Made by a program: the position numbers and the translations under genes
Source: a bacterium
GTDB lineage: Bacteria; DRYD01
Length of the DNA stretch: 64,000 nt
NCBI GenBank assembly: GCA_030549815.1
Contig: JAUQQQ010000005.1
Coordinates: forward strand, 1 to 64,000
Reading direction: 5' to 3'
Shown: one piece after another, positions 1 to 64,000 of the stretch
How the letters are laid out: each line of letters starts with the position of its first letter
Numbering within the stretch: position 1 is the stretch's first letter
Notes under the pieces: model-generated
Databases searched by the model: none
The model's input: the letters and a program-made list of their open reading frames with translations, nothing else
Told to the model about the DNA's origin: nothing

Positions 1-25
1 AGGTGAATGATATGTACAAGCCTGA

Positions 26-55
26 GTTTCAATCCCTTATAGGTAGGCTGAAAAT
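26..55 (-). CRISPR. Single edge copy of a type I-B-like CRISPR repeat (array continues left of the window)
   Basis: Read on the minus strand, the 30 bases contain AGCCTACCTATAAGG and end in GATTGAAAC, which matches the widespread repeat class with consensus GTTTTTAGCCTACCT...ATTGAAAC. The first base is A rather than the usual G. Bases 1-25 would be the first spacer. The ATTGAAAC end marks the crRNA 3' end of the repeat, so the array should be transcribed leftward, which puts 56-555 on the leader side. Only one copy is visible and there are no cas genes in the window, so the array itself is inferred. Confidence 0.75.
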
Positions 56-226
56 CCGTTCTTTCTAATTTACCCTTTCTATTAAAAATATTAGACAAAA
101 TATAGGGGGTATCCTTCTTTTTTTGAGGAAAATTTCTGTCGATGTCCAATCGGTAAAAAAATAGGTCAAAAATGCCAAAAAATGATGCTTTTTCCTAATA
201 GTATCAATATCTCGTCGATCCCATTT

Positions 227-254
227 TCTATATAAAAAAATTTAAATCTGTCAA
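227..254 (-). promoter_or_regulatory. Candidate promoter driving the CRISPR array
   Basis: On the minus strand there is a perfect TTGACA (249-254) and TATAGA (227-232), separated by 16 bases. Transcription would start near base 220 and run about 165 bases before reaching the repeat at 55. This agrees with the orientation predicted from the repeat sequence. Confidence 0.5.
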
Positions 255-430
255 TGTTTTTTATATAGCTAATCATTGATAACAATCAATAAAATTTAAT
301 TTAACAAATTTTTAACAAAAACGATAGTATCTAAACAAGTATTACCAAGCGTTCGTCGATGTGGTCTTTTTTGAAAATTTGTCAAAAAAAATTGATTTAT
401 ATCAATAATAAAATCAAATTTTTTAGTCCC

Positions 431-450
431 TTTTTTACAATTTTTTTACA
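431..450. repeat. Tandem T-tract/ACA element, copy in leader region
   Basis: T6-ACAA-T7-ACA, two T-tracts about 10-11 bases apart. It resembles elements at 28510-28530, 32150-32170 and 48423-48443. Phased T-tracts of this period should bend DNA. Confidence 0.45.
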
Positions 451-555
451 ATTACTTATCAATTCCTATTTTTACTTTTTAATTTTTTGAATTCTTTCGA
501 AATTTTTTAAAGAACCACTTCCCGACTAAATATTTTAACTTTTCTGTTATTATTC

Positions 556-1686
556 TTAATTTTTAACAGTAGAGAGAATATAGTCAATAGCATCGAGTGT
601 GCCTTTTTCCAGGAATTCTAATGTAGCTCCCCCACCTGTTGAAATGAAATCAATATATTTTTTATTATTCTCAACTGAATTTATAAACCTAACGGTATCT
701 CCACCACCAATAGCTCTAAATCCTTTACATTCTTCTAATCCTTTCAAAATCAATTCAGATCCTTTCCTAAACCCTTTCTCAAATATTCCCATAGGCCCAT
801 TCCAAAATACCATATTACTATTTTTTATCAACTGAACAGTTTCATCATCAACCAAAGCGTCAACTGCAATGCTATCACCTATATTATCAATATCCACTAC
901 CCTTTCATTTTGATAGTTTTCATCGACAACAACAAAAGATTTAGGTAAAATAATCTTAGGATTGTTAATAAAATAGCTAACATCAATATCTTCGACAAGT
1001 GATTTTCCTACATTTTTACCCATTCCTTTATAAATTGTCAAAGCCATCGCTCCACCTATGATTATCTTATCAGCCTTTATATTTTTAATTAATCCAAGTT
1101 TATCAGAAATTTTGGCTCCACCAAGAATAACGATAAACAAGGAAGTAGGATTTAGGAATTTACTTAAATTTTCAACTTCTTTCTTAACGAGGAACCCAAA
1201 AAACGTTGGTAAAAAGTTACTTATTCCTGCTACAGAAGAATGAACTCTATGTAAAGAACCAAATGCATCATTAACAAAAACATCACCTAATGATGCAAAT
1301 TTTTTCGCTAACTCCAAAGAATTCTTCGTTTCCCCTTCAAAAAATCTCACATTCTCAAACAGATAAATTTTTCCGCCTTCATATTGGATATCAAAATTGT
1401 CAAGGAATTCAACTTTCCTTCCCAAAATCCCAGATTCATTAAGATAATTCAATACATGCCTTGTAGTGTATTTTTGTTTATCTTCTTCCGTTTTAGGTCT
1501 TCCCAAATGAGTTAATAAAACAACATCGCAATTTAAATTTAATAGATAATCCAAAGTTTGCTTGCTTTCAATAATTCTTGTATTATCTTTTACTTTTCCA
1601 TTATCCAAGGGCACATTGTAATCAACTCTTAAAACTACTCTTTTATTTCTTATTTCATTTGGATATTGGTCGATATATTTCAACAC
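556..1686 (-). CDS. pgk: Phosphoglycerate kinase
   Basis: Glycolytic and gluconeogenic enzyme that transfers phosphate between 1,3-bisphosphoglycerate and ADP in the cytosol. Family motifs seen in the 376-residue protein: RVDYNVP (20-26), HLGRP (60-64), NDAFGSLHR (139-147), GGAKISDKLG (189-198), the nucleotide-loop WNGPMG (295-300), and GGGDTV (327-332) with STGGGA near the C terminus. It is slightly shorter than the usual 390-400 residues. The start is GTG at 1686, with GGGGGT just upstream; an in-frame TTG follows immediately. It begins 3 bases after the stop of the upstream Clp gene, so the two are co-transcribed. Neither gap nor tpi is adjacent. Confidence 0.96.
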   Translation of the reverse strand: MLKYIDQYPNEIRNKRVVLRVDYNVPLDNGKVKDNTRIIESKQTLDYLLNLNCDVVLLTHLGRPKTEEDKQKYTTRHVLNYLNESGILGRKVEFLDNFDIQYEGGKIYLFENVRFFEGETKNSLELAKKFASLGDVFVNDAFGSLHRVHSSVAGISNFLPTFFGFLVKKEVENLSKFLNPTSLFIVILGGAKISDKLGLIKNIKADKIIIGGAMALTIYKGMGKNVGKSLVEDIDVSYFINNPKIILPKSFVVVDENYQNERVVDIDNIGDSIAVDALVDDETVQLIKNSNMVFWNGPMGIFEKGFRKGSELILKGLEECKGFRAIGGGDTVRFINSVENNKKYIDFISTGGGATLEFLEKGTLDAIDYILSTVKN

Positions 1687-1689
1687 AAT

Positions 1690-4104
1690 CTACACCCCCT
1701 TGTAACTAACTTCTCCCAATTTTATTTGTCCATTCTCAACATCAAGTAAAATTCTACTATTTTCTTTAATTTTCTCTTCAAGAATAAACTTTGCGAGGTT
1801 ATTTTCGATTAGTTTAGCAAAAACTCTTTTCAAAGGTCTTGCTCCATAAACATAAGAATAACCCTGTTCTATCAAATAATCTTTCAATTTTTCAGTCAAA
1901 TCAACAACTATATTTTTCTCTTTTAATTTTGCATTGAGGTTTTTCAACATCAATTCTACTATTTTTCTAATATGTTCTTTTTCTAATGGTCTAAAAACAA
2001 TTATTTCATCTATCCTATTGATAAATTCAGGTCTCATTCTTCTTTCTAATATTTTCATTACTTCGTTTTTTATTTGTTCATAATCTGCTTTTTGAGAGCT
2101 GAGTTCTCTTATTGTTTCACTACCTAAGTTTGATGTCATAATGATTATAGTATTTCTAAAATCTGCGGTTTTTCCGTGACTATCGGTTAATCTTCCATCA
2201 TCAAAAACTTGTAGGAATATGTCAAACACTTGTGGATGTGCTTTTTCTACTTCGTCAAAGAGTAATACTGAGAATGGTTTTCTTCTAACACTTTCTGTTA
2301 ATTGTCCTCCTTCTTCGTATCCTACATAGCCAGGGGGTGCTCCTATCAGTTTAGACACTTCGTGTTTTTCCATGTATTCAGTCATATCGAATCTTATTAA
2401 CATATTTTCGGAGCCAAATAGTGTTTCGGCTAAGGTTTTAGCAGTTTCAGTTTTACCTACACCCGTAGGCCCAAGAAAGAGGAATACAGCTATTGGTCGA
2501 TTTGGATCTTTTAATCCAGCTCTTGCTCTCCTTATAGCATCGGCAATACTAACTATAGCTTCCTCTTGATCTATCAATCTTTGATGCATTATGTTTTCTA
2601 AATTCATCAATTTCTCTTTTTCATCCTGAGTTAAAGATGCAACAGGTATCGATGTAAGTTCAGAAACTACAAGAGCAATCACATCTTTATCAACTACACT
2701 TTTCAATGGGAATTGATTCTTAAACTTATCATATTCTTCGTTATATTGCTTTTCCAATTTTTTTAATTCAACTTGTATTTTAGCTGCTTCTTCATACATG
2801 GAATTCATAACAAAGTAATTAATTTTTTCGTTTAATTCTTTTATTTTTTGTTCCATTTCTTTCAAGTGTTGTGGTATATGGTGGTGAAGGGTTTTAACCT
2901 TTGCACAAGCTTGATCTATTAGGTCTATTGCTTTATCGGGCAAAAATCTGTTAGTTATATATCTGTATGATAGATTAGCTGCAGCGTATATAGCATCGTC
3001 GGTTATTTTAACTTTGTGAAATTCCTCGTATTTTGGTCTTAACCCCTTTAATATTTCAACAGTTTGTTCAGGAGTAGGTTCATCTACCATTATAGGTTGA
3101 AATCTTCTTTCCAGGGCAGCATCTTTTTCTATGTATTTTCTGTATTCGTCGATTGTAGTAGCTCCGATTAATTGTATTTCTCCGCGAGCCAAGTCAGGTT
3201 TTAGGATATTAGATGCATCGATAGCTCCCTCAGCAGCACCAGCACCAACAACCGTATGTATCTCATCGATAAACATTATAACATTACCAGAATTTTTAAC
3301 TTCATCTATAACAGCTTTCAATCTTTCTTCGAACTCGCCCCTATATTTAGCTCCGGCTAACATCCTTGTAAGGTCTATCTTAATCAATCTTTTGTTTCTT
3401 AAATTTTCGGGAACATCATTATTAGCGATTTTTTGTGCTATTCCTTCAACGATAGCTGTTTTTCCAACGCCTGGATCCCCTATTAAAACAGGATTATTCT
3501 TAGTTCTTCTCGATAAAACCTCAATACATTTTTGTATTTCTTTCTCTCTACCTATGACGGGATCAAGTTTTCCTTTTCTTGCTTCTTCAGTTAAATCTAT
3601 TCCATACTTATTCAAGCTCTGGTATTTTTCTTCTGCAGTAGCACTATCAACACGATGTGATCCTCTAATTTCTTTCAAAGCATTCAAAAAAGTTTCCATA
3701 TTTATACCGTATTCTTTCATTAGCCTTGCTGTAAAACTTTTTCCTTGCTCTATAATTCCAAGTAATATGTGCTCAGTTGCTACATACTCATCTTTCAAAT
3801 TTTTTCTATGTTTATCAGCCAATTGGAAAACTTCATTAAGAACTGGAGTTATATAAATTTGATTAGAAACATAAGATACTTTCGGTTTACTTTCAATATT
3901 TTCTTTTATTTTTTGTTTAAAACTACTGACATTAATTCCAAAATGATGTAAAATCCTATGTATTATATTGCTTTCATCATCGAGGAAAGAAAGAATTATA
4001 TGCTCTACATCAAGTTGGTTATTTCTGAATTCTTCCAGATACTTTTGGGCGTTGTATATTGCTTCTTGGACACTTTTTGTAAATTTATTAAAATCCAATT
4101 CCAT
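1690..4104 (-). CDS. Clp-family AAA+ ATPase (ClpC-like linker, no ClpP-docking loop)
   Basis: Two-ring ATP-driven protein unfoldase of 804 residues. In order: a double Clp N-domain (about 1-145); AAA+ 1 with Walker A GDPGVGKT (209-216), pore tyrosine Y254 and Walker B FIDE (278-281); a short linker (about 403-465) holding a UVR-like motif YEEAAKIQVELKKLE; AAA+ 2 with GPTGVGKT (545-552), pore GYVG (592-595) and FDEVE (616-620). The short linker is ClpC-like, since ClpB has a middle domain about twice as long. Between MTSNLGS and RPEFINR, however, there is no VGF/IGL-type ClpP loop, which is a ClpB feature. The start at 4104 has AGAAGGGATTGA upstream. No clpP is in the window. A disaggregase or adaptor-dependent unfoldase is inferred. 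Confidence 0.92.
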   Translation of the reverse strand: MELDFNKFTKSVQEAIYNAQKYLEEFRNNQLDVEHIILSFLDDESNIIHRILHHFGINVSSFKQKIKENIESKPKVSYVSNQIYITPVLNEVFQLADKHRKNLKDEYVATEHILLGIIEQGKSFTARLMKEYGINMETFLNALKEIRGSHRVDSATAEEKYQSLNKYGIDLTEEARKGKLDPVIGREKEIQKCIEVLSRRTKNNPVLIGDPGVGKTAIVEGIAQKIANNDVPENLRNKRLIKIDLTRMLAGAKYRGEFEERLKAVIDEVKNSGNVIMFIDEIHTVVGAGAAEGAIDASNILKPDLARGEIQLIGATTIDEYRKYIEKDAALERRFQPIMVDEPTPEQTVEILKGLRPKYEEFHKVKITDDAIYAAANLSYRYITNRFLPDKAIDLIDQACAKVKTLHHHIPQHLKEMEQKIKELNEKINYFVMNSMYEEAAKIQVELKKLEKQYNEEYDKFKNQFPLKSVVDKDVIALVVSELTSIPVASLTQDEKEKLMNLENIMHQRLIDQEEAIVSIADAIRRARAGLKDPNRPIAVFLFLGPTGVGKTETAKTLAETLFGSENMLIRFDMTEYMEKHEVSKLIGAPPGYVGYEEGGQLTESVRRKPFSVLLFDEVEKAHPQVFDIFLQVFDDGRLTDSHGKTADFRNTIIIMTSNLGSETIRELSSQKADYEQIKNEVMKILERRMRPEFINRIDEIIVFRPLEKEHIRKIVELMLKNLNAKLKEKNIVVDLTEKLKDYLIEQGYSYVYGARPLKRVFAKLIENNLAKFILEEKIKENSRILLDVENGQIKLGEVSYKGV

Positions 4105-4174
4105 TCAATCCCTTCTTTTTAAATAACTCTTTTCTCAAAATTATTTTCTTTAAAAGATAAATACCTCCTTCAAT

Positions 4175-4186
4175 TGATCCATCAAA
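4175..4186. promoter_or_regulatory. Inverted repeat in divergent promoter region
   Basis: TTGATCCATCAA has 5-base arms and lies in the 136-base gap between the divergent Clp gene (minus) and the TlpA-like gene (plus). It overlaps a possible -35 (TTGATC) for the plus-strand gene. It could be an operator. No CIRCE or CtsR-type heptad repeat is visible. Confidence 0.25.
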
Positions 4187-4240
4187 TTAATTAAAGGTAA
4201 AAATAACAGGAAGTTGAATAATAAAAGAGGAGGTGATAGA

Positions 4241-4762
4241 ATGCGGAATCTATTGGTAATAATTACAGTCTTTATCGCTCTAACATTGATATTGACATCT
4301 TGCTATTCAAATCAAGGCAAAGATGTAAGTAGTTTTATAAAATATGCTCCTCCGATGAAAGATTTAGTAAGTGGAAAAACGATTAACTTAAATGATTACT
4401 CCAATAAATTATTAGTTTTAGAATTTTTTGAAACATGGTGTCCTGCATGTAATACCGCTATACCAGAATTAAATAAATTTTACAAGAGTATAAATGAAAA
4501 TAACAAAACAAAAAACAATGTTGCTTTTTTTAGTATTCTAAGTCCAAGTAGTGGAGATGAAAAATCAATTAAAGAATTCATAAAAAATAAAAAAATAGAA
4601 TACCCAGTATTATTAGAAGAAAAACAACAATTGAGTTATAATTTAGAAGTTAAATACATACCAACATTATTTTTTATCAAAGATAGTAAAATAGTGTATA
4701 GCAAAGTGGGGCCATCTCAATCGACAGTATTAATGAATGAGTTGCTTAAGTTTGTTAAATAG
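4241..4762 (+). CDS. TlpA/ResA-like thioredoxin-fold lipoprotein
   Basis: Membrane-anchored thiol-disulfide oxidoreductase of 173 residues. The N terminus is a lipoprotein signal with lipobox LTSC, so Cys21 would be lipidated. The thioredoxin fold has active site WCPAC (Cys67, Cys70) and the cis-proline stretch YIPTLFFI near residue 147. I place the start at ATG 4241, preceded by GAGGAGGTGA; a longer reading from 4214 lacks a ribosome site and would spoil the signal peptide. Roles of relatives are reduction of apocytochrome c or of other extracytoplasmic disulfides. No cytochrome maturation genes are nearby, so the substrate is unknown. Confidence 0.88.
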   Translation: MRNLLVIITVFIALTLILTSCYSNQGKDVSSFIKYAPPMKDLVSGKTINLNDYSNKLLVLEFFETWCPACNTAIPELNKFYKSINENNKTKNNVAFFSILSPSSGDEKSIKEFIKNKKIEYPVLLEEKQQLSYNLEVKYIPTLFFIKDSKIVYSKVGPSQSTVLMNELLKFVK

Positions 4763-4763
4763 G

Positions 4764-4838
4764 CGGGGTGTAGCTCAGCCTGGCAAGAGCGCCATGTTCG
4801 GGACGTGGAAGTCGTGGGTTCAAATCCCACCACCCCGA
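4764..4838 (+). tRNA. tRNA-Pro (anticodon CGG)
   Basis: A complete cloverleaf can be drawn: acceptor CGGGGTG/CACCCCG; D arm GCTC...GAGC; anticodon stem CCATG/CGTGG (one G-T pair) with loop TTCGGGA, giving anticodon CGG; T arm GTGGG TTCAAAT CCCAC; discriminator A at 4838. CCA is not encoded. It lies 1 base after the stop of the TlpA-like gene and 8 bases before the next start codon, so it is probably cut from a shared transcript. Confidence 0.95.
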
Positions 4839-4846
4839 TAAACCCA

Positions 4847-5785
4847 ATGATCACCGTAACCTACAAAACTAAACCCGAAGAAAAAGAAATTTTTAAACAA
4901 CTACCTAACATATCATTCCTTAATGAAATAAAAACAAAAGAAGAAAGAATAGAGATATTGAAAAATACAGAAATCCTTATAACATTCTTTCCAGACAAAG
5001 AATTGACAAAAGATGAATTAGAAATCCTTTCAAAATCAACAAAACTGAGATTAGTTCAATGTATATTATCTGGAACCGACCATATAAAAAAAGAATGGTT
5101 TGGCAAAGCAAAAATACAAGGTAACAGTGGAGCATACGCTAAAATAATGGTAGAACATATATTCGCATTTATTTTGTTTTTTGCTAAAAACATCCTAACA
5201 AACCATATGAAACTAAAAAACGGAATATACGAAATGAATACAAATAACATTTTCCTGAATGGAAAAACCATAGGAATATTAGGAGTAGGAGGAATAGGCA
5301 AAGAAGTAGCCAGAATTAGTAAATGCTTCAATATGAAAGTTTTAGGAATAAACACCACAGGTAAAATAGATGATAAAAATGTTGATGAAATATATACTCT
5401 TGAAAACTTAGAATACGTTTTGAAAAACTCTGATATCATAGTTATCTGTCTTCCTTTAAATGAACAAACAGAAAATTTAATAACATATGATAAATTAAAT
5501 TTAATGAAAAAAGATGGAATCTTAATAAATGTAGGTAGAGGACCAATAATTAATCAAAGAGATCTCTACTTCTTTTTAAAAGAAAATCCCGAATTCAAGT
5601 GTGCTTTAGATGTTTGGTGGCAAGAGCCCGCTTTCAACCAAGAATTTAAAATCGATTATCCATTCTTTGAACTACCTAATTTTATAGGTAGCCCACACAT
5701 ATCAGCTTTAACAAAAGAAACTTTTAAAATTAGAACACAATACTTAGTGGATAAAATAAAAAACATCATTGGATTATTGAAATAG
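4847..5785 (+). CDS. D-isomer-specific 2-hydroxyacid dehydrogenase family protein
   Basis: NAD(P)-dependent oxidoreductase of 312 residues acting on a 2-hydroxyacid, substrate not predictable. The Rossmann motif is GILGVGGIGKEV; catalytic Arg is in NVGRGP, the acid in ALDVWWQEP and the catalytic His in GSPHIS. The start is ATG 4847; reading further upstream would run into the tRNA. There is no Shine-Dalgarno sequence, only 8 bases separate it from the tRNA 3' end, and after tRNA processing the message would be nearly leaderless. The C-terminal half is the most conserved. A phosphoglycerate or erythronate dehydrogenase-like role is possible. Confidence 0.88.
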   Translation: MITVTYKTKPEEKEIFKQLPNISFLNEIKTKEERIEILKNTEILITFFPDKELTKDELEILSKSTKLRLVQCILSGTDHIKKEWFGKAKIQGNSGAYAKIMVEHIFAFILFFAKNILTNHMKLKNGIYEMNTNNIFLNGKTIGILGVGGIGKEVARISKCFNMKVLGINTTGKIDDKNVDEIYTLENLEYVLKNSDIIVICLPLNEQTENLITYDKLNLMKKDGILINVGRGPIINQRDLYFFLKENPEFKCALDVWWQEPAFNQEFKIDYPFFELPNFIGSPHISALTKETFKIRTQYLVDKIKNIIGLLK

Positions 5786-5800
5786 AAAGGAGAGAAAAAA

Positions 5801-6259
5801 ATGTTTAGCAAAATATACATAGGGAGTGATCACGCAGGCTTTCAACTAAAAAAAATAATAATCGATTACATAATAAACAATTTCGAAATAGAAGTAATCG
5901 ATAAAGGAGCTTATTCAGAAAATTCATGTGATTACCCTGACTATGCAGTTGAAGTATGTAAAGAAGTTCAGAATACTCCAAACAGTGCTGGCATATTAAT
6001 ATGCGGGACAGGAATAGGGATGTCAATAGTAGCAAACAAATTTGAAAATATAAGAGCTGCGCTTTGCACAAATTCAACGATGGCCAAATTCGCAAGACTA
6101 CATAATAACTCCAACGTATTGTGCTTAGGCAGCAGAATAATAGGACCAGAAACCGCAAAAGACATAGTTCAACAATTTATCAACACTAATTTTGAAGGGG
6201 GAAGACATCAAAAAAGATTAGAAAAAATTCAATCAATAGAAAAAAAGGTTAATACCTGA
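5801..6259 (+). CDS. rpiB: Ribose-5-phosphate isomerase B
   Basis: Interconverts ribose 5-phosphate and ribulose 5-phosphate in the pentose phosphate pathway. The 152-residue protein has the family start IGSDHAGFQLK, the active-site cysteine loop CGTGIGMSIVANK, and ALCTNSTMAKFARLHNNSNVLCLG. The length is normal for LacA/RpiB. A strong AAAGGAG lies before ATG 5801. Its TGA overlaps the ATG of the next gene by 1 base, so translation is coupled. Confidence 0.95.
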   Translation: MFSKIYIGSDHAGFQLKKIIIDYIINNFEIEVIDKGAYSENSCDYPDYAVEVCKEVQNTPNSAGILICGTGIGMSIVANKFENIRAALCTNSTMAKFARLHNNSNVLCLGSRIIGPETAKDIVQQFINTNFEGGRHQKRLEKIQSIEKKVNT

Positions 6260-7233
6260 TGATAGCATACATACTGGTATTTAGTATATCTCTTGTTCTT
6301 AGTTTACTTATAACGCCATTAATCATAAAATTTTGCAAGCAGTTCAACATCGTAGATATTCCCGACAAGAGAAAAATTCATAAAGATCCAATACCAAGGA
6401 TGGGAGGATTAGCCGTAATAATATCAACTTTTCTATCCATCCTCATTTTCTCGTCAATAACAATATTTTTCTATCCCGAATTCTTTAAAATAAAGTATTT
6501 CAAATACGATATAATACAGGTTTTAGGTATAATATCATCATTATCGCTAATCACTTTAGTAGGAATGATAGATGATATAAAAGAATTAAAGGCAAAAACC
6601 AAGCTTATTTTTCAATTCCTATCCGCCAACATCCTATTTTTTACAGGGACAAAAATAACTTTTATCACTCTCTTAAATAACCATTTTCTACATCTTGGAG
6701 ATGTGTTAAGTTATATACTGACAATTTTGTGGGTAATAGGTTTAACAAATGCGATAAATTTAATAGATGGAATGGATGGAGCTTTAGCGGGAATAGGAGC
6801 AATCATTTCTTTTTCCTTAGGTATATTAGCAATAATACAAGGACAAACAGTTTTAGCCATCTTTGTTTTCGCTTTAAGTGGAAGTTTAACAGGCTTCCTA
6901 AAATATAATTTTAACCCTGCTAAAGTATTCTTAGGAGACACTGGTAGCTTATTCATTGGAATGTTTATGAGTATAATCTCAATTTTAGGGTATTTCAAAA
7001 AAGCAACACTTATTTCAATAGCAATACCTGTAATAATTTTTGCAATCCCGATATTTGATACACTTTTTGCAATAATAAGAAGAATAATAAAAAGGCAACA
7101 CATTTTTCAACCTGACAAAGAACATATACATCACAAACTATTACAATACGGGTTTAATCAAAAACAAGCAGCGTTTATCCTTTACTTTATAACAATATTC
7201 CTGTCGATAATTGCAATAACGATAATTAAGTAG
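6259..7233 (+). CDS. Polyprenyl-phosphate N-acetylhexosamine-1-phosphate transferase (WecA/TagO type)
   Basis: Integral membrane enzyme (324 residues, about 10-11 hydrophobic segments) that loads a sugar phosphate on undecaprenyl phosphate to start a surface polysaccharide. Motifs: RMGGLAV, DDIKELKAK (Mg-binding DD), NAINLIDGMDG, FLGDTGSLFIG and the C-terminal EHIHHKLL. The HIHH-type motif separates WecA/TagO/WbpL enzymes from MraY. It is co-translated with rpiB. In a diderm it probably starts O-antigen or a related glycan; the WlbA/WlbB fusion at 38712 could act in the same pathway (inference). Confidence 0.93.
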   Translation: MIAYILVFSISLVLSLLITPLIIKFCKQFNIVDIPDKRKIHKDPIPRMGGLAVIISTFLSILIFSSITIFFYPEFFKIKYFKYDIIQVLGIISSLSLITLVGMIDDIKELKAKTKLIFQFLSANILFFTGTKITFITLLNNHFLHLGDVLSYILTILWVIGLTNAINLIDGMDGALAGIGAIISFSLGILAIIQGQTVLAIFVFALSGSLTGFLKYNFNPAKVFLGDTGSLFIGMFMSIISILGYFKKATLISIAIPVIIFAIPIFDTLFAIIRRIIKRQHIFQPDKEHIHHKLLQYGFNQKQAAFILYFITIFLSIIAITIIK

Positions 7234-7244
7234 GTGGTAAAAGA

Positions 7245-7970
7245 ATGGAAACAAGAGCTAATTGGCTACAAACAGGAATTAATGCTATAAAAGCAAACGT
7301 AAAACCCATCTTAATTTCTGTTCTAATAGCTAATCCCTTATTTTCTACCCTATCCTTTGGATTTGTACTTGGGATGCCATTTTTTATATCTTACAAGATA
7401 TATCAAAAAATAAAAGAATATTATATAACAGGAACGGAAGATTTTGAATTAAAAGATTTCGAAGTAGGTAAATATTTCTTAGAAGGTCTTAAATTCTATT
7501 TTTTTCTAATTATTTCTTTACTACCGGTATTTATATTATCTTTTTTAACATTAGCCTGCCCCCTTGCTTTACTATTATTTACCAATTTTATAACAATTGA
7601 AACAACCAGAAATTCTTGGTTTATTTTTTTATTAATGATATTAATAATGGGAATAATATTCTTAATTACTCTTCTTTCCAATTTTATTGCAGCTGCCTTT
7701 AAATATTACTATACAGTGAATTACGAAAAATTTGATCAAAACATACTAAATTTCATAATGGAAAATTACAAAAGGGTATTTAAGGATCCTTTAAAGACAT
7801 TACATATAGGGTTAATAACAGCAGTATTTTCATTTATTATATACTTTATACTTTTATTGCCAGCAATTTTTTCCCTTTTATTATTATCTTCTTCCTTTAT
7901 CGTTTTAGCAGATATTTTTGTGTTATCTTATTTTTCATCAAAAGAGACAAATCAAAAAAGTAATACATAG
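7245..7970 (+). CDS. Polytopic membrane protein of unknown function
   Basis: 241 residues with about five to six hydrophobic segments (near 35-60, 85-110, 115-145, 155-165, 190-235) and a soluble loop around 60-80 (KEYYITGTEDFELKDFEV). I do not recognise a catalytic motif. The pattern resembles small membrane proteins of the DUF4013 or glycerophosphodiesterase-membrane-domain type, but that is weak. GGTGG lies before ATG 7245. It sits 11 bases after the WecA/TagO-type gene and 15 before the flavoprotein gene, so it belongs to the same operon. Confidence 0.75.
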   Translation: METRANWLQTGINAIKANVKPILISVLIANPLFSTLSFGFVLGMPFFISYKIYQKIKEYYITGTEDFELKDFEVGKYFLEGLKFYFFLIISLLPVFILSFLTLACPLALLLFTNFITIETTRNSWFIFLLMILIMGIIFLITLLSNFIAAAFKYYYTVNYEKFDQNILNFIMENYKRVFKDPLKTLHIGLITAVFSFIIYFILLLPAIFSLLLLSSSFIVLADIFVLSYFSSKETNQKSNT

Positions 7971-7985
7971 AAAGGGTTGAAAAAA

Positions 7986-9302
7986 ATGAAAGATGTATTT
8001 ATAATAGGAGGTGGGCCTGCAGGAACTAAAGTCGCACAAGAATTGAGAATTTTAGGATTTGAAGGCAATATAACCATTTTCGAAGACAGGTTCTTAGGTG
8101 GAGAATGCACAAACGTTGGATGTATACCATCAAAAACACTCTACAATTTTGCTAAATTAAGAATACTTTGCAAAAAACAAGCAAACGTAAACATAGAAAT
8201 AAATCCATCGACCATAATAAACACTGTAAAAAAAGTCGTAAATACAATAAGGAAAGGTATTGAATATAATTTAAAACGATACGATATAAAAGTAGAAAAC
8301 AAGATAGCCAAAGTAAGAAATAACCGAATAGTGATTGATGAAAAAGAATATGGTTTTGATGTTCTGGTTTTATCAACAGGATCATCTCCATTAACCTTAG
8401 GATATAAAGATGAAAAAATACTTACAAACAGGGAACTATGGGGAAATTATTTTGATGATTTTATAAATGAGGTTAGCAAAGGCATAAAAGTCCTAATAGT
8501 TGGGGGTGGATATATAGGTTTAGAAACAGCTTCAATGCTATCAACTATTTTCACAAATAGTAATTTCACTCTAATTGAAAAAGAAAAAGATATAATATTT
8601 ACAGCCGACACAGATGTTATTAATGAAATCAAAAAAAATTTCCAAAAAAATAACCAGAATTTGACAATCTTAACAAATACAACAATAAAAAACATTACAA
8701 AAAACTCCGATAATTTGATCGTCGAATATGAAACTCCAGAAGGAATAAAAAAAGAAGAATTTAATTTCATAATAATGTCAATTGGTAGAAAAATAAATAA
8801 TCCAATAGAAAACTTAAAAACTTTAGAATTCGATGAGTATTTAAGATTAAAAAATTCGGAGAATATATGGTTAGCGGGTGATATAACAGGAGGAAAGATG
8901 TTAGCACATAAAGCTGAGTTTCAAGCTAAATTAGTGGCACACAATATAATACAAAAAAAACCCACAAAGAGATTCACAAAAACTAATGATCTACAGATAC
9001 CATCAATAATGTTTTCAATCCCAGAAGCAGGATGGTATGGATTGACAGAAAAAGAAGTAAAAGAAATGGGAATAGAGTATATAGTTAAAAAATCTTTCTT
9101 ATCAGCTAATGCAAGAGCAATCGCAGATAATTCCCGAGAAGGTTTTGTCAAAATAATATACAATAACAGAGGAGAAATATTAGGTACACATGTAGTAGCA
9201 AGTAATGTAAGCGAATTAATAAATATACCAATGGTATATAATTCCGAAACAATAGTATATCCTCACCCAACTCTTTCAGAAATTTTTAACGAATTATTAT
9301 GA
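7986..9302 (+). CDS. FAD-dependent pyridine nucleotide-disulfide oxidoreductase (Lpd/MerA-like)
   Basis: 438-residue flavoprotein disulfide reductase. FAD site IIGGGPAG near the N terminus; redox-active disulfide in GGECTNVGCIPSK; NAD(P) site VGGGYIGLE; second FAD contact WLAGDITG; C-terminal dimer-interface His-Glu pair in HPTLSE. These fit dihydrolipoamide dehydrogenase or relatives. No E2 or lipoate genes are nearby, so another disulfide substrate is possible. I chose ATG 7986, because AAAGGG at 7971-7976 is 9 bases upstream; the TTG at 7977 abuts that site. Its stop overlaps the next start by 4 bases (ATGA), making it the first gene of the Clp/FHA operon. Confidence 0.9.
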   Translation: MKDVFIIGGGPAGTKVAQELRILGFEGNITIFEDRFLGGECTNVGCIPSKTLYNFAKLRILCKKQANVNIEINPSTIINTVKKVVNTIRKGIEYNLKRYDIKVENKIAKVRNNRIVIDEKEYGFDVLVLSTGSSPLTLGYKDEKILTNRELWGNYFDDFINEVSKGIKVLIVGGGYIGLETASMLSTIFTNSNFTLIEKEKDIIFTADTDVINEIKKNFQKNNQNLTILTNTTIKNITKNSDNLIVEYETPEGIKKEEFNFIIMSIGRKINNPIENLKTLEFDEYLRLKNSENIWLAGDITGGKMLAHKAEFQAKLVAHNIIQKKPTKRFTKTNDLQIPSIMFSIPEAGWYGLTEKEVKEMGIEYIVKKSFLSANARAIADNSREGFVKIIYNNRGEILGTHVVASNVSELINIPMVYNSETIVYPHPTLSEIFNELL

Positions 9303-10837
9303 AATTATTAAGATTTGTATTAATAATACTTATTTTGACAATATCATTAACTTTTGCAAATACAAAAATTGTATATTTCTATTTTCAAGATCAGTTTTTG
9401 GTAATATACAATGATGAAAATAATAAATTATTTGTGGATATAAATAGTGGTTTTGTGATAAAGCCAGAGCAGCAAGAACAAAAACTAAAATTCGTTGAAT
9501 ATTTATTAGATACAAAAACATTCATAAGTAGAGATGAAGATGTTTTTACTAAGATATATGTTTTAAAAAAAATCATAAATTTTGATTTTAATGAAGTAGA
9601 ACCAACAAACATAGATTATTATTCCTGGGGACCTCTAACATATAAGTATTTAGCAATCTTCTGTAAAAAAATTAATGATAGCATAACAATAAGGATTCCT
9701 TCTTTTGATCAATTACCTGAAGAAATGAAAAAAGATATAATAGAAAGATATAGATTAGTATTCGGAACAGCATTCAATGATCCTCAATATTTACAATATG
9801 AAATAACTTTCAAAAAATTAATTACAAATGAAGAAAAAATAAATACCGATACAACAGAATTATATAAAACAGAATCGATAACTACCACGACAGAAACACA
9901 AAACACTACTAATATACAATCGACAACACAAATATCGACAATACAAATGCCTCCAATCCAAACAACAAATAATAACCAAAGCACATTCAAAAAAACAATG
10001 CCATTATTATTTAATAACTTGGTAATAATAGTTGTTATTTTTATTATTCTTTTAGTATTATCATCTTTCATACTTTTGAGATTAACAAACAATAAAAAGC
10101 ATCTACATAACTCTCAAGAAAACATAGCAATTTTTAATGAAGTAAAAATTAATCAGGAAAAAATATCAAATGAAATAGAAATATTGAAAGAAAAAACCTC
10201 TGCCTTAGAAAGTAAAATAAAACAAATATTTCAAAGATTAGAAGAAATCTCAATGAAAACCGAAATAGCCTACAAAAAAGTAGAAGAGCAAAATATAAAA
10301 CAAGAAGTTAAAGAAGAAGAATTCCTGGAAACTCAAACAATAGATCAAACAAAAGCATTAGATAAAGAATCACTTGAATTAGTAATGTTCAAAATAGATA
10401 ATATAATTAACAAACTAAAAACTTTGGAAATGTATAAAGAAATGGATATAAATATAAAAGCGGTAAAAATTATTTCAGATCTTTATGATATTAAGAATAA
10501 AATCAGGCAAACAAAAACGATTAACTTTTCTCAATGGGATAATTTAGTTAAAAATTCAGTTATTGATCTACTAACAGCAATTGAAAAATATCAAAAAAAA
10601 TTAGGATATAATGAAAATATAGAAATCATAACAAAACAAATTATGGAAGAATTCGAAATAGAAGAAATTAATATAATACCAGAACAAACAAAAGTAAATA
10701 TAATAGATCATAGAGTGGAGGGATACTCAAGAAATCCATCTCTACCTAATGGTGTAATAACAGAAGTAAAAGAAAAAGGATATAAATACAAAGGAGTAAC
10801 AGTAAAAAGAGCAAAAGTTATAGAAAATAGGACATGA
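9299..10837 (+). CDS. Signal-anchored transmembrane protein with cytoplasmic coiled coil, unknown function
   Basis: 512 residues. Signal peptide-like start (1-20, ending TFA), an extracytoplasmic domain (about 21-180), a Thr/Gln-rich linker (182-232), one transmembrane helix (about 238-262) and a charged cytoplasmic part with coiled coil (about 275-330) and helical stretches to 500. The C-terminal tail (VEGYSRNP...GYKYKGVTVKRAKV) is basic. No known family recognised. It overlaps the flavoprotein gene and the Clp gene by 4 bases on each side, so the three are made in coupled fashion. I infer that its cytoplasmic part may dock the Clp ATPase or FHA protein at the membrane. Confidence 0.8.
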   Translation: MKLLRFVLIILILTISLTFANTKIVYFYFQDQFLVIYNDENNKLFVDINSGFVIKPEQQEQKLKFVEYLLDTKTFISRDEDVFTKIYVLKKIINFDFNEVEPTNIDYYSWGPLTYKYLAIFCKKINDSITIRIPSFDQLPEEMKKDIIERYRLVFGTAFNDPQYLQYEITFKKLITNEEKINTDTTELYKTESITTTTETQNTTNIQSTTQISTIQMPPIQTTNNNQSTFKKTMPLLFNNLVIIVVIFIILLVLSSFILLRLTNNKKHLHNSQENIAIFNEVKINQEKISNEIEILKEKTSALESKIKQIFQRLEEISMKTEIAYKKVEEQNIKQEVKEEEFLETQTIDQTKALDKESLELVMFKIDNIINKLKTLEMYKEMDINIKAVKIISDLYDIKNKIRQTKTINFSQWDNLVKNSVIDLLTAIEKYQKKLGYNENIEIITKQIMEEFEIEEINIIPEQTKVNIIDHRVEGYSRNPSLPNGVITEVKEKGYKYKGVTVKRAKVIENRT

Positions 10838-12942
10838 TTAAAGAATTTATTGAAAAAATATTCAGTGAATATAAAAACCAAAAAACATCTTCGTTAACAA
10901 CTATCGATATCTTATTAGAACTTGATAAAAAAGGAACAAAAAAACTTAAAAAAGAAGTTAGAGACTTTTTAAAACTATTTTCCTCGCTTAATGTCAAGGG
11001 AAATGAAGAAACAGTTATTAGCCCACTTTTAAAAAAATTCCAAAAACAATATGAAAATAAAAACCCATCAATAGACGATTTTATTAATTTCTTATTTACT
11101 AATAAATCAATCCTTAATGTTATAGCTTCTTTCTTCAATACCAATGATGTAAAAAATTTCATTTTTGAAAAAGATGAAGAAGTCAAAAAAGAAGATAAAA
11201 AAGAAGATAAAAAAATAGAGTTTTTGGAAAAGTATGGTAGAAATTTAGTAAAGTTAGCTAAGGAAGGAAAACTTAACAAAGTTGTTGGTAGAGATGAAGA
11301 AATACAAAGGGTAATCCAAATTTTATTAAGAAAAACCAAAAATAGTCCAGTTTTAATAGGAGAAGCAGGAGTAGGTAAAACTGCTATCGTTGAAGGATTA
11401 GCACAAAAAATCGCTAATAACCAAATCAAAGAACTACAAAATGTCGAAATATATGAAATTACTGTATCTTCACTACTTGCAGGTACATCCTTAAGAGGAG
11501 AATTAGAAAAAAAATTAGAAGAATTACTTAAAAATTTAGAAAATCGTGAAAATGTGATACTCTTCATAGATGAAATACATACTATAATGCTTGATAATAC
11601 TATTTCTAACATCATAAAACCTGCCTTAGCAAGGGGACAAATAAAAATTATAGGAGCAACAACAACCGAAGAATATTACAAATACATAGAGAAAGACCCT
11701 GCTTTAGAAAGAAGGTTCCAACCTATAATGGTTGATGAACCTACACCAGAACAAACATTATTTATTCTTGAAAATATAATTGATACATTTGAACAATATC
11801 ATCAAGTTAAATACGATAGATCAATATTGGAAAAAATCATTAAATTAGCACAAAGATATATACCCCACAGAAATTTACCAGACAAAGTTATAGATATTAT
11901 CGATGAAGTAGCAACTTATGTTAAGACAGAAAAAAATAAAAACACTGTCGAATTAGAAGATGTGAAAGAAATAATAAGTAAGCAAACAAACATTCCGATA
12001 TCAAAAATGCAAGAAGAAGAATTAGAAAAAATAACAAACTTAGAAGAAATATTGAAGTCTAAAGTTATAGGTCAAGATGAAGCAATAGAAAAAGTTGCAA
12101 AAGTCATAAAAATATCAAAAGCAGGACTTAATCCAAATAAAAGGCCATATGGTGTATTCTTATTTTTAGGTCCCACAGGTGTCGGTAAAACATATTTAGC
12201 AAAAGTATTAGCAGAAACACTTTTTGACAGTGAAGAAAACCTAATAAGGCTCGATATGTCAGAATTTAAAGAAAAACACGAAGTATCAAAACTATTAGGA
12301 GCACCACCCGGATACATAGGATTTGATAAAGACGGTATTTTGACATTAGCAATAAAGAAAAATCCATATGCAATAATATTGTTAGATGAAATAGAAAAAG
12401 CGCATCCTGAAGTATTCGATATATTCCTCCAAGTATTTGATGAAGGAAAATTAAAGGATTCAAAAGGTAGAACTCTGATATTTTACGATACAGTCATTAT
12501 AATGACATCGAACATAGGGTCCTCCTTAATATTTGATTTATTAAATAACAATCCATCAATAACATCAGAAGAACTCAAAAAAGCAGTATTACCAGAAATT
12601 ATGAAATTTTTACGTCCAGAAATAGTAAATAGAATAGACGAAATAATCGTCTTTAAACCCTTAGATAAAGAAAATGTGAAAAGAATAATAGAATTGGAAT
12701 TAGAACAAATTTCAAAAAAAATTGAAGAAAGTGGAGATAGTATAATCTTTACAGAAAATATCAAAAACTACATCTTAGAAAATGGATTTAACTTTTCATT
12801 CGGAGCAAGAAACATAAAGAGATTTATTCAATCAGAAATCCTCAGTAAAATAGCACAAACCATATTGGAAAATTTACATATAAAAAACAAAAAAATAATA
12901 GTTGACTACGAAGAAGGAATAATAGTAAGGATAGAATCATGA
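10834..12942 (+). CDS. Divergent ClpA/ClpB-like double AAA+ ATPase without ClpP loop
   Basis: 702 residues. A non-canonical helical N-domain (1-110) and Lys/Glu-rich linker (113-128), then AAA+ 1: GEAGVGKT (176-183), FIDEIHT (244-250), arginine finger ALERRF (290-295); a short connector with no middle domain or UVR motif; AAA+ 2: GPTGVGKT (446-453), GYIG pore, LLDEIEKAHP. The AAA+ 1 pore loop reads GTSLRG where unfoldases have GxxYRG, so the aromatic is Leu220. The segment from MTSNIGS to RPEIVNR has no IGL/VGF ClpP-docking tripeptide. It is translationally coupled to the membrane protein before it and the FHA gene after it. Distinct from the Clp at 1690-4104. Confidence 0.92.
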   Translation: MIKEFIEKIFSEYKNQKTSSLTTIDILLELDKKGTKKLKKEVRDFLKLFSSLNVKGNEETVISPLLKKFQKQYENKNPSIDDFINFLFTNKSILNVIASFFNTNDVKNFIFEKDEEVKKEDKKEDKKIEFLEKYGRNLVKLAKEGKLNKVVGRDEEIQRVIQILLRKTKNSPVLIGEAGVGKTAIVEGLAQKIANNQIKELQNVEIYEITVSSLLAGTSLRGELEKKLEELLKNLENRENVILFIDEIHTIMLDNTISNIIKPALARGQIKIIGATTTEEYYKYIEKDPALERRFQPIMVDEPTPEQTLFILENIIDTFEQYHQVKYDRSILEKIIKLAQRYIPHRNLPDKVIDIIDEVATYVKTEKNKNTVELEDVKEIISKQTNIPISKMQEEELEKITNLEEILKSKVIGQDEAIEKVAKVIKISKAGLNPNKRPYGVFLFLGPTGVGKTYLAKVLAETLFDSEENLIRLDMSEFKEKHEVSKLLGAPPGYIGFDKDGILTLAIKKNPYAIILLDEIEKAHPEVFDIFLQVFDEGKLKDSKGRTLIFYDTVIIMTSNIGSSLIFDLLNNNPSITSEELKKAVLPEIMKFLRPEIVNRIDEIIVFKPLDKENVKRIIELELEQISKKIEESGDSIIFTENIKNYILENGFNFSFGARNIKRFIQSEILSKIAQTILENLHIKNKKIIVDYEEGIIVRIES

Positions 12943-13238
12943 AAATATATATTTTAAGTGGACCATACGAAGGAAATAATTACAATTTTGATTATGATAT
13001 AACAATAGGAAGGGATAGTTCAAACGACATTCCCCTACCCCTTGATCTCTCAATATCAAGAAAACATCTAAAAATATCAACAGTTGGGAAAGAATTAATA
13101 ATAGAGGATTTGAATTCGACAAATGGGACTTTCTTATTGGAAAATGGTAAAATGATTAAAGTAAGTGGGAAAAAAATTATAAACAAATTCCCAATCTTTT
13201 TGAAAATAGGGAATACCGTTATGGAGGTTGAAGTATGA
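12939..13238 (+). CDS. Stand-alone FHA domain protein
   Basis: 99 residues that are almost entirely one forkhead-associated domain, a phosphothreonine-binding module. Signature residues are present: ITIGR (Gly24-Arg25), SISRKH (Ser40, Arg41, His43) and DLNSTNGT (Asn59, Asn62-Gly63). It overlaps both the Clp gene and the following coiled-coil gene by 4 bases. It probably links the complex to a Thr-phosphorylated partner. The only kinase-like gene in the window is far away (63071-64000) and looks degenerate. Confidence 0.93.
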   Translation: MKIYILSGPYEGNNYNFDYDITIGRDSSNDIPLPLDLSISRKHLKISTVGKELIIEDLNSTNGTFLLENGKMIKVSGKKIINKFPIFLKIGNTVMEVEV

Positions 13239-14671
13239 GTATTTTGAGTATAGGAGCAATAATAGCAATAGGGGGAATCCTCGCTATTACAACAACCATC
13301 CTTACAGCAGCAACTGGAACAACCGCAGTTCTATTACAAAATAACCAAAATAGAAAAATAGATATTCCCCAAATAAATGAAATATCAAACATATCATATC
13401 AAGAACAACAAAAACTATTACAACAAACTCTTAATAACCTTAGAAACATAGTTCAAGAAAACCAAATGAATATAGAATTAAAAAATGAGAGGGATAAATT
13501 AATAAACAAAATAGAAAATCTTAACAAAATACTTCAAAACCCCATTTCAAACTATGATAAAATTAATCAAGAAGCAACAGAATTGGTAGAAGAAATAAAC
13601 GAATTAATTATTAGAAATCAATCGATAAATTATCAAAAACAAGAAATCATTAACCAAATAAAAAAATACCAAAACAAAATAAAAAACGTTGAAGAAATTA
13701 AAAATGTAGAGCAAATTATAAAAAATCCTCACAATTTCCATACCAAAGATATTGAAAATTTACTTAATAAAATCGAAGATGCTTATATATCGTATGAATT
13801 AGAAATAAAGGTAACAAAAAGTGAAGCTGAAAATAAAAAGAGGGAATTAACATTACAAAAAATTCGAGAAAATCTTCTTAAAATTAAAGAAATAGACTTA
13901 GAAACATATCAAAAAGTAATTCATAAATATGAAAATTTAGAAAACCTGGATGAATCATATTTGAAAATATTATATGATCAATCTCAACTCGATTTTTCAA
14001 ATTTACAAACTAAAAAAATAAGAACAGATATTTATAAAATTCAATTAGAATTATTAAAACATAATATTGATAACATTCTAAAAACGGTAGAAAAAGACGT
14101 AGAATTAAAAGAATTCTACCCTAAAACTCTTAAAATATTCCAAAACATTGACGATTTAATAAAACAAAAATTCATAGAAAAAGAAGAATTTGAAAAACTA
14201 AGATTGAAATTCATCGAAGTATACAACTCTATACTAAAAAAAATAGAATATCTACAAACCCAAAAATTATTACAGAAAAATATAAAAGAAACATTAGAAA
14301 AAATAGGATATCAAATCATCGATTCCTTATTAATAGAAAAATTAACAAAAGGAGAAATCATTTACATAGATATACCATATTCAGATGAATATAAAGTTCA
14401 ACTAAGGTTAACAGAAGATAATCAAATATATTTCAGATTAGTCAAATTCACTGATTCCTTAACACCTACATCATATGAAAAACAAAAAGATTTAGAAATA
14501 GCCCAAAAATGGTGTAAAGATTATGATAAAATATTAGAACTATTAAAGGAAAATGGAATAATAATAGAAAACATAAAAAGAATAGAACCAGAAGAAACCG
14601 AAATAACTTACATACTAAAAGAAGAAAAGAAAAAACAACAAGAACAACAAAAATATATGCAAATCGAATAA
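13235..14671 (+). CDS. Membrane-anchored coiled-coil protein, unknown function
   Basis: 478 residues. An N-terminal hydrophobic anchor (about 3-33, Ala/Ile/Thr-rich), a long charged helical region (40-350) with heptad-like patterns, then a globular domain of about 120 residues containing IIYIDIP, YKVQLRLTEDNQIYFR and the motif AQKWCKDYDKILELL. The tail is Gln/Lys-rich. I do not recognise the family. It is the last gene of the chain of 4-base overlaps (7986-14671). Its topology suggests a cytoplasmic scaffold tethered to the inner membrane, alongside the Clp and FHA proteins. Confidence 0.78.
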   Translation: MSILSIGAIIAIGGILAITTTILTAATGTTAVLLQNNQNRKIDIPQINEISNISYQEQQKLLQQTLNNLRNIVQENQMNIELKNERDKLINKIENLNKILQNPISNYDKINQEATELVEEINELIIRNQSINYQKQEIINQIKKYQNKIKNVEEIKNVEQIIKNPHNFHTKDIENLLNKIEDAYISYELEIKVTKSEAENKKRELTLQKIRENLLKIKEIDLETYQKVIHKYENLENLDESYLKILYDQSQLDFSNLQTKKIRTDIYKIQLELLKHNIDNILKTVEKDVELKEFYPKTLKIFQNIDDLIKQKFIEKEEFEKLRLKFIEVYNSILKKIEYLQTQKLLQKNIKETLEKIGYQIIDSLLIEKLTKGEIIYIDIPYSDEYKVQLRLTEDNQIYFRLVKFTDSLTPTSYEKQKDLEIAQKWCKDYDKILELLKENGIIIENIKRIEPEETEITYILKEEKKKQQEQQKYMQIE

Positions 14672-14708
14672 AGAGGATAAGAAAAAAAGTAACAAGAATA
14701 ATCTATAT

Positions 14709-15443
14709 GTGAATGTTAGCGTATTAGAAGCAATAGGATTACAAAAAATTTACTCCAAAAGAGTCGTTGTCAATAATGTTAGTTTAAATATAAAACAAGG
14801 TGAAATCGTTGGTTTATTAGGTCCAAACGGTGCAGGAAAAACAACTACCTTCTATATGTTAGTCGGATTAACAAAACCAAACAAAGGAAAAATATTGATA
14901 GATAATAATGACATAACTTTCTTACCACTATACAAAAAAGCAAAATTTGGAATATCATATTTACCCCAAGAAAGTTCTATATTCAGAGGACTTACCGTGG
15001 AAGAAAATTTCCAATTGATCCTTGAATATTACTACAAAGATAAAAATATAATAAAAGAAAAAATCGATGAATTAATAGAAGAATTCGGTTTACAAAAAGT
15101 TAGGAAAAATTTTGGATATACCTTGTCAGGTGGAGAAAGAAGAAAAGTAGAAATAGCAAGGACAATGATAATTAATCCTAAATTTTTACTTTTAGATGAG
15201 CCGTTTAGTGGAGTAGATCCAATAACAATAGAACAAATACAAAAAATAGTAAATAGACTAAAATTAAAAAACATTGGGATAATGATAACCGATCATAATG
15301 TATACGAAACATTAAGAATAGTTGATAGAGCGTATATAATATCGAATGGAGAAGTAATGGTTGAAGGAACAAGAGAAGAAGTAGCATCTAATGAATTAGC
15401 AAAAAAATACTATTTAGGAGAGAAATTTAGACTACTACAATAA
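14709..15443 (+). CDS. lptB: LPS export ABC transporter ATPase
   Basis: 244-residue ATPase of the LptB/YhbG family, which powers lipopolysaccharide extraction from the inner membrane. Walker A GPNGAGKTT, Q-loop YLPQE, the LptB-like SIFRGLTVEEN, signature LSGGERRK, Walker B FLLLDEPFSGVDP, switch His in ITDHNV, and the C-terminal EKFRL typical of LptB. This supports a diderm envelope. The start is GTG 14709 with only a distant AGAGGA; the start is the weakest part of the call. No lptA, C, F or G are adjacent. An H-type pseudoknot begins 3 bases after its stop. Confidence 0.93.
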   Translation: MNVSVLEAIGLQKIYSKRVVVNNVSLNIKQGEIVGLLGPNGAGKTTTFYMLVGLTKPNKGKILIDNNDITFLPLYKKAKFGISYLPQESSIFRGLTVEENFQLILEYYYKDKNIIKEKIDELIEEFGLQKVRKNFGYTLSGGERRKVEIARTMIINPKFLLLDEPFSGVDPITIEQIQKIVNRLKLKNIGIMITDHNVYETLRIVDRAYIISNGEVMVEGTREEVASNELAKKYYLGEKFRLLQ

Positions 15444-15446
15444 ATC

Positions 15447-15486
15447 TCCGCCTGCTGGAAATAGGGCGGAAAAAAATACTCCAGCA
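15447..15486 (+). ncRNA. Predicted H-type RNA pseudoknot, copy 1
   Basis: Stem 1 is TCCGCC (15447-15452) with GGCGGA (15465-15470); stem 2 is TGCTGG (15453-15458) with CCAGCA (15481-15486). The stems are interleaved, so both can form only as a pseudoknot. Loop between the 5' strand of stem 2 and the 3' strand of stem 1: AAATAG. Loop 3: AAAAAATACT, 10 bases, A-rich. It starts 3 bases after the lptB stop and ends 13 bases before the next ATG, which has no clear ribosome site. It shares architecture with copy 2 at 60053-60088. Confidence 0.6.
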
Positions 15487-15499
15487 CCTATTAAAAACT

Positions 15500-15934
15500 A
15501 TGGATTACCAAGAATTTGTGAACAAACTAATCGAAAAATATGGAGAAGACAGATCAAAACTAATCGAAATGGCTTTCGATATACAAGAACAATATAACTA
15601 TATACCCAAAGAGTTACTTAAAATCCTTTGTGATCGATTAAAAATATTTTACGCAGAAGCTTATTCTTCTATTTCATTCTTCAAAGATTTTAGATTCCAA
15701 CCCAAAGAAAAAATAAAAATAACAGTTTGTAATGGAACATCTTGCTATTTTAACGGAGGGAAAGAATTGTATGAAGAGTTAATCCAAAATCTTGGAGAAG
15801 ATTACGAAATTGGATTTAGTTACTGTTACAAATGTTGTGCTAAATACCCCGTGGTAGTAATTGAAAAAGAAACATTATTAAATGCAAATTACCAAAAGGT
15901 TAAAGAAAAAATAAGGTCATACAACAAAAACTAA
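15500..15934 (+). CDS. NuoE/HndA-like [2Fe-2S] thioredoxin-fold protein
   Basis: 144 residues. N-terminal helical region (IEMAFDIQEQYNYIPKELL) as in NADH dehydrogenase 24-kDa subunits, then a thioredoxin-like ferredoxin domain with cysteine pairs CNGTSC and CYKCC in place of the family's Cx4C...Cx3C. Such proteins pass electrons in NADH:quinone oxidoreductase, bifurcating hydrogenases or NAD-dependent formate dehydrogenases. Here it stands alone: no NuoF/HydB flavoprotein is nearby. The start is ATG 15500 without a Shine-Dalgarno, directly after the pseudoknot, which may control it. Confidence 0.88.
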   Translation: MDYQEFVNKLIEKYGEDRSKLIEMAFDIQEQYNYIPKELLKILCDRLKIFYAEAYSSISFFKDFRFQPKEKIKITVCNGTSCYFNGGKELYEELIQNLGEDYEIGFSYCYKCCAKYPVVVIEKETLLNANYQKVKEKIRSYNKN

Positions 15935-15960
15935 ACAAAATTTCAGAGAAAGGGGGAAAA

Positions 15961-17025
15961 GTGCAAAAAAACTGCACAAATATTATGGCAAAAAAGATAT
16001 TAGTTTTAGAAGGAGATGGAGTTGGGAAAGAAGTTATAAAATCAGCAATTAAAATACTTGAATTTATACAAAAAAAACTAAAATTAAAAATTGAACTTGA
16101 ATACGATTACATTGGGGGAGAATGTATAGATAGGTTTGGTGTTGCTATTAAAGAAGAAACCATAAAGAAAGCAAAAAAATACGGGATTGTGTTATTAGGT
16201 GCAGTCGGTGGATACAAGTGGGAAAAATCTAAAGTTAAACCCGAAGAAGGATTACTGAAGCTTAGAAAAGAAATGGGAGTTTATGCAAATATTAGACCAA
16301 TTCACTCTTTTTTCAATAGAAACATTGATATAGTTTTTGTGAGAGAACTTACAGGAGGGATATATTTTGGGAAACCCAGAAAAAGATGGATAAAAAATAA
16401 TCGAACTTTTGTAATCGACACTCTTAAATATTCTGACAAAGAAATAGAAAGAGTTGTAAGGGTAGCGTTTGAAATTGCAAGAAATAGAAAAAAATTTTTG
16501 GTAAGCGTCGATAAAGCCAATGTATTGGAATCTTCACGCCTGTGGAGAGAAATCGTTAATAAAATATCAGAAGAATACAAAGATGTTAAAGTTGAACATC
16601 ATTTGGTAGATTCCTTTGCTATGAACCTAATCCTGAAACCAGAGTATTTTGATGTTGTGGTTACGGAAAATCTTTTTGGTGATATATTAACAGATGAAGC
16701 TGCAGTATTAGTAGGAAGTTTAGGGCTATTACCATCAGCAAGTTTGGCTTTCAAAAAAGAGAAAGTAATAGGTTTATATGAACCAATACATGGGTCAGCA
16801 CCAGATATAGCAGGTAAAAATATAGCAAACCCCATAGGAGCAATTTTGTCAGTAGCACTAATGTTTAAATATTCTTTAAAAAGAGATGATATATATGAAT
16901 TAATATACCAAGCAGTTCAAAAAACTTTAGAAAAAGGATACAAAACTTTTGATTTAGATAAAAATAATTACCTTCAAACCGATAAATTCACAGATAAAAT
17001 AATAGAAAATATGAATGTCAATTAG
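15961..17025 (+). CDS. leuB: 3-isopropylmalate dehydrogenase family protein
   Basis: Oxidative decarboxylation of 3-isopropylmalate in leucine synthesis (beta-decarboxylating dehydrogenase family). LeuB-like motifs: GAVGGYKWEKS with EEGLLKLRKEMGVYANIRP, RELTGGIYFGKPR, the Mg/substrate region TDEAAVLVGSLGLLPSAS and the NAD region EPIHGSAPDIAGKNIANP. 354 residues from GTG 15961, which has AGGGGG 4 bases upstream; ATG 15985 would give a more typical N terminus. The GTG sits in a small hairpin (GTGCA/TGCAC). No leuA, leuC or leuD nearby, so a related substrate (homoisocitrate, isocitrate) is not excluded. Confidence 0.88.
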   Translation: MQKNCTNIMAKKILVLEGDGVGKEVIKSAIKILEFIQKKLKLKIELEYDYIGGECIDRFGVAIKEETIKKAKKYGIVLLGAVGGYKWEKSKVKPEEGLLKLRKEMGVYANIRPIHSFFNRNIDIVFVRELTGGIYFGKPRKRWIKNNRTFVIDTLKYSDKEIERVVRVAFEIARNRKKFLVSVDKANVLESSRLWREIVNKISEEYKDVKVEHHLVDSFAMNLILKPEYFDVVVTENLFGDILTDEAAVLVGSLGLLPSASLAFKKEKVIGLYEPIHGSAPDIAGKNIANPIGAILSVALMFKYSLKRDDIYELIYQAVQKTLEKGYKTFDLDKNNYLQTDKFTDKIIENMNVN

Positions 17026-18571
17026 GATAATCTCATTTTTGGTTTCTTTCTCCCTACTTTTTTTGATCTCAATCCTTATTTTATTTTTCTTTTCAAACAC
17101 ATCAATTAAATACTATATTGATACAAAAAAAAGCGAATTAAAATCATACGGACAGTTAATTAAAAACGTCTTAGAAAACACAGATTTATTCACCTTACAA
17201 AACAAGGACAATACATTCAACATTTTTCCCCAAATTCCCGAATATGCTTATTTCATAATATTTGACAAAGATTACAACGTAGTTTTCTATTTTCCTTATT
17301 ATTTTGAGGTTGACAAAGAGTTTTTAAAAAAATATTCACAGGATAAAGAAAAAATAGTAGAAGACAAAAAAAATTACCTGATAACATATTTTTCTCCAAT
17401 TTTTATAAAAAATGAGCCATATATGTTAGCAATAGAAATGGATCTAAGTTTGATAAAGGAGTTTCAAAAAAGCTTATTAAAAACAATTGTATATCTATTA
17501 CCTATTAACGTTTTATTGTCTTTCATATTTTCACTACTATTTTCCAACATAGTAATTAAAAGGTTGGGATTAATAAGGGATTTCGCTGTCAAAGTCGCAC
17601 TTGGAAATATATACTACAACGCAGAATATAATTACAAGGACGAATTAGAAGACGTTTTTAGGAGTATAAAAATAATGAAAAATAACTTAATAAAATTAAT
17701 AAAAGATGTAGAGAATTCCCAGAAAACTTTGAAAAATATCTTAACATCATTACCATTTACTATATTTTTGATCGATAAAAATACAAAAAACTTTACTGTT
17801 TTAAATAATTTCTACAATCTGAATGTGGATGTTTTTTTTAACAGGATTGAAAAAGAAGATATAATTGAAGAAAATAGCAAGAAATTCAAGGTAATGAAAA
17901 TAGATATAAAAGAAGGTTTACTGGTAATAATTATTGATTTTACAGAAATCTATGAAATCGAGAAGATTAAGCTGAAATTTTTAAGTGAGATATCACACGA
18001 TTTAAGAACACCAATTGCTACAACAAAAGCAATAATTTCCAACATTAAAGATGAAAGGGTAGATAAAGCATTAGAATATCTCGACAAAATGGCTGAAATG
18101 GTTAATAAATATCTTTATTACTCCAAGATAAAATTAAGGAAAATAGAAATAAATTTGGAAAAAGTTAGTTTAATGGATTTAGTTGAAATAGTAAGTGATA
18201 CGGCATCTTTTTTTTCACTTGATTTCTCTAAGCCTGACAATATTCCCGACAGAAAAGTAAAAATGGATATATCTCTTTTCCAGCAAATGCTATTTAACCT
18301 ACTTGATAACTCAACAAAAAAATCAAAACAAGTTAATATAAGAATTAATTTTACAGAAAATGTGGTCGAGGTTTTAATAGAAAATGAAGCAAAATACGAA
18401 GATTATGAAAACGTAACAAATATATTCAAAGGATTGAAGGAAAGCAAAGGAATTGGTCTAAATATTATTAAAGAGATATCAATGATTAATAACTTTTCTA
18501 TCGATATTCTGTATGAAAACGGTTATATAATCTTCAAAACGTCAATACCTTATGCATCCGATCTTATTTAA
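17015..18571 (+). CDS. Sensor histidine kinase with degenerate ATP lid
   Basis: 518 residues. Transmembrane helix 1 (about 5-27), extracytoplasmic sensor region (30-145), transmembrane helix 2 (about 155-180), a cytoplasmic PAS-like stretch (230-310), H-box SEISHDLRTP (His about 327), N-box FNLLDNS, G2-like KGIGLNII. The G1 box expected between them (DxGxG) is replaced by ENEAKYED. Phosphotransfer is plausible but ATP binding may be altered. It starts inside the end of leuB and its last 20 bases overlap lgt. No response regulator is adjacent, so it is an orphan. Confidence 0.88.
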   Translation: MSIRIISFLVSFSLLFLISILILFFFSNTSIKYYIDTKKSELKSYGQLIKNVLENTDLFTLQNKDNTFNIFPQIPEYAYFIIFDKDYNVVFYFPYYFEVDKEFLKKYSQDKEKIVEDKKNYLITYFSPIFIKNEPYMLAIEMDLSLIKEFQKSLLKTIVYLLPINVLLSFIFSLLFSNIVIKRLGLIRDFAVKVALGNIYYNAEYNYKDELEDVFRSIKIMKNNLIKLIKDVENSQKTLKNILTSLPFTIFLIDKNTKNFTVLNNFYNLNVDVFFNRIEKEDIIEENSKKFKVMKIDIKEGLLVIIIDFTEIYEIEKIKLKFLSEISHDLRTPIATTKAIISNIKDERVDKALEYLDKMAEMVNKYLYYSKIKLRKIEINLEKVSLMDLVEIVSDTASFFSLDFSKPDNIPDRKVKMDISLFQQMLFNLLDNSTKKSKQVNIRINFTENVVEVLIENEAKYEDYENVTNIFKGLKESKGIGLNIIKEISMINNFSIDILYENGYIIFKTSIPYASDLI

Positions 18572-19289
18572 AATAGGGAATTTAACAATCTATACTTACG
18601 GAACCATACTTTACATCGATATATTAGCTTCTTTATATCTTCTTTCAATTTATTATAAAAAATTCATCGATACCTCCTTTGATAGTATATTTAACTCATT
18701 TATTATTTTGCTTTTGTCTATGTACTTAGGTGGAAAAATAGGATACTCCATCTTTAATGAAACAAGTTTAGATAGTTTTATAATAAGCACTATAAATCCG
18801 TTTGAAGGTGGTTTAACAATAATAGGGGCAATATTTGGGGGCATATTAGGAGTTGTTTTAAGTGCAAAAATTCATAAACTTGACACTTTAAGACTACTTG
18901 ATACTTTTTCATTTATTGCTCCCTTTAGTATTTTCATAGGAAGAATAGGATGTTTAATGGCAGGCTGTTGCTATGGAAAACCAAGCACATGGGGAATAGA
19001 ATTACACGGCTGCATAAGATATCCTACTCAATTATTTGAAAGCATACTTTCTTTGTTTATTTTCATTTATTTCTTATATTCATTAAAGGGGACAAATCAA
19101 ACAAGAGGTATTTATTTATTTAAATTTCTCATTCTTTATGGTATTGTAAGATTTTTTGTTGAATATTTCAGAGAATCACAAATAATATTCTTATCTTTGT
19201 CTTTAGCACAAATATTTTCCCTATTTATGATAACTACGGGGTTAATTGGAATAATTTTACTAAAAAGGAAAGGAGAAAGAAAAGTATGA
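18552..19289 (+). CDS. lgt: Prolipoprotein diacylglyceryl transferase
   Basis: Inner-membrane enzyme that attaches diacylglycerol to the lipobox cysteine of lipoproteins, such as the TlpA-like protein at 4241. 245 residues with about seven membrane segments. The Lgt signature GRIGCLMAGCCYGKPS is followed by HGCIRYPTQLFES and a C-terminal YGIVRFFVEYFRE, all typical. It begins within the histidine kinase gene and overlaps yjbQ by 4 bases. Confidence 0.95.
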   Translation: MHPILFKIGNLTIYTYGTILYIDILASLYLLSIYYKKFIDTSFDSIFNSFIILLLSMYLGGKIGYSIFNETSLDSFIISTINPFEGGLTIIGAIFGGILGVVLSAKIHKLDTLRLLDTFSFIAPFSIFIGRIGCLMAGCCYGKPSTWGIELHGCIRYPTQLFESILSLFIFIYFLYSLKGTNQTRGIYLFKFLILYGIVRFFVEYFRESQIIFLSLSLAQIFSLFMITTGLIGIILLKRKGERKV

Positions 19290-19693
19290 TAGAAATTAAC
19301 TTAACAACAAAAAATAGGGAAGAATTTATCGATATTACTGAAAAATTAATCAATGTGATAAACCAAGAAATAGAAAAAGAAAACATAAAAGATGGTATAG
19401 TAGTTATATATGTTCCACACACAACTGCTGGTTGCGTAATTAATGAAAACGCAGATCCTTCAGTAAAAAAAGACATTTTAGAATTTCTAAATACCCATAT
19501 ACCAAGAGATAAGAAATATCATCATACAGAAGGGAATGCAGATGCACACATAAAAGCATCGATAATTGGTAATTCTTTGAATTTAATAATATCCGGAGGA
19601 AAAGTAATTTTAGGTTCTTGGCAAGGAATATTTTTCTGCGAGTTTGATGGCCCAAGAACACGAAAAATTTTTGTCCAAGTTATAAAGAAGTAA
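19286..19693 (+). CDS. yjbQ: YjbQ family protein (UPF0047)
   Basis: 135 residues, normal length for the family. Conserved HTTAGCVINENAD, the His-rich HHTEGNADAHIKAS, GSWQGIFFCEFDGPR and a basic end. Relatives have weak thiamine phosphate synthase activity in vitro; the physiological role is not settled. Coupled to lgt by an ATGA overlap and followed 13 bases later by suhB. Confidence 0.93.
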   Translation: MIEINLTTKNREEFIDITEKLINVINQEIEKENIKDGIVVIYVPHTTAGCVINENADPSVKKDILEFLNTHIPRDKKYHHTEGNADAHIKASIIGNSLNLIISGGKVILGSWQGIFFCEFDGPRTRKIFVQVIKK

Positions 19694-19706
19694 AGGAGAA
19701 AACAAA

Positions 19707-20501
19707 ATGAAAGTAGGAATATACACAACAGTAGCTGTAGAAGCAGCTTTTAAAGCAGGAGAAATACTAAAAAAATACTACAGAAAAAGCTTCGAATACC
19801 ACTATAAAGGATATAGAAATCCTGTAACACAAGCAGATATTGAATCCCAAGAAGAAATAAAAAGAATAATAAAATCAAATTTCAAGAATCATAGAATATT
19901 GGCAGAAGAGGATTGGAATGAAGGAAAAGTAGATTTCGATGGTTTTTGGTGGATTATAGATCCATTAGATGGCACCGTTAATTTCAGAAAAGGGTTTCCA
20001 TTTTTTTGTGTCTCTATAGCACTTGCCAAAGATCAAGAAATCCTATTGGGAGTTATTTACTTACCTATCTTAGATGAACTATTTTTGGCTGAAAAAGGAC
20101 AAGGCAGCTATTTTAACGATAGAAAAATAAGTGTATCAAATGTTGATACTTTAGAAAAGAGTGTATTAGCAACAGGTTTTAGTTATGCATTGGTAAATAA
20201 TCCAGATCCACATATAGAACTATTTAAGAATTTATCAGTAAAGACAGAAGCGATAAGGAGAGCAGGTAGTGCAGCCATAGATTTAGCATACACAGCAATG
20301 GGCGTATTCGATGGTTTCTGGGAATTCGACCTAAAACCCTGGGATACAGCAGCAGGAGTTATATTAGTTAAGGAAGCAAACGGAAAAGTAAGCGATTATT
20401 ACGGAAATGAATTTTCATTATGGAGTAAAACCATAGTTGCTTCTAACGGAAAAATACATGATCAAATAATTAATCATACAAAAGAAGTAAAAATTGAGTA
20501 A
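19707..20501 (+). CDS. suhB: Inositol monophosphatase family protein
   Basis: 264-residue Mg-dependent, Li-sensitive type sugar phosphatase. Metal motif 1: AEEDW; motif 2: WIIDPLDGTVNF; motif 3: EFDLKPWDTAAGVILVKEANG. Members hydrolyse inositol phosphates, fructose 1,6-bisphosphate or NADP; the sequence does not decide which. AAAGGAG precedes ATG 19707. The next gene starts 8 bases before its stop. The symbol is given for the family only. Confidence 0.9.
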   Translation: MKVGIYTTVAVEAAFKAGEILKKYYRKSFEYHYKGYRNPVTQADIESQEEIKRIIKSNFKNHRILAEEDWNEGKVDFDGFWWIIDPLDGTVNFRKGFPFFCVSIALAKDQEILLGVIYLPILDELFLAEKGQGSYFNDRKISVSNVDTLEKSVLATGFSYALVNNPDPHIELFKNLSVKTEAIRRAGSAAIDLAYTAMGVFDGFWEFDLKPWDTAAGVILVKEANGKVSDYYGNEFSLWSKTIVASNGKIHDQIINHTKEVKIE

Positions 20502-21411
20502 TAAAAATATAATTTTCACACTACTTTTTGTTTTCGCATTACTTTGCTTATGTTTTCCTCATAACAATAAATACAAAGAAATTGACGAGTTTTTATACGG
20601 TATAGAAAAAATTTATTATGAAGATTTATTCATCAAAAGGGATATATACACTGTAGAAAATTTAAAAAATTACTTTTTAGAAAGATGTGGCAAGAGTAAA
20701 GAAGAAGCATTCAAAGAAACTCTGTATACATTTGTTAAAGATCCGTTCTTAGAAATAAGAGAAAAACAAGTTTTTGAAAGCAACTACTACAAAGAAAGAG
20801 ATGTAGAAAATGACATTAAGATAAAAAAGGTTGATGAAAATATTTATTTAATTACTTTTTATCAAATCAGCCCAAATATGGCAAAAAAATACAAAGAATA
20901 TTTAACTCAGAATATTGATAAAAATAGCGTAATAATAATAGATTTAACGAACAATTTAGGTGGGAGTCTATGGTCCGCCGCATTTTTTATAAGTTTATTC
21001 TTTGAACCAAATACTTATTTATTTTCTGTTAATTTCCTAAAGAAGAACGGGATAAAAACACAGAATTTTTACAATAGTGCAGATTTTGGTGGATATTTTG
21101 TCAATAATTTAGTGGCAGTTTTACAGGATGATACTACTGTAAGTGCAGCAGAAGTTATTAGCGGTGTTTTAAAAAAGAGAGCCTTAATTTTCGGTGATCT
21201 TACCTTCGGAAAACCTTATATCCAAAGTGTATTTGATGTAGGGAATTTAACGATAGTTTACACGAATGCTTTTTTAAATTTTTCATTAGAATTAGAGCCA
21301 CATAGCAAAATAAGACCTGATTTTTACTTAAACCCTAAAGAAATCGAAAAAAAAATTATAATCCAATTAGTTAGAAAATTAAATTTTTTTCTAAGTAATA
21401 AAGGTGGTTAA
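20494..21411 (+). CDS. S41-like (tail-specific protease) exported protein
   Basis: 305 residues: N-terminal signal or anchor (about 5-22, LLFVFALLCLCF), a helical region, then the TSPc core of C-terminal processing proteases: VIIIDLTNNLGGS (strand with NxGG), TTVSAAEVISG (Ser nucleophile in the S-A-x-E context) and GDLTFGKP (Lys general base). There is no PDZ domain, so it is shorter than CtpA. The start is TTG 20494, overlapping suhB; an unusual start but the signal peptide begins there. It may trim envelope proteins (inference). Confidence 0.85.
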   Translation: MSNKNIIFTLLFVFALLCLCFPHNNKYKEIDEFLYGIEKIYYEDLFIKRDIYTVENLKNYFLERCGKSKEEAFKETLYTFVKDPFLEIREKQVFESNYYKERDVENDIKIKKVDENIYLITFYQISPNMAKKYKEYLTQNIDKNSVIIIDLTNNLGGSLWSAAFFISLFFEPNTYLFSVNFLKKNGIKTQNFYNSADFGGYFVNNLVAVLQDDTTVSAAEVISGVLKKRALIFGDLTFGKPYIQSVFDVGNLTIVYTNAFLNFSLELEPHSKIRPDFYLNPKEIEKKIIIQLVRKLNFFLSNKGG

Positions 21412-21510
21412 TATAATTTAAAAAGTTTGTAAAAAAAAATTAACATTTTTTTAACAAAATAAAGAAAAACTAAAAAAGAGGAAAGAAAATTTTAAAAGGG
21501 GGAAAAACAA

Positions 21511-22530
21511 ATGTTTAATCTCAATCCAAATAATGCTCCAATCTTTCAAGGGCAACAAATAAATCCACAAGCAAATCAATCTCAACCAAATGTACAAAAT
21601 ACCTCATCCGATCCTTTTGATAAATTGCTAAATAAATCTCTAAATGACCAATCCAATAAACAAATAACAACAGATACAAATTTAGAAAACTACAGAAAAC
21701 AAATAGAACAATTAGATTTAGAACAGTTAAGAATGGAAAGAAGAAGATTAGTAGATCTAATAGTTAAATACATGAACGAAGGTAAAAGGGATTTGTTAGA
21801 TGAGGCACAAAAGAAATATAAAATAGCAGTGCAAGTTAGTGATAGTAAAGTAATGAACTTTTCTGCTGCTTCGATAGCAGAAAAAAAACAAGAACAAAAC
21901 ATTGCCCAAGTATCAAAAGATGATTTCTTGAAAAAGCTTCAAGAATCTGATATCCTTCCTCCTGACAATTCAACTCCACCAACAATACCTCAACAAACAT
22001 CGATATCTCAACAAAATAATATCATAAATACAACAGACACGCAAGTATCATCAGCCAATCCAAATGTTCAAATGCTCTCCATACCAAACATTAACAATCA
22101 AACAAATCTACAAGGAATGGTAAATCCTAATCAAGGTCAAAATTTTCAACAACAAAGTTTAATAAACACCTTAAATTCTATGAATCCCAATCAAATTAAT
22201 ACGCTCTTTTCCAATCCTCAAGGAATATTTAATTCTTTAAATACTTTAAATAATACTAATCAAGCAGGAGTAGTTGGGCAAAGTGTACCCATGAATCCAG
22301 GGATTAATAATCCTTTTAATCCTTCATTTTCTAACATTTTACTAAATGCAGTAAATCCAGTTAATCCTTTTTCCCCATTAATAACGAGTTACGGAGTTTA
22401 TGCACCAGGGCTAAGAAATAATCCAACGATGAACGCTTATTTAAACGGAGAACTTTACCCTACAGATATGGCAGATTTAGGAGTATGGTCAGTACTCAAT
22501 AAAGAATTATTCACAAAAAACGAAGAATAA
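21511..22530 (+). CDS. Asn/Gln/Pro-rich low-complexity protein, unknown function
   Basis: 339 residues with no signal peptide. N-terminal N/Q-rich stretch (1-50), a short charged coiled coil (about 55-110, RMERRRLVDLIVKYMNEG), then a long Asn/Gln/Pro-rich tail with repeated NPxN and NTLN units and a conserved-looking end (GLRNNPTMNAYLNGELYPTDMADLG). AGGGGG lies before ATG 21511. It is monocistronic: 99 non-coding bases upstream hold a TTAACA-T7-AACA element (21440-21456). It resembles 44862-46388 and 27711-28436 only in composition. Function unknown; a structural or scaffolding role is a guess. Confidence 0.75.
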   Translation: MFNLNPNNAPIFQGQQINPQANQSQPNVQNTSSDPFDKLLNKSLNDQSNKQITTDTNLENYRKQIEQLDLEQLRMERRRLVDLIVKYMNEGKRDLLDEAQKKYKIAVQVSDSKVMNFSAASIAEKKQEQNIAQVSKDDFLKKLQESDILPPDNSTPPTIPQQTSISQQNNIINTTDTQVSSANPNVQMLSIPNINNQTNLQGMVNPNQGQNFQQQSLINTLNSMNPNQINTLFSNPQGIFNSLNTLNNTNQAGVVGQSVPMNPGINNPFNPSFSNILLNAVNPVNPFSPLITSYGVYAPGLRNNPTMNAYLNGELYPTDMADLGVWSVLNKELFTKNEE

Positions 22531-22676
22531 AATTATATCCACAAAATAAAGTTTTCTTTTCTCGTAGTTTTTCCTTTATTGTCAACGGTTTGCTTTTTCT
22601 AAATTTTCGTCCAACAGCCCCTTAATTGTTTCATTCTAAAGGATTAAAAAAGTATGAAATAGAATTATAAAATTGT

Positions 22677-24122
22677 ATGAGGAGAGTATTAATTGCAAAT
22701 AGAGGAGAAATTGCAGTTAGGATAATTAACACTCTTAAGAAATTAGGTGTTTACACAATTGCCATACACTCAGAAGTAGATAAACATAGTAAACATGTAA
22801 GGTTAGCAAACGAAAGTTATAATTTAGTTGATACATATTGCTATCTTGATATTGAAAAAATAATAGAAACGGCAAAGAAAGCAAAGGCTGATGCAATTCA
22901 TCCAGGCTATGGTTTCTTATCTGAAAATTATTTATTTGCAAAAGCATGCGAAGAGAATAATATAACTTTCATTGGTCCAAATTATAAAGTAATAGAGCAA
23001 TTAGGGGACAAAGTTTTAGCAAGAAAGATAGCAGAAGAATCAAATGTTCCTATACCGCCTGGCAAAAACATAAGCAATGCAGAAAGTTTTGAAAATATAG
23101 TTAAGGAAGCTAAAGAAATAGGTTTTCCAATAATGATAAAAGCAGCCAAAGGAGGAGGAGGTAAAGGAATAAGAACAGTTTATTCCGAAAGTCAATTGTT
23201 TGAAGCAATTCAAGCTGCAAAAAGAGAAGCTCTAACAGCATTCAAAGATGATTCAATTTATATTGAAAAATTTTTCGAAAGTCCCCGACATATCGAAGTC
23301 CAAATATTTGGAGATAACCATGGAAACGTTATTCATCTTAATGTCAGAGAATGCTCTATTCAAAGAAAACATCAAAAACTAATAGAAGAGGCGCCAGCGT
23401 TAGACGAAGAATTAAGAGAACAAATTTGCCAAGCAGCAATTAGGATAGCCAAAAAAGTTGGATACTACAACGCAGGTACCGTAGAGTTTATATTCAAAGA
23501 TAATAAGTTTTACTTCTTAGAGGTCAATACAAGGCTACAAGTTGAACACCCTGTTACAGAAATGATAACAGGATTGGATTTAGTAGAATTGCAATACAAT
23601 ATAGCTTTCGGTGGTTATGTTCCAAAGCAAGTTAATTTCAATGGACATGCTATAGAATGCCGGATAACTGCAGAAGATCCGGAAAATAACTTCATTCCAG
23701 TGTCTGGGAAAATATCAGTTTTTGAATATCCACAAAATGTAAGAATAGATACATTTATAGAAGAGGGAACAGAAATACCACCTTATTACGATTCACTAAT
23801 ATGTAAAGTCATCGTCAAAGGTAACAATAGGAATGAAGCAATAGAAAACATGACATACGCACTGAAAAACTTAATTATCCTACCATTAAAAACAAACAAA
23901 AGCTTATTATTGGATATAATTAAATCAGAAGCATTCAAAAAAGGCGACGTTAGCACAGATTTTATACCAAGATATTTTAGTAACTGGAAAGAAAGTTTTG
24001 ATAATGTATTAAACGAGGAATTAATAAGTGGATTTTTAAGTAAATATAGAGAACTAATGATTAATAAAAATATTTCAAATAGTTATAAAAAAGAACATAA
24101 CTTGGAGATGTGGATGGTATGA
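22677..24122 (+). CDS. accC: Biotin carboxylase
   Basis: ATP-grasp enzyme that carboxylates biotin on a carrier protein, for acetyl-CoA carboxylase or another biotin-dependent carboxylase. Motifs: [11 protein letters not shown] (N terminus), [22 protein letters not shown] (ATP loop), [23 protein letters not shown] (catalytic) and [12 protein letters not shown]. 481 residues, about 30 longer than E. coli AccC, with a non-conserved tail. It begins with ATG 22677 with no clear ribosome site. The biotin carrier gene accB is not adjacent. Overlaps gyrA/parC by 4 bases. Confidence 0.93.
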
Positions 24123-26515
24123 CAAAGTTATTAGAAGCAAATTTTGTAGATGAATTAAAAAACAGTTATATAGACTATTCCTTAAGTGTTTTATTATCCC
24201 GTGCATTACCAGATGTAAGGGATGGTTTAAAACCTGTACAAAGAAGAATTTTATATGCAATGTATGAGATGAATTTATTACCGGATTCTGGTTTCAAAAA
24301 ATGTGCAAGTGTTGTTGGTGAAGTTTTGGGCAAGTATCATCCTCATGGAGATAGTTCAGTTTATGAAGCTTTAGTTAGGATGGCTCAAGATTTTACACTT
24401 AACTATCCATTAGTATGGGGACAAGGAAATTTTGGGTCGATAGATGGAGATCCCGCAGCAGCATACAGATATACAGAAGCTAAATTAACAGAAATCGGAT
24501 ACTTAATGCTAAAAGACATAGATTTAAATACAGTTGATTTTAGGAATAACTTTGATGATTCAACTGAAGAACCTGTTGTCTTACCAGCTGCTTTTCCAAA
24601 TTTGTTAGTCAATGGTTCAACAGGTATAGCAGTAGGAATGACAACCAATATTCCTCCTCATAATCTTAATGAAGTTATTGATGCATGCATCTTAGTTCTT
24701 GAGAAACCAAACGTCAGCATAAAAGAGATCTTAGAAGTTATAAAAGGTCCAGATTTTCCTACAGGAGGAATAGTATACACATCGAAAATAATCAAATCAA
24801 TCTACTCAACAGGAAAAGGAATAATAAAAGTTGAAGGAAAATATAAGATCGAAACGATTGAAAAGAAAGATTACTTGGTTATTTACGAAATACCCTATTC
24901 CGTTAATAAATCAAAGTTAGTAAGAGAAATAGCTGAAGCAATAAAAGATAAAAAGTTGCCAGATGTTTCAGATGTAATAGACCAAAGTAATAACAAGGAA
25001 ATAAGAATACTTTTAGAATTAAAAAATCCTTATAATCAGAAAAACATCGTTGATTATTTAAAAAACTTTACTTCTTTTAGGATAACATTCTACTGTGCTT
25101 TTATCGCGGTAGATGGGCATATACCAAGACAGTATTCCATTCTTGAATTAATACAGAAATATGTTGAACACAGAAGAGAAATAGTAATAAGAAGAACAAA
25201 AGAGATACTTGAAAGCAATTCCAAAAAAGCATTCCTTTTAAAAGCATTAATAAAAGCAACAAAAAATATCGATAAAGTTATAGAAATAATAAAAAACAGT
25301 CAAGATTATAAAACAGCAGCTTATAATTTAATATCAGAACTACAGATAAATTATAAACAAGCAGAATACATCCTTAATTTGCAATTACACAGATTGACAA
25401 AATTAGAGATAAATAAACTGTTAGAAGATTATAAACAAACTATGAAAAAAATAGAGGAATTGGCTCAAATCTTGGATAATGAAAAAAAATTAAAGGAAGT
25501 GATTAAAAAAGAACTAATAGAGATAAAAGAAAAGTATGGTAAAGAGAGAAAAACGGAGATAGCAAAGGATGATGATTTCAAGCAAATAAAGATTGAGAAA
25601 CCCCAAATTGTTGAAGATTTATTAGTATTAGGTTTCTCTAACGGATACCTTAGTTCTTTTAAATCGTCGACCAAGTTAGAAAAAATATTTGCCAATGTTG
25701 GACCTTATAATTTTATTACTTCCCTTATTGAAATAGCTTCAAATCAAAAAATCATCGTATTTTTATCAAACGGAAAGTATGCAATATTTGATTTATCTAA
25801 ATTTATAGATAGTTCTGTATTTTTACCAAAACTTTATAAAGCTGAAGATAATACCAAAGCAATATTTTTAACAACTACAAAAAAGATTCAAAAATATTCG
25901 AAATTTATAATTTTAACCAAAAAAGGAATAGTTAAAGCAGTTAATTCAAAAGAATTAGCCGATATAACGAGGATAAGTTTATACATTAAATTGGATGAAA
26001 CTAAATCTGATGAAATTGAAAACAATCAAAAAGACGAAGTAATTAGAATTATGCCATTTCAAGAAAATTCATTCATTTTAGGTTTGACAGAGATGGGATA
26101 CGCTTTTAAAGTAAACTCAAACGAAATACCAGAATACTCAAAAAGTTCAAAAGGTGTGAAAATTGTGGGTTTAAAAGAAAATGATAACATTTATTTAGCA
26201 GACGTTGTTAGTAATCTCTTTACTCCTAAAGTAGTTTTCCTTACAAATGATGGTATTTTGAGTATTGATAATATTGAAGTTTTATCACGAGGAAAAGCAA
26301 TAACTGAAAAAAATAGAATTTTACCTAAGAATGTTAAGTTAAAAGCATCTCATTTTACAAGCACTGCCCTATTTTCAAATGATAAGTCAAAATATAATTT
26401 AGTATTTTCTGAAGATGGAGTTGTTTTGGTAAATAATTTTGACGAAAAACAAAATTTATTAAATAATGCAAATCTTGTAAATTATTTAGGTGAAGTTTCG
26501 ATAAAAAAATTATAG
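24119..26515 (+). CDS. gyrA: Type IIA topoisomerase subunit A (GyrA/ParC) lacking a GyrA box
   Basis: DNA cleavage subunit, 798 residues. Winged-helix region [18 protein letters not shown]; quinolone region [21 protein letters not shown] (Ser79, Glu83); catalytic Tyr118 in [21 protein letters not shown]. The C-terminal part is a beta-pinwheel with repeats such as [11 protein letters not shown] and [12 protein letters not shown] do not find the GyrA box QRRGGKG in blade 1, which in known enzymes is needed for DNA wrapping and negative supercoiling. So it could be ParC, or a GyrA that works differently. The start is ATG 24119 (ATGA overlap; GGAG 11 bases upstream) rather than GTG 24110. Confidence 0.93.
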
Positions 26516-26541
26516 CATACCCTGGTATAAGCCAATATTCC

Positions 26542-26577
26542 TACTAATATTAAGGTTCATTTGGGAAAATATTAGTA
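26542..26577. repeat. 10-bp inverted repeat downstream of gyrA/parC
   Basis: TACTAATATT (26542-26551) and AATATTAGTA (26568-26577) are perfect inverted arms around 16 bases. It lies 27 bases after the stop codon but no U-run follows, so it is a poor terminator. The rest of 26516-26835 is AT-rich and holds no gene that I can support. Confidence 0.4.
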
Positions 26578-26835
26578 AAAGTTATTTTCAGATTCAAAGT
26601 GAGTTGTTTAGATAATCTACCTAATTCTCCTATAATATTAGCTGTTAATTATCATAGTTACATGGTTTCTAACTTTCTATGAATCTATTCCTGTTGCCAA
26701 TTCCTACTAAATCATACATCCAAAGATCGATAGAATTATTAAAACAAGGAAGAAAGATAACATAAAGATTTACCTCAAAAAGAACTACACATCTTATTTG
26801 CCAAAACTGTTTTAGAAAGAAGAGTGGTGATTTAA

Positions 26836-27651
26836 ATGAAAAAACTATACGATTTTATCTACAATTTGCAAAGAAAATTTCCAGACAAGGTTAATCCGAA
26901 TGATAATTCCCGAGTTTGCTATTTTTTATTATGCAGTTAATTTTGTAGGAGGAGTAGTAGTTTCCACAAACAGTAATTCCAAGGTTGCAGCAATATTAAA
27001 AGAAAATTTTCCAGTTTTTTACAATCTACGGAAATCTACAAATTTTGGGATAGTTATCTTAAATAACAAAGAAGATAACCAAAATAAAAAAAATATGGAT
27101 TTAAAAAAGTTAGGCTTCAATTGATGGAAATATAAAGTAAAGATATAACGATTTGGCAGTTATAATTTATACTTTTAGGTATAATAAGATTTCCTAAAGA
27201 TGCGATGTTAAATAATTACAACATAATATCAAATGTTGTTGCTGTTCAACAAGTTCTTGATTTGTTAATCGATGATGTATTCGTTGGTGCTTTACCATTA
27301 TTTCATGCTTTTGGTCAAAGGTCATGTATGAACTTACCGTTATATCTTGGTTGCAGCGTGGTTTTTATTGCTAGTTTTATCCCTCAGCAAGGTTTATCCT
27401 TCTGAGGTTGAAAAAATGATATTGGGTTTTGGAGGAATTTTAGAATGTGCTGTAATTGGGAAAAAAGATAAGGATAGAGGAGAAGTACTATTGCTTTTGT
27501 TGTTCTTCAGATAGATACGAAAGAATTGTTATCATATTTAAGGAAAAATTTGGCTCCTTACAAAGTGCCTAAAGAAATAATAATAAAAGAAAGGTTTCCA
27601 AAATCAAATACAGGTAAAGTTATGAAGAGAGAATTAGTAAAAGAAAAATAG
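26836..27651 (+). pseudogene. Decayed acyl-CoA synthetase / AMP-forming ligase
   Basis: Remnants of one ANL-superfamily ligase in different frames. MKKLYDFIYNLQRKFPDKV at 26836 (with a GTGGTGA ribosome site) is the N terminus; PEFAIFYYAVNFVGGVVVST (around 26905-26970) is the segment before the nucleotide site; FPKDAMLNNYNIISN (27192-27240) is the P-loop region with the Ser/Thr/Gly run lost; LPLFHAFGQRSCMN (27295-27335) is the next motif; YPSEVEKMILGFGGILECAVIG (27398-27460) and APYKVPKEII...NTGKVMKREL (27555-27651) are the C-terminal domain with the catalytic-Lys motif. An intact member has about 500 residues; only about 270 codons remain, with frameshifts and deletions. Confidence 0.88.
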
Positions 27652-27682
27652 ATAAATAAAAAAGGGGTGCCTGAAGCACCCC
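27651..27682 (-). terminator. Rho-independent terminator of the Gly/Pro-rich protein gene
   Basis: On the minus strand GGGGTGC (27676-27682) and GCACCCC (27664-27670) form a 7-bp GC-rich stem with loop TTCAG-like, followed by TTTTTTATTTAT. It lies 28 bases after the stop at 27711. The plus strand lacks a T-run after the hairpin, so it works on the minus strand. Confidence 0.85.
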
Positions 27683-27710
27683 CCACTTTAAGTTTTAGTA
27701 AGTCCTTAGT

Positions 27711-28436
27711 TTATCCAAATCCGAATAGTTTCTTAACGCCTTCAAAAATTCCTTTACCTACCTCAACTATTCCACCAACTATACCGCCTGCTACTTTACC
27801 GATAAATCCTCCAACTGCTTGACCAAGGGCACTTCCTCCAATACTACCAACAATACCTCCAAGTAATCCACCAACCAATGTTCCAACACCTGGGAATATA
27901 GCAGTTCCTAAGGCAGCCCCGATAGATGCACCTGCTTGCCAACCAACAAATCCTCCGGCAATTCCACCTACTGTTCCACCAACAGATCCACCAATTGCCA
28001 TACCATAATCTATTGCATTAGGTGGTTGTAATGGAGCAGGGAAAGGAGGTAATCCTCCAAGTGGAGGAGGAAATCCGATTGGTGGATATGGCATTCCCCC
28101 AAATGGAGGTGGAAGTGGAGAACCACAATATGGTGGGAAAGAAGGAACTCCACCAAAACCTGGGAATCCCCCACCTATCGGACCAAATATTGGTGGTTGA
28201 TGGCAACCACATTGTTGTGATTGCAATAATTGAATTAGTAACATTATTAATTGTATTATAATGAATGGTGGTATTTGTGGTTGGCAACAACCACCTGGCA
28301 TTATACCCATTCCTATGTTTATATTTACATTAGTTAAGTTATAAGCCCTATATGCATTTAATATTGTTTCCACTTGTTGTTGTCTTATAAGTGATAGCCA
28401 AGCTCCATCACCATACAATCCTGGTCCTGGCATCAT
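27711..28436 (-). CDS. Gly/Pro-rich protein with glycine-zipper C terminus, unknown function
   Basis: 241 residues. N-terminal helical part (1-45, YGDGAWLSLIRQQQVETILN), a Cys-containing segment (GGCCQPQ, CGCHQPP) around a short hydrophobic helix (60-72), a Pro/Gly/Phe region (80-140), then a long Gly/Ala/Val glycine-zipper (145-225: GGSVGGTVGGIAGGFVG and more) and amphipathic end GKGIFEGVKKLFGFG. Glycine zippers insert in or line membranes. No signal peptide. AGGAGGTG lies before the start and a strong terminator follows, so it is an independently expressed, well-translated gene. It is richer in G+C than its neighbours because of Gly/Pro codons. Function unknown. Confidence 0.8.
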   Translation of the reverse strand: MMPGPGLYGDGAWLSLIRQQQVETILNAYRAYNLTNVNINIGMGIMPGGCCQPQIPPFIIIQLIMLLIQLLQSQQCGCHQPPIFGPIGGGFPGFGGVPSFPPYCGSPLPPPFGGMPYPPIGFPPPLGGLPPFPAPLQPPNAIDYGMAIGGSVGGTVGGIAGGFVGWQAGASIGAALGTAIFPGVGTLVGGLLGGIVGSIGGSALGQAVGGFIGKVAGGIVGGIVEVGKGIFEGVKKLFGFG

Positions 28437-28509
28437 ATTTTTTCACCTCCTATTTTTTTCTTCATTATATATATAACATAAACATAAAAAAATGAAAATA
28501 TTCTGAACC

Positions 28510-28530
28510 TTTTTTAACATTTTTTTTACA
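28510..28530. repeat. Tandem T-tract/ACA element between divergent genes
   Basis: T6-AACA-T8-ACA, differing by one base from the 21-base element at 48423-48443. It lies between the divergent genes starting at 28436 (minus) and 28619 (plus). A TATAAT-like box toward the minus-strand gene is seen near 28465. Confidence 0.5.
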
Positions 28531-28618
28531 TTTCTATTTACTATTGTAAAATAAGTAAAGTATTCAAAAAAAAGGAAAGAGATAATGAATAGTGAAAAAT
28601 ATAAATGAAAAGTAAAAA

Positions 28619-29245
28619 ATGGGTAAGATTTATATTTTTCCACTGATTAATGTTGTACTAATGCCCGGAAACATAGTGGGAATAATTATTAATGATGAAA
28701 AATTATTGAATAATCTTTCATCTCATGAAAGGAAATTTATAGCATCTTTAGTTAAAGATGAAAAAAAATTAGAGCTTAATGATTACGGATGTTTATGCGA
28801 AATAATAGGAATGCAAAAGTTATCTAAAAATACTTTTATCTTACAATTAAAAGTATCAAAAAGAGTAAAAATAGGAAAAATAGAATTCGATGATATATAC
28901 CCATTTACAGAAAATTACAAAGTATTAGAAGAAAATATAGAAGATGATCCTATTACCAAAGAAAAGCTTCTTAGTTTAGCACAAAAATATATACCCTTCC
29001 TTAACTACGAAAACATTTCATCTTTAAGGGACAAAGATCTATGCTCCTTAACAGATATTATCGTTTCTATAATGAAAGCTAATATAAAGATAAAACAACA
29101 ATTTTTAGAAGAACCTATGTGTTTAATAAGAGCCCAAAAACTAATAGAATTATTAGAACAAATATTGAAAAGATGGCCAGGTAAAATAATTATCCTGAAA
29201 AGCTTCCTACCAAAACCATTACCAACAACCATTTACCTAACATGA
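28619..29245 (+). CDS. LON N-terminal-domain protein (no protease domain)
   Basis: 208 residues matching the substrate-binding domain of Lon: PLINVVLMPGNIVGIII at the start, then CLCEIIGMQKLSKNTFILQLKVSKRVKIG and a helical second half. ATPase and protease domains are absent. Stand-alone LON-domain proteins are common and mostly uncharacterised. The start is ATG 28619 with a weak GAAAAG. It overlaps minC by 4 bases, which ties it to the Min operon. Confidence 0.82.
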   Translation: MGKIYIFPLINVVLMPGNIVGIIINDEKLLNNLSSHERKFIASLVKDEKKLELNDYGCLCEIIGMQKLSKNTFILQLKVSKRVKIGKIEFDDIYPFTENYKVLEENIEDDPITKEKLLSLAQKYIPFLNYENISSLRDKDLCSLTDIIVSIMKANIKIKQQFLEEPMCLIRAQKLIELLEQILKRWPGKIIILKSFLPKPLPTTIYLT

Positions 29246-30018
29246 TTTTAAAACAAGAAAAAGGGAAATTAATAATAAAAATAGATAAATTGGAACAAAA
29301 TGAAATAATAAAAAAATTAGAAGAATTTACAGTTAAAGGATTAAAAGAGATAGCAGAAAAAAACCAAGTTATACTCGATTTAGGTGACTTGGGATTAAAC
29401 GAAGATGATTTTAAAAACTTAATTAAAATTTTTTATAACTTTTCAATCCCTATTGATTCCATAAGAAATACTAACCCTATAACTAAAATGATTTCGATAA
29501 ATTATGGGATACCTGTGGATGCTCCTTCAATAATTAATACTCAAAATAAACTTAATCCTCGTGCTAATCCCATAAAAGATGAAATTCCTAAAATAAATAA
29601 TGATAAAACAAACAAATCTCAAAATTTATCTGCACCCACCTTGCCTAACCTAAACCAAGAAACAAATGGTATATTGATATACAGAAAAAATGTCAGGAGT
29701 GGTTCAGTACTGGAAAGTGAAAAAACAATTTTACTAATAGGTAACGTTAATCCAGGAGCAGAAATAAAAAGTTCAAACAGTATTATAATTTTAGGTAAAT
29801 TAATGGGGACAGCACACGCAGGATACCCTAATAATCCTAACGCAATCATCTTTACACTTAAACTTAAAAATCCTCTCATAAAAATAGCGGATATGGTAGC
29901 CGAATTCGATGAAGAATCTATAAAAAAACAAGTTAAATCCAGAGAAATTTCTAACATCCTATTTTATTCAGACAATAACTCCATAAGGATGGAAATAATA
30001 AAAGAACAAAAGGAGTGA
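29242..30018 (+). CDS. minC: Septum site-determining protein MinC
   Basis: Inhibitor of FtsZ polymerisation at the poles. 258 residues: a divergent N-terminal domain (1-95), a linker rich in Asn/Pro/Lys (100-140), then the beta-helical MinC C domain (145-240) with VRSGSVLESEKTILLIGNVN, PGAEIKSSNSIIILGKLMGT and the MinD-contacting AHAGYP. Followed by minD 8 bases later. Confidence 0.93.
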   Translation: MILKQEKGKLIIKIDKLEQNEIIKKLEEFTVKGLKEIAEKNQVILDLGDLGLNEDDFKNLIKIFYNFSIPIDSIRNTNPITKMISINYGIPVDAPSIINTQNKLNPRANPIKDEIPKINNDKTNKSQNLSAPTLPNLNQETNGILIYRKNVRSGSVLESEKTILLIGNVNPGAEIKSSNSIIILGKLMGTAHAGYPNNPNAIIFTLKLKNPLIKIADMVAEFDEESIKKQVKSREISNILFYSDNNSIRMEIIKEQKE

Positions 30019-30025
30019 AGGAAAA

Positions 30026-30841
30026 GTGGAAAAACTAAAAAGATCAATAGTCGTTACTTCAGGGAAAGGCGGAGTTGGTAAAACTACAATTACCGCCAAT
30101 ATAGGAGCTGCATTGGCAAATATGAACTACGGTGTTGTTTTAGTTGATGCTGACGTTGGACTTAGAAATTTAGATTTAGTATTAGGATTAGAAAATAGAA
30201 TAGTTTTTGATTTACTTGATGTAATAGAAAACAGATGCAGAAGTTATAAACAAGCATTAATAAAGGATAAAAGGATAGGTAATCTTTATCTACTTCCAGC
30301 ACCACAAACAAAACAAAAAGAAGACGTCCCAATAGAAAAATTCAAAGAATTAATAGAAGAAATAAGAAATGATTTTGATTTTGTTATAATAGACTGCCCT
30401 GCAGGAATAGAACACGGCTTCAAAATGTCAGCCGAAGCTGCAATCGAATCCATAGTTGTAACAACTCCCGACCTTTCGTCAATAAGAGACGCTGATAGAG
30501 TTATAGCTACTTTAGAATCTATGGAAAAAAATCCACCAAAATTGATAATTAATAGACTTAAGAAGCATATGGTAAAAAAATCTCAGATGTTATCAATTGA
30601 AGATATCCTCGAAACTTTAAATGTAGAATTATTAGGAGTTGTTCCCGATGATGAATATATAACCATCTCAACAAATAATGGAGAACCCGTAGTCTTAAAC
30701 AAAACTAAACCCCTTTATAAGTATTTTCATAACATAGCTCAACGAATTATAGATCCACAAGTCGCTTTAGAAAACCCATTCAATGAAGGAAACATTTTCC
30801 AAAAATTCGCCAGCTTAGTGGGATTAAAGAAACCAAAGTAG
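30026..30841 (+). CDS. minD: Septum site-determining ATPase MinD
   Basis: 271-residue membrane-cycling ATPase. Deviant Walker A GKGGVGKTT, VDADVGLRNLDLVLGLE, IDCPAGIEHG, and the C-terminal amphipathic membrane-targeting helix NIFQKFASLVGLKK. The start is GTG 30026 with GGAGTGAAGG upstream. Placed between minC and minE as usual. Confidence 0.97.
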   Translation: MEKLKRSIVVTSGKGGVGKTTITANIGAALANMNYGVVLVDADVGLRNLDLVLGLENRIVFDLLDVIENRCRSYKQALIKDKRIGNLYLLPAPQTKQKEDVPIEKFKELIEEIRNDFDFVIIDCPAGIEHGFKMSAEAAIESIVVTTPDLSSIRDADRVIATLESMEKNPPKLIINRLKKHMVKKSQMLSIEDILETLNVELLGVVPDDEYITISTNNGEPVVLNKTKPLYKYFHNIAQRIIDPQVALENPFNEGNIFQKFASLVGLKKPK

Positions 30842-30852
30842 GAGGGAAAATA

Positions 30853-31137
30853 ATGTCTCTACCTTCCTGGCTCGAAGAATTAATAAAAGTATTCAAAAAA
30901 GAAAAAAAATCATCCAAAATAGCTAAAGAAAGACTGCAGCTAGTTATAGTCCATGATAGATCACAAGAAAAAAATGAAACAATCGAGAAATTAAAAGAAG
31001 ATTTAATAGAATTACTATCAAAATACAGGGATGAAGTAGAAACAGAAGAAATGGATTTCGTTATAAAAGCTGATAACAAAAGAGTATCCTTAGTCGCATC
31101 AATACCACTAAAAACCAAAACTATTTCAAAACATTAA
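30853..31137 (+). CDS. minE: Cell division topological specificity factor MinE
   Basis: 94 residues. N-terminal amphipathic membrane-binding segment (MSLPSWLEELIKVFKK), the anti-MinCD helix/strand AKERLQLVIVHDR and the topological-specificity domain ending VSLVASIPL. GGAGGG lies before ATG 30853. The last A of its stop is the first base of the next gene's ATG. With minC and minD it makes a full oscillating system. Confidence 0.95.
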   Translation: MSLPSWLEELIKVFKKEKKSSKIAKERLQLVIVHDRSQEKNETIEKLKEDLIELLSKYRDEVETEEMDFVIKADNKRVSLVASIPLKTKTISKH

Positions 31138-32114
31138 TGGGAAAGTTAGAATATGCATATTCATGGCTTATAGCAATATTGGCTTTACTCGTTTCAATAA
31201 ACGTGGGTTCTATACTCACATTCTTCCTCTTTTTAACTATTTTCTCTACTTTAATAATATCTCTTATCTATCCCCTAATAATTAGAAAATATATAGAAAT
31301 AGAAAGATTTTCAATACAATCAACAAACATCTACAAAGGCCAAAACTTTAAAATTAAAATCTTTATAAAAAATAACTCATCACTACCAATTATACTACTA
31401 AAAATAAAAACAAATGATAAACATTTAGAACAAAAAGAGTCAACTATTTTCTATATAGAATCTAAAAAAATAAAAGAACATACCTTAGAATTAAAAGCTA
31501 TAAAAAGAGGTTTTATAGATAATTTAGAAATACTAATTAATATTAGTCTTTTCTTTGATTTATTCCCATCGATTAAAAAAAATATAAATACTTCTTTTTA
31601 TATTTATCCTAACTTCTCAGCAATAAATTATACCAATATTTTACCTTCACAAGACACAAACTTAGGATTAATATATAAATTAACAGAGGAAGGAGAATTT
31701 TTTGCAATAAGAGACTATCAATTTGACGATATAAAAAAAATATCATGGAAACATTGGGCTAAAACGGGAAAATTAGTAGTTAAACAAAAAGCACAGTACA
31801 CAACCCCAAAATTATTCTTCATTATATTTAACCTATCTACAGAAGAGTCTAAAGATGAAGAACTTGTAGAAAAAACTAATACATTTTTTAAATATCTGCT
31901 TTCACAAAATATAGAAATATATGCAACAACTTTAGAAAGACAAGATGAATACCAACACATAACAAACCTAAAGAATTCCTTAGTTTTTCTATCTAAATTG
32001 GAATTTTTAAAAAATAAAGAAATTCCAAGTAATATCAAAAAAATAAATGAAAATAACACATTCTTTATTGTTAATAAGGATCTAAATTTAAATGTCCCTA
32101 AAATAAGTTTTTAG
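31137..32114 (+). CDS. DUF58 family membrane protein
   Basis: 325 residues. Two N-terminal membrane helices (about 8-50), a beta-rich domain, then the DUF58 signature EGEFFAIRDYQFDDIKKISW followed by KHWAKTGKLVVKQ, and a vWA-like end. DUF58 proteins usually sit next to a MoxR ATPase and vWA/CARF-like proteins, with which they are thought to form chaperone-like complexes. Here the MoxR gene is at 42633, about 11 kb away. It is coupled to minE by a 1-base overlap, which is an unusual neighbourhood. Confidence 0.88.
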   Translation: MGKLEYAYSWLIAILALLVSINVGSILTFFLFLTIFSTLIISLIYPLIIRKYIEIERFSIQSTNIYKGQNFKIKIFIKNNSSLPIILLKIKTNDKHLEQKESTIFYIESKKIKEHTLELKAIKRGFIDNLEILINISLFFDLFPSIKKNINTSFYIYPNFSAINYTNILPSQDTNLGLIYKLTEEGEFFAIRDYQFDDIKKISWKHWAKTGKLVVKQKAQYTTPKLFFIIFNLSTEESKDEELVEKTNTFFKYLLSQNIEIYATTLERQDEYQHITNLKNSLVFLSKLEFLKNKEIPSNIKKINENNTFFIVNKDLNLNVPKISF

Positions 32115-32149
32115 AAGTACCATTTTGTCTTAAAAAATCATCCTAAAAA

Positions 32150-32170
32150 TGTAAAAAAAATGTAAAAAAA
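32150..32170. repeat. Tandem T-tract/ACA element upstream of pilin cluster A
   Basis: TGT-A8-TGT-A7 on the plus strand. Its reverse complement is identical over all 21 bases to the element at 48423-48443 upstream of pilin cluster B. It lies 65 bases before the start of the 32235 gene. Confidence 0.55.
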
Positions 32171-32234
32171 TTTTCAATCTATTAGGGAAAAAACAAAAAA
32201 TAACAAAATTTAAAATAGAGGGTGTTACTATAAA

Positions 32235-33833
32235 ATGATAAAAAAAAAAGAAGGATTTTACCTTTACTTATGGTTAGGACTTTTTGCATTATTTATTAGT
32301 TTTTTTGGTATCGTTCTATTCAATTACGTAGGAGCGGATATCAAAGCAACTAGGAGCATTTACCAAGACTCCAGACTCTACTATGATATAAAATCAATTC
32401 TAGTATCAATTACAGAAATATACAGAGAAAGTAACTTCAACTCCCCCAATAACCCTTCAATTCGAAGAGGACAGTATGAATACAAAAATGGATCAAAAAG
32501 ATATCAAGTTGATTATGAAATCAATCCATTAAATAGCACCCATTTACTAATTGAAATTCATGAGAATAACAAACTACGGGCAAGAGGAATTGTTAAATGG
32601 AGAGAAAACATAAGTGATTTTGCTCTTATTACAGCAAAAAATAATGAAGAGTTTAAATCAAATTCATTCTATTCTTCTGCAGCAATTTTCTCTAACACCA
32701 TAACTATACCCGAAACTAACAGATTTATTTTTAATAAAGTAGTAATAAATGAAGATACAATAGTAAATGGAATAGGTCCACTTAATAACCTACAGGAAAT
32801 GCAAAAATTTGCTCAATTTATCGAAATTAATAACTCTCTTAACGATATAATTCAATACTATAATCAAGTACTAAACGAAGTATATGACAAAATTGTTACA
32901 CCCTTAAACTCAACATATACTTCGCAATACTCTAATGCAGGAAATGTTGTTTTAACACCATATGGAGGAATATATATCAAACGAATAAATACACTTCAAG
33001 CAATAAAAATAAACTTCTCAATTCAAAATGGTAATCAAATCATAGAATTCTTCGGAATACAAAATAATAATATTACCGGTCGCATTGCAACATTTAAACA
33101 TATATTACAAGAACCTGACGTAGTTACCTTACAAAATGGAAATGAAGTAATTTCAAATGATAATACCATAATCAATAGCATTAGATCTCATAACCCCTAC
33201 ATAGTAATAAACCCCATATCAAAAATATTACAACACAATGATCTTTATACAATCTACACAAACCTAAATATGGATAACACCATAATATACAGCGAAATAC
33301 CTTTAGAAATAGGAAGTGATGGTCCTGACAACCCTAATAATGCTACAATAAACACAAAAATAATGATAATAACTCCTAACAATATTATCATCAAAAATAA
33401 CATCCTTTACTCCCACTTTAATAATCTATCAAATTACATTAATCAAATAGAAAACAATAATACAATCAATTTAAGAGATAGTAACGATCTATTACGAATA
33501 ATAGCAGATAACATAACTTTTGATACATCTGAATTCCAACAAACTGATACTAACAAAAATACAATGTGCTTGAATGGACAGTTTGTAGCAATGTTTAGTA
33601 GAAATAGTCAAGTGAGAATTACTAACCCTAGCAACATTTCCAATTTCTTCATCTTTGGATCTCTACAAGCATCACAGAGAATGAACTTTGATCAAAATTT
33701 TCAAGAAAGATATATATTAGATGGAAGACTTACTACTTTAGACCCAACTCTATCAATTATTATTGATAACATAGACAATTCTATATACCTTAATAAAGTG
33801 AGTGTCTTGGGAATAGAAATATTGAGCAAATAA
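32235..33833 (+). CDS. PilX/GspK-like minor pilin or exported pilus protein
   Basis: 532 residues. The N terminus (KKKEGFYLYLWLGLFALFI) has the basic leader, Gly and long hydrophobic helix of type IV pilin-like proteins, but no Glu at +5, as in PilX/GspK-type minor pilins. The rest is a large Asn/Ile/Thr-rich beta-type ectodomain. It precedes the Hint-bearing prepilin by 12 bases and is read as its operon partner. It is longer than most minor pilins (usually 150-350). The SD is GAGGGTG before ATG 32235. Confidence 0.72.
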   Translation: MIKKKEGFYLYLWLGLFALFISFFGIVLFNYVGADIKATRSIYQDSRLYYDIKSILVSITEIYRESNFNSPNNPSIRRGQYEYKNGSKRYQVDYEINPLNSTHLLIEIHENNKLRARGIVKWRENISDFALITAKNNEEFKSNSFYSSAAIFSNTITIPETNRFIFNKVVINEDTIVNGIGPLNNLQEMQKFAQFIEINNSLNDIIQYYNQVLNEVYDKIVTPLNSTYTSQYSNAGNVVLTPYGGIYIKRINTLQAIKINFSIQNGNQIIEFFGIQNNNITGRIATFKHILQEPDVVTLQNGNEVISNDNTIINSIRSHNPYIVINPISKILQHNDLYTIYTNLNMDNTIIYSEIPLEIGSDGPDNPNNATINTKIMIITPNNIIIKNNILYSHFNNLSNYINQIENNNTINLRDSNDLLRIIADNITFDTSEFQQTDTNKNTMCLNGQFVAMFSRNSQVRITNPSNISNFFIFGSLQASQRMNFDQNFQERYILDGRLTTLDPTLSIIIDNIDNSIYLNKVSVLGIEILSK

Positions 33834-33845
33834 GGGGGTGAATTT

Positions 33846-35123
33846 ATGAAAACAAAAAAAGGAATTACTATCGTTGAAGTCGTAATTAGTTTTACTATTG
33901 CTCTTATACTCATCATGTCCCTATATATGATAGTTTACTGGGGAACTAATACAAACACCATAAACAATAAAATAATAAGAATAAACAACGCAATGACTTT
34001 TATTCAACAAGATATGCTTAATAATACACCATTGTATTTCGAATTACAATCAAACGGTTCCATAAACCCTAAGCAAAATATCAACGATATATTAAAAACA
34101 AGATTACAACAATTCAAGTTAAATGATCCCATCATCATAAACGTGAGATTGGTAAGCTTTCAAAGAGAAAGAATAAACAATTCATTACAACAATTCAATA
34201 ATATATATAGAGTAAGGATAGAAATAGAATGGATACATAAAGGACAAAATAGACGTTATCAAACCGATTTTCTTATTAGCGACTATAGCCTAAAAAAAAT
34301 CTCTTCCTCACAAGATCCCGTATCAACCAGCCTTAGGATTAATTTACCAAATAACTACTATTCGCCCGTAATCAGAGAAACCTATGTTGATGGCATTCCT
34401 GGTGTTAATCCAGGCACTCCTTCTAGTCCAGGCACTCCTTCTGACCCAGGCACTCCTTCTGACCCAGGCACTCCTTCTGACCCAGGCACTCCTTCTGACC
34501 CAGGCACTCCTTCTGAGCCAGGCACCCCCTCTGACCCAGGTGGAGGTTTTGGAGGTGGAGGATGTTTTGAAAAAGGAACACTTATACCTGTCTGCAAAAA
34601 TGGAAAAATTTTAACCAAAAATATTGAAGATATAAATGAGCAAGATTTTGTTGTATCTTTCCATAATAACCAAATTATGCCCATAAAAGTCGAAAAGTTA
34701 CATGCACACGAAGGAGAATTCCAAATTGTTCAAATTCAAACCAAATCAGGATTGACCTTCAGAGCAACACATAATCATCCTGCAATAGTTAATAACTGTC
34801 TCAGAAAATTTGGAAAGCTACAAATTGGAGACTATATCACTATTCTAAAAGATAATCAAATAATTACCGACCAGATATCCAATATATCCACACAAATAAT
34901 CAAAGGTAAAGTATATTCTATTGAGATTGAATCAAATGAAAAATATTGCTATAACCACTTTATAGGAAATAATGATGCTTTTATGTTAGTAAACTGTGGT
35001 ATGATGAAAATTAGTAAAGTATTAGCTAATCTATGTGTTTCAACTCTTTCATTAATTACAAGCATAGCTATAGGAACAGTAGTTAAAACCTATGGATTAC
35101 CAGGAGGTTCACAAACAAAATAA
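33846..35123 (+). CDS. Prepilin-like protein fused to a C-terminal Hint (intein-like) domain
   Basis: 425 residues. Class III-type prepilin start: KTKKG/ITIVEVVIS, with Glu at +5 and a hydrophobic helix to about 32; ectodomain to about 180; a PGTPSD-repeat linker (about 189-232) and GGGFGGGG; then a Hint domain, Cys240 to Asn383 (144 residues). Hint motifs: block A CFEKGTLIPV, block B LTFRATHNHPAI, late block VYSIEIESNEKYCYNHFIG, and the end MLVNC, i.e. terminal Asn followed by Cys384. The usual penultimate His is Val. About 41 residues with a hydrophobic stretch follow. AGGGGGTGA precedes ATG 33846. Bacterial intein-like domains cleave or splice their own backbone; activity here is inferred. 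Confidence 0.85.
   Translation: MKTKKGITIVEVVISFTIALILIMSLYMIVYWGTNTNTINNKIIRINNAMTFIQQDMLNNTPLYFELQSNGSINPKQNINDILKTRLQQFKLNDPIIINVRLVSFQRERINNSLQQFNNIYRVRIEIEWIHKGQNRRYQTDFLISDYSLKKISSSQDPVSTSLRINLPNNYYSPVIRETYVDGIPGVNPGTPSSPGTPSDPGTPSDPGTPSDPGTPSDPGTPSEPGTPSDPGGGFGGGGCFEKGTLIPVCKNGKILTKNIEDINEQDFVVSFHNNQIMPIKVEKLHAHEGEFQIVQIQTKSGLTFRATHNHPAIVNNCLRKFGKLQIGDYITILKDNQIITDQISNISTQIIKGKVYSIEIESNEKYCYNHFIGNNDAFMLVNCGMMKISKVLANLCVSTLSLITSIAIGTVVKTYGLPGGSQTK
34410..34536 (+). repeat. 18-bp tandem repeat encoding PGTPSD linker
   Basis: Seven near-identical 18-base units (CCAGGCACTCCTTCTGAC type), encoding PGTPS followed by S, D or E. The middle copies are identical, which points to slippage or recent expansion. 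G+C is far above that of the flanks. Confidence 0.9.
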
Positions 35124-35355
35124 TAAAAAAGATACTATAGAGAAATTCCACGTAATGATAAATTACTAAAGAAATCAATACACATCTAAACTATAACCAA
35201 AGATTCATGATCACCATTTTCATTTTTTTAACCCTTCCAGTTTTCTTTCTACACTTTTTAAAGATAATTTTAGTTTATAGATAATTTTGTATGTTTACCA
35301 TGAAACATCTATTTGTTTTGATAAAAATTTATTATCTATTAAACCTTATAAAATC

Positions 35356-35571
35356 TCAATATTTCTTTTCTAAAATTGCATTAAATTCATTTTCACAATC
35401 ACAGCAACATTTGCAATAGTTACAGATTGAACATTTTATACCATAACAATCCAAACAATCACATTCTTCTTTATTTTTGCAAGAACAGTATCCACTTTCT
35501 GTACAACATCTACAGTTGTATCCTTCGCATTTACAATTCCTACACTTACATAATAACATGATTAAGTTCAT
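35356..35571 (-). CDS. Small cysteine-rich protein (metallothionein-like composition)
   Basis: About 71 residues with 19 cysteines, many as CxC, CC and CxxC (CKCRNCKC, CRCC, CNYCKCCCDC). No signal peptide. The composition is that of metal-binding proteins, but I cannot assign a known metallothionein family. ATG 35571 is used; ATG 35559 (reading MLLCKCRNC) is also possible, and neither has a good ribosome site, so expression is uncertain. The flanking 35124-35355 holds nothing I can identify. Confidence 0.5.
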   Translation of the reverse strand: MNLIMLLCKCRNCKCEGYNCRCCTESGYCSCKNKEECDCLDCYGIKCSICNYCKCCCDCENEFNAILEKKY

Positions 35572-35745
35572 CAAAAAACGTAGATTATCAACAATCCTTT
35601 CCTGATAACCTCACAATGGTTCGGACATTTTGTCATAATAAAACCCTTCACTTTACCACTACTTTAGTGATAACCAAATTATAAATCAAACTCTTTAACC
35701 CGCACATGTATACCAGCATTCTTGCAATGATTTTATTAAAAAATT

Positions 35746-36045
35746 TTAAAAAACTATTTGTAATTTAGTTAAATTTTGTCTATGTCCTCTTTTCTTTCTG
35801 TATCTTTTTTTGGGAGTATATTTGAAGTCTACGATTTTAGGGCCTTTAAAGTGTTCTAAAACCCTGGCTTTTATAGTTTTGTTAAGATAAGGCTTACCTA
35901 CTTGCAATTCTTTTCCATCATAAAAGAGTAACGTATTTTTAATTTCTATTTCTTTCCCCACTTCTTCATCTATTTTTTCAGTAGTGATTACTTGCCCATT
36001 TTCTACTTTGTATTGATGTCCTTTCACCTCTATTATTGCAAACAC
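35746..36045 (-). CDS. rplU: 50S ribosomal protein L21
   Basis: 99 residues beginning FAIIEVKGHQYKVENG, typical of L21, with IKARVLEHFKGPKI and the basic KKRYRKKRGHRQ. Start taken at GTG 36045, which has AAGGAG 8 bases upstream; the longer reading from GTG 36054 overlaps that site. L27 (rpmA), normally next to L21, is not in the following region. Confidence 0.95.
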   Translation of the reverse strand: MFAIIEVKGHQYKVENGQVITTEKIDEEVGKEIEIKNTLLFYDGKELQVGKPYLNKTIKARVLEHFKGPKIVDFKYTPKKRYRKKRGHRQNLTKLQIVF

Positions 36046-36117
36046 GCTTACCACTCCTTAACTTTTGGGTTCTATTAATAACAATTCTATAATCTTCCAA
36101 AACTGTCCTTCTTTAAT

Positions 36118-38559
36118 TTACATTCTAATTGGGAATTGAATAGCAAACTTAGAATAATATTTATTAAACTCTGCGGTTAGGCCCAACCTCACTTTTCTAT
36201 TTTGTTTATCTTGATAAAATGCACCAAATCTTAAGGTAAATTCAGATAGATTATTTTGGAAAATATAATCAGATCCTTGCAAATTTTCAATTACCTGAAT
36301 TTCCTTGTTATTCAAAAGAAAATATCCCCTCACAGTAAGGAAAAAGATATCTGTATTTGTAAAATCAATTTTATCAATCCCTAAATAAAATTGATCAATA
36401 CTTTGTTGATCTACTTTTATATTTTTTTGCCATAACAAATTTTGAGTATTAGTTACATAATTCAATTTAGAAAGAATATTATTTTCAAATCCCAAAACTA
36501 TATTTTCTTTATTTCTTGTTTTCCAAGAAAATTCTAATCTAAAGTTTTTAGTATTAGAATTAAATTTTAGTGTTTCTTGAACACTTAAATCAACCCCTGT
36601 GTAAGAATTAATTTTATTACTCAAATTATAATTATTAAAATTTGCAAGCACATAAAATTTTGCTTGATCAAATAAAAAGTAAAGTCCATAACCTAAATAA
36701 TTTGTTTTTCTTTCAAAAGGTATTTGACTTCGAAAGTAATTTTGATTTGAGGATTCCACTTTTCCTGTAGATATAATTACACCCAATTTCATATTTTCTT
36801 TTAGGTATTTGTCGGCAACAAAATTAGTTCCCCACAATTTACCATCAAAGTTAAATTGATTAGATTCAAATTTCTCAAAAACATTGAAATTTCTTAATTT
36901 TACGTTTTTAGAAAATTTTGATTCCTCACTATCGCTACTTAAGTTCAATACAACTTGATTCCTTATGTGCTCAGAAATATTTGTTCCAATAATAAAATCC
37001 TGGATTCTACTGCTATTAGCAATACTACTTCCACTTGCTGAATTTATAGTAAAGATAATAGAAGAATTATCTCCTACATTATCAAACCAGGAGACTTTAA
37101 TATTAGGGTTAAGTACAAAATGGCTTACAAAGTTTAGATCAAACTGACCACTGACATTGGACCCTTGGTTTTCTATTAAATAGTAGGGTTTATTTAAATG
37201 TATATCTTGCCCTACATAAAGGTGTAAAATAGTATTGTTTAGATTCAAGTTAGAAGCATTATATACAAGTATTGGTCGCAACATAGTATTCGGATCACCG
37301 TTAATAAAGTAAGCAAAATTCAACAATTCAGCATTAGAATTATTTACGATTATGTGTCTTACATTATTATCCAGATCCATCAATACTGGAGTTTGAATTT
37401 GTATTGGATTAGTCCAACCTGATTGAAACAAATTTATTCCTGCAGCAGAAAAGTTATTCACAGTACTCCCCTTAACTCTTATCATTCCTGTATTTAAAAT
37501 ACTTCCTGAATTTACGTTAGCAAAATAAATTCCACTCGTAGAATCAACAGTTCCACTAAATGAACTATCCCAACTATTAAAAACATTTATTATTCCATTA
37601 TTTGAAACATTAACAAAATTACATCTAAAAACAGCAATACCATCATTGGATAAAAAATTGTAGTTAGATCCCGATAGTAAAATATCCGTTTGAATTAAAC
37701 CACTATTTTGAATATTTACAACATTATTTGTATTATTAGGATTATAAACCAATAATGCTTGATTACGAAATAAAGAGGCAAGGGAATTAGTTGAATTAGC
37801 AATATTGAAAATATTTCCATCGTTGGAAAAATTAACATTTATAGAGTTAGAAAAAGATAAAGAATTAAAAGTATAATTATATACTCCTCCAATAATTTGA
37901 GTATTTTGAAGATTGATCGTATTTTGAATATTACCAGAATTTTGAAAATTATCTGCGATTTTCGTATCAAAAGAAGTTAAAGAAAAATTATATAGATTAT
38001 CTATGTTAGAATTTTGAACATTTATATTGTTAGTTATATTTCCTATATTTTGGATATTAGAAAAATCAACGTTAACTGAATATAGAGAATAGTTATAAAA
38101 ATTTCCTGTCGGTTGATTTGTTATATCAATGTTATTATTAATAATACCATTATTTTGCAAAAAAGAATTTTGACTATAATTTACCCAATTATATCCAACC
38201 CAACTAACAACGTTTATAAAATTAAACCCTAATAAATTCTGGTTATTAATGTTTGCATAATTAGATATAGTGGAATTGTTGGTGAAAGTTGATGAACTAC
38301 CACTTCCAGTTCCTCCATAAACATAGGTAGCAAAATTATGATTCCAACCGTTATTAAAAGAAGAAGAAAAGGTATTATTAAGATTAGAGTTAATCGTAAG
38401 TGTAGATGAATTAATAATAGGAGGATTAATTACAGTAAAACCAAAAGGACTTCCATCAATAGATGCTGCTGTGTGAACTTGATTCCCCGCATAGACAATA
38501 TTTAAAAAAAGCAAAAAAATAATAAACGAAAAAATAGTTAAACTTAAAATTACTTTCAT
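36118..38559 (-). CDS. Autotransporter-like outer membrane protein
   Basis: 813 residues. Signal peptide (MKVILSLTIFSFIIFLLFLN...VYA), a long passenger of irregular repeats built on NNGIINN, IQNSGNI and NVSNNGIINV (beta-helix type), then from about residue 550 a region of alternating strands with aromatic residues (YLGYGLYFLF, FRLEFSW, FTLRFGAFY) that looks like a C-terminal beta-barrel. The very end is IQFPIRM, without the usual terminal Phe. TTG-GGT-ATG precedes; the ATG at 38559 has AAGGGTG 7 bases upstream. It is probably surface-exposed. An alternative is a non-autotransporter repetitive OMP. Confidence 0.78.
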   Translation of the reverse strand: MKVILSLTIFSFIIFLLFLNIVYAGNQVHTAASIDGSPFGFTVINPPIINSSTLTINSNLNNTFSSSFNNGWNHNFATYVYGGTGSGSSSTFTNNSTISNYANINNQNLLGFNFINVVSWVGYNWVNYSQNSFLQNNGIINNNIDITNQPTGNFYNYSLYSVNVDFSNIQNIGNITNNINVQNSNIDNLYNFSLTSFDTKIADNFQNSGNIQNTINLQNTQIIGGVYNYTFNSLSFSNSINVNFSNDGNIFNIANSTNSLASLFRNQALLVYNPNNTNNVVNIQNSGLIQTDILLSGSNYNFLSNDGIAVFRCNFVNVSNNGIINVFNSWDSSFSGTVDSTSGIYFANVNSGSILNTGMIRVKGSTVNNFSAAGINLFQSGWTNPIQIQTPVLMDLDNNVRHIIVNNSNAELLNFAYFINGDPNTMLRPILVYNASNLNLNNTILHLYVGQDIHLNKPYYLIENQGSNVSGQFDLNFVSHFVLNPNIKVSWFDNVGDNSSIIFTINSASGSSIANSSRIQDFIIGTNISEHIRNQVVLNLSSDSEESKFSKNVKLRNFNVFEKFESNQFNFDGKLWGTNFVADKYLKENMKLGVIISTGKVESSNQNYFRSQIPFERKTNYLGYGLYFLFDQAKFYVLANFNNYNLSNKINSYTGVDLSVQETLKFNSNTKNFRLEFSWKTRNKENIVLGFENNILSKLNYVTNTQNLLWQKNIKVDQQSIDQFYLGIDKIDFTNTDIFFLTVRGYFLLNNKEIQVIENLQGSDYIFQNNLSEFTLRFGAFYQDKQNRKVRLGLTAEFNKYYSKFAIQFPIRM

Positions 38560-38711
38560 ACCCAATCACCCTTCCCTTTACTATTTATTATTGTTAAAAT
38601 TTTTATTACTTTCTTTTTGAATTCTATTAAATTAATTCTACAGCCCTCTTTTATTATCCTCCATTAAATATTTAAAAAAGAAAAATAAAACAATTGTAGA
38701 AATAATATAAA

Positions 38712-40274
38712 ATGATGAAATTAGGGCAAATAGGGTTAGGATACTGGGGAGAAAATATATTCAGAAATCTTTTAAAAATCGACAAAGTAAACTCAATTAC
38801 TATATTTGATGAAGATAAAACAAGAATCAATTACATTATTGAAAAATACAAAGGAGTAAAAGAAATTTTGGTAGCAGAAAAAAAGGAAGATCTAATAAAC
38901 CTCGATTGTATTTTTATATCCACTCCCGCAGCAACACATTATGACTTAGCAAAGTTCTTTATTGAAAACAAAAAACACATCTTCGTAGAAAAACCACTAT
39001 CCCTAAAAGTTAGCCAGGCAATAGAATTAAAAGAACTATCAAAAAAGAATGGAGTAATCTTAATGGTAGGGCACCTACTGCTCTACCACCCAGCAGTAAA
39101 AAAAATCAAACAAATAATAAAAGAAGGATCCTTAGGAAGAATATACTACATTTATTCAAACAGGTTGAATCTAGGTAAATTAAGGACAGAAGAAAACATA
39201 CTGTGGTCTTTCGCACCACATGATATATCCGTAATCCTTTATTTATTGGAAGAAGAACCAAAAAATGTATCCGCATTCGCATCAGCACATATAAACCCAG
39301 AAATTTTTGATATAACACTTACAACTCTGGAATTTTCTAATAACATTAAAGCCCATATATTCGTTAGTTGGCTAAACCCATTCAAAGAACACAAAATGAC
39401 AATCATAGGATCAAAAGGAATGTTAGTTTTTGATGATCTAACAAAAGAAAAATTATTTTTCTACCCACACAAAATAGAATGGAAAGAAGGAAAGATACCA
39501 GTTGCAAACAAAGCAGAATACCAAACAATAGAAATTGAAAACTCTGAACCTTTATACAATGAATTAACGCACTTTTTAGAATGTATAGAAAAAAATTCGG
39601 AACCTTTAACTAATGCTGACGAATCTATTAGAGTGTTAAAAATAATAGAAAAAGCAGAGAATTACATAAAAAATAACCGAGAAAGAAAAAATCAAGAAAG
39701 AGAATATTTCATCCATGAAAGCAGCTATATAGATGAAAACGTTGAGATTGGTAAAAATACTAAAATATGGCATTTTTGTCACGTTTTAAGAAACACAAAA
39801 ATAGGAGAAAATGTTATATGTGGGCAGAACGTAATGATTGGTCCTGATGTGATTATCGGTAATGGTTGCAAAATACAGAACAATGTTTCAATATATAAAG
39901 GTGTTGAATTAGAAGATGATGTTTTTTGCGGTCCTTCCTGTGTATTCACAAATGTATATAATCCAAGGGCTTTCATCGAAAGAAAAAATGAATTTAGGAA
40001 AACATTGGTAAAAAAAGGAGCAACAATAGGAGCAAATGCAACAATAGTGTGCGGAGTAACTATCGGGAAATATTCTTTCATAGGTGCAGGAGCAGTTGTT
40101 AATAAAGATGTACCTGACTATGCTCTTGTTGTAGGAGTACCTGCAAAACAAATAGGATGGGTATGTAAATGCGGAACACGACTAAAATTTGAACAAAACT
40201 ACGCAGTATGCCAATATTGTCAAAACGAATATAAATTAGAAGAAAATAAAGTTATACCTGTAAAAGAAAAATAG
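38712..40274 (+). CDS. Fusion: Gfo/Idh/MocA dehydrogenase + left-handed beta-helix N-acetyltransferase (WlbA-WlbB type)
   Basis: 520 residues. N-terminal half: Rossmann start [38 protein letters not shown] and PHDISVIL, as in UDP-GlcNAcA 3-dehydrogenases. C-terminal half (from about 340): hexapeptide repeats ([34 protein letters not shown]) and PAKQIGWVC, as in WlbB/WbpD acetyltransferases, ending in a small zinc ribbon (CKCGTRL...CQYC). The two steps build UDP-2,3-diacetamido sugars for O-antigen. The aminotransferase (WlbC) is not adjacent. Confidence 0.9.
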
Positions 40275-40285
40275 AGGTGATTGAA

Positions 40286-41209
40286 ATGTTAAAAAATATT
40301 ACAGAAAAAAACAAAATTTTTTTAACAATTTTACTTCTATTTATTTTTACAATCAATATTTCCTTTGCACTAAGTGTATCACCTAACAACGAATATTGCT
40401 GTTATCTTTATTTGTATAACAAATATTACCTTTTCGATCTAAAAGAGAAAAAAATAATAAAAAACGTTGAAATGCCTGATTACTATGACAATGTATTTTT
40501 CATTTCAAAAGATAAAGTTGCCTTTGTAAAAGGTCAAAAGATAGAAATTATGGATAGCTTAATTTTAAAACCAGAGGCACAATTTAATTTTAATCAAACA
40601 ATTAGAGATCTAAAAGTTGTAAAAGAAAACGATACAGAAAGTTTCTTCCTTATATTCACTGACTACTCTATTAGATATTTTAAATATGACAAAAACAAGG
40701 GCATAATTAATTTAATAACTCAAAAAGATTTAGTAAAATATCATGACTCATTAATCAAAGATAATGAAATATTCGTTGCTGACAATATGTTTATCTCTAT
40801 TTTCAGAGAATCATCGTTTCTTTTCTTTAAATGGCTGAGTTCAAAAAAAATAAAACTTGAAGATGTTGTTTATAGTTTAGATGTAGGGAAAAATAAATAC
40901 GCAGTTCTATATTATGTTTCTACAAGCAAAAGAAAAGTTTCTTTTTATACACTAAATGGAATGGAAATAACAACAAAAGAATTGGAAGGTAATTACCAAA
41001 AATTGTGGTTCGACAAATCTGAAAAAGAAGTTGTTCTTTTTGATAATTCAAACAGTATTAAAATACTTTCTCAAAATGGGGAAATAAGGGAAAGCAACAT
41101 ATATGGTGGAAAAATAGACCAAATGCAAAAATTCAACGAAGGATTCATATTAGTAGTAATAGAAGACAAACCCAATTTTGTTATTTTAGATAGTAATTTT
41201 AATATGTAA
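40286..41209 (+). CDS. Secreted protein of unknown function
   Basis: 307 residues. Signal peptide (about 10-28, FLTILLLFIFTINISFA), then beta-rich sequence with spaced strand pairs (YYLFDLKEKKIIKN, KVAFVKGQKIEIMD, KYAVLYYVSTSKRKVSFYTL, FILVVIEDKPNFVILD) suggesting a propeller-like fold. No motif allows a name. Start ATG 40286, preceded by GAGGTGA; the GTG at 40277 overlaps that site. It follows the sugar gene by 11 bases. The downstream gap 41210-41362 shows nothing clear. Confidence 0.72.
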   Translation: MLKNITEKNKIFLTILLLFIFTINISFALSVSPNNEYCCYLYLYNKYYLFDLKEKKIIKNVEMPDYYDNVFFISKDKVAFVKGQKIEIMDSLILKPEAQFNFNQTIRDLKVVKENDTESFFLIFTDYSIRYFKYDKNKGIINLITQKDLVKYHDSLIKDNEIFVADNMFISIFRESSFLFFKWLSSKKIKLEDVVYSLDVGKNKYAVLYYVSTSKRKVSFYTLNGMEITTKELEGNYQKLWFDKSEKEVVLFDNSNSIKILSQNGEIRESNIYGGKIDQMQKFNEGFILVVIEDKPNFVILDSNFNM

Positions 41210-41362
41210 ATCTAATAACAATCTTCATTTCTTAAAACCCTACCTATTTTTTCAATAGAGAGTATCTTTTCATATTCCCAAAAGAGTGTTTGGAATATCT
41301 TTGTTGAAATTTTTTTGTAAGGGAAGTTTGTGTAAGGAAGGTTCGCGAAAAAGGGGTGAAAA

Positions 41363-42595
41363 ATGATGAAACTCATTATTCCAGCTTTAATCTTAGCACT
41401 TATATTTTCTTTAAGTTATTCCAAAACTATAAGTATTTTAATAGGTGGGTCATTAGATGGATGGAAAGAGATAGCAGACGATTTCTGCAAACAAACAGGA
41501 ATAAAAGTAGATGTAGTCCAAGGCCCTCCATCTACAGACGGAAGAGAAATAATGTATTCTATTTCTTTATTGACTAAAACAAAAGGTTTTGATATAGTTT
41601 ATTTGGATGTTGTATGGCTAGGTAAATTTGCATCTGCTTCTTGGCTTACTCCGATATCGAATTTCGTAGATCCTTTGAAATATTTTAAAGAAAATAATTT
41701 AGCTGAATCGAGTTTTCTCGCATCCCTATATAAAGATACATTTTACACAGTTCCCATAAAAGCAGATGCAGGCATCCTTTACTACCGTAAAGACTTATTA
41801 GAAAAATATGGCTATAATGTGCCACAAACATGGGAAGAATTAAAAAATATAGCGTTGAAAATTAAAGAAGAAGAAAGAAAACAAGGAAACATAATAGAAG
41901 GATTTGTTTTTCAAGGTAAACAATATGAAGGATTGGTATGTGATTTTTATGAAGTACTCAGAGGAATGGGATATGAGTTAATAGGTCAAAAAGAAGGGAA
42001 ATTCGTAGTAAAAATTAAAGAAGATGAATTAGAAAAAGTGTTGCAATTTTTTAGAAGTTTAATAGAGGAAGGAGTAAGTCCTCAGTCAGTGGTTAATTAT
42101 GAAGAAGAAGAGTCAAGAATAGTATTTCAGCAAGGGAAAGCAGTTTTCGCCAGAAACTGGCCATATGCTATAAAAATGTTGGCAGAAGATGAAAATATGA
42201 AAGACAAATTCGGTGTTTCTGTTCTACCAGGTAAAAATCCTACGCTTGGAGGATGGGCACTGGCAGTTTCTAAATACTCACCAAATCAAAAAGAAGCCTG
42301 GATGTTCATCGATTTTGTCGTAAAAAACGGATTAAAAACACTTTTTCTAAAACGTGGAGATATACCAACAAAAATCGATTTATTCCAAGATCCTGCAATA
42401 AATCAAAAACTACCTTATTATGATGTTATAATGGAATCGATAGATTTTTCAAAGCCTCGAACAATACACCCTCTTTATCCAAGAATTTCCAATATAATCC
42501 AAATTTATGTAAGTGGAGTTTTAGCAGGAAAAATAAAACCCAAAGAAGCAGCAAAAAAAATGATTAACGAAATACAAAAAATTATTTCTTTATGA
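41363..42595 (+). CDS. ABC transporter solute-binding protein, family 1 (sugar-type)
   Basis: 410 residues. Signal peptide (about 1-20, no lipobox Cys). Binding-protein motifs: GIKVDVVQGPPSTDGRE, GFDIVYLDVVWLGKFA, YTVPIKADAGILYYRKDLLEKYGYNVPQTWEEL, RIVFQQGKAVFARNWPYA, GGWALAVSKYS and a typical C-terminal helix bundle. It belongs to the group that includes trehalose/maltose-binding proteins. No permease or ATPase gene is near, so its transporter is elsewhere. GGGGTGA lies before ATG 41363. Confidence 0.9.
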   Translation: MMKLIIPALILALIFSLSYSKTISILIGGSLDGWKEIADDFCKQTGIKVDVVQGPPSTDGREIMYSISLLTKTKGFDIVYLDVVWLGKFASASWLTPISNFVDPLKYFKENNLAESSFLASLYKDTFYTVPIKADAGILYYRKDLLEKYGYNVPQTWEELKNIALKIKEEERKQGNIIEGFVFQGKQYEGLVCDFYEVLRGMGYELIGQKEGKFVVKIKEDELEKVLQFFRSLIEEGVSPQSVVNYEEEESRIVFQQGKAVFARNWPYAIKMLAEDENMKDKFGVSVLPGKNPTLGGWALAVSKYSPNQKEAWMFIDFVVKNGLKTLFLKRGDIPTKIDLFQDPAINQKLPYYDVIMESIDFSKPRTIHPLYPRISNIIQIYVSGVLAGKIKPKEAAKKMINEIQKIISL

Positions 42596-42632
42596 AAGGA
42601 AACAAGATATTTATTCAGAATTATATGTAAGT

Positions 42633-43607
42633 ATGGAAGCAACGATAGATTTCAAATTAGCCGATAAAGTGTCAAAATTGATAGATGAAGTTAATAAAGT
42701 GATCGTGGGCCAGAGAAGTGTTATTTTGAAATGTATCTTAGCATTACTTGTTGATGGTAATGTTCTAGTAGAAGGTGTTCCTGGTTTAGCCAAAACATTG
42801 ATTTTTAAAACCTTAGCTTATGCAACAGGTGGAACATTCAGGAGAATTCAATTCACACCCGATTTACTACCAGCAGACATAACAGGAACAAGGGTTTTCA
42901 ACCCCCAAACATTAAATTTTGAAGTAGTATTGGGTCCCATATTCGCAAACTTTGTTTTAGCAGATGAGATAAATAGAGCTCCTGCAAAAGTACAAAGTGC
43001 TCTTTTGGAAGGAATGCAAGAAAAACAAGTAACCATAGGAAACCAAACTTTCCCATTGCCACGGCCATTCATAGTAATGGCTACACAAAACCCCATAGAA
43101 AGTGAAGGAACTTATCCACTTCCAGAAGCCCAATTGGATCGCTTCATAATGAAAGTTAAAATAGATTACCCTACTTTTGTTGAAGAAAAGGAAATACTAA
43201 GACGAATGCAAAGTAATTTTGACGTACCTAAGGTGGAAAAAGTAATAGAAATAAACGAAATCATAGATTTACAAATGGAAGTCGAGAAAATAAAGGTAAG
43301 CACTAAGATTGAAGATTATATAACAAAACTCGTTTTTATTACAAGAAAACCACATTTATATGGTTTAAATGCTTTATCTAAGTATATAATGTATGGAGCA
43401 AGTCCAAGGGCAACACTGGCATTTATCAAGCTCTCTAAAGCCCTTGCTTTCATAGACAAAAGGAGCTTCGTAATACCAGAAGATATCGAATATCTCGCTT
43501 TCGACGTATTAAGACATAGAATAATCCTAACTTATGAAGCACAAGCAGAAAACATAACAACAGAAGATATAATCCTTACAATCATTAAATCACTACCTAA
43601 AGTATGA
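42633..43607 (+). CDS. MoxR-type AAA+ ATPase
   Basis: 324 residues. Walker A EGVPGLAKT, ARRIQFTPDLLPADITG-like segment (RRIQFTPDLLPADITG), Walker B LADEINRAPAKVQSALLEGM, sensor 1 MATQNPIESEGTYPLPEAQLDRF, sensor 2 ASPRAT. MoxR ATPases are chaperone-like and usually pair with DUF58 and vWA proteins. The DUF58 partner candidate is at 31137. GGAAGCA upstream is weak; start at ATG 42633. An M42 peptidase follows 16 bases later. Confidence 0.93.
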   Translation: MEATIDFKLADKVSKLIDEVNKVIVGQRSVILKCILALLVDGNVLVEGVPGLAKTLIFKTLAYATGGTFRRIQFTPDLLPADITGTRVFNPQTLNFEVVLGPIFANFVLADEINRAPAKVQSALLEGMQEKQVTIGNQTFPLPRPFIVMATQNPIESEGTYPLPEAQLDRFIMKVKIDYPTFVEEKEILRRMQSNFDVPKVEKVIEINEIIDLQMEVEKIKVSTKIEDYITKLVFITRKPHLYGLNALSKYIMYGASPRATLAFIKLSKALAFIDKRSFVIPEDIEYLAFDVLRHRIILTYEAQAENITTEDIILTIIKSLPKV

Positions 43608-43623
43608 AAGGAGGTTAAAATTA

Positions 43624-44706
43624 ATGTATATTAATAAGCAATTTTTGTTTGATCTCCTTAACGCAATAGGACCCTCAGGATATGAAAAAGATGTTAGCAA
43701 AATATGGAAAGAATATGTATCGAAATTTGCAGACAATGTATTTACTGATTTTCATGGAAATTCATTCGCACAAATCAACAAAGGAGCAAACATCAGGTTC
43801 CTAGTAGCAGGTCATATAGATGAAATCGGCTTTATGGTATCACAAATAACAGAAGACGGGTTCATAAAATTCATCCCAATCGGTGGATGGGATACACAAA
43901 TCCCACAGGGCCAGAGAGTATGGATTAAATCCTCTAAAACAGGAAAAATAATAGAAGGTGGAATAGGCAAAAAACCTATACATTTATTAAAAGATGAAAC
44001 TGAAAGAAATAAAGTAGCAAAAATAGAAGATTTATGGATAGATATAGGAGCTTCGTCTAAACAAGAAGTAGAGGAGATAATTTCAATAGGAGACCCTATA
44101 GTTATTGCTGCGTCAGCAAAAGAAATTCTTAATAATAACATAATGTCAAGAGCTATAGATAACAGAGTAGGGGCTTTCACTGTTGCAGAAGCACTGAGAT
44201 TAGCCAAAGAATTAGGAGTTAAATCCGATATAGTTAGCGTAGCTACAGTTCAAGAAGAAATAGGCTTAAGAGGAGCATATACAAGTGCATACAGAGTTAA
44301 TCCACACGTAGGAATAGCAGTAGATGTAACTTTTGTATCAGATGATCCTGGAACTAAAGAATCAGCAAAAATAATCGGAGAAATCAAGGTATCAAAAGGA
44401 GCAGTCCTGACAATAGGACCCAACATTAATCCAAAGTTATTTGAAATACACAAATCAGTTGCAGAAAAACATCAAATCCCTTATCAAATTCAGCCTGCCC
44501 CCAGAGGAACAGGTACAGACGCTAACATAATTCAACTAACAAGAGAAGGACCTGCAACATCTTTAATATCAATACCTACAAGATACTTGCATACCCCAAT
44601 AGAATTATGTAATCTTAACGATTTGGATAACGTCGTCAAAATCATAGCATACTCAATAAAGGAAATCGAAGAAAATTATAAACTCGAAGATTTAATCCCT
44701 TGGTAA
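43624..44706 (+). CDS. M42 family metallo-aminopeptidase
   Basis: 360-residue dinuclear zinc peptidase of the glutamyl/deblocking aminopeptidase type (FrvX, YsdC). Metal and catalytic motifs: AGHIDEIG, ISRAIDNRVGAF-like (MSRAIDNRVG), VQEEIGLRG, AVDVTFVSDD, and YLHTPIE near the end. Members form large tetrahedral dodecamers that degrade peptides. AAAGGAGG precedes ATG 43624. It is the last gene of the MoxR pair. Confidence 0.93.
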   Translation: MYINKQFLFDLLNAIGPSGYEKDVSKIWKEYVSKFADNVFTDFHGNSFAQINKGANIRFLVAGHIDEIGFMVSQITEDGFIKFIPIGGWDTQIPQGQRVWIKSSKTGKIIEGGIGKKPIHLLKDETERNKVAKIEDLWIDIGASSKQEVEEIISIGDPIVIAASAKEILNNNIMSRAIDNRVGAFTVAEALRLAKELGVKSDIVSVATVQEEIGLRGAYTSAYRVNPHVGIAVDVTFVSDDPGTKESAKIIGEIKVSKGAVLTIGPNINPKLFEIHKSVAEKHQIPYQIQPAPRGTGTDANIIQLTREGPATSLISIPTRYLHTPIELCNLNDLDNVVKIIAYSIKEIEENYKLEDLIPW

Positions 44707-44861
44707 AATAATTATCACACAAAATAAAAGAACCAGTTAAACATATTTTTCAATGATCTTTTTTAAATATTTTCACAAATATTTTAAATTTGTAAAAAAA
44801 AAAATACTTTTTACTCGTTAGTTTTTTTTTATATTCTTTAAAGACAGGAGTTGATTAAACT

Positions 44862-46388
44862 ATGACAACAAGTAGTGTTAATAATAACCCAAGCAATAAC
44901 ACTACAAACACCAACAATTCGGTAAATACAAAACCTGTCCAAAGTCAAACAATATCATGTTCAACAACCACAGAGTCTACTTCAAATACAACAAAAGATA
45001 ACATACATCTTAAATATCAAAATTTAAAAGATATTCAAGTAGATAAAGTAATTAGTGGAGAAACAAACAAAAAACCAGAAAACAATCAATCATCCATAGG
45101 AGTTAATTCCAACAGCTTAGTTAATTCAGTAGGAGAAATATCAAACCAAATTGACCCCCATGCTCAAATATATCCATCCAACAACTACAGCCAAATAGGA
45201 TATCCCAGAAAACCAGATACCGAACTCAAAGATACTCACCTATCTAACATCGTATCAAAAGACGTCCAAAACCAAAAACAAAACCCTCAAAAACCAGATA
45301 CTGAACTCAAAGATACTCACCTGTCTAACATCGTATCGAAAGATATCCAAAATCAACAACAAAACAACATGGATGAAAATACAAAACAATTCGTAGATAA
45401 AGTAAATGATGTAGTTAATAATCCTGAAAAATATGCAAATCCATTTACAGGTAAGAATGGAAAAGGTGAGCAATGGAATAATTGGGGCCTTGGATTATTT
45501 AACACTTTAGCAGAAGGAAAGGATGAAGCATTAAAGCAAAAAGATGCTAAGGCGGCTCTTCAAAAACTAAGAGAAGAAGGTAGGTTAAGAACAGATTGGG
45601 ATAACTTAGCTCCAGGGTCATACATTTTGTGGGATGAAGGACAATGGGGGAAAATAGGAGTCTTCACAGGAGAAAGAAATGAAAAAGGAGAACCATTAAT
45701 AGTCATTACTGGAAATGGACAAGGAGATTTTACAGGTATAAAGAAAATCCCACTATCAGAAGCAGAAAAAATTCTCGGAGCCAAACCTGAAGGCTTCGCT
45801 TTACCACAGTTTGGAAATAACCAAACTCAACCTAATCAACCAAATCAAATTAACAACCAACCTAATAATGAACAAAATAATCCTTCACAAGTAAATCCAA
45901 ACAATTCAGGGCAAGTATCATTCCCACCTGATATGGATCCTGCTCAAAGAGAAAAAATAGAAAGATATTTAGCAAAAGCCAATGACGCCCTTGTTAATCC
46001 TCAGAAATATAGAAACCCTGGTAATAAAATGACGGGAAATGGGGAACAATGGGACCTCTGGTGCTTAGGATTTGTCAATGAAATGGGTGACAAAAAAGAT
46101 CCTTCGCTACAGCAAGACAGTGCAAAATTAGCATACTATGATCTTCTAAATAAAGGTAGAATAAGAACAGATTGGGATCAAATGGTACCAGGATCATACA
46201 TCTTATGGGATGAAGGAGAATGGGGACATATAGCAATATACACAGGAGAAAAGAATGAAAAAGGAGAACCCATAGTGATAACAACTACTGGTTGGGGCGG
46301 AGTAAGCGGAATCCATAAAATGCCACTTTCCCAATTAATACAAATGATGGGAGCAAAACCAGATGGTTGGGCAATACCTAAATTATAA
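44862..46388 (+). CDS. Protein with two CHAP/NlpC-like domains, the first inactivated
   Basis: 508 residues. Asn/Gln/Ser/Thr-rich N terminus (1-110), a 27-residue duplication (about 118-170), domain 1 (170-318), an N/Q/P linker (320-355), domain 2 (360-508). The domains share GEQWxxWxLGxxN, RTDWDxxxPGSYILWDEGxWG and NEKGEP. Domain 2 keeps a Cys401 (WCLGFVN) and His456 (GHIAIYTG) pair as in CHAP or NlpC/P60 hydrolases; domain 1 has Gly209 and Lys264 at those places. No signal peptide is seen. A cell-wall amidase or peptidase is a reasonable guess for domain 2, not a firm call. Confidence 0.8.
   Translation: MTTSSVNNNPSNNTTNTNNSVNTKPVQSQTISCSTTTESTSNTTKDNIHLKYQNLKDIQVDKVISGETNKKPENNQSSIGVNSNSLVNSVGEISNQIDPHAQIYPSNNYSQIGYPRKPDTELKDTHLSNIVSKDVQNQKQNPQKPDTELKDTHLSNIVSKDIQNQQQNNMDENTKQFVDKVNDVVNNPEKYANPFTGKNGKGEQWNNWGLGLFNTLAEGKDEALKQKDAKAALQKLREEGRLRTDWDNLAPGSYILWDEGQWGKIGVFTGERNEKGEPLIVITGNGQGDFTGIKKIPLSEAEKILGAKPEGFALPQFGNNQTQPNQPNQINNQPNNEQNNPSQVNPNNSGQVSFPPDMDPAQREKIERYLAKANDALVNPQKYRNPGNKMTGNGEQWDLWCLGFVNEMGDKKDPSLQQDSAKLAYYDLLNKGRIRTDWDQMVPGSYILWDEGEWGHIAIYTGEKNEKGEPIVITTTGWGGVSGIHKMPLSQLIQMMGAKPDGWAIPKL
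45211..45372 (+). repeat. 81-bp in-frame tandem duplication
   Basis: Two copies with an 81-base period encode KPDTELKDTHLSNIVSKD followed by a variable Gln/Asn/Pro tail. Differences are mostly synonymous or in the tail, which implies selection on the peptide. Confidence 0.9.
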
Positions 46389-46411
46389 GAAATAAAAAAT
46401 AAAGAAAATAA

Positions 46412-46446
46412 AGGGGGTTTCACAAAAGAAGCCCCCTTATTTTTTT
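46412..46446. terminator. Bidirectional terminator between convergent genes
   Basis: AAGGGGG (46412-46418) pairs with CCCCCTT (46433-46439), loop of 14 bases, followed by A-T6 on the plus strand and preceded by an A-rich run that gives a T-run on the minus strand. It serves the 44862 gene and mutL, which converge here. Confidence 0.85.
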
Positions 46447-46470
46447 ATCAAAATTTTAGAAAATTCTTAA

Positions 46471-48285
46471 TCATTCTCTTTCAAACATTTTGTCTATATC
46501 TTTAAAAGATATCTTAACCATAACATTTCTGCCATGAGGACAAAAATAAGGATTTAGTTCTTCCAATTCAATCAATTCATTGAATATTTTTAACAGTTCT
46601 TCTTCGGACAATTTATGTCCCTTCTTTACTGCAGCTTTACAAGCTACTTTAGATAATACATCCTTAATAATCTCTTCATCATCAAAAACAATGCTATCAA
46701 AATTATCAACTATAAATGAAACAGTTTCCCTAATGTAGTTAATATTAAAGATAGAAGGGAAAGAAAGGATAGACAATTCCTTTTCTTTTAATTCCGCCTC
46801 AAACCCCAACTTCCTTAAAAAATCAATGATTTCTTCTACATTTTCCTCTTCCTTCACTTTCAAAGTTATTGGTATAAGCAATTTTTGGATTTTTTGTTTT
46901 TCCTTTTCTTTGAAAATTTTTAATAACTTAGAATAAATAACTTTTTCATTAGCATTATGTTGATCAACAATAAAGAAATTATTTTCGAAAAGGACGAGGA
47001 AATAACAATTATCCCAATAATGAAGTAGTTTAGGCTTTTTTTTGTCTTCCAAATTATCAAGCTTAACTATTTGTATAACATTAGTTTTCATTTCTAACTT
47101 TTGGTCAGTATTTGAAAAATCCAATAAAGAAGGAGTATTTTTTTCTTGCACCTTATCCTCTATCTTTTCCTCTATTTTTTCAACTTTCTCTTCTATTTTT
47201 TGTGCTATATTTTTTAGATTCTGATACCAATTAATTTGTTCGCTTTTTTCCTCAACTCGCTGGTCAATAAAAATATTAGGTTTAGACAACAAGTATTTAT
47301 TTATAAAGTTTTTAATAGTTTTTTGCAAGAAATCTTTAAGAAAAATAGGTTTAAGGAAACGGACTTCTAATTTTCGAGGGTGCACATTGCAATCAACGTC
47401 GTAAGGCGGTAATTCTATTGACACTATTCCCTCTATTCTCCCTCGTTCCCCTAAAACCGTTCTAAATGTATTTACAACTATCTTTTCTAACTCATTCATC
47501 AACACAATCCTCTTATTAACATAAACATAAAAGTTGTTTTTAGCAGTTTCAATTTTTTCGTCATATTTATAATTAGTTGATAAAACAAGAGTTATTTTGT
47601 AACCCTCTATCTCTTGGATTTGCAAAGCAACTTCTTTTATTCTAAAAATTTCTTTTACTCTTGATTCTAAAGTAGTAGGGATAAAATTATGTCTGAGTTT
47701 GTCTTCAACATATAAGGAAAACAGTATGTTGTTGTTTATTGCTGCAAATTGTTTAAAAGTATTCATTATGTTGTGTAATTCAATTTTCTCGGATTTAAGG
47801 AAATTTCTTCTAACAGGAGAGTTGAAGAATAGATCATTAACTTTTATAATCGTGCCGCTTTTTGGGTTAAAACTTGTAGGTTCGATTCTAATTATTTTTC
47901 CTTCACTTGCCACCAAGGTATATGCTTGTTCTTGCTCAAGAGTTTTGGATGTTATTTGAATGTTAGATATTTGTGAGATAGCGTATAGGGCCTCCCCTCT
48001 AAAACCAAAAGTTTGTATTTTAAGCAAGTCTTCTTCACTATTTATTTTGCTTGTTGAATATCTTTGGATTGTATAAGGTAGGTCATCTTTGTCGATACCA
48101 ATCCCGTTGTCCCTAATTTCAATAAGTTTAAGGCCGCTATTTAAGATCCTAACACTTATGTTTGTTGAATTAGCATCTATAGAGTTTTCGATTAGTTCTT
48201 TTAGTGCATTAGATGGTCTTTCTATAACTTCACCGGCAGCTATTTTGGAAAAAACACTTTCAGGTAACTGCTTTATCCTACCCAT
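46471..48285 (-). CDS. mutL: DNA mismatch repair protein MutL
   Basis: 604 residues. GHKL ATPase: KIAAGEVIERPSNALKELIENSIDAN, EIRDNGIGID, TFGFRGEALYAIS. C-terminal dimer domain: DQHNANEKVIYS, where nicking MutLs have DQHAx2Ex4E (second Ala is Asn and the last Glu is Ser), ACKAAVKKG and CPHGRNV (family: CPHGRP). The nicking site is thus weakened, but its key Glu and other motifs remain. A charged linker lies between (residues 350-400). AGGAAGG precedes ATG 48285. No mutS in the window. Confidence 0.93.
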   Translation of the reverse strand: MGRIKQLPESVFSKIAAGEVIERPSNALKELIENSIDANSTNISVRILNSGLKLIEIRDNGIGIDKDDLPYTIQRYSTSKINSEEDLLKIQTFGFRGEALYAISQISNIQITSKTLEQEQAYTLVASEGKIIRIEPTSFNPKSGTIIKVNDLFFNSPVRRNFLKSEKIELHNIMNTFKQFAAINNNILFSLYVEDKLRHNFIPTTLESRVKEIFRIKEVALQIQEIEGYKITLVLSTNYKYDEKIETAKNNFYVYVNKRIVLMNELEKIVVNTFRTVLGERGRIEGIVSIELPPYDVDCNVHPRKLEVRFLKPIFLKDFLQKTIKNFINKYLLSKPNIFIDQRVEEKSEQINWYQNLKNIAQKIEEKVEKIEEKIEDKVQEKNTPSLLDFSNTDQKLEMKTNVIQIVKLDNLEDKKKPKLLHYWDNCYFLVLFENNFFIVDQHNANEKVIYSKLLKIFKEKEKQKIQKLLIPITLKVKEEENVEEIIDFLRKLGFEAELKEKELSILSFPSIFNINYIRETVSFIVDNFDSIVFDDEEIIKDVLSKVACKAAVKKGHKLSEEELLKIFNELIELEELNPYFCPHGRNVMVKISFKDIDKMFERE

Positions 48286-48422
48286 TTCGTAATACCTTCC
48301 TCAGAAAAATCATCCACATATCCAAAAACTAGGCTCACATACGCACTTTATTAATATTATCCATCCCAATATCAAAGTCCTTTATTAATATTTAGTTAAC
48401 AAAATTTTAACAAAATATCGTG

Positions 48423-48443
48423 TTTTTTTACATTTTTTTTACA
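48423..48443. repeat. Tandem T-tract/ACA element upstream of pilin cluster B promoter
   Basis: T7-ACA-T8-ACA, with an 11-base period, ending 10 bases before the TTGACA of the pilin promoter. Position and composition fit an UP element or a bend. The same 21 bases occur inverted at 32150-32170. Confidence 0.6.
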
Positions 48444-48453
48444 ATTATTCCAC

Positions 48454-48483
48454 TTGACAAATCAAAAAAATTGATTATATATA
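48454..48483 (+). promoter_or_regulatory. Sigma70-like promoter of pilin cluster B with internal inverted repeat
   Basis: TTGACA (48454-48459) with TATATA at 48476-48481 (16-base spacing) or 48478-48483 (18-base). The spacer contains AATCAA...TTGATT, an inverted repeat that could be an operator. The gene starts at 48541 with an AAAGGGGG ribosome site. Confidence 0.6.
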
Positions 48484-48540
48484 CAAAGGATGATAATAAT
48501 TATCCAAAATAATACCTAAGTAAAAGGGGGTTAATACAAA

Positions 48541-50229
48541 TGAAAAAAAAGAAAGGTATAGTTTTAATGATAACCATTGCATTTTTAACAGTTCTAATAG
48601 CAGTTGTAATTCTTGCCCTTAACTCTTACAACTCAAGGTTTTCTTCAAACAATATAGAAAGATATTATGTAATGCAAAACATTGCAAAAGGTGCTTTAAA
48701 TAGAGCTATCGCTCAATTGTATGCCAACCCTGGATGAAATGGAGAAACATTCACATACAGAACTCCCTTAAGAAATTATAACGTTACAACAACAGTTACA
48801 CCCCAGGGATTCCCCTCAGATACAGTTATAATAAACATCGCTGTTTCAAATGGCAGAAATAATATAGACTTAGTTGGAATAGCGCAAGTTGACATTCTTT
48901 TTGATCCTGGGTCATTTGCAATAGCAACAGGCTCAAACATAACAACACAAGGAGGAAACCAATTGGTATTTACCTCTGACGACCCAAATGTAAGACTAAA
49001 AATATTAACAACTCAAGATATAACATGGGTTAGAGACTATCAAAATAATAACATCCAAGCACAAAACTATTCTATAGACCAAGCTATTGAAACTCAGGAA
49101 ATAAGCACAATAATAGCAAAAAAGTATTACAGGAAGAGGGACAGTAGACGCAGCAATAGCACAACAAATCGATCCAAATTTTAAACAAAGATTACAAAGC
49201 AACAATGATTTAGTAATAGATAACATAAATATAACTCCAGAATTTATAGAACAAAAATTTAGAACTTTTGTCGGCTCATTCCCAAATTTTGGAACAATCA
49301 CAAATACAGGTAGCCTCTCATTTACAAACAGTGAAGCCATTGCACAACCAGGTGTTAAATACATAAACCCATCTATACCCAATCAAGGAGTAATCTATAT
49401 AACATCTCCTGGAGAATATTACTTCGATGGAAGTTTAGATCTACAAGGCCAAGGAAATCTTAATATGGGTAGAATCCAAGTAAGATTACCAAAAGCAGGA
49501 GAAGGGCAACTATATGATAATTACAGAAACTTCTTTAATTACGTTAGAACAACATTTGGTAATAATTCAAAATATACCTTTGATGGGACAATATATACAA
49601 ACAACCCACCAGGGGGACAATACACAGCTAAAATAAGACCTTTAAGTGAAGCCCCACAAGATGCACTACCCATATTTATACAGGCAAACTACTCAGATAC
49701 AACAACAAGCAGCGGTAGTGGTGGAGGTAGAGGCAGAGGTGGTGGAGGAAGTGGCAACGCAACAACAACAATAATAGACCCAGACTTTTATTTCAGAACT
49801 AATGGGAAAACAGGCCAAAATTTCGCTTTTTACGGTAATAAAAAAGCTGGTATTAATATATATATAAACGGTAATGTACAAGTAGGCGGTAATGCTATTA
49901 TTAATCAAATAGATACAGATAGAAGCAATTTAACCTACAATACACTCTTAAGGAAACCATCAACACTAAGGTTATATTTAGCATCAGGATACAACTTCAC
50001 AGCAGGGAATGCTACAATAAATGCTGCTATAATTACCGATAATTTCAGGATAAATGGAAATCCAACAATATACGGTGCAATGTATGGAATGAATTTTTCA
50101 AATAACAATAATTCCTCATATAGTTTCGCAGGATCAATAACATTTACATATGATTCATCATTATTATCAAGAAGTCAAAATAGACAGAGGTTCAACCCAA
50201 GGTTGCTACACGTTTATATCCAACAATAA
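48541..50229 (+). pseudogene. PilX-like minor pilin gene broken by one stop and one frameshift
   Basis: A PilX-type start (KKKKGIVLMITIAFLTVLI, no Glu at +5) and EMQNIAKGALNRAIAQL-like helix are followed, after residue 65, by TGA (48735-48737) in the frame context PG-stop-NGETF. The frame then stays open to 49181. Near 49116-49122 a run GCAAAAAAG shifts reading by +1; removing one A joins STIIAKSITGRGTVDAAIA and leads to the stop at 50229. Apart from these two lesions the frame is intact (about 560 codons). Ectodomain features include a Gly/Ser/Arg-rich loop (GSGGGRGRGGGGSG). Two lesions make recoding unlikely, but sequencing error at the A-run is possible. Confidence 0.8.
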
Positions 50230-50243
50230 TGAAGGAGGAAAAA

Positions 50244-50672
50244 ATGAGAAAGAAAAAAGGATTCTCAATTTTAGAAGTATTAGTATCTTTTCTAATAGTA
50301 GTAATTGCCATATTTGGAGTGGTGAATTTTATCCTTTTTTACTCAAATTTTAATAGATCCTTAGAAAATAGGATACTCACATATACAATTGCCAACCAAG
50401 TATTAAACAACTTACTTTCAAGACCATACAATGACTTAAGAAATCTGGTAAATCAAAGTATAACAATAACTCGCGGAAATATAACGATTACATATACTGT
50501 AAATGAAAGAGCTTTTAGACCCATATGGTTACCCGTGGGATCCAATGAAAATATGCTAATAGAAATCTACGTCAATGCAACATATGTTGACAAAGGTAGA
50601 ACGATTTCTAACATAAGGCTTTGGGGAACAAAATACAGATGGGAGGGTATTATTAATGAAAGACCACAATAA
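50244..50672 (+). CDS. PilV-like minor pilin
   Basis: 142 residues. Prepilin signature MRKKKG/FSILEVLVSFLIV with Glu at +5 after cleavage, followed by a hydrophobic helix (to about 30) and a small ectodomain (NQVLNNLLSRPYNDLRNLV, then beta strands). AAGGAGG precedes ATG 50244. The longer reading from 50229 lacks a ribosome site and spoils the leader. It overlaps the next pilin gene by 17 bases. Confidence 0.85.
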   Translation: MRKKKGFSILEVLVSFLIVVIAIFGVVNFILFYSNFNRSLENRILTYTIANQVLNNLLSRPYNDLRNLVNQSITITRGNITITYTVNERAFRPIWLPVGSNENMLIEIYVNATYVDKGRTISNIRLWGTKYRWEGIINERPQ

Positions 50673-51780
50673 AAAAGGATTATCATTAGCTGAAACCATC
50701 ATAGCAATTGGCTTAGCATCATTACTAATGATTATAACATACACACTATTTGATATAACAATGAAAAACTACTATAGGAACGAAGAATTAAACTCTAATT
50801 TAGATAGAGCAAGAAAAATAGTCCCAATTATTAATAGACATTTACTAAATGCAGGCTTTGGATTCCCTTCAGGAGCTACTTTTGCAGTAGTATCGGCAGG
50901 AACAGGAAATGTAATAACAAGCAATGAAAGAGCAGATATACTCTTTTTAGCAGATTATACCGCATTTAACAATACCCCAACAAATATAAGAAGAAGAGAC
51001 ATATTCTTTACTCCACGGAGTTTTTCAACATCCGGAAACCAGTTTAATCTACAAATTGATAGATTAAATGGAGAAGATGATGGAACTATAGATAACAACT
51101 ACTTTGGATTAAATATAAATAGTTTTAGAGTAGGTAGCGGTATAATTTTCCTTTCTTACTACATATACAATCCATCATCACCTTCTCCCGCACCTAATAA
51201 CAGTATAAGACAAAACTTTGCTCAAATAAAAGCCGTAGGAATAATAACTGCCAGGAATGGTAATCAATTAAGAGGAGAAATCATAGGACCACATAGGCTT
51301 TCTATTGCCGATAATTTTCCAGCAGCATATCAAATGGTTACTTCTAATGGAATAACAAATTTCAGCGGCGTTATACCGGCTATAATTATAGGTATAAATG
51401 ATAACAATGACTCCCCATTGTTTATAAATAGCTCAAGGAATAATCAAAGAGTTTTAGATGATGCAGCTTTTTTTAAAATTTTCTATAGATACAATGATGG
51501 AACAGTTGTATTCTCTCAAGATACATTAACAAATAATAATCAAAACATTGTGCTTGATTCTTCAGCAGTCTTACAAAGGTATGTCGATAGCATAGGATAT
51601 GTTTTAATATTTAGAGAAAGAAGGAGAAGGACAGATGCAAACTGGATGCAACGTAATATAAGGTTTGTTACAAGAGGGATAGATGTACAATTCACATTTA
51701 ACAACGAAAGAAGAACACACCATATATTAAGTGATGAAGTAAAATTATTCAACATATACAACAGGAATAATTTCCAATGA
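50656..51780 (+). CDS. PilW-like minor pilin
   Basis: 374 residues. Prepilin signature HNKKG/LSLAETIIAIGLAS with Glu at +5, then a long helix and RARKIVPIINRHLLNAGFG as in PilW-type proteins. The ectodomain is large. GGGAGGG precedes ATG 50656. Last gene of cluster B. Its 3' end is duplicated in degraded form at 51833-52060, next to a scrap of osmC. Confidence 0.85.
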   Translation: MKDHNKKGLSLAETIIAIGLASLLMIITYTLFDITMKNYYRNEELNSNLDRARKIVPIINRHLLNAGFGFPSGATFAVVSAGTGNVITSNERADILFLADYTAFNNTPTNIRRRDIFFTPRSFSTSGNQFNLQIDRLNGEDDGTIDNNYFGLNINSFRVGSGIIFLSYYIYNPSSPSPAPNNSIRQNFAQIKAVGIITARNGNQLRGEIIGPHRLSIADNFPAAYQMVTSNGITNFSGVIPAIIIGINDNNDSPLFINSSRNNQRVLDDAAFFKIFYRYNDGTVVFSQDTLTNNNQNIVLDSSAVLQRYVDSIGYVLIFRERRRRTDANWMQRNIRFVTRGIDVQFTFNNERRTHHILSDEVKLFNIYNRNNFQ

Positions 51781-52062
51781 ATGAATTTTCTTCAACTATC
51801 TCTATTTCATTTTCCTCTTTTTGCTGTATTTTAAAGTTACTTCTAACATAATAACAAATTTCAGTGGTGTTATCCCTGCTATAAATGATAACTATAAATC
51901 CCTCTCATAATAGCATTAAAACAATCATAAAGTTTATATAGATAAACAAATAACAATCAAAAGCTTTTCTTAACTATCCAGTAGACCTACAAACAAAAAA
52001 TAATTACTTAAGTGATGGAGTAAAATTATTCAATATATACAACGGGAACAATTTCCAATGAA
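51781..52062 (+). pseudogene. Duplication relic: scrap of osmC 3' end and decayed copy of the pilW-like 3' end
   Basis: 51781-51830 matches the 3' end of the osmC gene (52061-52112; TTCTTCAACTATCTCTATT against TTCTTCAATTATCTTTATT). 51835-52060 matches the pilW-like gene 3' part (51336-51780), e.g. TTCTAA..AATAACAAATTTCAG and AAGTAAAATTATTCAA-type runs, with stops and deletions. Order therefore is pilW, osmC scrap, pilW scrap, osmC: the product of one tandem duplication that decayed. Confidence 0.85.
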
Positions 52063-52482
52063 TTAATTTTCTTCAATTATCTTTATTTCATATTCTACTT
52101 TTGCAGCCTTTTTAAGCATATGACTAACAGAGCAGTATTTTTCTTGAGAAAGTTTTACTGCTTTTTCTACGTTTTCATATTTAAGATTTTTTCCCTTAAA
52201 CTGATAAATTAATTTTATTTCGGTAAATACTTTTGGATGTTCTTCGGCTCTTTTACCTTCAAAAAAAATTCTAAAATCAACTACTTCCTCTCTCATTTTT
52301 TTCAGTATAGAAATTACATCCATCGCGGTGCATCCCATCAATGAGATGGCTAACAATTCCATAGGACTGGGAGCACTTTCAAATCCCCCAACATCCTTCT
52401 TACTGTCCAAAACAACCGCATGATTAGAATTAGTTATTCCAATAAACCTCAACCCTTCATTCCAAACCAATTCAGCTTTCAT
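52063..52482 (-). CDS. OsmC family protein
   Basis: 139 residues. OsmC/Ohr-like peroxidase fold with conserved cysteines in LMGCTAMDV and KYCSVSHML, the pair used to reduce organic hydroperoxides. Family phrase SAPSPMELLAISLMGC. Start at ATG 52482, preceded by AAAGGAGGA 8 bases upstream; the longer reading from 52509 runs into the M16 gene. Its last 50 bases are copied at 51781-51830. Confidence 0.9.
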   Translation of the reverse strand: MKAELVWNEGLRFIGITNSNHAVVLDSKKDVGGFESAPSPMELLAISLMGCTAMDVISILKKMREEVVDFRIFFEGKRAEEHPKVFTEIKLIYQFKGKNLKYENVEKAVKLSQEKYCSVSHMLKKAAKVEYEIKIIEEN

Positions 52483-52498
52483 TAATAATCTCCTCCTT

Positions 52499-53731
52499 TC
52501 AATCGACAATAAACATCGATTCTCTAGTATTAAATACCTTTCTTAATTCGTTAACTTCATCCAAAGTTGTATTCTTGATAATATCTAAATGATTAAACAA
52601 GTATTCATCAGGTATATCAAATAATTTTAACTTAGCCAATAAAGAAGACTTAAAAATTCTTTTTTGCAAGGAAGAGGAAAATAAACCAATAAGGTAATTC
52701 TTTGCTACTTCCAATTCATCCTCTTTAAAACCCTCTTCAACAATTTTTTCTATTTCTTGTTTAAGTGCTTCTATTGCATTCTTCTTTTTATCTTTAGAAG
52801 TTAGCATAAGGATTTTAATATTCCCATAATACTTATTTTTCCCATCATCATGTAACAAAGGAACAGGATCGTATGAAGAAGTTATAGCATAGGCTAATTC
52901 TTTTTTTTCTCTAATGTTTATAAAAAGCCTTCCGGACATAGAGCTAAGGATTCCATTTAACACTTTAAATTTAACCGATGTTAAAGATAGCGAAGGAGCA
53001 GGATAAAGCAAAGCTATACCCGCTTCTTTTTTATTCAACTTTTCTGTTTTTCTCACGTTTATTACATCAAAATCCTTCATTTTATCATAATAAAAGTACT
53101 CGGTTGTCAAAAACTTTCCAAAATTTTTATAAACAAAATTCTCCATATTCTCACTTACATATCCACTTATAACCATTATTTTCTTAACATTCTTATCAAA
53201 AATTTTTTCTTCCACCCATTTAATTAGGTTATATCTTGAAATAGAATTGATTGTTTTAAAAGTTCCTCTCGTATCCCAACTTAAGAAAGAGTTGTAGAAT
53301 ACCTTATCAGCATTTTCATATAAATATGTCCATACATCGTCCTTAGATAATTTTATGGAATTAATAAGATCTCTTTTAACCTCATCTATATCTTGCTGTC
53401 TTAAACCATAGTTAAATATTACTTCCTTAAGAGCATAGATAGCATTTTTATAATTGTAAGAAGGGAAAGAGACAGAAATAGCACTACTAAAATTACCTCC
53501 CGACGAACTTAGTGAAACAGAATTCTTTTCAAGGTAATACTGAAAAGATTCAAACTTCATAGTCTTGGGTGCCCTTATTAGCGTTTTTAAACACAAATTA
53601 TTTATTCCCATATTATTCAAACTCTCCATGTAGTTACCTAATAAAAAAACAACAGACACATAAGTGATAGGTATAGAATTATCAGGGATGATAAAAATTT
53701 TGTTTTCTATACTTTTATAATTCATTTCCAT
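52499..53731 (-). CDS. M16-like peptidase homologue lacking the zinc site
   Basis: 410 residues of the M16 (insulinase/PqqL) fold. The N-terminal zinc motif HxxEH is missing: the region reads MGINNLCLKTL where family members have a GxxHxLEH run. The C-terminal half keeps the Arg-Tyr substrate-binding pair in RLFINIREKKELAYAIT. Such proteins act as non-catalytic partners of an active M16 subunit or have other roles. No active partner is adjacent. AGAGGT precedes ATG 53731, overlapping murB by 10 bases. Confidence 0.82.
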   Translation of the reverse strand: MEMNYKSIENKIFIIPDNSIPITYVSVVFLLGNYMESLNNMGINNLCLKTLIRAPKTMKFESFQYYLEKNSVSLSSSGGNFSSAISVSFPSYNYKNAIYALKEVIFNYGLRQQDIDEVKRDLINSIKLSKDDVWTYLYENADKVFYNSFLSWDTRGTFKTINSISRYNLIKWVEEKIFDKNVKKIMVISGYVSENMENFVYKNFGKFLTTEYFYYDKMKDFDVINVRKTEKLNKKEAGIALLYPAPSLSLTSVKFKVLNGILSSMSGRLFINIREKKELAYAITSSYDPVPLLHDDGKNKYYGNIKILMLTSKDKKKNAIEALKQEIEKIVEEGFKEDELEVAKNYLIGLFSSSLQKRIFKSSLLAKLKLFDIPDEYLFNHLDIIKNTTLDEVNELRKVFNTRESMFIVD

Positions 53732-54657
53732 ATTTCTACCTCTTCTTCCAATTCTATTCCTATTTTTTTAGAATTCTGTTTAATAATATTAATGATATTA
53801 TAAACGTCGTTAAATTTAGCGTTATTAAAATTAATGATAAAATTGGCATGTTTTTCAGATACCTTTGCACCACCTAAAACAAAACCCTTATATCCTAACA
53901 TTGAGATAACTTGCCAAGCTGCAATATTAGGCAAGTTTTTAAACACACTCCCACAAGATTTCTCATTCAAAGGTTGAGTAATCATTCTTTTCTTCCAAAC
54001 CTCATCATATTTTGCTTTCAATAAATCAGGATTTGACAAATTAGATTTTGGAAACTCAAAAACAAAGGACAAAAAATCAATGTAAAACCCTTTATTAAAA
54101 CATTCTTCTTTGAAGAAAGAGTTTCGGTATGAGAAAAAGCTCTGATCTACCTCTATAGTTCTAACAGTTTTCCTTATTCTGTCAAAAAATGTAACTTTTT
54201 TTAAATACATTGAAATTTCTACATTTTTTACTCCTGCGTTGTTAAATACTGCTCCACCAACAGAAGCAGGTATAGCTGCCAATTCTTCATACCCACCAAT
54301 ACCTTTACTTATTAACTTCCTTATAAAATATTGTAACTCCGTAAAAGGAGTAGTAAAAACTCTTATTACCTTTTCATCCTCAAAAAAGTATATACTTCTA
54401 TATTTACCGGTAAGAATAAAAAATTCTACTCTCTCGTCATTAATTAATAAATTACTACCTTTTCCGATTATCCTGTACGGTAATTTTGTATTAAGCTTAT
54501 TAAGTAGTTTAATATAGTCTATATGATTTTTGAGGATAAAAACCCCTAAAGGTTTTCCGCCTATTGAATAGGTAGTAAATGAAGAAAGGTTAATATCGTC
54601 ATAAAAAAAAGAATCCAGCCATTTTAGTGGCAGGATCCTTTCCAAATAGGTTTTCAT
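53722..54657 (-). CDS. murB: UDP-N-acetylenolpyruvoylglucosamine reductase
   Basis: 311-residue FAD enzyme for the second step of UDP-MurNAc synthesis. Motifs: NTTYSIGG-like STTYSIGGKP, IGKGSNLLI (FAD), AAIPASVGGAVFNNAG, SYRNSFF, and EKSCGSVFKN (Ser acid) with VSEKHANFIIN near the end. It follows the L15 gene by 5 bases in an unusual join to the ribosomal protein operon. Confidence 0.93.
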   Translation of the reverse strand: MKTYLERILPLKWLDSFFYDDINLSSFTTYSIGGKPLGVFILKNHIDYIKLLNKLNTKLPYRIIGKGSNLLINDERVEFFILTGKYRSIYFFEDEKVIRVFTTPFTELQYFIRKLISKGIGGYEELAAIPASVGGAVFNNAGVKNVEISMYLKKVTFFDRIRKTVRTIEVDQSFFSYRNSFFKEECFNKGFYIDFLSFVFEFPKSNLSNPDLLKAKYDEVWKKRMITQPLNEKSCGSVFKNLPNIAAWQVISMLGYKGFVLGGAKVSEKHANFIINFNNAKFNDVYNIINIIKQNSKKIGIELEEEVEIWK

Positions 54658-54662
54658 TTGGA

Positions 54663-55157
54663 TTATTTTTTCTGCTTAGATTTTTTTATTTTTCTGAATT
54701 TCTTTTTAAGAGGAGGTAGTTTAACAAACTTTCCGCCTACTTTTTCCAATTTCTCTAAAGCTTTTTTTGTAATTTTATGTGCATGAACTTCCAATTTTTT
54801 GGTTATACTACCATTTCCTAAAATTTTTATTTCTTTTTTGTTATCTTCTATTAACCCAGCTTCGATTAATTTTTCAGGAGTAATAACAGAATTATTATCG
54901 AATCTTTCCAAGTCCTGAATTTTTACCAAATGATATTCTTTTTTAAAGATATTGGTAAATCCTTTTGATGGTATTCTTAGGTAGAGTGGGTTTTGTCCTC
55001 CTTCAAACCACTCTGGTTTAGCTCCACCACTTCTTGCTTTTTGCCCTTTAGTACCTCTTGTTGCAGTTACACCATGCCCACTACCCAGTCCTCTACCAAC
55101 TCTTTTTCTTTTGTGTTTGCTTCCTGGAAAAGGCTTTAATTCATGTAATTTTATCAT
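54663..55157 (-). CDS. rplO: 50S ribosomal protein L15
   Basis: 164 residues. N-terminal RVGRGLGSGHGVTATRGTKGQKAR and GGQNPLYLRIPSKGF are the L15 signature; the C-terminal globular domain follows, with a Lys-rich tail. In most bacteria L30 lies between S5 and L15 and secY follows; here S5 is 6 bases upstream and murB follows. Confidence 0.96.
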   Translation of the reverse strand: MIKLHELKPFPGSKHKRKRVGRGLGSGHGVTATRGTKGQKARSGGAKPEWFEGGQNPLYLRIPSKGFTNIFKKEYHLVKIQDLERFDNNSVITPEKLIEAGLIEDNKKEIKILGNGSITKKLEVHAHKITKKALEKLEKVGGKFVKLPPLKKKFRKIKKSKQKK

Positions 55158-55163
55158 TTCTTA

Positions 55164-55811
55164 TCACCTACTTTTTCTTGGTTGTTTTTGGTAATTTCTT
55201 TGATAATTTTTCTGTTGATAATTTTTTTCTTTCTCTTCATTTTCTTTTTCTTCTGTTCTTTCAGTTCTTTCAGAATAGTTTTTCTCTTGTTTTGATTTAA
55301 TTAAATACTTTTCAAATTCATCAATTTGAGTTTCGGATTTCAGTATTTGTTCGTACTCTTCTTTTGTTTTTAGGTTTTTAAGAGCATTAATGGTTGCCCA
55401 TACCAAGTTAATGTGATTGTTACTACCCAAGGATTTGGTTAATACATTTTTATATCCTGCTTTTTCTAATACACTTCTGACTGGCATTGAGGCGATGATA
55501 CCAGTTCCTTTTCCTGCAGGTTTAAGCAAAACTCTCGACGTAGTATTTTCACCTATTATTTCATGTGGTATAGTATCATTAACTATTGGGACTTTAAATA
55601 CATTTTTTTTAGCTTTATTTTCTGCTTTTCTTATTGCTAATAATGCTTCGGGAGCTTTAGCCAATGCTACACCAACATTTCCCTGTCCATCACCAACAAC
55701 TACAAGAGCACTGAATCTAAATCTTTTTCCACCTTTCATGACACGAGTAACTCTTCTTAATGAAACTAATATACTTTGATATTCAGAGCCTTGTTCTAAA
55801 TTTTCTAACAT
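55164..55811 (-). CDS. rpsE: 30S ribosomal protein S5
   Basis: 215 residues, about 45 more than usual because of a C-terminal tail rich in Glu, Lys, Asn, Tyr and Gln ([19 protein letters not shown]). Core signature [28 protein letters not shown] and [11 protein letters not shown] (S5 double-stranded RNA-binding domain). Same strand as L18 upstream and L15 downstream. Confidence 0.96.
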
Positions 55812-55822
55812 ACTCTACCTCC

Positions 55823-56197
55823 TTACATTTGTATCCCTTTTTCTCTTAAAACATCAGCTATTTTTTTAATATTTCCGTGGTATTTGTATCCTCCCCTGTC
55901 AAAAACAAGCTTAGTAATGTTTAATTTTTTACATCTTTCTGCCAACCTATTAGCAACCTCAACAATTAAATCTTTGTATTTTATTTCTTTTTTTTGTAAT
56001 TTTTCCCTTAAGTCTTTTTCTAAAGAATTAGCATATGTTAGTGTATGTCCCTTTGTATCATCGATTACACTAAGGTATATATGTTTATTACTTCTAAAAA
56101 CATTGCATCTTGGTCTTTCTGAAGTTCCTTTTACTTTCTTTCTAAGTCTTATATGTCTTACCTTTCTTTTTTGATTTCTACTTATCTTCTTTATCAT
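55823..56197 (-). CDS. rplR: 50S ribosomal protein L18
   Basis: 124 residues, with RLRKKVKGTSERPRCNVFRSNKHIYLSVID, VVDRGGYKYHG-like LVFDRGGYKYHGN and the C-terminal FADALREKGI-like ending ADVLREKGIQ, all typical. It is the first ribosomal gene of this block: L6 is not upstream, where an alcohol dehydrogenase is found on the same strand instead. Confidence 0.95.
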   Translation of the reverse strand: MIKKISRNQKRKVRHIRLRKKVKGTSERPRCNVFRSNKHIYLSVIDDTKGHTLTYANSLEKDLREKLQKKEIKYKDLIVEVANRLAERCKKLNITKLVFDRGGYKYHGNIKKIADVLREKGIQM

Positions 56198-56286
56198 CTT
56201 CTACACCTACCTTATACTAAAGTATCTTAGACCATATAGATAGTAATATAATTCTACCTTCTAAAAGACAAATCCTTTTTGTTTTA

Positions 56287-57318
56287 CTATATTTTTAATA
56301 CCGCTCTCAATTTAGCTTTACCATTTCTCACTAAATCCAATGCTTTTTCTAATTCATTAAATTCAAAAACTTGCACAATAGGTTTTAAATTATTAGAAAT
56401 AGAAATTTTCAGAGTTTCTAATAAATCCATTCTGCTACCAACAGCATTCCCCGTAAGAACCAGATTTTTCGAAATTAATTCTATAGGCTTAAAATTTAGG
56501 TCATCAATATGTGCTCCAACAAAAGATATTTTTCCATAGGGTCTGAGATAAGAGATGAACTTTGTTGCTACTTGGGAATTAGGTAATGTAGAAAGAACAA
56601 CATCCACTTTTCCCATTCTTTCAATTTCATCATAAGTTAAAAAATCATCTGCTCCCAATTGATAAGCCAAATCTTTTTTAGTTTTGTCCGAAGAAAAAAC
56701 TATAGTATAAGCACCAAAAAGTTTAGAATATTGCACTGCCATATGTCCTAATCCACCAAGCCCTAATATTGCTACCTTTTGATAAGGATGGATATTTAAT
56801 TTTTTAAGAGCAGTGTAAGTAGTTAAGCCAGCACAATAAAGGGGAGCAATCTCCTCTAACTTCCATTTACTAATATCCACCACCTTATTAACAGCTATAG
56901 CAAAATTTTTATTAACAACACAATATTCAGAATACCCACCAATAACGTCTATCCCTGTAACCTTTCTTTTTTCACAAAACTGTTCACTACTATTGAAACA
57001 ATATTCACAACTACAACAAGATGAATGAACCCATGGTAACCCAACAACATCACCTATATCAACATTGTCAACATTTTTTCCAATTTTAACAACTTTTCCT
57101 ACTACTTCATGGCCAGGTGTAAGTGGATATTTAACAAATCCTCGTTTCTCCCAATCTCCATCGATTATATGTATATCGCTATGGCAAATACCACAATATT
57201 CAACCTTTATAAGTATATCGTCATCACTCAACACAAGACCATCATCGTTTTTTATACTCAGCTTTTTAGGTTCAAAACAAACCCATCTTTTATAATCCAA
57301 CTTCTCGATAACATTCAT
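56287..57318 (-). CDS. Zinc-dependent alcohol dehydrogenase (CAD/YahK type)
   Basis: 343-residue medium-chain NADP-type dehydrogenase. Catalytic zinc motif CGICHSDIH and GHEVVGKVV; structural zinc CCSCEYCFNSSEQFC; Rossmann site GLGGLGHMAVQ. The organisation is like YahK/cinnamyl alcohol dehydrogenases, which reduce aldehydes. Start ATG 57318 with AAAGGGGG upstream. It lies upstream of rplR on the same strand, 89 bases away, but a promoter between them is likely. Confidence 0.92.
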   Translation of the reverse strand: MNVIEKLDYKRWVCFEPKKLSIKNDDGLVLSDDDILIKVEYCGICHSDIHIIDGDWEKRGFVKYPLTPGHEVVGKVVKIGKNVDNVDIGDVVGLPWVHSSCCSCEYCFNSSEQFCEKRKVTGIDVIGGYSEYCVVNKNFAIAVNKVVDISKWKLEEIAPLYCAGLTTYTALKKLNIHPYQKVAILGLGGLGHMAVQYSKLFGAYTIVFSSDKTKKDLAYQLGADDFLTYDEIERMGKVDVVLSTLPNSQVATKFISYLRPYGKISFVGAHIDDLNFKPIELISKNLVLTGNAVGSRMDLLETLKISISNNLKPIVQVFEFNELEKALDLVRNGKAKLRAVLKI

Positions 57319-57349
57319 ACTTTTACCCCCTTTCCAACAATAAAAAATT

Positions 57350-57390
57350 TTCTGAAAAAATTGAAAAAACCTTCTGAAATTTTGAAAAAA
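57350..57390. repeat. Direct repeat in divergent promoter region (22-bp period)
   Basis: TTCTGAAA-type units begin at 57350 and 57372, each running into TTGAAAAAA (20 and 19 bases). Spacing of 22 bases is two helical turns, so a dimer-binding regulator is plausible. It lies between the divergent adh (minus) and 57456 gene (plus). Confidence 0.45.
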
Positions 57391-57455
57391 GGTATTGGTA
57401 ATAAGTAGGTAGAATATAAAAATGGGAATATTTAAGTTTAAGGGGGTAGTTTTTT

Positions 57456-58292
57456 ATGAGAAAAAAAGTAGGAAAAAAGATATTAAGAAGTTTATTAACT
57501 CTGGCAATAATTATTTCAATTTTCACTATCTCTTTTGCTCAAAATCTGTATATTTTCATACATAATAAACCTTTTAAAGGAGATTACATCTATCAAGGAA
57601 ATAGAATATACGTTGAACTAAAAGAATTTGTAAAAATGACAAATCTAAAAATGTATAACCAAGGTAATTACTACGTTTTAAGTGATAAGAATATCATACC
57701 TCCATCGACATTTACAAGCTTAGTCTATTTCAATAACAAACCATTAAAATATGTTATTTTCCAAAACTCCAAAGTTTATATAGATCTCTTTGAAATAGCA
57801 TCCTTTACAAAAGCAACAGTAGAATTCAGTAAAGACACAGGAATAGTAGATTACTACAATAAACAAAAAATAGAATCAACAGCAGAAGAAGTTTACAAAG
57901 CAACTCAACAAGTATACAATACTAAACAAGAAATATATTCTAAAGATAAAAAGAAAATACAAGCAGGAGAAAAACCCAAAATCCCCGCAGACGCAATAAA
58001 AATAATAGATGAAAATCCCCAATATGATGACAGAAACAACAGAGGAGAACTCAGATATACAGCCAAAGTTAAAAACACATACAAAGAACCAATAGAGGAT
58101 ATAAAAGTTAAAATAAAAGTTGTCAGCTTAGCAAACGATGTATTGTACGAACAAGTATTCACTTTTTCTAAACTTCAACCCGGAGAAACTAAAGAAATAA
58201 GTCTCTATTGGATAAACAACTCCACTGTGCCCAACCCTCAAATAAAACATGAAATCGATTTCAAAGGTAAAGAAGAACAAGAAAAGCAATAA
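57456..58292 (+). CDS. Exported protein with two beta domains (copper-amine-oxidase-N-like and FxLYD-like)
   Basis: 278 residues. Signal peptide (about 8-28, ending SFA), an N-terminal domain with repeated IYVELKEFVKMTN and KVYIDLFEIASFT units as in copper amine oxidase N-terminal-like domains (which bind wall or matrix ligands, not copper), a charged linker (150-180), then a beta-sandwich (LRYTAKVKNTYKEPIEDIKV, FSKLQPGETKEISLYW) like FxLYD or CARDB domains. Function unknown; an envelope protein is likely. AAGGGGG precedes ATG 57456. Confidence 0.75.
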   Translation: MRKKVGKKILRSLLTLAIIISIFTISFAQNLYIFIHNKPFKGDYIYQGNRIYVELKEFVKMTNLKMYNQGNYYVLSDKNIIPPSTFTSLVYFNNKPLKYVIFQNSKVYIDLFEIASFTKATVEFSKDTGIVDYYNKQKIESTAEEVYKATQQVYNTKQEIYSKDKKKIQAGEKPKIPADAIKIIDENPQYDDRNNRGELRYTAKVKNTYKEPIEDIKVKIKVVSLANDVLYEQVFTFSKLQPGETKEISLYWINNSTVPNPQIKHEIDFKGKEEQEKQ

Positions 58293-58313
58293 AAAATAAC
58301 AAAGAATTTAACA

Positions 58314-58892
58314 GTGAAGTTAATTAATAAAATCAAAAATAGGTTTAAAAATTTTATAAAGAGAAACATAATACTACTAGTTCCAACTTTAATCTATGAT
58401 AGCATAGAAAAAATACCAATTAATGAATTAAAAAAAATAAATGTTAATACTTTATTAATAGACTTGGATAACACATTAGTTCCATGGCACAAAAATGAAA
58501 TACCGGCAAAGATAATTAATTACTTGCAAAATTTAAAAAAAGAAGGATTTAAAATATGCATAGTCTCAAACGCTTTACCCTTTAGAGTGAAAAAAATCAG
58601 CAAAGAGTTGAACATTCCCTACATAGCATTAGCAATAAAACCCTCAACAAAGCCATTAAGGAAAGCCATAAAGTTATTAAACTCAAATATAGAAAATACT
58701 GCAATAATAGGAGATCAATTATTTACCGACGTATTAGCAGGAAATAGGTTAGGAATAAAAACTATTTTCGTTAAACCATTAGCAAAATTTGAATTAATTA
58801 CATCAAAATTCATTAGATTAATAGAAAAAAGAATTATCTCATACTTAATCAAAAAAAATTACATAAAGAAAGAAAAAAAACAAGGGGTATAA
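58314..58892 (+). CDS. yqeG: YqeG family HAD phosphatase
   Basis: 192 residues. HAD motif 1 LLIDLDNTLVPW, motif 2 CIVSNA, motif 3 AIKPSTKPLRKAI (Lys) and motif 4 IIGDQLFTDVLAGN. The family (YqeG, yeast GEP4) includes phosphatidylglycerophosphate phosphatase. Start GTG 58314, with no clear ribosome site. N-terminal 45 residues are basic and hydrophobic. Confidence 0.88.
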   Translation: MKLINKIKNRFKNFIKRNIILLVPTLIYDSIEKIPINELKKINVNTLLIDLDNTLVPWHKNEIPAKIINYLQNLKKEGFKICIVSNALPFRVKKISKELNIPYIALAIKPSTKPLRKAIKLLNSNIENTAIIGDQLFTDVLAGNRLGIKTIFVKPLAKFELITSKFIRLIEKRIISYLIKKNYIKKEKKQGV

Positions 58893-58895
58893 AAA

Positions 58896-59555
58896 ATGAG
58901 AAAAGGGATAATTTGGTCTTATACCAAAGGAGAATTTGTAATATTCGATCACTACTATTTCTCAAAACTATACAAATATATTAATACCAATTACAATCTT
59001 TTTATACCGACAAAATTCAGTAGTTTACTTAAAGCAGCAAATAATGATAATTTTAATATGATTGTGTTTAACTACCCTGAAAAACCGTTTACCAAAAATC
59101 AAATAAAATCAATAATTAATTTATTCAAGAATGGAAAAACTATTCTATTCTTAACTTACTATAAAAACGAAGATAATAGTAGCAAAATAGCAAATTCTGT
59201 TCTCAAAAATTTCGGTTTATCAATAAAATACGACGAAATAACTCAAAAAGAAAATATTCATGACAATGATAAATATCTTGTAATAACATCAAAAATAGCA
59301 AGTAATCTTAAAGAAAATGTGAATAAAGTCATAATGCCATGTGCTTCTAGCATAGAAATAAAAGAAAAAAAAGGAATGGAATATAAAATTTTACTTTCAT
59401 CAGAAGAAGATAACAAAGTAATAGCAGCGGAAGCAAAAGGAAAAGGAAGGATCATAGCTTTCGGGACCTGCGTCTTCTGGGACAATTTCTCAATATCGAT
59501 GTATGACAATTTACAATTCACAAAAAATTTAATAAATTATTGCATGGAGGGATAA
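58896..59555 (+). CDS. DUF4350-like protein, unknown function
   Basis: 219 residues without signal peptide. Resembles glutamine-amidotransferase-like DUF4350 folds: NFNMIVFNYPEKPFTKNQIKSI and KGKGRIIAFGTCVFWDNFSI are the two recognisable stretches, with FLTYYK-like strand between. No catalytic Cys triad is evident. It starts 3 bases after yqeG and is followed 3 bases later by a coiled-coil gene. I cannot name a function. Confidence 0.65.
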   Translation: MRKGIIWSYTKGEFVIFDHYYFSKLYKYINTNYNLFIPTKFSSLLKAANNDNFNMIVFNYPEKPFTKNQIKSIINLFKNGKTILFLTYYKNEDNSSKIANSVLKNFGLSIKYDEITQKENIHDNDKYLVITSKIASNLKENVNKVIMPCASSIEIKEKKGMEYKILLSSEEDNKVIAAEAKGKGRIIAFGTCVFWDNFSISMYDNLQFTKNLINYCMEG

Positions 59556-59558
59556 GAA

Positions 59559-60050
59559 ATGGAAAACCTCTACATATTGCTTAATAAATTAGAATCATTA
59601 ATGAAAAAGAAAGTTTTCGGTTTATCAATAGTAAAAACCAAAGAAGCTTTATCAATCATTAATAAAATCAGACAAATTTTAACAGAAGGTTACACACCAA
59701 TAGAAGAAGTTACAAAATTAAGAAAAGAGCTGGAAACAACAAGAATAGAACTTAATAATTTGAAAAGTAATTTAGTAGAAAATGAAGAGATAGTAAAAAT
59801 GGCAAGGTCCAAAGCACAAGAAATTGAAACATATGCAAAAGAAGAAGCTCAATTGATTATTAGTGAGGCAGAAAAGTATGCCATCAAGGTCCTCTCTCAT
59901 TTTGAAGAAGAACTAAAAAAATTATTGTCTATAGTACAGAATAGCAAGAAAAATTTAGAAGCCGAAATACAATTGGAAACTAATAAAGTAGGAGCCAAGA
60001 AAATAGAAACTAATCAGGAATTGAAAAAGGTTAATATAAAATTAAAGTGA
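59559..60050 (+). CDS. Coiled-coil protein, unknown function
   Basis: 163 residues. N-terminal helical region followed by a continuous charged coiled coil (about 50-155) with KLRKELETTRIELNNLKSNL and AKEEAQLIISEAEKYAIKVL, which look like F0-b or DivIVA-type helices. GGAGGGATAAG precedes ATG 59559. A pseudoknot begins 2 bases after its stop. A cytoskeletal or ATPase-stalk-like role is only a guess. Confidence 0.7.
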   Translation: MENLYILLNKLESLMKKKVFGLSIVKTKEALSIINKIRQILTEGYTPIEEVTKLRKELETTRIELNNLKSNLVENEEIVKMARSKAQEIETYAKEEAQLIISEAEKYAIKVLSHFEEELKKLLSIVQNSKKNLEAEIQLETNKVGAKKIETNQELKKVNIKLK

Positions 60051-60052
60051 AA

Positions 60053-60088
60053 ACCGCTAAACTGGAAGCGGTATAAAAGTATCCAGTT
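60053..60088 (+). ncRNA. Predicted H-type RNA pseudoknot, copy 2
   Basis: Stem 1 ACCGCT (60053-60058) with AGCGGT (60067-60072); stem 2 AACTGG (60060-60065) with CCAGTT (60083-60088). Loop 3 is ATAAAAGTAT, 10 bases. It starts 2 bases after the stop of the coiled-coil gene; AGGAGG follows at 60095-60100, just before ATG 60106. Same stem lengths and loop-3 length as copy 1, with CCGC/GCGG and CTGGAA/CCAG shared. Confidence 0.6.
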
Positions 60089-60105
60089 ACTAAAAGGAGG
60101 TCTAT

Positions 60106-60819
60106 ATGAATCAAATAAATCTTGAATACAAAATGAAAGAAGGCCAAACTTACTTATATGATGTATACATAACTAACACCAAAATATTTAAAGATGGAGA
60201 AAGAGAAGAAAAAGAGATAGATGAAATGAAATTAAAACTTTCTCAAAAAGTTGTAAAAGTTTTACCAAATCAAACATATGAATTGGAAATAGAAATAGAA
60301 CCAATTTCCTTCCTAAGAAATTCAAACCCGCAAGAAATAGCAATACCTTCACAGATGATGAAAATGACAATGGATAAAAAAGGTAAAGTTTTAGCATCAA
60401 CGATGGACAGCCCCGTAAATTCTCCAAACTTCCCAGAAAAACCAATAAGTATAGGAGAAACATGGATCTCTCCTGCAGAACTGAAATTACAAGATGGAGG
60501 AAATATAAAATTAAACTATTACTACACAGCAAAGGGAATCGAAAAATACAAAAACTACGAAACAGTCTTAATAGAAGTAAATAGCGACGAATGGACAAAT
60601 AAAACTCAAGATGTCAGTCAATACCTAAAATCCAAAGGATTCTCCTTATTCTCAGTTGAATATGGAGCACTTATGAAATCAGAAGTGGAAACAGAAGTAA
60701 AAGCAAGTATTGAAAGTCAAAATCAACACTTCATCTCAATTGTTAAAGTAATTGTTGAATTAGATAAACTGTCTCAAAGAGATTTGGCAACAAGCGAAGA
60801 AGGTTTTATTATTAAATAA
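60106..60819 (+). CDS. Beta-rich protein upstream of glnA (DUF6263-like), unknown function
   Basis: 237 residues, no signal peptide. Sequence pattern LEYKMKEGQTYLYDVYITNT, IPSQMMKMTMDKKGKVL and EKPISIGETWISPAE is like DUF6263-type beta proteins that are normally exported. Here an export signal is absent. The ribosome site AAAGGAGG is directly downstream of the pseudoknot stem 2. Followed by glnA 15 bases later. Role unknown. Confidence 0.75.
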   Translation: MNQINLEYKMKEGQTYLYDVYITNTKIFKDGEREEKEIDEMKLKLSQKVVKVLPNQTYELEIEIEPISFLRNSNPQEIAIPSQMMKMTMDKKGKVLASTMDSPVNSPNFPEKPISIGETWISPAELKLQDGGNIKLNYYYTAKGIEKYKNYETVLIEVNSDEWTNKTQDVSQYLKSKGFSLFSVEYGALMKSEVETEVKASIESQNQHFISIVKVIVELDKLSQRDLATSEEGFIIK

Positions 60820-60834
60820 AGGAGGCGGGTTAGT

Positions 60835-62166
60835 ATGGTTAAAACTCAAGATGTAATATCTATTCTGAAAGAGCAGAAGGTTCAAAGTATTAGAATGATG
60901 TTTGTGGATATCTTAGGGATACCTAAAGGGGTTCAAATTCCTGTATCTCAAGCAAAAAAAATGCTGGATGGGGAAATACTATTCGATGGCTCATCCATAG
61001 AGGGATTTGTTAGAATAGAAGAATCTGATATGAAATTAGTTCCTGATTTAAATACATTCTGTGTAGCAGATTTAAAAGGTTACAACGAAGCGTTTGTAGT
61101 ATGCGATGTTTATTATCCAAATGGTAAAAGGTTTGAAGGTGACCCCAGATTTATATTACAAAGGGTTCAAGAAAAAGCCCAAAAAATGGGATATATTCCA
61201 ATGGTCGGAGTGGAAGCAGAATTCTTTCTCTTCCCTCTTGATACAACCAATGGATTTAATGTCATGCCTCTATTAGAACATACCGATTGCGGTGGATACT
61301 TTGATATGTTGTCATTAGATGCTGCTGAAGAGGTAAAATTAGATATCCTAAAAAAGTTAGAAGAATTCGGCTTTGAAGTGGAAGCATTACATCACGAAGT
61401 AGCACCTTCACAACATGAAATAGATTTTAAATATAGTGATGCTTTAACAACAGCAGATAGATTGCTACTTTTTAAGATGATAGTTAAAACAGTAGCTTTA
61501 AAACATGGATTACACGCAACCTTCTTACCCAAACCTATAAAAGGAATAAATGGGTCTGGATTACATATGCATCAATCATTATTCAAAGGAGAAATAAACG
61601 CATTTTTTGATATGAAATCATCAAATGGAATAAGTGAAACAATGCTAAACTACATTGGTGGTATATTCAGACATGTAAAAGGATTTACAGCAGTAACCAA
61701 TCCTTTAGTTAATTCATATAAGAGATTGGTTCCTGGGTATGAAGCTCCAGCTTATGTATCATGGGGAGAACACAATAGGAGTCCTTTGATAAGAATACCT
61801 GCCAAAAGAGGTAATTCAACAAGAATAGAATTGAGAAGCCCAGATCCATCATGTAATCCCTACCTTGCTTTTGCAGTTATAATAAACTCAGGATTAGATG
61901 GTATAATAAATAAAGCACAACCTCCAAAACCTGTTGATATAAACGTTTATGAATTAGATGATCAAATGATGAAGAAATACAAAATAGAAAAACTACCTGC
62001 TAATTTATACGAAGCCTTAGTTGAAATGCAAAAAGACAGTTTAATTAAAGAAACACTTGGAGAACATATATACACGAATTTTATTAACGCAAAGTTAAAA
62101 GAATGGAAAGATTACTCAACTGAAATAACTCCTTGGGAATTAGAAAAATATTTCAAAATTTATTAA
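60835..62166 (+). CDS. glnA: Glutamine synthetase type I (alpha subgroup)
   Basis: 443-residue ATP-dependent ligase that makes glutamine from glutamate and ammonia, a dodecamer. Motifs: FDGSSIEGF, metal site GVEAEFFLF, ALHHEVAPSQHEIDF, ATP/metal NGSGLHMHQS, RIPAKRGNSTRIELRSPDPSCNPY. The C terminus WKDYSTEITPWELEKYF is that of the short alpha type, which lacks the adenylylation loop and is controlled by feedback in known cases. AAAGGAGG lies before ATG 60835. Confidence 0.97.
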   Translation: MVKTQDVISILKEQKVQSIRMMFVDILGIPKGVQIPVSQAKKMLDGEILFDGSSIEGFVRIEESDMKLVPDLNTFCVADLKGYNEAFVVCDVYYPNGKRFEGDPRFILQRVQEKAQKMGYIPMVGVEAEFFLFPLDTTNGFNVMPLLEHTDCGGYFDMLSLDAAEEVKLDILKKLEEFGFEVEALHHEVAPSQHEIDFKYSDALTTADRLLLFKMIVKTVALKHGLHATFLPKPIKGINGSGLHMHQSLFKGEINAFFDMKSSNGISETMLNYIGGIFRHVKGFTAVTNPLVNSYKRLVPGYEAPAYVSWGEHNRSPLIRIPAKRGNSTRIELRSPDPSCNPYLAFAVIINSGLDGIINKAQPPKPVDINVYELDDQMMKKYKIEKLPANLYEALVEMQKDSLIKETLGEHIYTNFINAKLKEWKDYSTEITPWELEKYFKIY

Positions 62167-62178
62167 AAACACGAATTA

Positions 62179-63087
62179 ATGTATGAAACAATAAAATCTT
62201 TTGCTAAAATTAACTGGGTTTTAGAAATACTTAGTTTAAGACAAGATAATTATCATAATATTTCTTCAGTTTTTGATTTTGTTGACTTATATGATAAAAT
62301 TCACGTAAAGATAGAAGAAAGTAATAAATGTGATATAAACATAAGGTCTAATTTAAAAGAATTAGAAAAAAATAATATTTTACATAAAGTTGTTGAAATT
62401 TTAGATTATATTAAGGGGGGAGCCAAATACAAGCTTGATATTTTTTTGGAAAAAAACATTCCATTAAAAGCGGGCTTGGGAGGAGGTAGCTCTAACGCCG
62501 CAAGCTTAATATATTTCCTCTTTTCAAAAAAAATCGTAGACTTAAAACAATCAATAAAAATATGTAAGGAAACAGGTAGTGATGTCCTACCAATTTTTCT
62601 TTTATATCTTTACAAAAATTATTATATAGCATGTTTTGAAAAACAAAACATTTGTGTTAATATAAAAAAAAATTTACTAAACAGTTTTGAATTTTACCTA
62701 ATTAATTCGTCAATTGGAATAAAAACAGAAGAAGCATACAAAGCATATGATAAAATCCTTATAAACAAAAACTATATGATCGGAAACAATACTTATCGAT
62801 TTATCTATTTTTCAAAAAAAAATATATTAGATATTTACTTTCCTTTTCTCACGCACAATGATTTTGAAAAAATAGTTTATAATAAATTTTCGGTAATTGA
62901 TGAAGTTAGAAAAACGATAGAAGAGGAGTTTAAAGGAAAAGTAAGAATCCTATTGTGCGGCAGTGGTAGTAGCTTGATTTCTATCCTACCAAAAGATAAA
63001 AACAATAAAAAGGAAATTTGGGAAAAAATAAAAAAACATTTTCCAGAAATAAATATAAGAAAAGTTAACTATGTCCATCATCTTTAA
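62179..63087 (+). CDS. ispE: 4-diphosphocytidyl-2-C-methyl-D-erythritol kinase
   Basis: 302-residue GHMP kinase of the MEP isoprenoid pathway. SFAKINWVLEI at the start (family: KINLxLxI), the ATP loop PLKAGLGGGSSNAASL, GSDVLPIF (family: GSDVPFF) and CGSGSSLISIL near the end. ATG 62179 has no obvious ribosome site. Its last 17 bases overlap the next gene. Confidence 0.92.
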   Translation: MYETIKSFAKINWVLEILSLRQDNYHNISSVFDFVDLYDKIHVKIEESNKCDINIRSNLKELEKNNILHKVVEILDYIKGGAKYKLDIFLEKNIPLKAGLGGGSSNAASLIYFLFSKKIVDLKQSIKICKETGSDVLPIFLLYLYKNYYIACFEKQNICVNIKKNLLNSFEFYLINSSIGIKTEEAYKAYDKILINKNYMIGNNTYRFIYFSKKNILDIYFPFLTHNDFEKIVYNKFSVIDEVRKTIEEEFKGKVRILLCGSGSSLISILPKDKNNKKEIWEKIKKHFPEINIRKVNYVHHL

Positions 63088-64000
63088 ATTAGAAGAAGGA
63101 AAACTAATTAAATTAGAACTTGAAGAATTAGAAAAACTTGAAAATTATGATAATAGTTTAGGAAAAACTTTTTTCTATAACGAATATGTTTTAAAAGTTT
63201 TTCCCATAAATCCTATAACAGAAAACATAATCGGAAAATTTAAATTCTTGAATAAAAAAATTTCTTCAATAAACGATAATTTTAAAAATTTAAAAAAATT
63301 TATTTTCTACAGATCAATTCCATTGAGTTGTTTTATTGATGCAAAAAATGTATTACGTTTTCTTCCTCAAAAAAACAAAAATACCCCAGCTGAAAGGTTA
63401 ATTTGGTTTATATTTAGTAAAATAGAAGGGATTAGTTTAGACGAGTATTTAGAAAATGAGTCTCCTTTCAGCAAAAAAAGAATAAACATTGCAGAGAAAA
63501 TAATAAACATCGTCAATTTTTGTAATAAACAAGGTATAATTATTAATGACATCTATCAAGATAATTTCATAATAGACAAAGATATGAATGTTTATATTCT
63601 TGATTTATACAAATGCGGAATATTAAATGAAGATGATTATTGGGAATGGGAACCGATAATATCAATAAAAGAAGAGCTCTTCTATCCACCTGAAGCCATA
63701 CTAACTGAAGCCATACTAAAACAAAAAATCAATAAAAACATAGAAAATTGGGCTCTTGTTTATCTAATTTTCTGGATATTAACTGGCCTAAAACCCTTTG
63801 ATTTTTTACCTCAAAACAATCATAAAAACCTTGAAACTTTTATTCTAAACATCGATAAACCCATAGTATCCTGGCCCCCACTAATTACAACATTTCAAGA
63901 ATCATCAAAAAAAATTATCTCTTCAAAAACAATAAAAAAAGAAAAATACGAGATATTCCGAAATTTATGCAATGAATTGGATAATGAAGATATAAAGGCG
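63071..64000 (+). CDS. Divergent Ser/Thr protein kinase-like protein (cut by window end)
   Basis: 310 residues visible, open at the right edge. Kinase landmarks in order: beta-3 Lys in YVLKVF (Lys42), KIEGISLDEYL (116-126), catalytic loop IINDIYQDNFII (HRDxKxxN replaced; Asp160 and Asn165 kept, the Lys is Tyr162), metal motif ILDLYK (DFG is DLY, Asp178), activation end YPPEAIL (APE-like) and NWALVYLIFWILTGLKPFD. The APE region has a 15-base in-frame duplication (63691-63720) giving EAILTEAIL. It probably binds nucleotide; kinase activity is uncertain. It overlaps ispE by 17 bases. Confidence 0.78.
   Translation, partial: MSIIFKLEEGKLIKLELEELEKLENYDNSLGKTFFYNEYVLKVFPINPITENIIGKFKFLNKKISSINDNFKNLKKFIFYRSIPLSCFIDAKNVLRFLPQKNKNTPAERLIWFIFSKIEGISLDEYLENESPFSKKRINIAEKIINIVNFCNKQGIIINDIYQDNFIIDKDMNVYILDLYKCGILNEDDYWEWEPIISIKEELFYPPEAILTEAILKQKINKNIENWALVYLIFWILTGLKPFDFLPQNNHKNLETFILNIDKPIVSWPPLITTFQESSKKIISSKTIKKEKYEIFRNLCNELDNEDIKA

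Follow-up and report, generated by a model that had tools for sequence, protein, structure and literature searches.

Hedgehog proteins, bacterial intein-like (BIL) domains, the BUBL1 protein and modular type IV pilins are the described systems closest to the protein reported here. In Hedgehog, the HINT domain forms a thioester from the last glycine using Cys258, Thr326 and His329, and the nucleophile that resolves it is the hydroxyl group of a sterol (PMC9163320). Asp46, counted within the domain, acts as the general base; a laboratory exchange of this residue for histidine leaves the domain active and widens its range of substrates, and Cys400 is named as special to Hedgehog (PMC9163320). Type B BILs show no similarity to intein block G and cleave without splicing, with water as the expected nucleophile (PMC4031507), and BIL2 of BUBL1 uses a lysine (PMC8616854). 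Regarding the carrier, the main text of a survey of modular pilins reports 264 architectures, with S74 and M26 peptidases among the modules (PMC8179133).

We analyzed a stretch of 64,000 nucleotides from a hot-spring bacterium (the window), in which positions 33846–35123 of the forward strand form one open reading frame of 425 amino acids. Its translation and its homologues divide it into a prepilin, a repeat linker, a HINT domain and a hydrophobic tail, all given here in forward-strand coordinates. Only 12 bases separate the stop codon of the upstream gene from the ATG, and directly 5′ of the ATG we read a ribosome-binding stretch, GGGGGTGAATTT (33834–33845). The class III (prepilin) signal reads MKTKKG/ITIVEVV, with a glycine before the hydrophobic helix and a glutamate at +5, and the signal with its hydrophobic segment (33846–33935) reaches a Kyte–Doolittle mean of 2.7 over 19 residues. 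The first-pass annotation had pointed out this prepilin peptidase signature, which is present as it stated; PF07963 scores 23.1 bits on the protein in the genome search (cut-off 21.2) and 17.8 bits in hmmscan. The pilin body (33864–34390) is modeled with a mean pLDDT of 66 as a 52-residue α1 helix followed by β-strands. This model had no structural match in the PDB, so typing as GspH, GspI or GspJ failed. The linker (34391–34562) consists of PGTPSD repeats and a glycine run, and its last residue, Gly239, carries the predicted thioester carbonyl. The HINT domain, delimited by profiles, family alignment and fold, extends from Cys240 to Cys384 (34563–34997). Its key residues are Cys240 in CFEKGT, His286 and His288 in an HxH pair, Thr308 and His311 of the TxNH motif in ATHNHP, and a block-G-like VNCG. 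The remaining tail of 41 residues includes a hydrophobic segment (35019–35090; 19-residue mean of 1.87) with a low-confidence predicted helix, which we propose to be a membrane anchor or an adduct-recognition tail. Cys240, CFEKGT, ATHNHP, Asn383-Cys384 and the tail length had all been quoted correctly before, as re-reading of the letters confirmed.

The domain has the fold, the N-terminal nucleophile (Cys/Ser in the superfamily) and the block B TxxH motif of the HINT superfamily; it is a HINT domain, and the resemblance is not due to chance. A Hint domain on a prepilin had been proposed earlier, together with a profile search and a structure prediction to check it, and both of these return a Hint match. 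TIGR01445, the intein N-terminal region, scores 24.6 bits on the whole protein and 27.6 bits on the domain against a cut-off of 24.5, and PF14890 gives an E value of 1.6e-6, yet remains under its cut-off. The best match in a sequence search of the PDB is the KlbA intein, with an E value of 2.8e-7. PF07591 (pretoxin HINT) has no match in the protein or in its own genome and stays below the cut-off in homologues. PF01079, the Hedgehog Hint profile, passes its cut-off of 29.7 in three of the six family members described below, with 38.3, 35.8 and 31.0 bits; the window protein scores 12.6 bits and its paralogue is also below the cut-off. An AlphaFold model of residues 233–425 was built from two sequences and has pLDDT values mostly of 70–85 in the core and below 50 in the tail; the structure models of the HINT part and the pilin body rest on two to three sequences. 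All of the best Foldseek rows are HINT structures, namely Tetrahymena BIL2, a Clostridium thermocellum BIL, inteins, Hedgehog (1at0) and the D46H mutant (6tyy). The VIA-align Z scores are 14.6 for an intein (7oec), 14.4 for 1at0 and 14.2 for 6tyy, with rmsd values of 2.1–2.2. The superposition on 1at0 (rmsd 2.2) covers 126 residues and places model residues 8–153 on 258–401, beginning from Cys258. Since the three Z scores are tied, the fold alone cannot choose between an intein and Hedgehog. The ends of this range would put Cys384 at or beside Cys400 of Hedgehog.

Protein and profile searches for related genes gave six HINT domains for alignment, that of the window and five from Calescibacterium-type genomes. 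The own genome holds a full-length paralogue with 54% identity (contig C6), HINT pilins were found in relatives on G002 C61, G004 C15, G004 C5 and G005 C20, and a 46% identical protein is encoded in a MAG named Candidatus Calescibacterium, which places the own genome within this group or close to it. Cys1, Phe2, Glu3, the HxH pair and the Thr, Asn, His and Pro of the block B T.NHP motif are invariant in all six domains, and Gly precedes Cys1 in five. A difference from inteins lies in the last strand, which reads FMLVNCG in the window protein and YMLVHCG, FILAHSG (three times) and YMYVHSG in the others, so that the five homologues share (V/A)H(S/C)G. Because the alignment of the window protein with its paralogue is ungapped here, Asn383 is a substitution in the column of the penultimate His, and the column of the intein terminal Asn holds Ser or Cys in every member. 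The first-pass annotation had described an Asn-Cys C-terminal junction with Val in place of the penultimate His. The Val is true of the letters; in the family alignment, it is Asn383 itself that occupies the His column, with Cys384 in the Asn column. An intein- or BIL-A-like reaction at Asn383-Cys384 that splices or rearranges the C-terminus would draw on two residues that the window protein does have; given that Asn occurs in one of six homologues, on the penultimate His of the paralogue, where the others have H-S-G or H-C-G, we consider such a reaction very improbable, and the family does not support the junction claim. Since the family lacks a C-terminal Asn, splicing is not expected, and the chemistry that remains is an N–S acyl shift at Gly239-Cys240 followed by external attack.

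The HINT domains are 32–51% identical to that of the window, and the catalytic Cys, Thr and His are still invariant. The dN/dS ratio of the domain (Nei–Gojobori) is about 0.13–0.26, values that are approximate, as dS is near saturation for some pairs; the domain is under purifying selection. The module also moves between unlike pilins, as judged from G004, in which the bodies of two pilins are 32% identical and their HINT domains 79%. In other systems, Hint cassettes serve as blocks for recombination. The HINT domain could be an inactive, domesticated module that serves as an adhesive, a spacer or a recombination block between pilin genes, for which the same HINT on unlike pilins within one genome, a decayed copy and this known role of Hint cassettes can be cited. 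The invariant catalytic residues at such low identity and the low dN/dS argue against a dead module, and we regard it as unlikely. The decayed copy lies on contig C18 of the own genome (L029:7229–8300, about 29228–30300), where a different prepilin is followed by a stop codon and a shortened HINT with missing blocks, a pseudogene. On G002 C61 (L026:500–620), the pilin and the HINT are in different frames, and one unit of the PGTD-coding repeat measures 11 bases where the others have 12; the contig has about 5x coverage, so the frame break is possibly an error. At the end of G003 C22 (L035:9880–9920), a prepilin reaches the contig end as ...PPRWCL, in which the final two letters may open a further HINT.

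A conserved partner gene (32235–33833, +) encodes a 532-residue pilin-like protein without the +5 Glu (G/FYLYLWLGLF). It lies upstream of the HINT pilin in the window, on C6, on G004 C15 and on G005 C20, with an extra prepilin between the two genes in the last two cases. By its anatomy, the partner may be PilX/GspK-like, and the pair recalls tip minor pilins of that kind; the partner has no Pfam match and no profile that supports PilX/GspK. In the C6 copy (L027:10097–11680, −), a single in-frame TAG stands at a Trp of the window protein, and the downstream HINT pilin is intact. Profile searches of the own genome found 24 prepilin matches, one prepilin peptidase and two secretins, so the host is probably a diderm with a type 4 filament. 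The window contains a second minor-pilin cluster without HINT (49465–51780; 254, 147 and 374 residues). Other proteins of the window are an Asn-rich one of 815 residues (36118–38565, −) that is autotransporter-like by eye, with a barrel-like C-terminal end and no Pfam match; a Pro/Gly-rich one of 241 residues (27711–28436, −) that contains Cys-Cys motifs and resembles a glycine zipper in its C-terminal half; and one of 508 residues (44862–46388) in which a domain of ~120 residues and a KPDTELKDTHLSNIVSK stretch each occur twice.

With the residues, the fold, the conservation and the selection observed, we infer a reaction, a topology and a nucleophile. The protein is probably a modular minor pilin with a membrane-tethered C-terminal HINT domain that would perform Hedgehog- or BIL-B-like N-terminal autoprocessing, the first half of intein chemistry only. 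First, the N-terminal helix would insert the prepilin, and the only prepilin peptidase of the genome would process it. The C-terminal hydrophobic tail would then tether the linker and the HINT domain on the outside of the cytoplasmic membrane; hydropathy proposes this tail as a transmembrane anchor, in a part of the model that has low confidence. Aided by Thr308 and His311, Cys240 would attack the carbonyl of Gly239 to form a thioester, as the conserved residues and the fold suggest. Finally, water or an outside nucleophile such as an amine or a lipid hydroxyl would resolve the thioester without splicing. The pilin, freed from its second anchor, could enter the filament, and its new C-terminal Gly may be joined to the nucleophile. 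Autoprocessing is favored by the invariant Cys1 and TxNHP, the missing terminal Asn in all six members, the Gly before Cys1 in five, the PF01079 matches and the fold match to 1at0. It is also favored by a hydrophobic segment behind the HINT in all six members (19-residue means of 1.87–2.09, in tails whose sequences do not align), the dN/dS of the HINT, the HINT-less pilins that end at the linker, and the one peptidase with two secretins. Tolerated loss of the HINT, as seen in the decayed C18 copy and the frameshifted relative, counts against it, as do the absent block F Asp and the want of an unambiguous counterpart of Hedgehog Asp46. Without the terminal Asn, the expected scissile bond is N-terminal, Gly239-Cys240; the freed part would be the pilin, and the HINT and tail would be left behind. 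Of the fates once proposed for the C-terminus, release or attachment through the new end is thus the best supported, and rearrangement is unsupported.

The autoprocessing reading has two sub-cases. In the first, the thioester is only hydrolysed, and the HINT and tail act as a removable anchor or timer that delays filament entry. HINT-less related pilins stop where the linker begins, so the cleaved product would resemble an ordinary pilin, and such pilins need no C-terminal modification. A tail that is a second anchor beside the N-terminal helix would require a cut for extraction into the filament, although an ordinary protease site could serve equally. All of the support for autoprocessing applies, and no cofactor or acceptor is identified; however, the well-studied Hint domains that do not splice go beyond hydrolysis, with transfer in Hedgehog and ligation in BUBL. 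We keep plain self-cleavage as a tentative possibility. In the second sub-case, the pilin C-terminus is conjugated to a lipid hydroxyl, as in Hedgehog, or to a lysine, as in BUBL, which would fix the pilin to the surface, the membrane or a partner. Here, the PF01079 match in three members, the Gly before Cys1 and a hydrophobic tail where Hedgehog has its sterol-recognition region (SRR) point to transfer, as does the top Foldseek match, BUBL BIL2, with 26–28% identity over the structural alignment, which dispenses a ubiquitin-like domain onto lysines (PMC8616854). The tail has ~40 residues of variable sequence with one predicted helix, compared with two in the SRR, no acceptor is known and the general base is not placed, and we keep conjugation, too, as a tentative possibility. 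The invariant His residues (His286 and His288) are at Hint positions 47 and 49, and the alignments disagree on the counterpart of Asp46. MAFFT and hhalign were tried on the 1at0 sequence, and the position of the gap decides: an ungapped placement by eye gives the variable residue between both His residues, and hhalign with one gap gives the second His. In phmmer, the first invariant His falls beside the His of WHDRG in DnaE inteins. The identification of a family His with the Hedgehog general base was dropped because these placements conflict. A bacterial counterpart of Hedgehog maturation, in which a membrane-bound HINT joins the C-terminus of minor pilins covalently to a lipid, glycan or protein, is a speculative prospect that we hold as somewhat unlikely; if true, pili would form a covalent end by themselves, with no need for sortase or ATP.

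Regarding the distribution, the inspected matches from about 770 sampled genomes (386, and 383 around G034) include no HINT pilin outside Calescibacterota; there, they are HINT proteins without a prepilin signature. PF01079 is above its cut-off in three of the 386 genomes; the other two matches come from a large HINT protein and from a long ORF that bears an intein. Viral contigs scanned with the family alignment gave no relative. Small secreted HINT proteins of other bacteria (L080:1264–2022 and L077:751–1851) have an N-terminal signal peptide and a C-terminal HINT, with no terminal His-Asn by eye. Among 5.39 million open papers, none mentions a Hint domain together with a prepilin and two do so with a pilin, neither of which concerns such a protein as judged by title or abstract, and the main text of the modular-pilin survey names no Hint or intein module, though its dataset may hold a case (PMC8179133). 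If the chemistry holds, thioester self-processing would be added to pilus biology, and the assembly of a pilin bearing two membrane anchors would be explained. It would also offer a natural, easily handled Hog-like system from a thermophilic bacterium for the choice of Hint domains between cleavage and transfer, and possibly a tool to activate protein C-termini.

Finally, we compared the protein with each known system. It shares with Hedgehog Hog (Hint PF01079 and SRR) the HINT fold, Cys1 after Gly, TxxH, the lack of a terminal Asn and a hydrophobic region behind the HINT. However, it is bacterial and sits on a pilin, has a single short helix in its tail where the SRR has two and no sequence sign of sterol binding, and Asp46 is not kept as Asp in the family. 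As in type B BILs, the N-terminal nucleophile and blocks A and B are kept and the C-terminal His-Asn is lost, and cleavage rather than splicing would be expected; here, the host is a type IV pilin, a hydrophobic tail follows and a block-G-like His is kept in five of six members. The C-terminal His-Asn of type A BILs is missing, and the C-terminal Asn after His of class 1 inteins is absent from the aligned column in all six. The Tetrahymena BUBL1 BIL2 (6tmm, 6y75), the best Foldseek match, likewise has a small domain before a HINT that activates a C-terminus and a His near Hint position 48, whereas it keeps the terminal Asn, which is mutated in the crystal (N143A), and has ubiquitin-like domains as neighbors on both sides. 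The KlbA intein of Methanocaldococcus jannaschii and other class 1/2 inteins give the best PDB sequence match and the TIGR01445 score above cut-off, although the pilin HINT has no terminal Asn and no C-extein to splice. In modular pilins of the Streptococcus sanguinis PilB/PilC type, a linker likewise attaches an additional, non-pilin module to a minor pilin, and the HINT pilin differs from them by its proposed second membrane anchor. In summary, a known module and a known carrier are joined here in a new combination, likely with a new use.
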